34,153 nucleotides of DNA, taken from contig JAOZSM010000006.1 of the NCBI GenBank assembly GCA_029939675.1, forward strand, positions 1-34,153. Direction: 5' to 3'. The translations under genes were made by a program, and so were the position numbers. Shown here piece by piece: positions 1-34,153 of this stretch. The stretch's first letter is position 1. Every line of letters begins with the position of its first letter. Below the pieces are notes generated by a model. That model was given only the letters and a program-made list of their open reading frames with translations. It searched no databases and had not been told where the DNA came from. Source of the DNA: Fidelibacterota bacterium. GTDB taxonomy: Bacteria > Fidelibacterota > UBA8477 > JABMPR01.

Positions 1-1459
1 AATTAGGTCGCTCAAAATCAATGGGATTCTTATGGAAAAACAACTGCCATAGGTCTAGTAAGAGTTGCTTATTAGTAAAGTATTGAACTGATAGAAATAC
101 TAATTCAATGGTAACAAATAGTGAGAATAACTGAATAAATTGGTTTGAAATTATTATCATAATCAAATGGCCTAACACACTTGCTATTATAATAGAAAGC
201 CAGATACTACGGGTATCCCACAATTGTCGCAACAGACCGTAGTTAAGTGATTTTCTCGCATAGTAGGTGTTAAAATATAAAGATAGAGTAGACACAACCA
301 GCTCACCCATAATAATATAAAGGACGCCAAATTGAGCCATTATCAGGATGTTCGCGATCCGAATAACAATCTTAATTATATTTAACCTAAAAATCAAATC
401 GCTCCGTCCTTGCGAAATTGTTAATTGGATATTCAACAAGTGGATTGGATACAAAATTCCGATAATTGCTAGTATTTTGAGATAAGGAATAATTGACAGC
501 CATTTATCCGTTAGAAGAAGCTTGATAAATGGTTGTGCGCCAATATGTAGTGACAACATAATTGGTGCGACTAACACAAGTGATAGTGCTAAAAAGCTGC
601 TCATACCGAGTTTAATCTTCTGCTCTTTTCCTTGAACTTTCGCTAGAACGGGAAAGGCAACTCCTCCTATTGCTTGAGAAAATTGTTCCGATCCCATTTG
701 CTGGAATTGTTTAGCCTTAGTGTAGTAACCAACCTGGGCAGCGGGAAAGTATTTACCAATAATTAAGATATAGAGATTATCAGTAATTGTTGTAAGTATA
801 CTTGTAGCGAGCATCCACACTCCAAATGAAAGCATCTTCCTAAGCGAATCGAATGAAAACTCGAAGCGGGGAATCCATTTGACCACAATCCATAGTCCAA
901 CGACATTTAAAATATTCAGGCAAATGAATTGAATCACAATACTCCATACACCCAAACCAGATAAGGCAACATAAATTGCTATCCCTCCCGAAACGAGATT
1001 TGCAATGAGATTGACGATTGCTTTCTCTTTGAACTTAACCTCACGTCTGAGCTTAGAGTGTTGAATAACACCGAAGGCGTTGATAACAAAAATAAACGCC
1101 ATGATTCGGGTAAGTTCCAGGAGTTGGGGCTCTTCATAAAAAGCGGCTACAAATGGGGCTATTGACCAAACAACAACGTACATCAAGACACTGATAACTA
1201 GATTAGTAATAAATATCGTGTTTGCATCGATAAAACTAACTTCTTTTTTCTGGATATACGCAGAACCCAAACCTGCCTCAACGAAGACCTGGGCAATGGC
1301 AAAAATGACCATTATCATACCGATCAAGCCAAAATCTGCTGGTGTTAGAAGTCTGGCCAGGATGATAGTGACAATAAAACGAGTGACCTGAAGACCAAAT
1401 TTTTCAAATAGCTGCCAGATTACGCCATGTGTTGTCTGTCTCTGTAAAACCGTATTCAA
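1..1459 (-). CDS. Polysaccharide flippase, WzxC-like (MOP/PST family), C-terminus cut by window edge
   Basis: A multi-pass inner-membrane protein predicted to flip lipid-linked surface polysaccharide repeat units to the periplasmic face. The frame stays open for 486 codons from a TTG at 1459 to the window edge. That is about the full family length, so only a few residues are missing. The N-terminus reads NTVLQRQTTHGVIWQLFEKF, followed by RFIVTIILARLLTPADFGLI, the usual opening of Polysacc_synt_3 / WzxC proteins. Repeated hydrophobic helices follow. I chose TTG because family homology begins right there and no in-frame ATG precedes it. The start lies one base after the aminotransferase stop, so the two are co-transcribed. 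The stretch is more AT-rich than the housekeeping half of the window, as is common for polysaccharide loci. Family assignment is firm; the substrate is unknown. Confidence 0.85.
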   Translation of the reverse strand, partial: MNTVLQRQTTHGVIWQLFEKFGLQVTRFIVTIILARLLTPADFGLIGMIMVIFAIAQVFVEAGLGSAYIQKKEVSFIDANTIFITNLVISVLMYVVVWSIAPFVAAFYEEPQLLELTRIMAFIFVINAFGVIQHSKLRREVKFKEKAIVNLIANLVSGGIAIYVALSGLGVWSIVIQFICLNILNVVGLWIVVKWIPRFEFSFDSLRKMLSFGVWMLATSILTTITDNLYILIIGKYFPAAQVGYYTKAKQFQQMGSEQFSQAIGGVAFPVLAKVQGKEQKIKLGMSSFLALSLVLVAPIMLSLHIGAQPFIKLLLTDKWLSIIPYLKILAIIGILYPIHLLNIQLTISQGRSDLIFRLNIIKIVIRIANILIMAQFGVLYIIMGELVVSTLSLYFNTYYARKSLNYGLLRQLWDTRSIWLSIIIASVLGHLIMIIISNQFIQLFSLFVTIELVFLSVQYFTNKQLLLDLWQLFFHKNPIDFERPN

Positions 1460-1460
1460 T

Positions 1461-2585
1461 TTAGTGTGACCGATATTCCTTTATGAGATCAATGATACGC
1501 AGAACATCCTCAGGATCAAGCTCGGGGTAAATCGGTAAACAAATAACCTCTTTGCTGATCTTTTCTGCAGTTGGGACAGAAAGTTGACTTGCAGCTCCAA
1601 TCTCCTGATAAGCTGAATACTGACTGATAAGTGGATAAAAATATCGCCGAGCAATAATATCTTGTGTTTTCAGGTAGTGATATAATGAATCACGACTCTG
1701 GCCATAAATCGACTCTGATATGAAGATTGGATAGTAGCCATAGTTATAATTACTTAGTCCGGCTGGACTCGAAGCCAGGCGAATCCCAGCAATTTTTGAG
1801 AGCCCCGTGTGATAAAGTTCAGCAATTTCAGCTCGCCGATCAATGTTCGATTTATGATACTTAAGCTGTAGTAGACCTAAAGCCGCCTGCATCTCATTCA
1901 TTTTTGAGTTTATACCATGAGCTACCACTGATATTTCGTTCATAAAACCAAAATTTTTCAGTTGATCAATGTGTTGCTTAGTGGCAGCATCGTGACTAAT
2001 GATGGCTCCACCCTCCATCGTGTTATACACTTTTGTAGCATGAAAACTTAGAATAGACAGATCGCCATGATTTAGAATTGATTCACCATCCAGGCACACG
2101 CCAAAAGCATGTGCAGCATCGTAAATTACTCGCAATTTGTGTTTTTGAGCGATTTCTTGTATCCTGGAAACATTAGCCGGAAAACCATAGACATGTACAG
2201 GTAGAATCGCCGTGGTCCGGGGAGTAATGGCGGCCTCAATAAGATCGGGATCTAAATTCCCATAAATTGGGTCAACATCAACGAATACTGGTTTTAGATT
2301 GTTCCAAATAAGTGAGTTTGCAGTTGCCACAAATGTGTAAGGAGTGGTAATGACCTCCCCTTTAATATTTAGTGCCTGCAGGGCTGTTATAAGAGCCAGG
2401 GTTCCATTCGTAAACAATGATATATAATCGACGCCCAGGTAGTCTGCCATATCTACCTCCAGCTGCTTATGGTATTTGCCATTATTCGTCAGCCATTTGG
2501 TTTCCCAAATATCCTTTAAATAAGGTATAAATTCTTCAACTTCCGGTAGTGAAGGTTCAGTAACATAAATTTGTTTCTTTTTCAT
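1461..2585 (-). CDS. DegT/DnrJ/EryC1/StrS family PLP-dependent sugar aminotransferase
   Basis: Predicted to transfer an amino group, usually from glutamate, to a nucleotide-activated keto-sugar, giving an amino-deoxy sugar for the surface polysaccharide. It has 374 aa, normal for the family. Visible features are the substrate/cofactor loop FTNGTLAL (58-65), the TTPYTFVATAN stretch (80-90), the PLP-contacting D156-A-A-H motif, and the PLP-forming lysine K185 in SFHATKVYNTMEGG. The FHATK form of the lysine motif resembles VioA-like 4-amino-4,6-dideoxysugar enzymes more than the PGK form of QdtB/FdtB types, but I cannot fix the substrate. The ATG at 2585 begins MKKKQIYVTEPSLP, a typical start. 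It lies between the sulfotransferase and the flippase. No sugar dehydratase or nucleotidyltransferase is visible here, so the precursor must be made elsewhere. Confidence 0.9.
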   Translation of the reverse strand: MKKKQIYVTEPSLPEVEEFIPYLKDIWETKWLTNNGKYHKQLEVDMADYLGVDYISLFTNGTLALITALQALNIKGEVITTPYTFVATANSLIWNNLKPVFVDVDPIYGNLDPDLIEAAITPRTTAILPVHVYGFPANVSRIQEIAQKHKLRVIYDAAHAFGVCLDGESILNHGDLSILSFHATKVYNTMEGGAIISHDAATKQHIDQLKNFGFMNEISVVAHGINSKMNEMQAALGLLQLKYHKSNIDRRAEIAELYHTGLSKIAGIRLASSPAGLSNYNYGYYPIFISESIYGQSRDSLYHYLKTQDIIARRYFYPLISQYSAYQEIGAASQLSVPTAEKISKEVICLPIYPELDPEDVLRIIDLIKEYRSH

Positions 2586-2644
2586 GTCTGTTCATCTCTC
2601 ATAGGGGCTACACTCATTTCGATTAACCAAATAGTGAGGTATAT

Positions 2645-3559
2645 TTATTCCACCGATAACACATCCCCGCTAGCGATCAGGGGGTGAGGTTGCTCATTGT
2701 ACAGATAATCCAGTCCAAACAGCCTGAGAATTTCAAGTGTTCTCTGGATTTGTTCTTTGCTGACATGTTCCTGCCATTCCAGCAAGGGTGATTTGCCCTG
2801 GTTTACGGCGCTACCATCTCTGGCAAGTGCCGATGGTCGATTAAATACTTTTTCACTAATCCGGGGAACTGGTTGCTGTAGAAAAGAAAATATTCGCTGC
2901 ACTTCACGACTACGATCTGCAATAATATCTTCATAGAAGGTAATGTGGGCATCACCAGGCTTGAGCAACTTCAAAGGGATGTAATTTTCTATGCACCAAT
3001 TCACAATATGGCCTTCAAAATCACCCGTAATTTTTTCAATTTCATTCACAAATGGAGCGAGGTGATCCTTAACCAGTTCATTTTGAGAGAGAAATACGTC
3101 TGTACTACTAGGCCAGTTAAGTTGCATCCTGGAATTGGCAACGGCGCAGGGGTGTCGCATTAAAAAAATAATGGGAACTTCAGGAAAATTTTTATGCAAC
3201 CAGGGTAACTGCAAATTAGCTCTAATTTCCTTGATAATTCTAGTACGGCTAAATACTCTGCGGTTCAGCCGATTCACCCACGCGTTTCGAACTTTTCCAT
3301 CCAATATTTTTTTGGCCGGGATTAAATATTTTGCTTCCTGATTATTTTGTCTCAAGTATTGATAAGGAGTCCAATGAGCAACTAATTTGTTTTTCCGGGT
3401 ATGAAAGGGTTCGAATATTACCCGATGAGAATTATCATGATTAAGAATATTCTCAACCCAAGTAGTGCCACTTCGACCACTTCCGGCAAGCAACAGACTG
3501 CCATGACTATCCCCACTATCAAAATACACCCACTTGGGGAATCTCTTGATACTAATCAT
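2645..3559 (-). CDS. PAPS-dependent sulfotransferase, likely carbohydrate-directed
   Basis: Transfers sulfate from PAPS to an acceptor, here probably a sugar of the surface polysaccharide. It has 304 aa from the ATG at 3559. The 5'-phosphosulfate loop is GSGRSGTTW (about residues 26-34). The 3'-phosphate site is FLMRHPCAVANSRMQ (about 133-146, with the R-H-P and the later serine). Start choice is uncertain: a TTG at 3571 would add four residues (MINV), and neither start has a clear Shine-Dalgarno site. The 5' end abuts, and may slightly overlap, a dispersed repeat beginning near 3576. It lies inside the glycosyltransferase/flippase locus, which supports a role in polysaccharide modification. 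Sulfation of another acceptor, or a role outside the pathway, cannot be excluded. Confidence 0.85.
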   Translation of the reverse strand: MISIKRFPKWVYFDSGDSHGSLLLAGSGRSGTTWVENILNHDNSHRVIFEPFHTRKNKLVAHWTPYQYLRQNNQEAKYLIPAKKILDGKVRNAWVNRLNRRVFSRTRIIKEIRANLQLPWLHKNFPEVPIIFLMRHPCAVANSRMQLNWPSSTDVFLSQNELVKDHLAPFVNEIEKITGDFEGHIVNWCIENYIPLKLLKPGDAHITFYEDIIADRSREVQRIFSFLQQPVPRISEKVFNRPSALARDGSAVNQGKSPLLEWQEHVSKEQIQRTLEILRLFGLDYLYNEQPHPLIASGDVLSVE

Positions 3560-3575
3560 AACATTGATCAATCAT

Positions 3576-3715
3576 GACGATCCCGCAAAAAGTGCCTCTC
3601 GCAGAGAACGCAAAGGCGCAAAGTGTTGATAATTAAGAACACAGCTCGTGTTCGCATAAATAGCTATATTTATTAATGTTAGGGTGATATTCATGTTTTG
3701 TCATATACTCTTTGC
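3576..3715 (+). repeat. Dispersed repeat, copy 1 (CGCAGAG-type, ~140 bp)
   Basis: This spacer between the second glycosyltransferase-2 gene and the sulfotransferase matches the spacer at 14255-14393. The first 30 bases (GACG.TCCCGCAAAAAGT.CCTCTCGCAGA) agree at 27 of 30 positions. The rest aligns at roughly 60-65% by eye with one or two single-base gaps, through a shared TTAGGGTG block to a shared CTTTTTGC/CTCTTTGC end. Many differences are transitions, as expected of old copies. The core here is CGCAGAGAACGCAAAGGCG. No coding content is seen. Confidence 0.75.
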
Positions 3716-3740
3716 TAAGCCGTCAATCATTTAACTTTAT

Positions 3741-4634
3741 TCAGGATGTTCTTAGAGGTGTTTGAATACCTCGAATAAATCCAAGAAACGTGTAATAGAT
3801 TGCCGATAATGAATACCTCCTGGCCACTATCTCTTTAACCAGTATTCCACTTAAATAGATAAGCGTGAAAGGAATGTATTTCTTCCGGCCATGTTTGCGG
3901 AAAAAGTAGATTGTGTTATGAGTCCGGCAGTTCATGCCTCTTGATGGGTTAGATGGTCGCACACCTCCAGTAGGAATTCTTAAATGCAACATACGTGGCT
4001 TAGGATTGTACTGAACAGAGTATCCATGATTCAGAATTGTATATCCGAAATCGCTATCTTCCATTACAGCTGTACCTATAAAATTGGTGTCAAATCCACC
4101 AACCTTTTTATAAATATCTGTTCGAACACAAAAATTACCACCTGGAACCCATTCACATGGTCCGCTATTATCAGTATCAAAATTCTTTAGAGTCTTACCA
4201 TATCGAGTAACGACCCCACCTACCAGACTGATACGCTCTTTAAAAATATTTGATCCCTCTTCAATGACCCGGCCACCAACCAGAACAAGAGCATCGTCTG
4301 CGCTTATAAATATTTCTTGATAGGCTTCAATTAAATCGGGATCAGGAATACAGTCATCATCCAGGAAAATGGCATAATCAGTCGTTACCGCTTGCATACC
4401 GACATTCCGGGCATTGGGCAAACCAGGAGTATCAATATGGATGTACTGATATAAAAATGCTGAAGATTGGAACTCTTGCAAAGCCTCCACCGGTGATTCC
4501 GATTGATCAACAATGATTACTGGAAAGCCGGATTTTGTCTGATGCGCTAAAGCCTCAAGCGTATTAAGGGTTATTAGCCCCCGATTATACGTTGGAATAA
4601 CAATACTGAACGTTTGTGGATTTGAGGTTTTCAT
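3741..4634 (-). CDS. Glycosyltransferase family 2
   Basis: A GT-A fold transferase adding a sugar from a nucleotide donor to a growing polysaccharide unit at the cytoplasmic membrane. It has 297 aa. The fold begins FSIVIPTYNRGLITLNTLEA (about 8-27). The metal/donor motif is FLDDDC (about 90-95, within a DDD triplet) after PGLPNARNVGM. Later come WVPGGNFCVR and EDSDFGYTILNHGY, the acceptor-side acidic motif. The last about 45 residues are mildly hydrophobic and may lie on the membrane. The ATG at 4634 has a usable AGGTG five bases upstream. The preceding gene ends at 4663, so it is in the same operon. The sugar transferred is unknown. Confidence 0.9.
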   Translation of the reverse strand: MKTSNPQTFSIVIPTYNRGLITLNTLEALAHQTKSGFPVIIVDQSESPVEALQEFQSSAFLYQYIHIDTPGLPNARNVGMQAVTTDYAIFLDDDCIPDPDLIEAYQEIFISADDALVLVGGRVIEEGSNIFKERISLVGGVVTRYGKTLKNFDTDNSGPCEWVPGGNFCVRTDIYKKVGGFDTNFIGTAVMEDSDFGYTILNHGYSVQYNPKPRMLHLRIPTGGVRPSNPSRGMNCRTHNTIYFFRKHGRKKYIPFTLIYLSGILVKEIVARRYSLSAIYYTFLGFIRGIQTPLRTS

Positions 4635-4662
4635 TGCAGCACCTGGGTTAGCATATCAAATC

Positions 4663-5517
4663 CTACTTTGCTGTTTTCAATGAGTTTTTTGCAATCTTTT
4701 TGAAAATTTGGATATTAGCAAAGAAAAAGATCAACTGACTTGGGATTATCGTCGGCCAATGATACCACCTGGTGTGCTTTGAATATACTTTAAACAATCC
4801 TTCCAGTTTTCGACGAAATTTGCTAAATCCGAATTCACCACCCAAAGAGGCGGAAACCTTATGAAATATTTTACTTTGGGGGCAAAACATTAATTTATAG
4901 CCTGCCTTGCGACAGCGTAGTGAAAGGTCAACATCTTCTCCGTACATTTTAAATGCAGGATGAAAACCTGCCAATTCAGTAGCCACTTTGGTTGGCATCA
5001 TCATGCAACAGCCAGTGATGTAGTCAGTGCTGACAAGCTCCGGAGAAACCTCAGAAACTTGATCCCGGATATGCTTGTGAACGATGATCCCGGTCCAGAG
5101 GTTAACACTCCCCCCACCATACCAAACCCGTTCGGGGTCTGAGGCATAACACATCATGGGTGCAACCATACCAACCCGTTCAGATCGATCAAAACTGGCC
5201 AATAGTGGTTCAATAAAATCCGGTTCAACTGTAGTATCATTGTTCAGAAAAATCACATATTCAAAACCCTGCGTATCAGCCCACTTAAGTCCAGCATTGT
5301 TGCCACCACCAAAGAACAGATTAGTGGATAACTCCAGCACAAATATGTGAGGAAAGGCCTGTTTGATCTTTGCAACAGAATCATCATCAGAGCCATTGTC
5401 AATCACAACAACTTCAGCATGGGCATAGGTCAGGTTTTGCAGTGAATCCAGACATTCCAGGGTATCATCTGCCCCATTCCAGTTTAGCACCAGGATACAG
5501 ATCCGGGGACTATTCAT
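4663..5517 (-). CDS. Glycosyltransferase family 2, rhamnosyltransferase (WbbL)-like
   Basis: A GT-A glycosyltransferase of the type often annotated as rhamnosyltransferase. The sequence opens RICILVLNWNGADDTLECLD, then VVIDNGSDDDSV, FFGGGNNAGLKWA, FLNNDTTVEPDFI (the DxD-like metal site as N-N-D) and MYGEDVDLSLRCRKAGY, the acceptor/base motif. These match the WbbL-like subgroup closely. I placed the start at the ATG at 5517. A TTG at 5523 would give two more residues and has AGGG a few bases upstream, so it is a real alternative. Either way the gene overlaps the end of the upstream glycosyltransferase, indicating translational coupling. The hydrophobic C-terminus (SQLIFFFANIQIF) suggests membrane association. 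Donor sugar unproven. Confidence 0.9.
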   Translation of the reverse strand: MNSPRICILVLNWNGADDTLECLDSLQNLTYAHAEVVVIDNGSDDDSVAKIKQAFPHIFVLELSTNLFFGGGNNAGLKWADTQGFEYVIFLNNDTTVEPDFIEPLLASFDRSERVGMVAPMMCYASDPERVWYGGGSVNLWTGIIVHKHIRDQVSEVSPELVSTDYITGCCMMMPTKVATELAGFHPAFKMYGEDVDLSLRCRKAGYKLMFCPQSKIFHKVSASLGGEFGFSKFRRKLEGLFKVYSKHTRWYHWPTIIPSQLIFFFANIQIFKKIAKNSLKTAK

Positions 5518-6634
5518 CCTCAAGCGCCCTGGCTATGTGAGAGCAAAATGTGCTGATAGAGTATTTTGATTTTTGGGCTTTGACATGAGTAACCATGACA
5601 TCACGATCATCACTTTGAAAGAATTTCAGAATTAAATCAGCCAAGGCATCCGGATTTTCCGGCTCAGCCAGATAGCCTGTTTTTCCATCTTCTATGTATT
5701 CACCCAAGCCCCCTACCCGAGTTGCGATGACCGGTCGATCCATCTGGAAGGCAATACCAATGATACCGCTTTGCGTAGCCGAACGGTAGGGTAGAACCAA
5801 AACATCGCAGGCGGCAAAATATAAAGGGAGCTTTTCATCAGGGACAAATTCATTCCGGTAGTGAACCTGAGATCCTACACCGGTTGATTGAATCAAATCT
5901 TTGTATTTTTGTTCATTTTCATAGGCTTCACCAAGAATGTATGCTTTGTAATCAGGTAGTCTGTTTTGCAGCAATCCCAAAGCCTTGATCAGAATATCTA
6001 ATCCTTTATAGGGTCGGATCAATCCAAAGAAAAGCATAACCGGCTGATCAGACAATTTCAATATTGCTCTGGCTTCTGCCTTTGAATAGCGAGATTTGTA
6101 ATTCTCATATAGTGGATGAATCAAAGTTGTTACGGGGAGCTCAGGGCGAAAACGATGAACATCCTGCGTGACGTACTTGGATAAGGTGAATATGTGATTT
6201 GCATTGGCAAGTACCCGGCGCGCTGCCCAGGAATCAATAAAAGACTCTTCGTGGGGAATCAGATTATCGATAAATACGCTAACCTTAATCCCAACACGAC
6301 TCAACCTGGCACTGATTGTATTGATCATTAACGCAAAGTAGGGGTTCCAATACCGGAAGATCACCGCATCTGGATTAAACTTTTTGATCCGTTCCGCTGC
6401 CTTGAACCAACTAAAGGGATTTAATGAATCAACAATGCGTTCTGAAGGAAAATCTGAAGCCTGGCTCCCTTCCTTAAACTCTGTTTTACCTGGAAACAAC
6501 AGTTTGGGATACTGCCTCGAGTAGTTGATGAATTGAACAGTGTGCTCTTGACCAAGTTCACGGAAGATCAGGGCACTCAAATCTGAAAGTCCACCCCGGT
6601 AAGGTGGACCCACACTAATAAAAGAAATTCGCAT
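5510..6634 (-). CDS. Glycosyltransferase family 4 (GT-B fold)
   Basis: A retaining GT-B glycosyltransferase of 374 aa. The N-terminal acceptor domain begins RISFISVGPPYRGGLSDLSA, with the glycine-rich GG loop. The C-terminal donor domain contains PVMLFFGLIRPYKGLDILIK (about 199-218), typical of Glycos_transf_1. It ends in the E-x7-E-like region SGIIGIAFQMDRPVIATRVG followed by GLGEYIEDGKTGYLAEPENP, where the nucleotide-sugar is held. It sits between the DPM1-like and WbbL-like transferases and overlaps the latter by a few bases. The likely role is elongation of the repeat unit of the surface polysaccharide. Specificity cannot be read from sequence. Confidence 0.9.
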   Translation of the reverse strand: MRISFISVGPPYRGGLSDLSALIFRELGQEHTVQFINYSRQYPKLLFPGKTEFKEGSQASDFPSERIVDSLNPFSWFKAAERIKKFNPDAVIFRYWNPYFALMINTISARLSRVGIKVSVFIDNLIPHEESFIDSWAARRVLANANHIFTLSKYVTQDVHRFRPELPVTTLIHPLYENYKSRYSKAEARAILKLSDQPVMLFFGLIRPYKGLDILIKALGLLQNRLPDYKAYILGEAYENEQKYKDLIQSTGVGSQVHYRNEFVPDEKLPLYFAACDVLVLPYRSATQSGIIGIAFQMDRPVIATRVGGLGEYIEDGKTGYLAEPENPDALADLILKFFQSDDRDVMVTHVKAQKSKYSISTFCSHIARALEDE

Positions 6635-6650
6635 AGCTACTTAATGGGGA

Positions 6651-7589
6651 TCAATCATCCTCACGGATGACAGGCTTCTCCTTATGCAGTGAACTGGTGA
6701 TCAATTCACCTAAAAGCCCCATGGACACAAACTGACCACCCATGATCGAGAGGAGGATACCCAGGTAGAAGATGGGCCGATTGCCGATCCATTTACCTGC
6801 TTCAAAAAAGTATTGGAGCAGCCACTGAAATGATAAGAATCCCAGAATTCCGAAGCCTATCAATAATAAAAACATACCGGCAAGCCCAAAAAAGTGCATT
6901 GGTTTGCGCATATATTTTCCAAGGAAAAGAACAGTAAATAGATCGAGGTAGCCGGTAAATAGACGCTTGAACCCGTATTTTGACTCACCATATTTTCGAG
7001 CATGGTGTTGGACTACTTTCTCAGTGCAGTTGAAGCCTTTCTGTTTGGCTAAAACCGGGATATAGCGATGCATTTCTCCGTAGAGTTCGATGTTTTTTAT
7101 TACTTTGCGGGTATAAGCCTTCAGCCCGCAATTAAAATCATGGATGGGTATCCCGGAAAGTTTGGAGACTGTAAAATTATATAATTTAGAGGGTAGTCTC
7201 TTACTGATAGGATCATGGCGGACCTGTTTCCAGCCGCTGACCATATCCCAGCCCTCTTCCAAAACACCGATAAGGGGTAGAATCTCTTGTGGATCATCCT
7301 GGAGATCTGCGTCCATCGTGATCACGTAATGACCCTCAGCAGCCTTAAAACCAGCATTCAATGCTGCGGCTTTTCCATAGTTTCGTTGAAAGCTAATGAC
7401 TTTCACTCGTTTATCAGATGTAGCAATTTCACGAATAAGTTCAAGCGATCTGTCCGTCGAACCATCATCGATAAAAATAATCTCAAACTGGTGTTTGGAA
7501 GGTTCCAGGGCCTGTTTGATCTGTGAAAGGAGCTCTACCAGTGATTCATCCTCATTAAGAAGTGGGATCACAAGACTAATTAGACTCAA
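6651..7589 (-). CDS. Glycosyltransferase family 2, DPM1/GtrB-like polyprenyl-phosphate sugar transferase
   Basis: Probably transfers a sugar from a nucleotide donor to undecaprenyl phosphate, giving a lipid-linked sugar at the inner membrane. The catalytic domain reads SLVIPLLNEDESLVELL, then FIDDGSTDRSLELI, NYGKAAALNAGF and TMDADLQDDP (the D-x-D metal site), followed by HDFNCGLKAY. Two C-terminal membrane helices (FFGLAGMFLLLIGFGILGFL and FYLGILLSIMGGQFVSMGLL) match the GtrB/ArnC layout. I set the start at the TTG at 7589, not the TTG at 7619, because GGGAG sits six bases upstream of it and family homology begins at once; this gives 312 aa. It heads the polysaccharide operon after a 180-bp spacer. 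Confidence 0.9.
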   Translation of the reverse strand: MSLISLVIPLLNEDESLVELLSQIKQALEPSKHQFEIIFIDDGSTDRSLELIREIATSDKRVKVISFQRNYGKAAALNAGFKAAEGHYVITMDADLQDDPQEILPLIGVLEEGWDMVSGWKQVRHDPISKRLPSKLYNFTVSKLSGIPIHDFNCGLKAYTRKVIKNIELYGEMHRYIPVLAKQKGFNCTEKVVQHHARKYGESKYGFKRLFTGYLDLFTVLFLGKYMRKPMHFFGLAGMFLLLIGFGILGFLSFQWLLQYFFEAGKWIGNRPIFYLGILLSIMGGQFVSMGLLGELITSSLHKEKPVIREDD

Positions 7590-7594
7590 TTGAT

Positions 7595-7600
7595 TCTCCC
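7595..7600 (-). promoter_or_regulatory. Ribosome binding site fixing the TTG start of the GtrB-like gene
   Basis: GGGAGA on the minus strand lies six bases before the TTG at 7589. The alternative TTG at 7619 has no purine-rich element at a useful distance. It is one of the better Shine-Dalgarno sites in this window, where many genes have weak ones. Confidence 0.6.
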
Positions 7601-7770
7601 TATACCGTAACGAATCCAACAGACAACCACGAATCTATCTATGTACTTTGTGACAATCTGAAATTCAATATTTTTTATAAATACCATTGTACTCATTACC
7701 ATCTTTGTTATATAATTCCATGTCTCAATCTCATATCAAGCTTTATCTGTGGAGTTATCTCTCATAACAT

Positions 7771-9318
7771 TTACCGTAATTTCCCTGCACGCATATAGTA
7801 AATATAAGCTTCATTTGACTTTCCAAGATACTCCAAAACATCGCCCATGTGCATTAAAACCTCAGGGTTGTCCGGATTGATATTCAGTGAACGGTCAATG
7901 AATTCCCGGGCTAGTTGGACGTGACCCAATTTGAAATAGATCCAGCCTGCAGTATCCAGATAGGGTGCATTATCAGGATTAAGGATCAGAGCTCGCTCTA
8001 CAAACTCTGCTGCATACCGAAGGGTATCTTCACTAACCTCACCTTCGGCTAGTAAGTAGGCATAATTGTTAAGAGCCAGATCATCATCAGGATTAAGCTC
8101 AATTAAACGTAGATATGTCTGTAATACCCCTTCCCGGTCATCCAATAGATCCAGAGTTGCAGCAATCATATGCAGAGTCTGAGCATCTTCAGGTCGAATC
8201 TTTAAGGCAGTATTCAAAGCATCAAGGGCTTGTTGAATATGCGTTGAGTCCCTTGATTTAACCGAAATATCCTGCAGAATACTACCCATGAGGCGGTGGA
8301 GAAAAAAATCATCCGGGAAGGCCGGAAGATAACTCTCCAATACCGTACCGGCTTGCGCCACATCGTCTACATCCAAATAGGTCCAAACCAACATGGATAC
8401 TGCATTAGATAGTTCCGGGTTAATCTCCAGGATATCCTTGATCATACTGCGAGCATTACTGGATTCTCCGGCGTCTATGAGAAGTTGACTGAGTTTGAGT
8501 TTTAGCTCCCAGGACTCAGGATACTCATCCACAACCGCGGTGAGATAATCAACGGCAGCCATTTCTCCATGCATCACCTTAACTAAATCCGTCTTCATAC
8601 TCTGGAGATCCATGGAATAGGGGGCCACCTCGATCAGTGAATCCATCAAAGCCTCAGCATCGAAAAAGCGATTCATACCTAGAAATAATCTTATTTGGCG
8701 ACCAACCAGGTCAGTCTCAGTAGGCCTGCGTTTGATGAGCTTATCGTAAAGATCGGTGATACGGATGTAATCATTGGCATTCAGATAAATGGTCTCTGCT
8801 CGTTGCAGGGCTGCAACACGATCTGTATCCAGCTCCCACAAGCGGATCAACAACTCAGCTTCGCGAATAGTATCACCCAGAGCGTGAAAGATCTGTGCAG
8901 ATTGTAAGATGGCATAATCGTTATTGTGATCCATGTCCAGAATACGATCGAAATAGCTCAGGGCCAATTTATGTTCAAGTTCTGATTGGGCAATTTCTCC
9001 CAACAGTTCCAGCGATTCCATATTGCGGGGCTCTATGGCAATGACTTTCAACAGGGCGTTCTTTGCGGCTGTTCTCCGATCAACTTGAAGAAACAACCTG
9101 GCCAGGGAAAAATGAATATCTACTGCACCTGGATCAAATTTAATAGCTCGCTCATAGGCAATGATGGCTTGCTCATATTTTCCGCTTGATTCCAGGTCCA
9201 TTCCATCCATAAAAGCATCAATGGCACGCGTATCATAGGTTCGAACAGGTGTTTCAGCACATAAGGGAACCCCACCAGTAACAACTAATAGAGTAACTAT
9301 GAATATGAACCTAACCAT
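7771..9318 (-). CDS. Secreted TPR-repeat protein
   Basis: A protein of 515 aa with an N-terminal signal peptide (VRFIFIVTLLVVTGGVPLCA, then ETPV) followed almost entirely by tetratricopeptide repeats. Examples are SSGKYEQAIIAYERAIKFDP, HKLALSYFDRILDMDHNNDY, ALDALNTALKIRPEDAQTLH and AREFIDRSLNINPDNPEVLM. It is likely a periplasmic protein-protein scaffold. The cysteine in LCAE is in a poor lipobox, so I do not call it a lipoprotein. A longer reading from 9390 would overlap the antiporter gene and hide the signal peptide, so I chose the ATG at 9318, 16 bases after the antiporter stop. It is the last gene of the GGDEF / NhaC / TPR operon. Function unknown. Confidence 0.85.
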   Translation of the reverse strand: MVRFIFIVTLLVVTGGVPLCAETPVRTYDTRAIDAFMDGMDLESSGKYEQAIIAYERAIKFDPGAVDIHFSLARLFLQVDRRTAAKNALLKVIAIEPRNMESLELLGEIAQSELEHKLALSYFDRILDMDHNNDYAILQSAQIFHALGDTIREAELLIRLWELDTDRVAALQRAETIYLNANDYIRITDLYDKLIKRRPTETDLVGRQIRLFLGMNRFFDAEALMDSLIEVAPYSMDLQSMKTDLVKVMHGEMAAVDYLTAVVDEYPESWELKLKLSQLLIDAGESSNARSMIKDILEINPELSNAVSMLVWTYLDVDDVAQAGTVLESYLPAFPDDFFLHRLMGSILQDISVKSRDSTHIQQALDALNTALKIRPEDAQTLHMIAATLDLLDDREGVLQTYLRLIELNPDDDLALNNYAYLLAEGEVSEDTLRYAAEFVERALILNPDNAPYLDTAGWIYFKLGHVQLAREFIDRSLNINPDNPEVLMHMGDVLEYLGKSNEAYIYYMRAGKLR

Positions 9319-9334
9319 TATGCACAGCAGTTTG

Positions 9335-11233
9335 TTAATGGGACTCAACCTCCACGGACTCATCGGAAAGTACTGGCAGGGGTTTGCCAAAGAATCTCAG
9401 TATCAGATAAAGAGTTGTAATACTTAAGACATAAAGCAGAATACCTGTGAAATATGATGGATTTGCAATAAGACCTATCGGTAAAAATCCAAATAGAATG
9501 GCAACTCCACCAACAGTCAGGGCATATGGAAGTTGAGTTTGAACATGGTCTACATTATCGGCGCCGCTGGCCAATGAAGACAGAATCGTTGTGTCGGATA
9601 TAGGTGAGCAATGATCACCAAATGTTGCCCCGCTGATAATACCTGAAAAGGTAGCCCAAAACATAACACTATAAACATCCCCATAAAACTGGATGGCGAG
9701 AGGGATAATCAGTGGAATCAGTATGGACATGGTACCATAGGAAGTTCCCGTGGCAAAACTGATCAGGGCTGCAACAATAAATGTCAAAGCTGGAAGTAGA
9801 CCTGGTGAGATCCAATCCTGGGTATGGTGGACGATAAAGTCAGCAGTATGAATATCGGTACAAACTGATCCAAGACTCCAGGCTAGAACCAGAATAATCG
9901 TTGCCAAGAACATGGTTCTAGCTCCTTCAAACCAGCTTTCGAGAGCAGCTTTGAGCGTTAATAACCGTTGCCCCAGAGCCATACTAATTGCCACTACAGC
10001 AGCGATATAGCTGGCCCACAGCAGAGCCCGGCTCGAATCTGTGCTGTCCATTATGAGGAGAACTTTCTGTAGAATCCCTGCATCTGCCGGGAAAGAATCG
10101 GGCATCCCTGTAATAATCATACCCACAATGGTCATGAAGATGACAATAAAAATCGGGATGACCGCATTGTACCAGCGATGAGGGATATGCTCTGGAATTG
10201 CATTTTTAAGCAGGGAATCGTCAGACAATGGCTTGGCACCTGGCCGCAGAATAGCCCCTGTCGTGATGGCCCGGGACTCGGCTTTGTACATCGGTCCAAA
10301 TTCCCTTTGCATGATCGCATTCATAAAGACAAACACAATAGCCAGAATGGCGTAATAGCTAAAAGGAATGGATAACAGAAAGATCAGATAGGCATTGGTA
10401 TGAATTCCCAATACTTTTAGTTGCCCATCTAAAAGGGACATAGCAAAAACAATCCAGGTACTGATCAAGCCGATACTGGCTACTGGTGCGGCTGTTGAAT
10501 CAACAATGTAACTTAGTTTTTCACGACTGACTCGCAGCTTATCGGTAAAAGGTCGCATGGTGTTTCCTACCAGCAGACTATTGGCATAATCATCAAAAAA
10601 GATAAAGAGCCCCATGGATGCGGTAGCGACTTGTCCTCGAACCCGGGTTTTGGCATACCGGGCGGCAATGGCGACAATCCCGGCTAAACCACCGTTTTTT
10701 TGAACAATTCCGATAAGTCCGCCAAAACCAAAAGTGAATAGAAGGATGGTGGCATGGCCAGGATCAGCAATGGTATTGACAACATAGCTATCCAGAGAGC
10801 GTAGGAATCCATTGATAGGATTATAGCCGAACATGATGGTCACTCCCACCCATATCCCGGAAAAAAGAGAAATCAACATCTCCTTGGTCAATAAGGCTAA
10901 GGCAATGGCCAAAAGAGGTGGAAGCAAACTCAGCCAACCCGGTATGGTAACAATCTCTTCCTGAATGACCTGTCCATCATTATGGGCATATTCAAGCATA
11001 ACATCGCCCCTTAGAACCACTTTGGTCGCCCCACTTGCTGAAGTGATCTGAAGTGTATTTCCTTCTATACCTTTGACCATGATCGGGTTTTGCGGGGAGG
11101 CTTGCGTAAAGTCCATCCACGAGATCTCAAAAGGGACACCTGATAGGATAAGTGCAGGATATTCTATGCTTTGAGCTAAGCCCGGGTTAACTACCCCAAA
11201 TAATAGGCTGAATGCTACAACAAATAATTTCAA
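9335..11233 (-). CDS. NhaC-family Na+/H+ antiporter with a secreted N-terminal extension
   Basis: A predicted sodium/proton (or organic-ion) antiporter of the NhaC superfamily in the inner membrane, 632 aa. The transporter core starts near residue 95 (LLPPLLAIALALLTKEMLIS) and carries family hallmarks FTFGFGGLIGIVQKNGG, FFDDYANSLLVGNTMRP, FATGTSYGTMSILIPL and GDHCSPISDTTILSSLASGA. The region before the core is unusual for classic NhaC: a cleavable-looking signal peptide (FVVAFSLLFGVVNPGLAQ), then about 75 residues rich in beta-type sequence (ILSGVPFEISWMDF, MVKGIEGNTLQITSASGA), expected in the periplasm. The start is TTG, with AGGGG upstream at slightly long spacing. It begins five bases after the diguanylate cyclase stop. 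The ion transported is not provable from sequence. Confidence 0.88.
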   Translation of the reverse strand: MKLFVVAFSLLFGVVNPGLAQSIEYPALILSGVPFEISWMDFTQASPQNPIMVKGIEGNTLQITSASGATKVVLRGDVMLEYAHNDGQVIQEEIVTIPGWLSLLPPLLAIALALLTKEMLISLFSGIWVGVTIMFGYNPINGFLRSLDSYVVNTIADPGHATILLFTFGFGGLIGIVQKNGGLAGIVAIAARYAKTRVRGQVATASMGLFIFFDDYANSLLVGNTMRPFTDKLRVSREKLSYIVDSTAAPVASIGLISTWIVFAMSLLDGQLKVLGIHTNAYLIFLLSIPFSYYAILAIVFVFMNAIMQREFGPMYKAESRAITTGAILRPGAKPLSDDSLLKNAIPEHIPHRWYNAVIPIFIVIFMTIVGMIITGMPDSFPADAGILQKVLLIMDSTDSSRALLWASYIAAVVAISMALGQRLLTLKAALESWFEGARTMFLATIILVLAWSLGSVCTDIHTADFIVHHTQDWISPGLLPALTFIVAALISFATGTSYGTMSILIPLIIPLAIQFYGDVYSVMFWATFSGIISGATFGDHCSPISDTTILSSLASGADNVDHVQTQLPYALTVGGVAILFGFLPIGLIANPSYFTGILLYVLSITTLYLILRFFGKPLPVLSDESVEVESH

Positions 11234-11238
11234 CTGTT

Positions 11239-12753
11239 TTAGGCCCCTGATTTTGGCACCATACCTTTCTCATACTTAACTACCTGATTTCCCCCGCGTC
11301 GTTTGGCAGTATACATAGCTGCATCAGCAGATTGAATTAATTCCTGCATGGTCTCACCATCACGTGGAAATTCAGAGAGGCCAATACTAATCTTATTCTG
11401 GATATTGATCGCATTCATTTCGTACTCATGGTTATTAATTGCGGAACACAGCCGACGGGCACTTTTCAAGCAGGCTTCGGCATCAGCATTTACCATGATA
11501 ACAACAAATTCCTCACCTCCGTAGCGGCCTGGAATATCACTGGTACGAATAGAATCTCGAATAATTTGGGATGTTTCTCTCAACACGAAATCACCCATGA
11601 GGTGACCATAGGTATCATTAACCAATTTGAATTTATCCAGATCCAGAAAAAGCACGACCAAAGAGTTCTGATAACGCCCTGCCCGGGCTAACTCTTCCTC
11701 AAAACGTTGTTTTAAGGCTCGAAGATTATACAAATGGGTCAGTGTATCAATAGTTGCATAATTGTTCAACCGCTCATACAGACTAAAACGGGTTAGAGCA
11801 GCTCCCAGGCTCTGGCTGATCATTTCAAATATGCCAACTTCACTTTGTTTAACTGGATATTCACTATATGACTCGAGAACGAGAACTCCTGGTGCATTTT
11901 TAACCTTTGCCAGAGGAAAAGCAATGACCTGGTCATAGGGATAGCCTTGATAATCACCTGTACGATAAATACCTTCAGGTTTGGTTTTGTGGCTTTTTTT
12001 AAAAACAAAATGCTGGCCAGTCAGAATAGAGCGACTCACTAATGAATTATATAGCGGGTAACTCATCCCCTGCTGTAGTCCTACCTCATCTCCTTCAATA
12101 GAGTCCACAATAAAGTATTCTGGAGTTTCCTCTGGGTGAAGCACCAGGACTGCCCGGTCGAAGTGGAGAAAGTATTTTCCAAATCGAGATATCTCATACA
12201 GGAAATCAGTTTTTGTGACGGCAATATTCAAGTGAGTATTTACCTCAAGCATGACTGACAGGTGATCACTTTTCTTCTTGTATTTTTCCAACATGTTTGA
12301 TGTTACGGAGTTTGCGCCAAGACTTTTTGCAACCCCATCGAACAAAGCCAGATTATAATCATCAGTTGAGCCACCTGCAGGAAGCAGGCAAAGCAGAAAT
12401 CCAGCCAGGGTTCCCTGATCACCTATGGGTGAAACCAGTGAATGTTCGGACCATTGATCTGGATCCTGAGAAAAAATGGCGGCATTCGCCTGATTTGAAA
12501 TAAAGGTACTGGAAAATGATTCCTGAGCCAGGATTTCGGTAATAACCGGTACTTCAGGCAGAATAGAATCAAACACATGATCCTGGTTGGTGGAAAGTTC
12601 TTGAAGAATGAAGTTTCCGGCATCATCAGGAACATATAAATAAATATTTATCTCAGGATAGGCAGAGAGTAGAATCTCTATAAGATTGTTCACCTGACTC
12701 TTAAAAAAAGGTTTAGTATCCAGATTCGCTAAATCGATATCTGTTAGTGCCAT
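11239..12753 (-). CDS. GAF-GGDEF diguanylate cyclase
   Basis: Predicted to make cyclic di-GMP from two GTP in the cytoplasm; 504 aa with no signal peptide or membrane helix. Residues 1-150 form a possibly GAF-like first sensor region, about 160-325 a clearer GAF-like domain (ISRFGKYFLHFDRAVLVLHP, VIAFPLAKVKNAPGVLVLES), and about 335-495 the GGDEF domain. The catalytic motif is GGEEF at 412-416. The metal/substrate aspartate lies in FLDLDKFKLVNDTYGH. An intact RxxD inhibitory site (RTSD, 403-406) lies exactly five residues before GGEEF, so product feedback is expected. There is no EAL or HD-GYP domain. The gene heads an operon with the antiporter and TPR genes, suggesting that a cytoplasmic cue sets c-di-GMP alongside ion transport; that link is inference. 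Confidence 0.93.
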   Translation of the reverse strand: MALTDIDLANLDTKPFFKSQVNNLIEILLSAYPEINIYLYVPDDAGNFILQELSTNQDHVFDSILPEVPVITEILAQESFSSTFISNQANAAIFSQDPDQWSEHSLVSPIGDQGTLAGFLLCLLPAGGSTDDYNLALFDGVAKSLGANSVTSNMLEKYKKKSDHLSVMLEVNTHLNIAVTKTDFLYEISRFGKYFLHFDRAVLVLHPEETPEYFIVDSIEGDEVGLQQGMSYPLYNSLVSRSILTGQHFVFKKSHKTKPEGIYRTGDYQGYPYDQVIAFPLAKVKNAPGVLVLESYSEYPVKQSEVGIFEMISQSLGAALTRFSLYERLNNYATIDTLTHLYNLRALKQRFEEELARAGRYQNSLVVLFLDLDKFKLVNDTYGHLMGDFVLRETSQIIRDSIRTSDIPGRYGGEEFVVIMVNADAEACLKSARRLCSAINNHEYEMNAINIQNKISIGLSEFPRDGETMQELIQSADAAMYTAKRRGGNQVVKYEKGMVPKSGA

Positions 12754-12871
12754 AATCTAACCCTACCTTCTTAACTTTAACTCGTAATCAACTTCAAGAG
12801 TTGACGACCTGAACAATCTTAATAATGCGTCGTTTCAGACGATTTAAGCAATAGACTTAAAGTTAAAGGTG

Positions 12872-12899
12872 AGGAGTATCAAAATCAATTGATACTCCT
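12872..12899 (-). terminator. Perfect 11-bp stem-loop after the sigma/anti-sigma operon
   Basis: AGGAGTATCAA and TTGATACTCCT pair perfectly round a six-base loop. On the transcript the stem is followed by CACCTTTAACTTTAAG, which is only moderately T-rich. It lies 57 bases past the anti-sigma stop and 119 bases before the GGDEF start. It could stop transcription or stabilise the 3' end. The rest of this 202-bp spacer holds an inverted pair TTAACTTTAA (12771) / TTAAAGTTAA (12857) and nothing else I recognise. Confidence 0.5.
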
Positions 12900-12955
12900 G
12901 AAACTTACAGGATTAATAAAGTTATAAAAATTGAGAAATCAGTAATAAAAAATGA

Positions 12956-13477
12956 CTATTGGGTATCACTGACCAATTGCAAAGATGAGGTCCCGCTATT
13001 GGTGGCGCGATGTGGTATTTTAAGCGAATCAGCGGTATTTCCCAAAAGACTATCTACGTTATCGGCAATTGATTCCATGGGTTGGATTTGGGGGTTTTCC
13101 CGGCCAGTATAATCGCGAATTCCGTTGGGAGAGATTGGGTCAATCCAGATGTTTAGTCCCAGGGCAACAATAAGACCAGCAGCAATTGCATAGCCAGCAA
13201 CCCGGGTAAATGAAGATTGATATACTCTTTGCCAGGGAGATTGATGATTTAAATCATCAATTTTAGACATGAGATTTTGAGTAAAATCTGGTTTTGTGGT
13301 TAGACTTGGAAATTCATGAAGCTGGTCCAGCACTCTGTTTAACTCTTGATAGATATCGCGACACGAAGAACATACAGTAAGATGGGCATCTACCCGAGCT
13401 CTTGTTTCCGATGTTAACGAATTTTCCTGATAGTCTGTAAATTGTTCACCAATGTAGATACATTCGTCATTCTGCAT
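12956..13477 (-). CDS. Anti-sigma factor with zinc-finger (ZAS/zf-HC2) domain
   Basis: A membrane-anchored regulator expected to bind and silence the ECF sigma factor encoded just upstream. The 173-aa protein has the zinc-binding anti-sigma motif H32-x3-C36-x2-C39 (HLTVCSSC), with a further acidic/Cys N-terminus (DECIYIGEQF). A linker follows, then one membrane helix (about 93-112, VAGYAIAAGLIVALGLNIWI) and a periplasmic tail of about 60 residues rich in Ser, Asn and Asp. The tail has no known sensor fold that I can name. The start at 13477 has GAGG ten bases upstream. It follows the sigma gene by 52 bases, the classic sigma/anti-sigma arrangement. Release may involve regulated proteolysis, but no site 1/2 protease is in this window. 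Confidence 0.85.
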   Translation of the reverse strand: MQNDECIYIGEQFTDYQENSLTSETRARVDAHLTVCSSCRDIYQELNRVLDQLHEFPSLTTKPDFTQNLMSKIDDLNHQSPWQRVYQSSFTRVAGYAIAAGLIVALGLNIWIDPISPNGIRDYTGRENPQIQPMESIADNVDSLLGNTADSLKIPHRATNSGTSSLQLVSDTQ

Positions 13478-13529
13478 GTTTAAAATTCCTCGATGTGGGT
13501 TGCTCTCGCGATAACGATTTCGCTATGGA

Positions 13530-14099
13530 CTACTCCCTTAGGTAACTTAACGTTTCCTGTAATTTCAAACGCGCTCTATTCACGCGTGATTTGACAGTTC
13601 CCATTGGAATGTCGAGTATTGTACTAATGTCTTCGTAGGAAAGTTCCTGGATATCTCGTAAAATTATGATTGTTTTAAAGGGTTCAGCCAACTGCTTAAT
13701 CGCCTTCATAATTTCTTCTCCGGCATATGTATTAAATACGATCCCTTCTGTGTCCTTATCAGGGTCAACCGGTGTAAATTCATTATCCTCATATGATAAT
13801 TGAGACATGGTAAAAGTCTTACGACGCTTCCGTTTCCTTAATTCTGACCGGGCCAGGTTGCCGGCAATTGTATAAATCCAGGTAGAAAACTTGGCAATTT
13901 CACGATAAGCGTGTTTGTTTTTATAAACCTTGAGGAAGGTCTCCTGCACCAGGTCTTCAGCATCGGTCATATCATTGAGAAAGCGATAAACAAAATTAAT
14001 CAAACGGTCTTTATACCGATCGACTAGTTCCACGAAGGAATGATCATCGCCACCTTGAAATTCAGCAATTAATTGTTCATCAGTTTTAGTCTTATTCAT
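13530..14099 (-). CDS. ECF-type RNA polymerase sigma factor (RpoE-like)
   Basis: An extracytoplasmic-function sigma factor of 189 aa. Region 2 is DRLINFVYRFLNDMTDAEDL plus VQETFLKVYKN, with KFSTWIYTIAGNLARSELRK for -10 recognition and melting. Region 4 is the helix-turn-helix LSYEDISTILDIPMGTVKSR, which reads the -35 element. No extra domain is fused. I started it at the ATG at 14099 (MNKTKTDEQLIAEF), because the family begins there. An upstream GTG at 14129 would add residues translated from a repeat-like sequence. It is encoded directly before its likely anti-sigma factor, so it is probably held inactive until an envelope signal arrives. I saw no convincing ECF-type autoregulatory promoter upstream. 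Confidence 0.92.
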   Translation of the reverse strand: MNKTKTDEQLIAEFQGGDDHSFVELVDRYKDRLINFVYRFLNDMTDAEDLVQETFLKVYKNKHAYREIAKFSTWIYTIAGNLARSELRKRKRRKTFTMSQLSYEDNEFTPVDPDKDTEGIVFNTYAGEEIMKAIKQLAEPFKTIIILRDIQELSYEDISTILDIPMGTVKSRVNRARLKLQETLSYLRE

Positions 14100-14130
14100 G
14101 CAACACCAAAGTAAGAGTTTTTTAACCACA

Positions 14131-14182
14131 GATGAACACCAGTTTTCATTCTTCGAGCTATGCCAAGCAGGCTGATGAACAC
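14131..14182. repeat. Direct repeat of GATGAACACC upstream of the sigma gene
   Basis: The decamer GATGAACACC occurs at 14131-14140 (in TTAACCACAGATGAACACC) and at 14173-14182 (in GATGAACACCGATAAG), 42 bases apart. The style of AACCACAGATGAACACCGAT resembles a short repeat I recall as common in spacers of uncultured bacteria, which I could not check here. Confidence 0.45.
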
Positions 14183-14254
14183 CGATAAGGGGGGAAATGA
14201 ATTTTGACGAAGCAGCATATGGCTACTCGCGTAATAATATGTTTTATTAATATT

Positions 14255-14393
14255 GACGTCCCCGCAAAAAGTCCCTCTCGCAGAGGTACAGAGACGCAGG
14301 GAATTGATATTTATGAGTTTAGGCATGTTTGCGTTATGTGGTTGTGTTTTATGTGCTTAGGGTGCATTTTATGATTTCTCAACTACTTTTTGC
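14255..14393 (+). repeat. Dispersed repeat, copy 2 (CGCAGAG-type, ~140 bp)
   Basis: Second copy of the element at 3576-3715, in the same orientation relative to the surrounding minus-strand genes. It begins GACGTCCCCGCAAAAAGTCC, has the core CGCAGAGGTACAGAGACGCA, shares the TTAGGGTG block, and ends CTTTTTGC. Unlike copy 1 it ends in an inverted 11-mer of its own beginning (ACTTTTTGCGG at 14385-14395), so it might once have been a mobile palindromic unit. Confidence 0.75.
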
Positions 14394-14455
14394 GGCTTCA
14401 TCAATATTTATTTTTATGTCCTCTGGGTTCTATGCTTTAAATTTTCTATTGTTGT

Positions 14456-15466
14456 TCAGACAACCTTTGATACCCAAGTAGAAAAGACCGTTAATAAATC
14501 CATAGAACCTAATCTAAACTGCAGATCGAGATCAGCTAATTCACGGGTGGCAAGCTGCAATTCAGTGAGCGAATACTTTCTGGAAAATGGTTGTAATTTC
14601 ATCAGGATGTAGTTTGAGGTAGCCCCCTGACCAATTGCTTTCCGGGCTTCCGGTGTTTCATGAAGAGTCATGAATTGAATCAAACGATTATAAAGCATGG
14701 CTACGAGATAGGGCAGGCCTTCCTTGCCTTGATGATGAATTTCAACCAGGGTTTGGATCGCCATCCGGCGGTCACGATTAGAGAATGCCTGAATAAATTG
14801 CTCCACTTGGGCATTCTCAACAGTACCTGCTACCTGGTCCACCAGGTCACGGTTAATTACTGAATTAGAATCATCCAGATAGAGAGCCAGTTTCTCTAAT
14901 TCATTGTCGATAATGGCTAACTCTCCACTACTGAGTTCCATAAGGCGATAAATCGCAGGATCATCAATTTCCAGCTCATGACGGGTAGCCATATCACGAA
15001 CTATTCTTGGAATGAACGCGCTATCAGAGATGCTCAGGGGGACGACTTGGGCCACATCCTGCATGGCTTTCAGCCAAATAGCTTTCCGGAAATCACTGAT
15101 AGAGTAGTGGACAAGAACTACGGTATCCGGAGGAAGTTTACCCAGAAGATCAGCTAAATTTGTTTTGACCTGCTTTCCAGAATCCTGGATCTCATGCAAC
15201 ATAACCAGACTTGCTGATGAAAAAAGTCCACCCCCACTCAGTAAAGAGCTCACATCAGTGACAGCCTTAAGATCTACGCCCCAACGTTGAACAAGATCAG
15301 CGTGCTCGCCAAATCTGGTTCTAAAGGCAGATTGGAGTTCAGTAATAAATTGGCGATATAGATAGTATTCAGATCCCATGGCAAAATACAAGGGAGCCAG
15401 CTTACCTCCACGTAGATCGGACAGTATCTGTAAGTAAAGGGGATATTGATTCTTATTGAACGCCAT
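14456..15466 (-). CDS. holA: DNA polymerase III delta subunit
   Basis: The delta subunit opens and loads the beta sliding clamp as part of the clamp loader. It has 336 aa, normal for HolA. The N-terminal AAA-like domain begins PLYLQILSDLRGGKLAPLYF and YFAMGSEYYLYRQFITELQ, the usual HolA opening that has no working Walker A. The middle has GELAIIDNELEKLALYLDD, a HolA signature, and the C-terminal collar domain includes LYNRLIQF and LQLATRELADLDLQFRLGSM. It begins one base after the uppP stop, so it is the last gene of the glmS operon. The start MAFNKNQ is the only one that fits the spacing. I see no canonical terminator after it. Confidence 0.9.
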   Translation of the reverse strand: MAFNKNQYPLYLQILSDLRGGKLAPLYFAMGSEYYLYRQFITELQSAFRTRFGEHADLVQRWGVDLKAVTDVSSLLSGGGLFSSASLVMLHEIQDSGKQVKTNLADLLGKLPPDTVVLVHYSISDFRKAIWLKAMQDVAQVVPLSISDSAFIPRIVRDMATRHELEIDDPAIYRLMELSSGELAIIDNELEKLALYLDDSNSVINRDLVDQVAGTVENAQVEQFIQAFSNRDRRMAIQTLVEIHHQGKEGLPYLVAMLYNRLIQFMTLHETPEARKAIGQGATSNYILMKLQPFSRKYSLTELQLATRELADLDLQFRLGSMDLLTVFSTWVSKVV

Positions 15467-15467
15467 A

Positions 15468-16283
15468 TTAAAAGTAGATCAAACCTATAATTGCGATACT
15501 GAAACAATACCAGGCAAAATAATGAAATTTACCCTGCCGGAGCAACTTGAGTAACCATTTCAAGCTTACATATCCGACTAAAAATGAGACCACCAGCCCA
15601 ATCCCCAGAATCAGACCTTCGTCTGCAGAAATTCCAACTTCCAGCAGATCTTTAAATTCAAGTACAGTTGCGGCAACGATAAGCGGAAGCACCATGATAA
15701 AGCTGAACCGAGCTGCCTGTTCCTGTTTCACACCAAGTGCCAGAGCCATAGCGATGGTTGATCCTGAACGCGATATTCCAGGGACAAGCGCCAGGGCCTG
15801 GGCAAATCCAATCAACAGGGCTCGCTTCAAATCAATTGGCTGATCAGCTGGCTTAAAATATTTTGTTGAGAGTAACAAAGCACCGGTAACTAATAAAGCA
15901 ATACTCACCATAACAGGATTCGAGAACAGGTTACTGATCTGATCCCTTAGGAGTAGACCCACAACACCAGCGGGTAACATGGCAATGAGCATAAGAACTG
16001 CCAATCTAAATTCAGGATTCTGTTCATACTCACTCTTCCATTGACCGGGTGAGACAATTCGAGTAAAAAAGATGCCCAGTAAATTGAGAATATCATTCCA
16101 GAAGATAACCAGCACAGCCAGAAAAGTCCCCAGATGTACAACCAATTCAAAAGCGATACTGTCTTTAAAAGCATGCGTACCTAACAGGGCTTCTCCCAAA
16201 ACCAGGTGCCCTGAGCTGGAAACGGGTAGAAATTCTGTTAAGCCTTGAATTACCGCCAGAATAGCAGCACTGAGTACACTCAT
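15468..16283 (-). CDS. uppP: Undecaprenyl-diphosphatase (BacA/UppP)
   Basis: An integral membrane enzyme that removes a phosphate from undecaprenyl pyrophosphate, recycling the lipid carrier for peptidoglycan and surface polysaccharides. The 271-aa protein has both signature motifs, GLTEFLPVSSSGHLVLGE (14-31) and PGISRSGSTIAMALALG. These contain the catalytic Glu, His/Ser and Arg residues. About eight hydrophobic helices are visible. The ATG overlaps the stop of the PgeF-like gene (ATGA), indicating translational coupling, and the stop is one base from holA. UppP overproduction is known to give bacitracin resistance; nothing here suggests a specialised resistance role. Confidence 0.96.
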   Translation of the reverse strand: MSVLSAAILAVIQGLTEFLPVSSSGHLVLGEALLGTHAFKDSIAFELVVHLGTFLAVLVIFWNDILNLLGIFFTRIVSPGQWKSEYEQNPEFRLAVLMLIAMLPAGVVGLLLRDQISNLFSNPVMVSIALLVTGALLLSTKYFKPADQPIDLKRALLIGFAQALALVPGISRSGSTIAMALALGVKQEQAARFSFIMVLPLIVAATVLEFKDLLEVGISADEGLILGIGLVVSFLVGYVSLKWLLKLLRQGKFHYFAWYCFSIAIIGLIYF

Positions 16284-16999
16284 GAGTGGATTCCGATCAC
16301 TGACATCATTCTACCTGTAATTTCTTTATCGCGCCGATGGGAAAAGAATAAATCCTGGTCCCGATAACTACAGAAAGGCATCACTTCTATCTGCTCAACG
16401 GGGATTCCATGCTTCACGCCTGTATCCATTAAATGTTGATTATTATTAAAATATGAGTGGTCACTGTCCGGTATCATTCGAAGGTACTCCGGTTTAAACT
16501 TCTCGCTAAATTCTGGACCGACTTCAAAATTATCCTGGCTCAGACCAGGTCCGATCACCATTGATAAAGAAGCTGGTGAAACGTTAAAAGCATGCATCAT
16601 TTCCCTGATTGTATGTCCCAGAATATCCAACTCAGAACCCTGCCAGCCAGAATGAACGGCAGCCACCAGGGGACGGTCCTCAGACCAGATCAAAACCGGC
16701 GTACAATCAGCGGTGAGAATGCTTAAATAGACATCGGTTTGTTCGGTGATCAGAGCGTCACATTCAGCATATTTCCCAGGGCGATGGATGATCTCAATTC
16801 CAGCACGACTGATCTGGATGGGTTGAGCAAGTTGAGCCTCATCAATGCTGAACTCATTTAGGAATTCCTGGCGATTAGCATGAACGTTTTCTGCAGAATC
16901 ACCTTTAGAAGTTGACATATTCAACCCTTGAAAAGGAGCTTTACTTTGGCCTCCCTGACGGGTTGAAAAGCCGAGCTTAATTTGCTGCGGTACCGGCAA
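16280..16999 (-). CDS. PgeF/YfiH-family protein (peptidoglycan editing factor-like), one zinc ligand missing
   Basis: Family members (formerly multi-copper polyphenol oxidases) include PgeF, which removes wrongly added L-Ser from UDP-MurNAc peptides, and enzymes acting on purine nucleosides. The 239-aa protein has family landmarks IKLGFSTRQGG (7-17), TADCTPVLI with C99, AVHSGWQG with H116, and FFSHRRDKEITGRMM near the C-terminus. The first zinc ligand, the His of the usual Q-V-H-G motif, is absent: the aligned stretch is Q62-I63-S64-R65. The GPC motif is also changed (GPGLSQDNFEVG). Whether it is an active enzyme is therefore open; H72 could substitute. The start is TTG at 16999, with no in-frame ATG upstream. 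It sits among cell-wall genes, overlapping uppP by four bases. Confidence 0.82.
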   Translation of the reverse strand: MPVPQQIKLGFSTRQGGQSKAPFQGLNMSTSKGDSAENVHANRQEFLNEFSIDEAQLAQPIQISRAGIEIIHRPGKYAECDALITEQTDVYLSILTADCTPVLIWSEDRPLVAAVHSGWQGSELDILGHTIREMMHAFNVSPASLSMVIGPGLSQDNFEVGPEFSEKFKPEYLRMIPDSDHSYFNNNQHLMDTGVKHGIPVEQIEVMPFCSYRDQDLFFSHRRDKEITGRMMSVIGIHS

Positions 17000-17019
17000 A
17001 TGTTGCGGCTTAAGGACTC

Positions 17020-18924
17020 TTACTCGATCTCTGATGTTGCCCCCACACCTAGACTATCCATGGAGAAAAAGCCGGAGTTATCATAATACCCGGTGAGCTC
17101 AAAGGCCTTATCTACATAATCCATGAGAAACACCAGATCATTTTCCCGACGGGTATCCCCACCCCATTGAACCTGATGCACCAGGCCTTCGTAGGTCGGT
17201 GAATTGATCAGGACATCCCAGAGTTTACTGCCTGATCCACCAGCGTATTGGCTGGCATGCAGCACCATACCCATAGCATCAAAACCCATGAAGTCGTATT
17301 GCTCAGGACGATGTTTAAAAATTCTATTGTATTTATCAGAATACGGTTTGCTGATCTCTTGGAATCCAAGTCGATCACCGGCAACAATGGTTAATTTAGG
17401 GAGATAACTGGCATTTTTCTTCAGCGCATCACGATCCAGCCAATTTTCATCACCCAGAACGTGGGTGACCAGATTATTATGGGCAATCTGAGCGGCTATA
17501 TAGGTGATGCTTCCCTTGTGAATTGGAAAAAATATTCCATCAATATGAGAAAGCTCAACGTGAATAGAGTCACCCCGGGTTGGGCGTGATTTCTTCAGGA
17601 TCGGCCGTAGTTGTTCCCGATAGATATTCACAGAATCACCCTCTGAGATCAGACCGCTAAGCAGAGAATCCAGGCGTAGAGAATCAAGCTGCATTTTCTG
17701 GTATAATTCTTCCAGGCCCTGTTCTCTAATTCTGCGAAAATGAACTTTTGAAAGATCAGTAGGGTCTCCTACATACCATCCTTGATATTGGATCAACCCG
17801 CCTAATTCATCTACTCGAGTGGCAAAGTTATCAGCAAACTGCTGGCCATATTCAGTAGAGGGAGCAATAATTGCGAAGGTTTCCAATCCCAACGTTTGCA
17901 CAGCATATTCAGCCATGGCAATTGCTTTGCGTTCCCGGGTGGCTCGAAATTGGAAGATTCCCTGGGAGAGATTAGTCAGATGATCTTCGGTTGCTGCTGG
18001 AGCTATGATGGGAATGCGGTGCCCTTCGAGGACAGCCGCAGTACCCTTGATATTCACATTGGTAAGAGGACCTATCTGAGCGATAATTCGGGGATCATCC
18101 CGGACTTCCCTGGCAATTTTAATACTCTCTGATAATTTACTTTCATTATCAAAGACGTGTAAATTTACTATTTGCTGGCTACTATCCATATAGGTCATGG
18201 CGGCATACCTGACACCATCCAGAAGGGGACTTCCAATAGATGAAAGCGTCCCTGATAAGGGTAAGACTACAGCAACATGGAGCGTATCTGCCTGCGTTTG
18301 ACTGAATCGATTATAAAGCTTCATGGCTCGTTTACGAAGGTCTTCATCGTGGATATAGGGTCTTAGATTAAACAGAATTCCTAAGGATTCACCCTGCTCT
18401 CCATCCTTGAGGAAACGCTCAGCAACCAGCAATGCTAAAAACTGGCCTGTCCGATCAACGGATCTGCTGGCTAAAGCATGAAGATCATCGATATCGCACA
18501 CCGTCCCCACCAAAGATTCTGCATATTCCCTAGCTGCTTTGCGAATTTTTTTATCATTTGTTGTGGCTGCAGAATTAGCAAAATACCAGGCTGCCTCGCG
18601 AGCATCTCCCAGATCCAGATAGATCTCCCCCAGCAGAAATTGAAGATCATCCTGATAATTACTCCCAGGATAAGTTTGGGGGAACTCCCGGGCCAGCATC
18701 AGTGCTCGCTGACTGAATCCCAGTTTATTGTAACAGCGAATCCGCATATAGGATGAAGCAGATCGTTGAGGATTGAGTGAAACACTTTCGTCTGCCAGTT
18801 CTCCAAAAATGCGCAGGGCTTCCCAATAAGCGCCCTGATTGTAAAGAGAAACACCGTCCTTAAAATCAGGACGAGCACTAAATAGCAGTACAGGAAAAAG
18901 AAGAAATAGTATCCAATTACGCAT
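17020..18924 (-). CDS. Secreted TPR + periplasmic-binding-protein (type 1) protein, LpoA-like architecture
   Basis: A 634-aa exported protein. The signal peptide (RNWILFLLFPVLLFSA) is followed by TPR-like repeats to about residue 200 (FKDGVSLYNQGAYWEALRIF, ALMLAREFPQTYPGSNYQDD). From about 215 to 610 comes a type 1 periplasmic-binding fold of the LivK/Leu-Ile-Val family (VAVVLPLSGTLSSIGSPLLD, IIAQIGPLTNVNIKGTAAVL, TFAIIAPSTEYGQQFADNF, HIDGIFFPIHKGSITYIAAQ). The TPR-plus-binding-protein order matches E. coli LpoA, the activator of penicillin-binding protein 1A, but there is no lipobox cysteine. It starts three bases after the glmS stop, with a GGAG six bases upstream. No ABC transporter partner is nearby, which argues against a nutrient-uptake role. 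LpoA function is inference from architecture and context. Confidence 0.8.
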   Translation of the reverse strand: MRNWILFLLFPVLLFSARPDFKDGVSLYNQGAYWEALRIFGELADESVSLNPQRSASSYMRIRCYNKLGFSQRALMLAREFPQTYPGSNYQDDLQFLLGEIYLDLGDAREAAWYFANSAATTNDKKIRKAAREYAESLVGTVCDIDDLHALASRSVDRTGQFLALLVAERFLKDGEQGESLGILFNLRPYIHDEDLRKRAMKLYNRFSQTQADTLHVAVVLPLSGTLSSIGSPLLDGVRYAAMTYMDSSQQIVNLHVFDNESKLSESIKIAREVRDDPRIIAQIGPLTNVNIKGTAAVLEGHRIPIIAPAATEDHLTNLSQGIFQFRATRERKAIAMAEYAVQTLGLETFAIIAPSTEYGQQFADNFATRVDELGGLIQYQGWYVGDPTDLSKVHFRRIREQGLEELYQKMQLDSLRLDSLLSGLISEGDSVNIYREQLRPILKKSRPTRGDSIHVELSHIDGIFFPIHKGSITYIAAQIAHNNLVTHVLGDENWLDRDALKKNASYLPKLTIVAGDRLGFQEISKPYSDKYNRIFKHRPEQYDFMGFDAMGMVLHASQYAGGSGSKLWDVLINSPTYEGLVHQVQWGGDTRRENDLVFLMDYVDKAFELTGYYDNSGFFSMDSLGVGATSEIE

Positions 18925-18927
18925 TGC

Positions 18928-20754
18928 TCACTCCACCGTCACACTCTTGGCTAAATTTCGCGGTTGATCCACATTACATCCTCGCTCCACAGCTATATAA
19001 TACGATAAGAGCTGTAAGGGTATCACGTTTAGGATGGGTGCTGTAAATGACAGAGCCGGTGGAACATACAGAACATGATCCGCTACATCCTTGATACGTG
19101 TATCACCCTGAGTGGCCAGGGCAATTACCCGTCCATGACGGGCTTTGACTTCTTCAATATTACTGATGATCTTATCATAGGTCTTATCCTGAGGCGCGAT
19201 AGCCACAATGGGCATTGACCGATCGATGAGAGCAATGGGACCATGCTTCATTTCGGCTGCAGGATAACCCTCGGCATGGATATAAGAAATCTCTTTGAGT
19301 TTGAGTGCGCCTTCAAGCGCTACGGGAAAATTTACACCGCGTCCCAGATACAGAAAATTAGAGGCATCAGCATAAAGTTTGGCAATCTCTGCAATTTGGT
19401 CAGCCTGTTTAAGCAGCCATTCCACATCTTCAGGCAGGCGTTGCATAGCCTGGGCGATCTCCAGTCCATCGGCATCGCTCATACCCATAAGGCGGGCCAG
19501 CTTCAGTGTTAAAAGTGATAGAACAGTGACCTGTGAAGTAAACGCCTTGGTGGAGGCCACCCCAATCTCGGGGCCAGCATGAATGTATACTCCAGCCTCA
19601 GTTTCCCGGGCGATGGAACTCCCAACAACGTTACAAATACCTAGAACGGTAGCATCCCGATTTTTGGCTTCTTGAATAGCCGCCAGTGTGTCAGCCGTCT
19701 CTCCGGACTGGCTGATGGCAAAAACGATGGATTTTGTATCTACCAGGGGTTCACGATAGCGAAATTCACTGGCGTACTCTACTTCACTAGGCAAGCGGGC
19801 AAATTGCTCAAACATCATTTCGCCAATGAGAGCAGCGTGCCAGGAGGTACCACAGGCAGTAAAATAGCGCTGGTCAGCATGCAGGATGGAACCAATCATA
19901 TGGTTGAGTCCACCGAGGTGGGCGTTGCCTTCTTCAGGAAGCAGCCGGCCTCGCATGGCATCATGAATGGTTTGAGGCTGACTAAAAATCTCCTTAAGCA
20001 TAAAATGCTCAAAGCCACCCTTTTCGACCTCTTCCAGATTGAAAGTAATCTTGTGAATCTTTTTGGCTATCTGATTTTCGTCACTGGAATAAGTCTTGAT
20101 GCCATCGGGAGTTAGAACACCAATTTCCTCATTATCCAAATAGATAACATCTTTGGAATATTTCAAGATTGCAGCAACATCAGAAGCGACAAAATATTCA
20201 TTCTCTCCTACAGCCATGATCAGGGGCGCACCCTTTCGAGTACAAACAATCTTTTCTGGTTCATCAGCATGAATAATTGCCAGACCATAAGCGCCGATAA
20301 CATGTGAAAGAGCTTCTCGAACTGCAGATTCCAGGTTCCCATGGTAAGCCTGACTGATGAGAGCGACTACCACCTCAGTATCGGTATCACTACTGAATTC
20401 ATAACCACTATTCTCGAGTTCATCCCGTAAAATCTTATAGTTTTCAATGATTCCATTATGGACCAGAGCAACTTTGCCATCCTGGCTGACGTGAGGATGG
20501 GCATTATCCACAGTCGGTGGTCCATGAGTAGCCCAACGGGTATGACCAATAGCAACCGGACTGCTGGTTTGTTGTTGAGCTAAAGCCCCCTGAAGTTTAT
20601 TCACCTTGCCTGTAACCTTCTCCAGGTTAATGCCGGTAACATTCAGTAAAGCAATACCACAGGAATCATAGCCACGATATTCCAAGCGCTGCAAGCCCTC
20701 AATTACTACGGGAATGGCGTTATTCTGACCAATGTATCCTACAATACCACACAT
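18928..20754 (-). CDS. glmS: Glutamine--fructose-6-phosphate aminotransferase (isomerizing)
   Basis: Makes glucosamine-6-phosphate from fructose-6-phosphate and glutamine, the first step to UDP-GlcNAc for peptidoglycan and lipopolysaccharide. The 608-aa protein has the exact N-terminal glutaminase start MCGIVGYIG with nucleophile Cys2 exposed after Met removal, then LEYRGYDSCG and HTRWATHGPPT. Two SIS domains follow (CGTSWHAALIGE, ISQSGETADTLAA, GVASTKAFTSQV, GRGVNFPVALEGALKLKEIS). It ends RNLAKSVTVE, the conserved GlmS tail. It heads the operon with the LpoA-like, PgeF-like, uppP and holA genes. I see no glmS ribozyme-like leader; the spacer upstream is short and AT-rich. Confidence 0.97.
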   Translation of the reverse strand: MCGIVGYIGQNNAIPVVIEGLQRLEYRGYDSCGIALLNVTGINLEKVTGKVNKLQGALAQQQTSSPVAIGHTRWATHGPPTVDNAHPHVSQDGKVALVHNGIIENYKILRDELENSGYEFSSDTDTEVVVALISQAYHGNLESAVREALSHVIGAYGLAIIHADEPEKIVCTRKGAPLIMAVGENEYFVASDVAAILKYSKDVIYLDNEEIGVLTPDGIKTYSSDENQIAKKIHKITFNLEEVEKGGFEHFMLKEIFSQPQTIHDAMRGRLLPEEGNAHLGGLNHMIGSILHADQRYFTACGTSWHAALIGEMMFEQFARLPSEVEYASEFRYREPLVDTKSIVFAISQSGETADTLAAIQEAKNRDATVLGICNVVGSSIARETEAGVYIHAGPEIGVASTKAFTSQVTVLSLLTLKLARLMGMSDADGLEIAQAMQRLPEDVEWLLKQADQIAEIAKLYADASNFLYLGRGVNFPVALEGALKLKEISYIHAEGYPAAEMKHGPIALIDRSMPIVAIAPQDKTYDKIISNIEEVKARHGRVIALATQGDTRIKDVADHVLYVPPALSFTAPILNVIPLQLLSYYIAVERGCNVDQPRNLAKSVTVE

Positions 20755-20870
20755 ATATCTACTCTCGTTTTATTAATTAATCAGTGAAGGGTCATTAGAG
20801 ATTTACACAGGACCTTTTGGATGTGAGTTCTATCGTTCCAGATTGGGAATGTGGTTTTTGATAATATATC

Positions 20871-20899
20871 ACTATTAATCTCTCATCAGTTATGTTCAA
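20871..20899 (-). promoter_or_regulatory. Candidate sigma70-like promoter for the glmS operon
   Basis: On the minus strand TTGAAC (20899-20894) and AATAGT (20876-20871) are 17 bases apart, each matching four of six consensus bases. It lies directly after the guaA terminator and about 120 bases before the glmS start. Promoter consensus in this phylum may differ, so the call is weak. Confidence 0.3.
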
Positions 20900-20907
20900 C
20901 ATTGTAC

Positions 20908-20950
20908 AAAAAAAATATGGTTCTCTGAATCAAATTACGTTCAGGCAACC
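20908..20950 (-). terminator. Intrinsic terminator after guaA
   Basis: On the minus strand GGTTGCCTGAA pairs with TTCAGAGAACC (4 + 5 pairs round a 2x2 mismatch), with a 10-base loop, then ATA and a run of eight T. It is 54 bases past the guaA stop and separates guaA from glmS. This is the most convincing terminator in the window. Confidence 0.65.
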
Positions 20951-21004
20951 ACTACCAATACTATTAGTAATTAACCAGACTATTTGATGGCAGGGGATTC
21001 AATG

Positions 21005-22537
21005 CTATTCCCACTCGATAGTTCCAGGTGGTTTGGAGGTTACATCATAAACAACGCGATTTATGCCATTCACGGAATTTACGATCTTACTGGAAACCTC
21101 AGCAATGATCTCATAGGGAATTCTGACCCAATCAGCAGTCATCCCATCCAGACTATGGACTGCTCGAATTGCCAGGACATTTTCATAGGTTCGTTTATCA
21201 CCCATCACCCCCACCGTTCTAAGCGGGAGCAACACGGTAAAAGCCTGCCAGATTTTATCGTACCAACCAGTTTCGTACAGGGTTTCAATAAATATTCTAT
21301 CAGCTGCTCTAAGAATTTCCAGACGATCTTCGCTGACCTCACCCAGGCACCTTACTGCCAGTCCTGGTCCTGGAAAAGGATGTCGACCAATAATCTTGAC
21401 TGGCACATTTAAGACTCTTCCAACTGCGCGCACTTCATCTTTAAACAGTTCTTTAAATGGTTCAATAACTTTCAGGGACATCTTTTCCGGTAAACCGCCG
21501 ACGTTATGGTGACTTTTAATGGTGACGGCATGTCCCGAAACAGCCCCGCTTTCGATGACATCCGGATAGAGAGTACCTTGAGCCAAAAACTCGATATCCT
21601 GGTGTTGAGCAGCAACTTCTTCAAAAGATTCAATGAAAACCCGACCGATAATTTTGCGTTTCTGCTCTGGTTCTTTAACACCAACCAATTCGGAGAGAAA
21701 TGCCTGGGAGTAATTATGCTGAAATATTTTGATATGCGAAGCCTCAAAAAGACTCCTTACTTCCTCAGTCTCATTGGCTCTTAATAATCCATTATCAATA
21801 AAAACCGGAATACAGCGATCACCAATGGCATCGTGCATGAGAAATGCCAGAACTGATGAATCCACACCCCCACTCAACCCCAGTAACACTTTTTTAGCTC
21901 CAACCGTATCACGGATAGACTGAATGGCATCTTCCACAAAACTCGAGGATGTCCAATCACGCGAGAAATCAGCTACTTTGAATAAAAAGTTACTAATGAT
22001 AGTCTGCCCCTGGACGGTATGATTAACCTCCGGGTGAAACTGAACTGCATAGAGCGGCTTGAGGGTATGGGCAATTCCTGCAATAAGATCGCCTGAGGAG
22101 CGGGCTATTATTTTAAAATCAGCTGGGATTGAATCTACATGGTCGCCATGACTCATCCAAACTTGAGAGCCCTCAGAAACGCCTTCAAACAGTTGGCTGT
22201 CAACAGGAAAATGAACCCCCATGGGTCCATATTCTCTGGTAACTCCAGGTACAACACTGCCTTTAAAGTGCCGGGTCATTAGCTGAAGACCATAGCAAAC
22301 ACCCAGAATTGGTAAATTTAGCTCAAAGATATCAGGGTCGATCTGCGGTGCGCCTTCTTCAAAGCTACTATTCGGTCCACCTGACAGGATTAGTGCTTTA
22401 GCGCCCAACTCCTGAATTTCCACGGCTGTTAAATCAGAGTGAACAATGCGACAATACACCTGTTCCTCTCGAATTCGGCGAGCGATCAGCTGGGTGTATT
22501 GTGATCCAAAATCAAGGATTAGCACCAGCTCATGCAT
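21005..22537 (-). CDS. guaA: GMP synthase (glutamine-hydrolysing)
   Basis: Converts XMP to GMP using glutamine and ATP, the last step of de novo guanine nucleotide synthesis. The 510-aa protein has the class I glutaminase domain first: LILDFGSQYTQLIARR, ILSGGPNSSFEEG, VCYGLQLM with nucleophile C81, and VQFHPEVNHT. The ATP pyrophosphatase domain has the PP-loop LGLSGGVDSSVLAFLM, and the C-terminal dimerisation domain ends TSKPPGTIEWE, the conserved GuaA tail. The start ATGCATGAG has AGGGGG about seven bases upstream. It appears to be transcribed alone: a spacer with a structured repeat lies before it, and an intrinsic terminator follows. No guanine or XMP riboswitch was recognised upstream. 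Confidence 0.97.
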   Translation of the reverse strand: MHELVLILDFGSQYTQLIARRIREEQVYCRIVHSDLTAVEIQELGAKALILSGGPNSSFEEGAPQIDPDIFELNLPILGVCYGLQLMTRHFKGSVVPGVTREYGPMGVHFPVDSQLFEGVSEGSQVWMSHGDHVDSIPADFKIIARSSGDLIAGIAHTLKPLYAVQFHPEVNHTVQGQTIISNFLFKVADFSRDWTSSSFVEDAIQSIRDTVGAKKVLLGLSGGVDSSVLAFLMHDAIGDRCIPVFIDNGLLRANETEEVRSLFEASHIKIFQHNYSQAFLSELVGVKEPEQKRKIIGRVFIESFEEVAAQHQDIEFLAQGTLYPDVIESGAVSGHAVTIKSHHNVGGLPEKMSLKVIEPFKELFKDEVRAVGRVLNVPVKIIGRHPFPGPGLAVRCLGEVSEDRLEILRAADRIFIETLYETGWYDKIWQAFTVLLPLRTVGVMGDKRTYENVLAIRAVHSLDGMTADWVRIPYEIIAEVSSKIVNSVNGINRVVYDVTSKPPGTIEWE

Positions 22538-22575
22538 ATGGACCCCCTATAAAAGCTGCTTGCCATTCTCCATTT

Positions 22576-22624
22576 CCCGAGCTTGGTTCTTCGCTTATCG
22601 GCTTCACCCTCACAAACCACCGGG
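22576..22624. repeat. GC-rich interrupted palindrome (REP-like) in the guaA leader
   Basis: CCCG-(AGCT)-TGGTT at 22576-22588 pairs with AACCA-(C)-CGGG at 22615-22624, enclosing GC-richer sequence than its flanks. It lies 40-90 bases upstream of the guaA ATG and right beside a CGCAGAG-type core. It may be a REP-like element or a folded leader; no ligand-binding RNA class was recognised, and there is no tRNA here. Confidence 0.4.
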
Positions 22625-22626
22625 CG

Positions 22627-22641
22627 GGCAGAGAACGCAAA
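22627..22641 (+). repeat. Short copy of the CGCAGAG-type repeat core
   Basis: GGCAGAGAACGCAAA matches the core of the dispersed repeat at 3600-3614 (CGCAGAGAACGCAAA) in 14 of 15 bases. The longer flanks are not shared. It is in the surE-guaA spacer. Confidence 0.5.
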
Positions 22642-22713
22642 GTATTTTTAAGTAAATACAAATAGATTAGTCGCATTGCAGTAGCTCTCAATTGATTGTT
22701 CAATGGGGCTGAA

Positions 22714-23484
22714 TTACCTTAGTTCCAGATTCCAGGATCGCAGGGATTCCAGAAAATTATGGTTGGTTAGTTCATAGTGAAGCGGAGTAATTGATACACA
22801 GCCTGATCTAACTGCGTTTTCATCTAGATCAGGATCGGAATCTTTGTAGACTCGTGTACCGGAAAGCCAGTAATAAATGCGTTTCCGTGGATCTTCCCGG
22901 CGTTCCAATTTTTCCTGATAGGTACCACTCCCCTGCCTGGTAATGCAAAACCCTTTGAAAGATTCATAATCTCCAGCTGGTACGTTAACATTTAGAAGAG
23001 TCCCTTTGGGCAGGCCTGCATCAAGCATTCGATCAACCATTATCTTAGCAACCTTAGCTGCCGCAGAAAAATCTTTTTGGCTAAAAGAGTCCAATGATAT
23101 GGCCATGGCAGGGATATCTAATATGGTACCTTCATATGCTGCTGAGACAGTACCTGAATAGATAATATCCACACCTACGTTAGCACCCTGATTAATTCCT
23201 GAGATAACCAATTCAGGCCTGGGAACCAATTTTCCATTGATCGCCAATTTGACACAATCTGCCGGTGTTCCCCCGATACCCCAACCAAAATGAGTATCAT
23301 CTCTAAATATTTCAGTCACTTTCAGGGGATCAGAAATTGTGATCGCGTGTCCCATGGCACTCATTTCCGAGATGGGTGCTACCACATAAACATCAGCAGA
23401 ATCAGCAAAGATATCTGCCAGAGCAAGAATACCCGGGGCATTAATGCCATCATCATTTGTTAGTAGAATCTTAGGCTTGGACAT
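22714..23484 (-). CDS. surE: 5'/3'-nucleotidase SurE
   Basis: A metal-dependent nucleotidase acting on nucleoside monophosphates (family members also cleave short polyphosphate), cytoplasmic, often linked to stress survival. The 256-aa protein opens KILLTNDDGINAPGILAL, with the metal-binding D-D pair at 11-12. It continues with VVAPISEMSAMGHAIT (the conserved serine), WGIGGTPADCVKLAI and ISGINQGANVGVDIIYSGTV with the metal-binding asparagine. The typical SurE tail DENAVRSGCVSITPLHYELT is present. It overlaps the end of accD by 14 bases, so translation is coupled. I see nothing odd in its motifs. Confidence 0.96.
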   Translation of the reverse strand: MSKPKILLTNDDGINAPGILALADIFADSADVYVVAPISEMSAMGHAITISDPLKVTEIFRDDTHFGWGIGGTPADCVKLAINGKLVPRPELVISGINQGANVGVDIIYSGTVSAAYEGTILDIPAMAISLDSFSQKDFSAAAKVAKIMVDRMLDAGLPKGTLLNVNVPAGDYESFKGFCITRQGSGTYQEKLERREDPRKRIYYWLSGTRVYKDSDPDLDENAVRSGCVSITPLHYELTNHNFLESLRSWNLELR

Positions 23485-24322
23485 AGAGAATATCGAGTAT
23501 TTCAGTCATCTGCTGCTTGAGATCATCGCGGGCAACAATTAAATCAAGGAAACCCTTTTCAAGTAAAAATTCAGCTCGCTGAAAACCTTTAGGAAGATCT
23601 GCCCCGATTGTTTGCTTGATAACCCGGGGGCCGGCAAAACCAATCAGCGCTCCAGGTTCGGCAATATTGACATCACCTAACATAGCAAAGCTGGCAGTTA
23701 CACCACCTGTGGTAGGATCAGTCATCAGTGAAATGTAGGGGATTTTTTCATCAGCTAACTGACTCAATTTGGCAGAGGTCTTGGCCATCTGCATCAAAGA
23801 ATAAGCCCCTTCCATCATTCGGGCACCACCAGATGCTGAGATAATGATCAGGGGATACCTTTTTTCCCGGGCAAGGTCAGCTGCCCGAGCTAATAGTTCT
23901 CCCACGGCAGAGCCCATACTGCCACCAATAAACGAAAAGTCCATAACAGCCAATACCACTGGCTTCTTATTCATGCGCCCTTCAATCACTTGAACGGCCT
24001 CATTTCTACCTGTCTTTTGTTGGGCTGCAGAGAGTTGTTCGCTATACTTTTTCTGGGCTTTGAACTTAAGGGGATCTTTAGGTTTGATCTGCTGAAAACG
24101 GGATTGACGACCATCAGAATCCAACAAGATTTCAATGTAGTTTGAGGCTGGAATTCTAAAATGATAACCACACTTATAGCAGACATTATTACTCTGCTGT
24201 AACTCAGCTTTATATAGAATCTGCCGACAGCTGGGACACTTGACCCAGAGACCCTCCTGGATGTTCTTCTTCTCAGCACTTTCGGTTTGAATATTTTTAT
24301 CTTTACGACGAAACCAACTCAT
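23471..24322 (-). CDS. accD: Acetyl-CoA carboxylase carboxyltransferase subunit beta
   Basis: The beta half of the carboxyltransferase moves carboxyl from biotin to acetyl-CoA, giving malonyl-CoA for fatty acid synthesis. The 283-aa protein starts SWFRRKDKNIQ, then has the four-cysteine zinc ribbon C29-x2-C32 ... C48-x2-C51. The crotonase-like core follows (GGSMGSAVGELLARAADLAR, IIISASGGARMMEGAYSLMQ, SLMTDPTTGGVTASFAMLGD, GFAGPRVIKQTIG). The start ATG has AGGA about seven bases upstream. accA is not beside it, unlike in many genomes, so it must lie elsewhere. It is preceded by a 167-bp spacer with a phased inverted repeat and followed by an overlapping surE. Confidence 0.96.
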   Translation of the reverse strand: MSWFRRKDKNIQTESAEKKNIQEGLWVKCPSCRQILYKAELQQSNNVCYKCGYHFRIPASNYIEILLDSDGRQSRFQQIKPKDPLKFKAQKKYSEQLSAAQQKTGRNEAVQVIEGRMNKKPVVLAVMDFSFIGGSMGSAVGELLARAADLAREKRYPLIIISASGGARMMEGAYSLMQMAKTSAKLSQLADEKIPYISLMTDPTTGGVTASFAMLGDVNIAEPGALIGFAGPRVIKQTIGADLPKGFQRAEFLLEKGFLDLIVARDDLKQQMTEILDILYVQA

Positions 24323-24345
24323 TTATAGTCCTAACGGCTTAATAA

Positions 24346-24384
24346 TTTACAGGTATTTAAACCTTGGACATAATAACCTGTAAA
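24346..24384. promoter_or_regulatory. Inverted repeat upstream of accD, possible operator
   Basis: TTTACAGGT (24346-24354) and ACCTGTAAA (24376-24384) are perfect 9-bp inverted arms, 30 bp centre to centre (about three helical turns), ending 24 bp before the accD start codon. The spacing suits a dimeric regulator binding one face, or an RNA hairpin. It does not match the FapR operator as I remember it. Confidence 0.35.
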
Positions 24385-24489
24385 GCAAGTTATACCAATT
24401 AAACCTCATAATGTGCAGTGCCTCCTTCATTTTTTCCAGTTCTACTGCACTTCAAAATTTGAGTTTAGCAATGGATATCCAAATCATAT

Positions 24490-25170
24490 TTAAAAACTGG
24501 GTGGGACCCATTTTTTGGCTTCGTATTTGACATTGTAAAAAGGTTCAAGTTCATCCAGATCAGTCACGATGTTTACTCCCCGTAACCCAGCGAGCAGGGC
24601 AACTTGACCTGCATCAGCAGCCTGATGATAAAATCGCTGCTGAACTGAAGCGGCTGCCTGGTCAGTTTGAAGCCACTGTTCAAAACCACGGTCGGCAATT
24701 CCAAAATAGTGATCAACCTGTTTGTTAGCCAAAGTATCCCATGTATCATAGTGAAATTCAGGCGTGGTGATTAACCCACTTTCCCCAAGCTGATAATCGG
24801 CATAGTGCACAAAATTGCGATGGGAGAAGATCACCGCTCGACAGAGTCCCTTAAGACTGTGTCTGAGACCGAAGGCCATGGCATCAGTAGTAAGGATAGG
24901 CATCAAGGGAAGATCAAGCGTAAGCGCAAGTGCTTTCATGGTTGCCAGACCAATCCGTAAACCGTTGAAACTACCAGGTCCGATGGCAATGGCCAAAGCT
25001 TGCACGGGAATTTTCCGGGAGCGACTGTCTGTGAGTGCTTCTTTTAAAAATGGAGAGAGTTTCTCAATATGAATCTGCCCACCAGATGCCTCTCGGTTGA
25101 AAATGATCTCACCCTCATGGGCTGTAGCGACAGAGCACACAACCGAGGAAGTATCACACGCCAGGATCAT
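24490..25170 (-). CDS. tsaB: tRNA threonylcarbamoyladenosine biosynthesis protein TsaB
   Basis: A partner of TsaD in adding threonylcarbamoyl to A37 of ANN-decoding tRNAs. The 226-aa ASKHA-fold protein starts MILACDTSSVVCSVATA, then SGGQIHIEKLSPFLKEALTD and IGPGSFNGLRIGLATMKALA, the family signature (usually GPGSFTGLRIG). The C-terminal half (ADRGFEQWL, EPFYNVKYEAKKW) is weaker, as is usual in TsaB. It overlaps the tsaE stop by four bases (ATGA), so the two are translationally coupled. It is the last gene of the porX-tsaE-tsaB unit. TsaD and TsaC are not in this window. Confidence 0.93.
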   Translation of the reverse strand: MILACDTSSVVCSVATAHEGEIIFNREASGGQIHIEKLSPFLKEALTDSRSRKIPVQALAIAIGPGSFNGLRIGLATMKALALTLDLPLMPILTTDAMAFGLRHSLKGLCRAVIFSHRNFVHYADYQLGESGLITTPEFHYDTWDTLANKQVDHYFGIADRGFEQWLQTDQAAASVQQRFYHQAADAGQVALLAGLRGVNIVTDLDELEPFYNVKYEAKKWVPPSF

Positions 25171-25622
25171 AGTTTAAACTCCAACACCCGAGGTGAATTT
25201 ATTAGAATTTCACGTCCATTCTCATCATCGTCCACATGCCTAAAATGAAAGCCAAAAGCATCCTCTGGAATGGCATCTGCAACGATATCAGCCCATTCTA
25301 TAATGATGATGGCACCTGAATCATAATACTCCCAGATTCCCATGGAAATCAATTCTGCCCCTGATTTGAGGCGGTAGGCATCAATGTGCACAATTTCCTG
25401 ATTTTTATTACCGTGGTACTCATTGATATATGTAAAGGTTGGGCTAAGGGCAAATTCACGAACTTCGTAATAGCTTGTGATGCCTTGCGTAAAAGTTGTT
25501 TTGCCACTGGCCAGGTTGCCCCTCATTGCCAGTACATCACCTGGCTTCAATTGGGCGGCAAGCTGCTGGGCAAGTAACTTGGTTTCCTCTGCGGTATTAG
25601 TTTTAAAGTGATAACGCTGCAT
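25167..25622 (-). CDS. tsaE: tRNA threonylcarbamoyladenosine biosynthesis ATPase TsaE
   Basis: The ATPase that resets the TsaBD complex in t6A synthesis. It has 151 aa with the Walker A motif GNLASGKTTF (35-44), the family stretch SPTFTYINEYHG, HIDAYRLKSGAELISMGIWE, and IIEWADIVADAIPEDAFGFH. The ATG shares its A with the stop of porX (TAATG), so the genes are coupled. Pairing of porX with tsaE is, as I recall, common in Bacteroidota, which supports identifying the upstream gene as a true porX. Confidence 0.95.
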   Translation of the reverse strand: MQRYHFKTNTAEETKLLAQQLAAQLKPGDVLAMRGNLASGKTTFTQGITSYYEVREFALSPTFTYINEYHGNKNQEIVHIDAYRLKSGAELISMGIWEYYDSGAIIIIEWADIVADAIPEDAFGFHFRHVDDDENGREILINSPRVLEFKL

Positions 25623-27190
25623 TATTTAGGTTCCAGGGTTGCCAGAGGAAGGATCATTTCCCACATACTGAGACCACCATGCTGGTAGGTATCGGCAAAC
25701 TTATTCTGAAATTTTCGGAAATTATTGGGATACAGGAAGTAATACATTTTCTGAGCAATGGCCAGCGTATCACTCTGATTTGAAGTCGGTATTCGAAGTC
25801 GTGCAGGATTGTCAAGATACCAGGCATCCTTAGGATTCGGTTTAAGGTTACGTCCCTGTTTAAACCTTAAATTTGTGGAAGCTTCACGGTCTGCCAGAAT
25901 TTGAGTTGGTTGCTGTACACGAACGCTGCCATGATCTGACGTCACGACAACATGGAAACCCTGCCTGGCAGCTGTGGCCAGAACATCTTTTATCCAGGAG
26001 TTGTTAAACCAGGCTCGAACGATTTCGCGATAACTGGCCTCATTGGGCAGGATCTCTCTGAGCAACGGTGAGTCTGTCCGTCGGTGAGCAAGCAGATCAA
26101 CATGATTAACAACCAGGGCGACCAGCTGATGGTTGCCCCAGGACCCGAATTGTTTGGCAAATTGGACACCATCACGATTACTGAGAATCTTTTTATACTT
26201 GGCTTCCGGTCTAAGCGAAAGACCTGAACGTCGGATATTTTCCAGCAGAAAGTCCTCTTCGTGTCGATTGAGGCTATGCTCATCTCTCCCACCCCACCAT
26301 TCAGGATGGAAGCGTTGCATATCATCTGGGAAGAGGCCACTAAAGATGGCATTTCTACTGTATTCAGTTGTGGTAGGAATCAGTGAGAAAAACCCATCCC
26401 TCTGAATCTGAAAATCATTATAAAGCAGGGGCTCCAGGGTTAACCATTGATCCCAACGCATACAATCTATAACGAGGAGCAGAACCTTCTTTTGCTCTTT
26501 CAGAAGGGGTTTGACGGCATGATTAAATACATCAGGAGAAAGCGGAGGTCTTTGATCAGATGACCCTTGGACCCAGGTTTCATAATTTGTCTTAACGAAA
26601 CGCGTAAACAGATCATTGGCTTCATGTTGTTGTTGTAAAAGCATTTCGTCAAAGCCCAGATCGGGATAATCATCCAACTCCAATTCCCAGGCTGAAAGTT
26701 GGTGATGGATATTGATCCACTCCTGTGGACTGGGATTACTCTCAATGCGGGAGGTTAACTCAGCAAAGGCCCGCATATATTTTTCTGAAATGGCATCCTG
26801 TTTGATCTGTCGATTTTCCAGAATCTTCATGATAGCCAGAAGTATTTGGGATGGATTCACCGGTTTAGTAAGATAATCAGAAATACGACTCCCAATGGCT
26901 TCTTCCATCAGGCTCTCTTCTTCATTCTTGGTAATCATAATGATGGGTAAAGCTGGGTGTTCAGCTTTTAGAACAGAGAGGGTTTCCAATCCGTCCTTCC
27001 CGGGCATATTCTCATCAAGCAGGACAATATCAAAACGCTGCTGTCCACAGAGGGCGATGGCATCATCACCGTTCGTAACGGTTGTGACTTGAAAACCCTT
27101 GCCTTCCAAAAAGAGAACATGTGAACGCAGCAGGTCTATTTCATCATCAGCCCAAAGTATTTTTCCACGATTCAGTACGTTTGTATTCAT
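25622..27190 (-). CDS. porX: PorX-type response regulator: CheY-like receiver fused to PglZ domain
   Basis: In Bacteroidota PorX controls the type IX secretion system with the sensor PorY; its PglZ domain is an alkaline-phosphatase-superfamily phosphodiesterase acting on oligonucleotides. This 522-aa protein has a receiver domain (about 10-125) with ILWADDEIDLLRSH, phospho-acceptor D59 in LLDENMPGKDG and K109. A helical linker runs to about 230, then the PglZ domain. Metal/catalytic candidates are intact: D242 (LLVIDCMRWDQW), threonines 273-275 (IPTTTEYSRN), H363-x-D365-x3-H369 (NHVDLLAH), D419-H420 (VTSDHGS) and H504 (YQHGG). All parts of a working two-zinc site seem present. No porY, sigP or secretion gene is in this window. 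The start ATG follows a 143-bp spacer with a palindromic repeat. Confidence 0.9.
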   Translation of the reverse strand: MNTNVLNRGKILWADDEIDLLRSHVLFLEGKGFQVTTVTNGDDAIALCGQQRFDIVLLDENMPGKDGLETLSVLKAEHPALPIIMITKNEEESLMEEAIGSRISDYLTKPVNPSQILLAIMKILENRQIKQDAISEKYMRAFAELTSRIESNPSPQEWINIHHQLSAWELELDDYPDLGFDEMLLQQQHEANDLFTRFVKTNYETWVQGSSDQRPPLSPDVFNHAVKPLLKEQKKVLLLVIDCMRWDQWLTLEPLLYNDFQIQRDGFFSLIPTTTEYSRNAIFSGLFPDDMQRFHPEWWGGRDEHSLNRHEEDFLLENIRRSGLSLRPEAKYKKILSNRDGVQFAKQFGSWGNHQLVALVVNHVDLLAHRRTDSPLLREILPNEASYREIVRAWFNNSWIKDVLATAARQGFHVVVTSDHGSVRVQQPTQILADREASTNLRFKQGRNLKPNPKDAWYLDNPARLRIPTSNQSDTLAIAQKMYYFLYPNNFRKFQNKFADTYQHGGLSMWEMILPLATLEPK

Positions 27191-27266
27191 GGGTTGAAAA
27201 TATGTGGTGAAGCTGGTGAGAAAAGGGGATTTTTAAAAAGACAGATGCCAGAATATAAAGAATATT

Positions 27267-27322
27267 AAACAAGGAACACCGATTTTAGAAGTTCTGAAAT
27301 CGGTGTTCGTTATTCCTTGTTT
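27267..27322. repeat. Interrupted palindrome between cyclase and porX
   Basis: The left arm AAACAAGGAA + CACCGATTT (27267-27285) pairs with AAATCGGTG + TTCCTTGTTT (27297-27322), but the right arm carries seven extra bases (TTCGTTA) between its two blocks. The loop is 11 bases. With pairs of 9 and 10 it would fold strongly in RNA, yet no T-run follows, so I call it a dispersed palindromic repeat that may also slow or stop transcription past the cyclase gene. Confidence 0.6.
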
Positions 27323-27333
27323 GCTATTCAATA

Positions 27334-29751
27334 CTACTTGGAGGTCAGGGTCCAGGATCCATCCCAATTCGTATCGGGTGGATTCTCCATATAGTGTTCA
27401 CATCGATAAATATATACCCGGCTGGGGTTGGTCGGTCTATACGGGAACATCTCTTCAAGTTTATCCGCAGCGATAAATTCGGCTCTGGCTTCCTCCCACT
27501 TTTGTGAACGGTATAATTGCAGTCCCTTGTTATAGCGAGGAAGGATCTTTTCATAGATTGGAGGGAGATTACCTTTTTTAGCAAGGAGCTCATAGGAGTA
27601 GGCAGGAACGCTTTTACCTTTGACTGTGACATAATCCAGTTCACGCCAGTGGAAATCATCTTTGCATTCTATATAGGTTGATTCTAATACCTGGATATAT
27701 ACTCCATATTGTTTGGCTGAGGCTTCAAACCGGGCGGCAATATTTACAACATCACCCATCATGGTATAGCTCATCCGTGTAGAAGAGCCCATATTACCTG
27801 TCACCATCAGGCCGGTTGCAATTCCGATTCGATTCAGCATATGATGGACAATTTCCGGCCACCGATCGCCTTCTTCCTGCCATTTTAAACGTAATTCAGC
27901 CAAACGATCTTGCATTTCTACAGCTGTAAGGCAGGCCATATAGGCATGGTTTTCAACAGGCACCGGGGCACCATAGAAGGCTACAATTGCATCACCAATA
28001 TATTTATCCAGAGTCCCTTGATTCCTAAGCAGGATATCGGTCATGTCATTCAAGTAATCATTCAACAGTTCTACTACTTCTGGTGGAGATAACTTTTCTG
28101 AGAAGCTGGAAAAGCTTTGAATATCAGTAAAGAAGGCTGTATGTATCCCCTGATCACCACCCAATTTTGGTTCCTGTTTATCCTCATACATCTGGTCAAT
28201 GAGGTCAGGAGAGATGTAGGCACCAAAGGTGTCTTTTAGAAAATACTTATCGCGTTGTTCGAGAATGAATTTATAGAGTACGTTGGCTAAGAAAGTTAAT
28301 GCCATAACCAGCAGCGGCGCCATGATGGGAATGAAGGTGGTCTCACCCGGGGCTGGTACAGAAATCTCCTCAGAGTTACCGGATATCCATTTAAAAAACC
28401 ACAAATGATCAGAGGTAAACATACCAACACTAATACTGAGTAAAATAATGGCTTCAACAAGAATCAGGATTCCGCCCCACAATGGATCAAATACGGCAAT
28501 GATCAAATAAGCAATGAGGGCACAAATAACAAGTAGGGCAATCTGAAAAGTAGCTGAGTCAGATGTAAACTCGATGGTGTTTCCCATGACCTTGATAAAG
28601 TTTTCATCCAAGATGGTTTGAATGGCGTTGGCGTGATATTCAAACCCAGGCATAAGGGTGGGGGCGCCCAAGTAATCAAAAAATGCAGTTGATTTGTAAT
28701 CATGCATGACCTCAACTGAGACCCCAATGATGCATATTTTGCCTTTAAAAGGGCTCTCAGGAACCTTATGCTCTGGATCCATCATACTCATCATCATGTT
28801 TAGTGTGCCTTCAGGATTAAATGTGTCCATCCAATTCGTGTCTTCCTCATAGGAAGGTAGATCATAATCCTCTGTATCAATTATCCAGACGAGGGGGAAG
28901 CGCTTGAAGGTCTGCCAAGGCTCAGATTTCCCGATACGAGCATGGGAAGCAGGACCATATATATTGGTCAAAAAACCGGGATGGTCGGATCCGTAGGTTG
29001 GGATTTTAATTGGGCCATAAGTAAACTTCCCACTATCATAATCATAGCTTAGTCCAGGATCATCTGGAATATCCAAATAATATTTTACTGCCTTCATCCC
29101 CAGTGAGAGACGCCAAATATCAGGTTCATGCGCCATGGCACCAAAAACTGGATATCGTCGAGTAAAGTGGTCCTTGTCCTCTTCGATATCGACCAGACCA
29201 TGATCCGGGTTTACCCTCATAATAAAATCATTGGGAATAATCAAAATCTGTGGCGGAATACTCGACGGTTCAGTTTTGATAGTGGAGGCCATGACAATTT
29301 CTGTCCCCTTGCTACGCGCATATTCGATTGCTTCGGTAAGAACAAGATCACCATCATAATAGTTTTCAGGTAGCTCACCATTAAATACAGATAGGACTCT
29401 GGCTGTATGTGCATCACGGGCATCAAACTGGATATCAAATACGATAACCTTGGCACCGGCATCGGCCAGATTCTCGACAACTCTATTCCATATTTCACCA
29501 CGGGGATAAGGCCAACCAATATCACCCAGCAGCCGATAAGTCTCATCATCCACATCGATGAGGACTACATCCAAACTATCGTTAGGATTTTCCTGGTGGG
29601 AAGCCCAGGATGAAAGGGGACCCCGAAGTTGAAAACTAAAATCAAGAATTTTAAAATTTGCAAGATCAAGCAAACCAAACATCTGGATGACTAAGACCAC
29701 AATAATGGCCATAGTTGTAAACAAAACTCCGAAGCCATATTTTTTTAACAT
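27334..29751 (-). CDS. CHASE2-domain class III adenylate cyclase
   Basis: A membrane-bound sensor cyclase, 805 aa, predicted to turn an extracytoplasmic signal into cAMP. An N-terminal anchor helix (about 10-28) is followed by a large periplasmic CHASE2 domain to about 390 (DVVLIDVDDETYRLLGDIGW, KVIVFDIQFDARD, GKICIIGVSVEV). About three membrane helices follow (400-495), then the catalytic domain (535-715). Metal-binding aspartates are D543 and D587; transition-state residues are N670 and R674. Purine-selecting K583 (LDKYIGD) with T663 points to ATP, not GTP. The last about 75 residues look TPR-like (GLQLYRSQKWEEARAEFIAA). I chose the ATG at 29751 over a TTG at 29763. It lies downstream of the FecR and barrel genes in the same direction. 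Confidence 0.92.
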   Translation of the reverse strand: MLKKYGFGVLFTTMAIIVVLVIQMFGLLDLANFKILDFSFQLRGPLSSWASHQENPNDSLDVVLIDVDDETYRLLGDIGWPYPRGEIWNRVVENLADAGAKVIVFDIQFDARDAHTARVLSVFNGELPENYYDGDLVLTEAIEYARSKGTEIVMASTIKTEPSSIPPQILIIPNDFIMRVNPDHGLVDIEEDKDHFTRRYPVFGAMAHEPDIWRLSLGMKAVKYYLDIPDDPGLSYDYDSGKFTYGPIKIPTYGSDHPGFLTNIYGPASHARIGKSEPWQTFKRFPLVWIIDTEDYDLPSYEEDTNWMDTFNPEGTLNMMMSMMDPEHKVPESPFKGKICIIGVSVEVMHDYKSTAFFDYLGAPTLMPGFEYHANAIQTILDENFIKVMGNTIEFTSDSATFQIALLVICALIAYLIIAVFDPLWGGILILVEAIILLSISVGMFTSDHLWFFKWISGNSEEISVPAPGETTFIPIMAPLLVMALTFLANVLYKFILEQRDKYFLKDTFGAYISPDLIDQMYEDKQEPKLGGDQGIHTAFFTDIQSFSSFSEKLSPPEVVELLNDYLNDMTDILLRNQGTLDKYIGDAIVAFYGAPVPVENHAYMACLTAVEMQDRLAELRLKWQEEGDRWPEIVHHMLNRIGIATGLMVTGNMGSSTRMSYTMMGDVVNIAARFEASAKQYGVYIQVLESTYIECKDDFHWRELDYVTVKGKSVPAYSYELLAKKGNLPPIYEKILPRYNKGLQLYRSQKWEEARAEFIAADKLEEMFPYRPTNPSRVYIYRCEHYMENPPDTNWDGSWTLTSK

Positions 29752-29798
29752 GTCAAACCCCAAATTCTATCGTAGAAAAGCGAACCAATTTAGTTAAC

Positions 29799-29823
29799 TG
29801 CAGAGAACGCAATGGGCGCAGAG
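29799..29823 (+). repeat. Short copy of the CGCAGAG-type repeat core
   Basis: TGCAGAGAACGCAATGGGCG with CAGAG after it resembles the core at 3600-3623 (CGCAGAGAACGCAAAGGCG). It lies in the 170-bp spacer between the barrel gene and the cyclase. The rest of this spacer shows only a weak hairpin TGTGC-ATCA-GCACA (29882-29895). Confidence 0.5.
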
Positions 29824-29921
29824 ACTCAAATAAGCTAGATAAGGAATATGTTGCCCAAATTGTGTGTTTTCTCAGTGGAACTGTGCATCAGCACAAAACT
29901 GCGCACATAAAAGTAAGGTAC

Positions 29922-32690
29922 TTAAAAGGTCATCTCAAATCGAGCTGAAGCTGTGTTGTCAATGTAGTCGGTATAGTCGCTGACATATTGACGTTGTTCA
30001 AAACTGCCAATCATCCGAGATTTGATCACAGAGTTACCAACATTAAATGATTTAAAGGAATACTGCGCATTAAACTGCATGTTAGCCTGGGTCTTCAACG
30101 ATGTGATCAGCACATCTTCCACAAATTTCTCGGATTCAAATGTCATATACTGGAAACTACTCCGAAGAATTAGATGACTGTTAAATAGTCGATAGCCTGC
30201 TCCAAATCGATACGTATTGAAGGTATTTGTTTGAAAATTGGGGTTTTCGTTCTCATAGAGTTGATTTCGATTATTGCGGACTGAAATAGTCGTAGTCAAC
30301 GGGATACCCCATTCCGATCGAAGATTTAACCCATAAAGGTTTGATGCCCGCAAGAGCCCTTCTCGATCAACTACTGTATTGTTCATATCTGCACGCATAA
30401 AATTGAGAGAAAAGGTATTTGCTATTTGTCCAGTCTGGAGCAGATAGGTGATATTCACATTCGAACTTAGTGATTCATTCAGCTCACGATTATCAATAAT
30501 AAGCGTGGTATCTCCCTGCACTGAGTGCGTCGTATCATCAATATTATTGTCCCGCGTTAAGAACTTCATATTGGTGGAAATAGTAGGTAATCCATGACCC
30601 GGATTTAGAGTAATTCCTCCGCTGAAGGCATTTTGCGCTAAACGCGGATCTGCGACGAGATCCTGAGATGCAGTATTATTTTTATAGGATTGCCAGCCCA
30701 GGTTTAGATACAACATATTATTGAGCATACGTATTTTGTCGGTAATCTTCCAGCCGCTCCAACCTTTTCCATCTAAACGGAGAACCGGACTACCCAGGGC
30801 TTTGTACCCGGGTCCAACATGATGATAATCCACGTGAATAAAATTACCATAGTAATTCAATTTAGCGGCAAAATGCAAAGCTAGAGTTGGCAGACCGGCA
30901 AGAATATTTCCATTACTGAGATTATCTACATCAACAGGGAGAACCAAATTCTCATTAATAATGAAATAATCTGATAAATTTCCGGGATCGAACATACCAT
31001 CAGTCATTAGGAAATCTAATTTGCCGGCGAGGGCATCATCAATTGAGGAAAGCGGAATATCCAGAGTACCGGACCCCAGGGTATCATCATAAGTTGTATC
31101 AGAAAGTAGTGCAAATGTATCTAACTGTGCTCGGGTCAATGGACCATCTGAGATATTTCGGTTATGGAGTGAAAAGGCTGCACTGCTCTCTAAAACAAAG
31201 CGGTGATTATCAAATGCAATCTTCAAATCAGAACCAACAACGATGTTGTCTTCAGGATTACTTCCATTTAAAAAATAGTTAATAGATCGGGTGCTATCAT
31301 CCAGGGTAAATTCATCTGCTCCAAAAGGAACCGTAACAATCCCGGTTTCTCCAATCAACTGTTCAGAAAACACTTCTCCATTCCACCAAACGGGACGAGT
31401 AGAGACGCTGTTGATACTGTCCCTAGTATGCACATAGAACAGCCCTAATTGGAAATGCTTTCCAGAGCCAAAGCTGGGTCTAACAGCAAACAGACCACGC
31501 TCATAACTATACCCGGAACGTTTCCATTCTGCCCCCGTACTATCGAAAGTGGCTTTACCTGTTACAGCACGAGCTGTTTGGCCGGAGACTACGTGTAGAT
31601 TCACCCATTTAAAGCGGAGATCAATATTATGTCCCCTAACTCGTTTACCCCAAAGGGCCAAACGATTCAGCATGGGTGTTTCGTCACCATAAGCATATTT
31701 TAACCAGGAGGTTCTTACCTTCACACCATAGCGATTCTGGGGCTGGAGGGTTGAATCCTCTTTGGTAGTCAAATTGCCAAATACCTTAATCTTGGCCCAG
31801 TCAAAATTTATATTGGTGTGAAAATCAGCACGTGATACCGCTTGTGATAGGGGTGTATACACTGGCACAGAAACAGTTTCACCATCTATCAAAGAATCAA
31901 CTTCTGTACCTCTGATATTGATCAAGTCCTGTCGATGACTGAGATTGAGATTCCCATGTACATCAACCTCGAAAATCTGTTGAGCTTGACTACGTATGTT
32001 AAAGCTCCATGATGTTGAGGACAGTCGCACCCCATATATATTGGAGACTTCAATAAACATATTGTGTTTGCCGGCGCTAAGACCATCAGGTTTATAAGTG
32101 ATTAAATCAGTTGTCACCAGGGAATAGGCAGTAACATCCACATTATCGAAGAACACCCGAACTGAATTGATATCAACATTGGACAGGTTGAAAAGTGAAA
32201 CGGCAATAATCATGGGTTCACCGAAAGGGATAATTGCACCGGGATCGGGAGTGAGAATAATCAACTCGCCAAAATTACTGGTTTCATCCACCTGTTTATC
32301 TGCCTGACTTGGTTCAGCAACTGGGACATATTGGGGATCCGAAAGGGGATCATCATTGGTGGGAAAAGCCACCAATCCGCCATTTTCTAAACTAAGCACG
32401 ATGACATATTCAATTCCAGGGGCACCAATGGTCTCACCGGGAAGGTTTCCAGAAAGTTTCACCTCTCCAATATCCATCATCTCTTCTAGGAAGCCAACCT
32501 GACCAGCCAAACGATAGAGGATCTTTGCGTTAAGAATCTGGTCCAGATCACCAGTATATATTGCTTCAATATTTAAGCTGTTTCCCTCGATAGCTTCTTG
32601 TGGTGGAATATGAATGATCTCGCCCTGTTGCTGAAAGGCAACAGCAGTTAGTCCCATCCCCACGAGTAGTATCGTCAGTAGCTGCTTCAT
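29922..32690 (-). CDS. Predicted outer-membrane beta-barrel protein with N-terminal Ig-like domains, unknown family
   Basis: I do not recognise the exact family. The 922-aa protein has a signal peptide (KQLLTILLVGMGLTAVAF). Residues about 25-250 look like two beta-sandwich (Ig-like) domains (LDQILNAKILYRLAGQVGFL, IAVSLFNLSNVDINSVRVFF, GLSAGKHNMFIEVSNIYGVR). From about 260 to the end come many alternating-polarity strands (KVRTSWLKYAYGDETP, FRFGAG-like AYRFGAGYRL near 850, NMQFNAQYSFKSFNVGN), ending ARFEMTF with a terminal phenylalanine, as in many outer-membrane barrels. It has no plug or TonB box. It starts 24 bases after the FecR gene and precedes the CHASE2 cyclase, so it may be the outer-membrane part of that signalling cluster. 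It is not SprA-like in length or motif. Confidence 0.7.
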   Translation of the reverse strand: MKQLLTILLVGMGLTAVAFQQQGEIIHIPPQEAIEGNSLNIEAIYTGDLDQILNAKILYRLAGQVGFLEEMMDIGEVKLSGNLPGETIGAPGIEYVIVLSLENGGLVAFPTNDDPLSDPQYVPVAEPSQADKQVDETSNFGELIILTPDPGAIIPFGEPMIIAVSLFNLSNVDINSVRVFFDNVDVTAYSLVTTDLITYKPDGLSAGKHNMFIEVSNIYGVRLSSTSWSFNIRSQAQQIFEVDVHGNLNLSHRQDLINIRGTEVDSLIDGETVSVPVYTPLSQAVSRADFHTNINFDWAKIKVFGNLTTKEDSTLQPQNRYGVKVRTSWLKYAYGDETPMLNRLALWGKRVRGHNIDLRFKWVNLHVVSGQTARAVTGKATFDSTGAEWKRSGYSYERGLFAVRPSFGSGKHFQLGLFYVHTRDSINSVSTRPVWWNGEVFSEQLIGETGIVTVPFGADEFTLDDSTRSINYFLNGSNPEDNIVVGSDLKIAFDNHRFVLESSAAFSLHNRNISDGPLTRAQLDTFALLSDTTYDDTLGSGTLDIPLSSIDDALAGKLDFLMTDGMFDPGNLSDYFIINENLVLPVDVDNLSNGNILAGLPTLALHFAAKLNYYGNFIHVDYHHVGPGYKALGSPVLRLDGKGWSGWKITDKIRMLNNMLYLNLGWQSYKNNTASQDLVADPRLAQNAFSGGITLNPGHGLPTISTNMKFLTRDNNIDDTTHSVQGDTTLIIDNRELNESLSSNVNITYLLQTGQIANTFSLNFMRADMNNTVVDREGLLRASNLYGLNLRSEWGIPLTTTISVRNNRNQLYENENPNFQTNTFNTYRFGAGYRLFNSHLILRSSFQYMTFESEKFVEDVLITSLKTQANMQFNAQYSFKSFNVGNSVIKSRMIGSFEQRQYVSDYTDYIDNTASARFEMTF

Positions 32691-32714
32691 GTCTGGTATC
32701 CGAGTTACCCGGTA

Positions 32715-33422
32715 TTATTCGGCGTACTCTATTATAATGTATTTTTCTGTATTGGTTTCTTCATTGACCATGCGAATGCGTAATTCGTGGATAGTACTGC
32801 CTGAATCTTCTTCTTCGCCTTCAGTTTCGGGATCATCAGGAACATCTTCCTCCTCAGTTTCCTCAACCTCGACAGATCCATCCGGATTGGATGTGGCAGT
32901 TTCGTCTGCACCTACATTTTGAACAGTACCACTGATCAGGTTCTCAACTTCAACAATTCCATCGATAACGATAAAGATATCACCATTTTCATCACTGGTG
33001 ACCCACCACTCGGTCCCTTTTACAGAAGCCACAGATGTTGGGGTAGCGATTCGAAATTCACCTTTTTGTTTCGTAACTGAGGCTTTAACTGTTCCGTAAT
33101 CCAAAGAGATCGTTTTTGATATCTTGCCACGTTCCACCGCTGCCAGGATTGCCATTTCCGAATTACTTTTGACTTTAATCTGACTTTTATCATCAAGAAA
33201 AAAGATGGCAATAAAACCATCATCACCGGTTTTTATCCAGTCATTATTCTTAAGCTGAGTGCCCATAATTGCATTAGGGCTGTAATCATCGGCATTAAAT
33301 TTTTTATGGAAGGTTGTTCCTTTTGATTTAGCAATTACTCCAATGGGTTCCTGTGCAAAAGAAGTGGCTGACACAAGGCCAATGAGAATAGTGATCAACG
33401 CTATTTTTGAATAATATTTCAT
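32715..33422 (-). CDS. Secreted FecR-domain protein with acidic tail
   Basis: A periplasmic or surface protein of 235 aa built round a FecR domain. The signal peptide (KYYSKIALITILIGLVSATS, then FAQ-E) is followed by the FecR core: GVIAKSKGTTFHKKF, LKNNDWIKTGDDGFIAIFFL, DDKSQIKVKSNSEMAILAAV and FRIATPTSVASVKGTEWWVT. After it comes a strongly acidic linker (VEVEETEEEDVPDDPETEGE) and a short beta-like C-terminus. There is no membrane helix and no neighbouring FecI-type sigma or TonB receptor, so it is unlikely to be an iron-citrate regulator. FecR domains next to CHASE2 cyclases are, as I recall, a repeated genomic theme. I chose the ATG at 33422: AAAGGG lies seven bases upstream and the signal peptide begins there. 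Confidence 0.85.
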   Translation of the reverse strand: MKYYSKIALITILIGLVSATSFAQEPIGVIAKSKGTTFHKKFNADDYSPNAIMGTQLKNNDWIKTGDDGFIAIFFLDDKSQIKVKSNSEMAILAAVERGKISKTISLDYGTVKASVTKQKGEFRIATPTSVASVKGTEWWVTSDENGDIFIVIDGIVEVENLISGTVQNVGADETATSNPDGSVEVEETEEEDVPDDPETEGEEEDSGSTIHELRIRMVNEETNTEKYIIIEYAE

Positions 33423-33432
33423 GGTAAACCCT

Positions 33433-34153
33433 TTATTGTGTCGTAATGCTTTCGATCTCGAAGGCCCCACTCATAAGTTGAACCAGAAGAGCCCCAAAGT
33501 CGGTTGAATTCAAATTCTCACCATCCAGGGTGATTTCAGCACATTCGCCATAGCCTTCCAGGGGTCCATTAGGTCCAAATAGAATGTTATATTGGCTATC
33601 CCCCAGCACATTTCGCAACTGTTGTTGACAGGGAGTGATAGTTTGACCTGCCTCTGAAATAGTGAAACCATAGATCTCACTAAATGACTCCTCTGCTGCA
33701 CCCGTAGTTTGACAGACTTTCTTAATCTGCCAAGCATAAGCCTTTCCAACTTCAAGTGAACGACCAGTTACAGTTGAATAGTCAAGTTGGTAGGTAGCAC
33801 CAAGTGATACAAAGCTACCATCATCAGGGTAAGGGAAGACAGCTTCGCTCTGCAAAGCATCTTCTGGTGAGCTATGCATAATGGGATTGTACTCACAGAT
33901 TCGAATATAATAATCATCGCACCCAGTAGAATTCCATTCAAAGACGGGATAGGTATCGCTAATAAACTCATATCCCAGAGACGGGAAGATTAAATCGATA
34001 TTGGCTGGTTGTTCAATAGTGATAACTTTGTGAGGATCAAAACCGACATAATCAACTGAATACCCCGGGGCTGTAATATTCAGATCAAAGACATACTGAC
34101 CGTCAGGCATTTTTAGGTTAGTGGTAACCTGATCACGGAGTGATTCGAATTCT
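33433..34153 (-). CDS. Secreted or surface Ig-like protein, 5' end cut by window edge
   Basis: The frame is open to the window edge with no stop, so the start is missing; 239 residues are visible. It has an Ig/fibronectin-like beta region (MPDGQYVFDLNITAPGYSVD, YPVFEWNSTGCDDYYIRICE, GKAYAWQIKKVCQTTG), with paired cysteines hinting at an exported protein, then a C-terminal region (ITPCQQQLRNVLGDSQYNIL, GLNSTDFGALLVQL-like). The stop is ten bases before the FecR start and overlaps its ribosome binding site, so the two are one transcript. An ATG at 34110 is internal and probably not the true start, since the reading frame and beta-like sequence continue upstream. Family not recognised. Confidence 0.75.
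   Translation of the reverse strand, partial: EFESLRDQVTTNLKMPDGQYVFDLNITAPGYSVDYVGFDPHKVITIEQPANIDLIFPSLGYEFISDTYPVFEWNSTGCDDYYIRICEYNPIMHSSPEDALQSEAVFPYPDDGSFVSLGATYQLDYSTVTGRSLEVGKAYAWQIKKVCQTTGAAEESFSEIYGFTISEAGQTITPCQQQLRNVLGDSQYNILFGPNGPLEGYGECAEITLDGENLNSTDFGALLVQLMSGAFEIESITTQ

Follow-up and report, generated by a model that had tools for sequence, protein, structure and literature searches.

An Ig-like protein, FecR, outer-membrane barrel and CHASE2 cyclase gene block in Fidelibacterota: a candidate outer-membrane-to-cAMP signalling pathway

Four genes at the end of a contig from a marine bacterium of the phylum Fidelibacterota belong to a block that is found throughout the phylum, and they probably encode a transenvelope sensing pathway (we put the probability at roughly two in three), which would lead from the outer membrane through a FecR protein to a CHASE2 adenylate cyclase, and thus to cAMP. 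Our verdict is that the block is a phylum-wide, four-gene form of outer-membrane-to-cAMP signalling, which would work like the NsrA-CyaK pair of the root-nodule bacterium Sinorhizobium meliloti but stands outside the NsrA family. That the four genes act as one sensing pathway had been proposed in a preliminary description of the sequence; we still infer it by analogy, with NsrA-CyaK as an experimental precedent that supports it strongly, if indirectly. The experimental evidence that we found for signalling of this kind comes from a rhizobium, and the present reading would extend it to an entire phylum whose members, from the ocean and the subsurface, are for the most part uncultured.

The four genes and their products

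The window, by which we mean the whole stretch of 34,153 nucleotides analysed, is contig G000:C283 of a 3.2-Mb draft genome, and the block lies at its end. Named relatives assign it to the phylum Fidelibacterota (also named Candidatus Neomarinimicrobiota, Marinimicrobia or SAR406). The minus strand of the window carries, in this order, genes for an Ig-like protein, a FecR protein, a 922-aa barrel protein, a CHASE2 cyclase, PorX, TsaE and TsaB. The preliminary description had listed the first four as open reading frames in one direction, and all four were found on the minus strand at the coordinates given there. Its account of the gene content stood for these four parts, but the start of the FecR gene and the truncated Ig-like gene had to be corrected, and PorX, TsaE and TsaB had been overlooked. 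TsaE (25167 to 25622, minus strand; PF02367) and the TsaB-like protein of the TsaD family (24490 to 25170, minus strand; PF00814) are housekeeping neighbours outside the block.

The cyclase gene (27334 to 29763) encodes 809 aa with Pfam matches to CHASE2 (E = 1.7e-32) and Guanylate_cyc (E = 1.9e-21). The layout of the protein is that of a CHASE2 adenylate cyclase: an N-terminal transmembrane segment, the CHASE2 domain (residues 19-413), further transmembrane segments and a class III cyclase domain (residues 542-718), the hydrophobic segments at 13-31, 406-424 and 478-496 flanking CHASE2. Every class III catalytic residue is present, namely D547 and D591 for the metal, K587 and T667 for the definition of the substrate, and N674 and R678 for the transition state; these roles follow the class III numbering established for Rv1625c and CyaB1. 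The K/T pair is by its sequence of the adenylate type, in agreement with the intact ATP-type active site announced beforehand, and an alignment of 33 relatives shows it retained in nearly all of them. When the family was compared with CyaK, the match extended across the CHASE2 and catalytic domains (E = 1e-60). A search for Pycsar systems with PADLOC gave PycC profile matches to the catalytic domain only, and no effector was recognised in the adjoining genes. The source genome holds a second CHASE2 adenylate cyclase (L001, G000:C252), which has neither FecR nor barrel beside it; an apparent VapBC-type toxin-antitoxin pair, judged from translations, lies upstream of it.

The periplasmic FecR-domain protein (32715 to 33422, minus strand; PF04773, E = 3.4e-11) more likely starts at the ATG at 33422, which gives it 235 aa, the same as in its relatives. 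Hydropathy predicts one N-terminal signal peptide, and neither a further transmembrane segment nor an anti-sigma N-terminus. Homology links the protein with NsrA, whose FecR domain it matches (E = 2e-7).

A FecR Pfam domain together with an outer-membrane barrel might be taken to indicate an iron cell-surface signalling unit of the FecI-FecR-FecA type. However, no FecI or other ECF sigma factor was found among the neighbouring genes, either here or in relatives, and no TonB receptor or transporter was found among the neighbours of the block. The FecR protein lacks the cytoplasmic anti-sigma part and the transmembrane anchor, and the barrel has no plug or STN domain according to Pfam. The likeness to FecIRA lies in the periplasmic FecR-family domain and the outer-membrane barrel, whereas the output of the Fidelibacterota block is a cyclase. 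The absence of FecI, of a plug and of an anti-sigma domain rules out a classical FecIRA unit, and we give next to no credence to any unit of this type. An iron-uptake unit, which the preliminary description had also dismissed, was rejected on the same evidence.

The gene for the Ig-like exported protein (33433 to 34152, minus strand) has lost its 5' end at the end of the contig. The preliminary description had called for a look at the full gene beyond the window, and relatives supplied it: their version is about 400 aa long with a signal peptide. An AlphaFold2 (AF2) model of the protein of one relative (L085; pLDDT 84.9) consists of Ig/FN3-type folds, a general resemblance only. The Ig-like protein has no Pfam match, and searches of PDB sequences with this protein and with FecR gave no useful match.

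The 922-aa protein (29922 to 32690, minus strand) is a candidate outer-membrane beta-barrel receptor. It has no Pfam or NCBIfam match. A signal peptide is followed by two predicted Ig-like domains (residues 25-235 approximately) and by the predicted barrel (approximately 243-922), with no other hydrophobic segment. By sequence, the Ig-like region weakly resembles an Ig domain found in a peptidylarginine deiminase (E = 4e-4). The protein ends in a Phe that is retained in most relatives; a C-terminal Phe is what is expected of BAM substrates. The AF2 model, built with 47 relatives (mean pLDDT 84.1, pTM 0.63), shows N-terminal beta domains and then about 25 long alternating strands over residues 243-921, as counted from DSSP. 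The best Foldseek matches were to outer-membrane barrels (the Mtr complex/MtrB, ushers, TonB-dependent receptors and transporters, and LptD), with low TM-scores, so that the class of outer-membrane barrels is supported but no specific family within it. The preliminary description had proposed a barrel and had staked this on structure prediction, which bore it out.

Conservation of the block in Fidelibacterota

Among 60 relatives, 44 encode the barrel and 42 encode the Ig-like protein. We collected 110 barrel loci from two collections, some genomes being counted in both. The genes for the Ig-like protein and FecR lay directly upstream of the barrel in 105 of these loci, and the cyclase lay directly downstream in 94, often with a 4-bp overlap. 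The preliminary description would have been refuted if barrel and cyclase were not neighbours in related genomes, but they are neighbours phylum-wide. This four-gene arrangement far exceeds chance. The order of the genes is retained over 15 families, with barrel identity down to 20% (20 to 30%); part of this conservation is general synteny, because regional gene order is conserved well past the four genes. The gene order of the block is ancient. Swapping of the cyclase, hinted at by a lower identity correlation, was not upheld, since at the family level the tree of the barrel broadly agrees with that of the cyclase. Genomes that carry the barrel are larger (median 2.9 Mb, compared to 2.1 Mb for the others, at a completeness of at least 85% and with relatedness ignored).

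Outside the phylum, one FecR-based scan found the block in a Calditrichota MAG (L142) and in an unassigned MAG (L160); as the scan used FecR and not the barrel, whose alignment holds no conserved stretch for a profile search, barrel relatives in other phyla that lack this FecR motif would have been missed. A Marinimicrobia-type block was also seen on a contig labelled Gracilimonas (L145). Given its high profile scores and its similarity to L057, this is probably Marinimicrobia contamination of the MAG.

Paralogous sets of Ig-like protein, FecR and barrel without an adjacent cyclase also exist, and two types were distinguished. In type B (L118, L119, L120, L130, L144, L150, L153 and L158) the barrels are shorter, mostly about 750 to 780 aa, and some of the sets are in genomes that also hold the full four-gene block. 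Type C (L075, L076, L081 and L082) combines an FN3/Ig repeat protein of about 1550 to 1590 aa, a FecR of about 390 aa and a barrel of about 860 to 885 aa. Because of these paralogs, the trio may act independently of a cyclase. It could even be that Ig-like protein, FecR and barrel make up an outer-membrane module with a structural role or a part in secretion or uptake, and that the cyclase beside it, though conserved there, responds to a signal of its own. The presence of ushers, LptD, MtrB and TonB-dependent transporters among the Foldseek matches of the barrel would suit such a module. The position of the cyclase immediately 3' of the barrel in the great majority of loci, frequently overlapping it, argues against this, as does the recurrence of the FecR-cyclase pairing in other phyla with different outer-membrane parts. 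We consider a separate module unlikely.

Upstream, an rRNA operon on the same strand precedes the Ig-like gene in 64 of 81 loci from across the phylum (among them L043, L045, L049, L050 and L055), and the block begins about 80 to 450 bp after it. The rRNA end before the block is the 5S, with the 23S detected in two cases. A terminator-like hairpin follows the 5S in 45 of 50 distinct spacers, which makes co-transcription of the block from the rRNA operon unlikely. The adjoining rRNA operon is the reason why many contigs, and probably the window too, which stops just before the position of this operon in relatives, end at this place.

PorX and type IX secretion

The gene downstream of the cyclase is a true porX (25622 to 27190, minus strand), encoding a receiver and a PglZ phosphodiesterase domain (NCBIfam NF052313, 652 bits; cut-off 300 bits). 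It comes right after the cyclase in 66 of the 110 loci. Of the 16 genomes that lack the barrel, 11 nevertheless have PorX. G026, G030, G036 and G047 hold both PorX and the intact block, but at different places, and at 22 loci the complete set of four genes is followed by some gene other than PorX. We therefore regard the block as a four-gene unit and PorX as a conserved neighbour, probably outside it; PorX as a fifth member was rejected as the main reading on the same grounds. That the block remains whole away from PorX also supports the reading of the four genes as one pathway. Across the 110 loci, adjacent genes of the block are mostly separated by -4 to +46 bp, whereas cyclase and PorX are mostly 40 to 350 bp apart. 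In the window this gap contains a hairpin (27274 to 27308) that may be a bidirectional terminator. It was the one plausible hairpin there and is not general in relatives, so that a conserved terminator was discarded.

The source genome encodes the SprA translocon and about 100 sorting tails of the type IX secretion system (T9SS). Together with PorX, these indicate heavy type IX secretion in Marinimicrobia; some reviews call the T9SS Bacteroidetes-specific. It is conceivable that the block is wired to this system, sensing the state of the surface or of secretion, and that cAMP and the PglZ phosphodiesterase PorX then tune secretion. The frequent adjacency of PorX, the sorting tails and the presence of SprA in 58 of 60 relatives would fit such wiring, and PorX proteins do show phosphodiesterase activity, although the substrates given are bis-pNPP and pGpG, not cAMP (PMC10951265). 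Against it stand the independent occurrence of PorX and block, and the wider gap with its hairpin. No tie of the four-gene block to PorX or the T9SS was found across genomes, SprA being there regardless. The resemblance to T9SS control by PorX/PorY-SigP lies in the adjoining PorX, and the difference in that this PorX is phylogenetically independent of the block. On balance, we find wiring to the T9SS quite unlikely.

The source genome encodes six cNMP-binding proteins, among which are two regulators of the CRP type and two histidine kinases. At one locus (L179, G000:C25), two histidine kinases whose N-termini carry cNMP-binding domains lie in tandem and are candidate cAMP effectors. Judged by their domains, which do not prove cAMP binding, both the CRP-type regulators and the kinases are candidates for this role. 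The narrower proposal that the cAMP output of the block feeds type IX secretion, through PorX or through cNMP-gated histidine kinases acting on PorX, seems quite unlikely to us; if true, a single pathway would run from the sensing of the surface by way of cAMP to the secretion of proteins.

The proposed pathway and comparison with known systems

In the transenvelope pathway that we favour, the outer-membrane barrel with its Ig domains and the exported Ig-like protein, an accessory partner, would respond to a ligand outside the cell or to the condition of the surface. In the periplasm, FecR would pass the signal to CHASE2, the domain that the cyclase of the inner membrane exposes there, and the cyclase would alter its cAMP output, to be read by CRP-type or other cNMP-binding proteins. 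We infer the physical contacts, the direction of the signal, the cAMP output and the effector. To our knowledge, the input that activates CHASE2 sensor domains is largely unknown, and the pathway makes the contact between FecR and CHASE2 directly testable.

The layout is less unusual than was first thought, since clusters of FecR and CHASE2 cyclase are described in other phyla. Campylobacterota likewise have a CHASE2 cyclase and a FecR-domain outer-membrane protein in one cluster, but this cluster also includes a TPR protein and a cAMP phosphodiesterase (PMC9239204); Fidelibacterota have the Ig-like protein and the Ig-barrel instead, with PorX, not shown to be a cAMP phosphodiesterase, nearby. 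The Burkholderia FecR-LysM/CHASE2 histidine kinase operon (BiofilmReg, PMC5192318) likewise pairs a periplasmic FecR with a CHASE2 sensor, but has a two-component output and no barrel. Separate genes for a TPR-barrel, FecR and CHASE2 cyclase are present in Paracoccus and Shinella, and Ruegeria has FecR and the cyclase.

The closest comparison is with S. meliloti, where the cAMP response to uL2 protein, be it of plant or microbial origin, depends on both NsrA and CyaK (PMC7529298, PMC13001267). Immediately 5' of cyaK lies the gene for a 1190-aa protein that combines a FecR domain (residues 66-160), TPRs and a C-terminal barrel region. As in our block, where the barrel is predicted, the gene for a CHASE2 class III adenylate cyclase is thus immediately preceded by coding sequence for a FecR domain and an outer-membrane barrel, and both the cyclase and the FecR domain are homologous between the two systems. 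NsrA, however, fuses FecR, TPRs and barrel, whereas Fidelibacterota have one gene for FecR and another for the barrel, with Ig-like domains on the barrel in place of TPRs, and an additional Ig-like protein stands at the start of the block. The two barrels have no detectable homology (hhalign E = 0.13). Because of the separate genes, the missing TPRs and the barrel without detectable relation to that of NsrA, we do not file the block in the NsrA family. The core shared across phyla is FecR plus CHASE2, and the outer-membrane receptor is replaceable; the recurrence of this core with interchangeable barrels suggests that CHASE2 generally has FecR as its partner in the periplasm.
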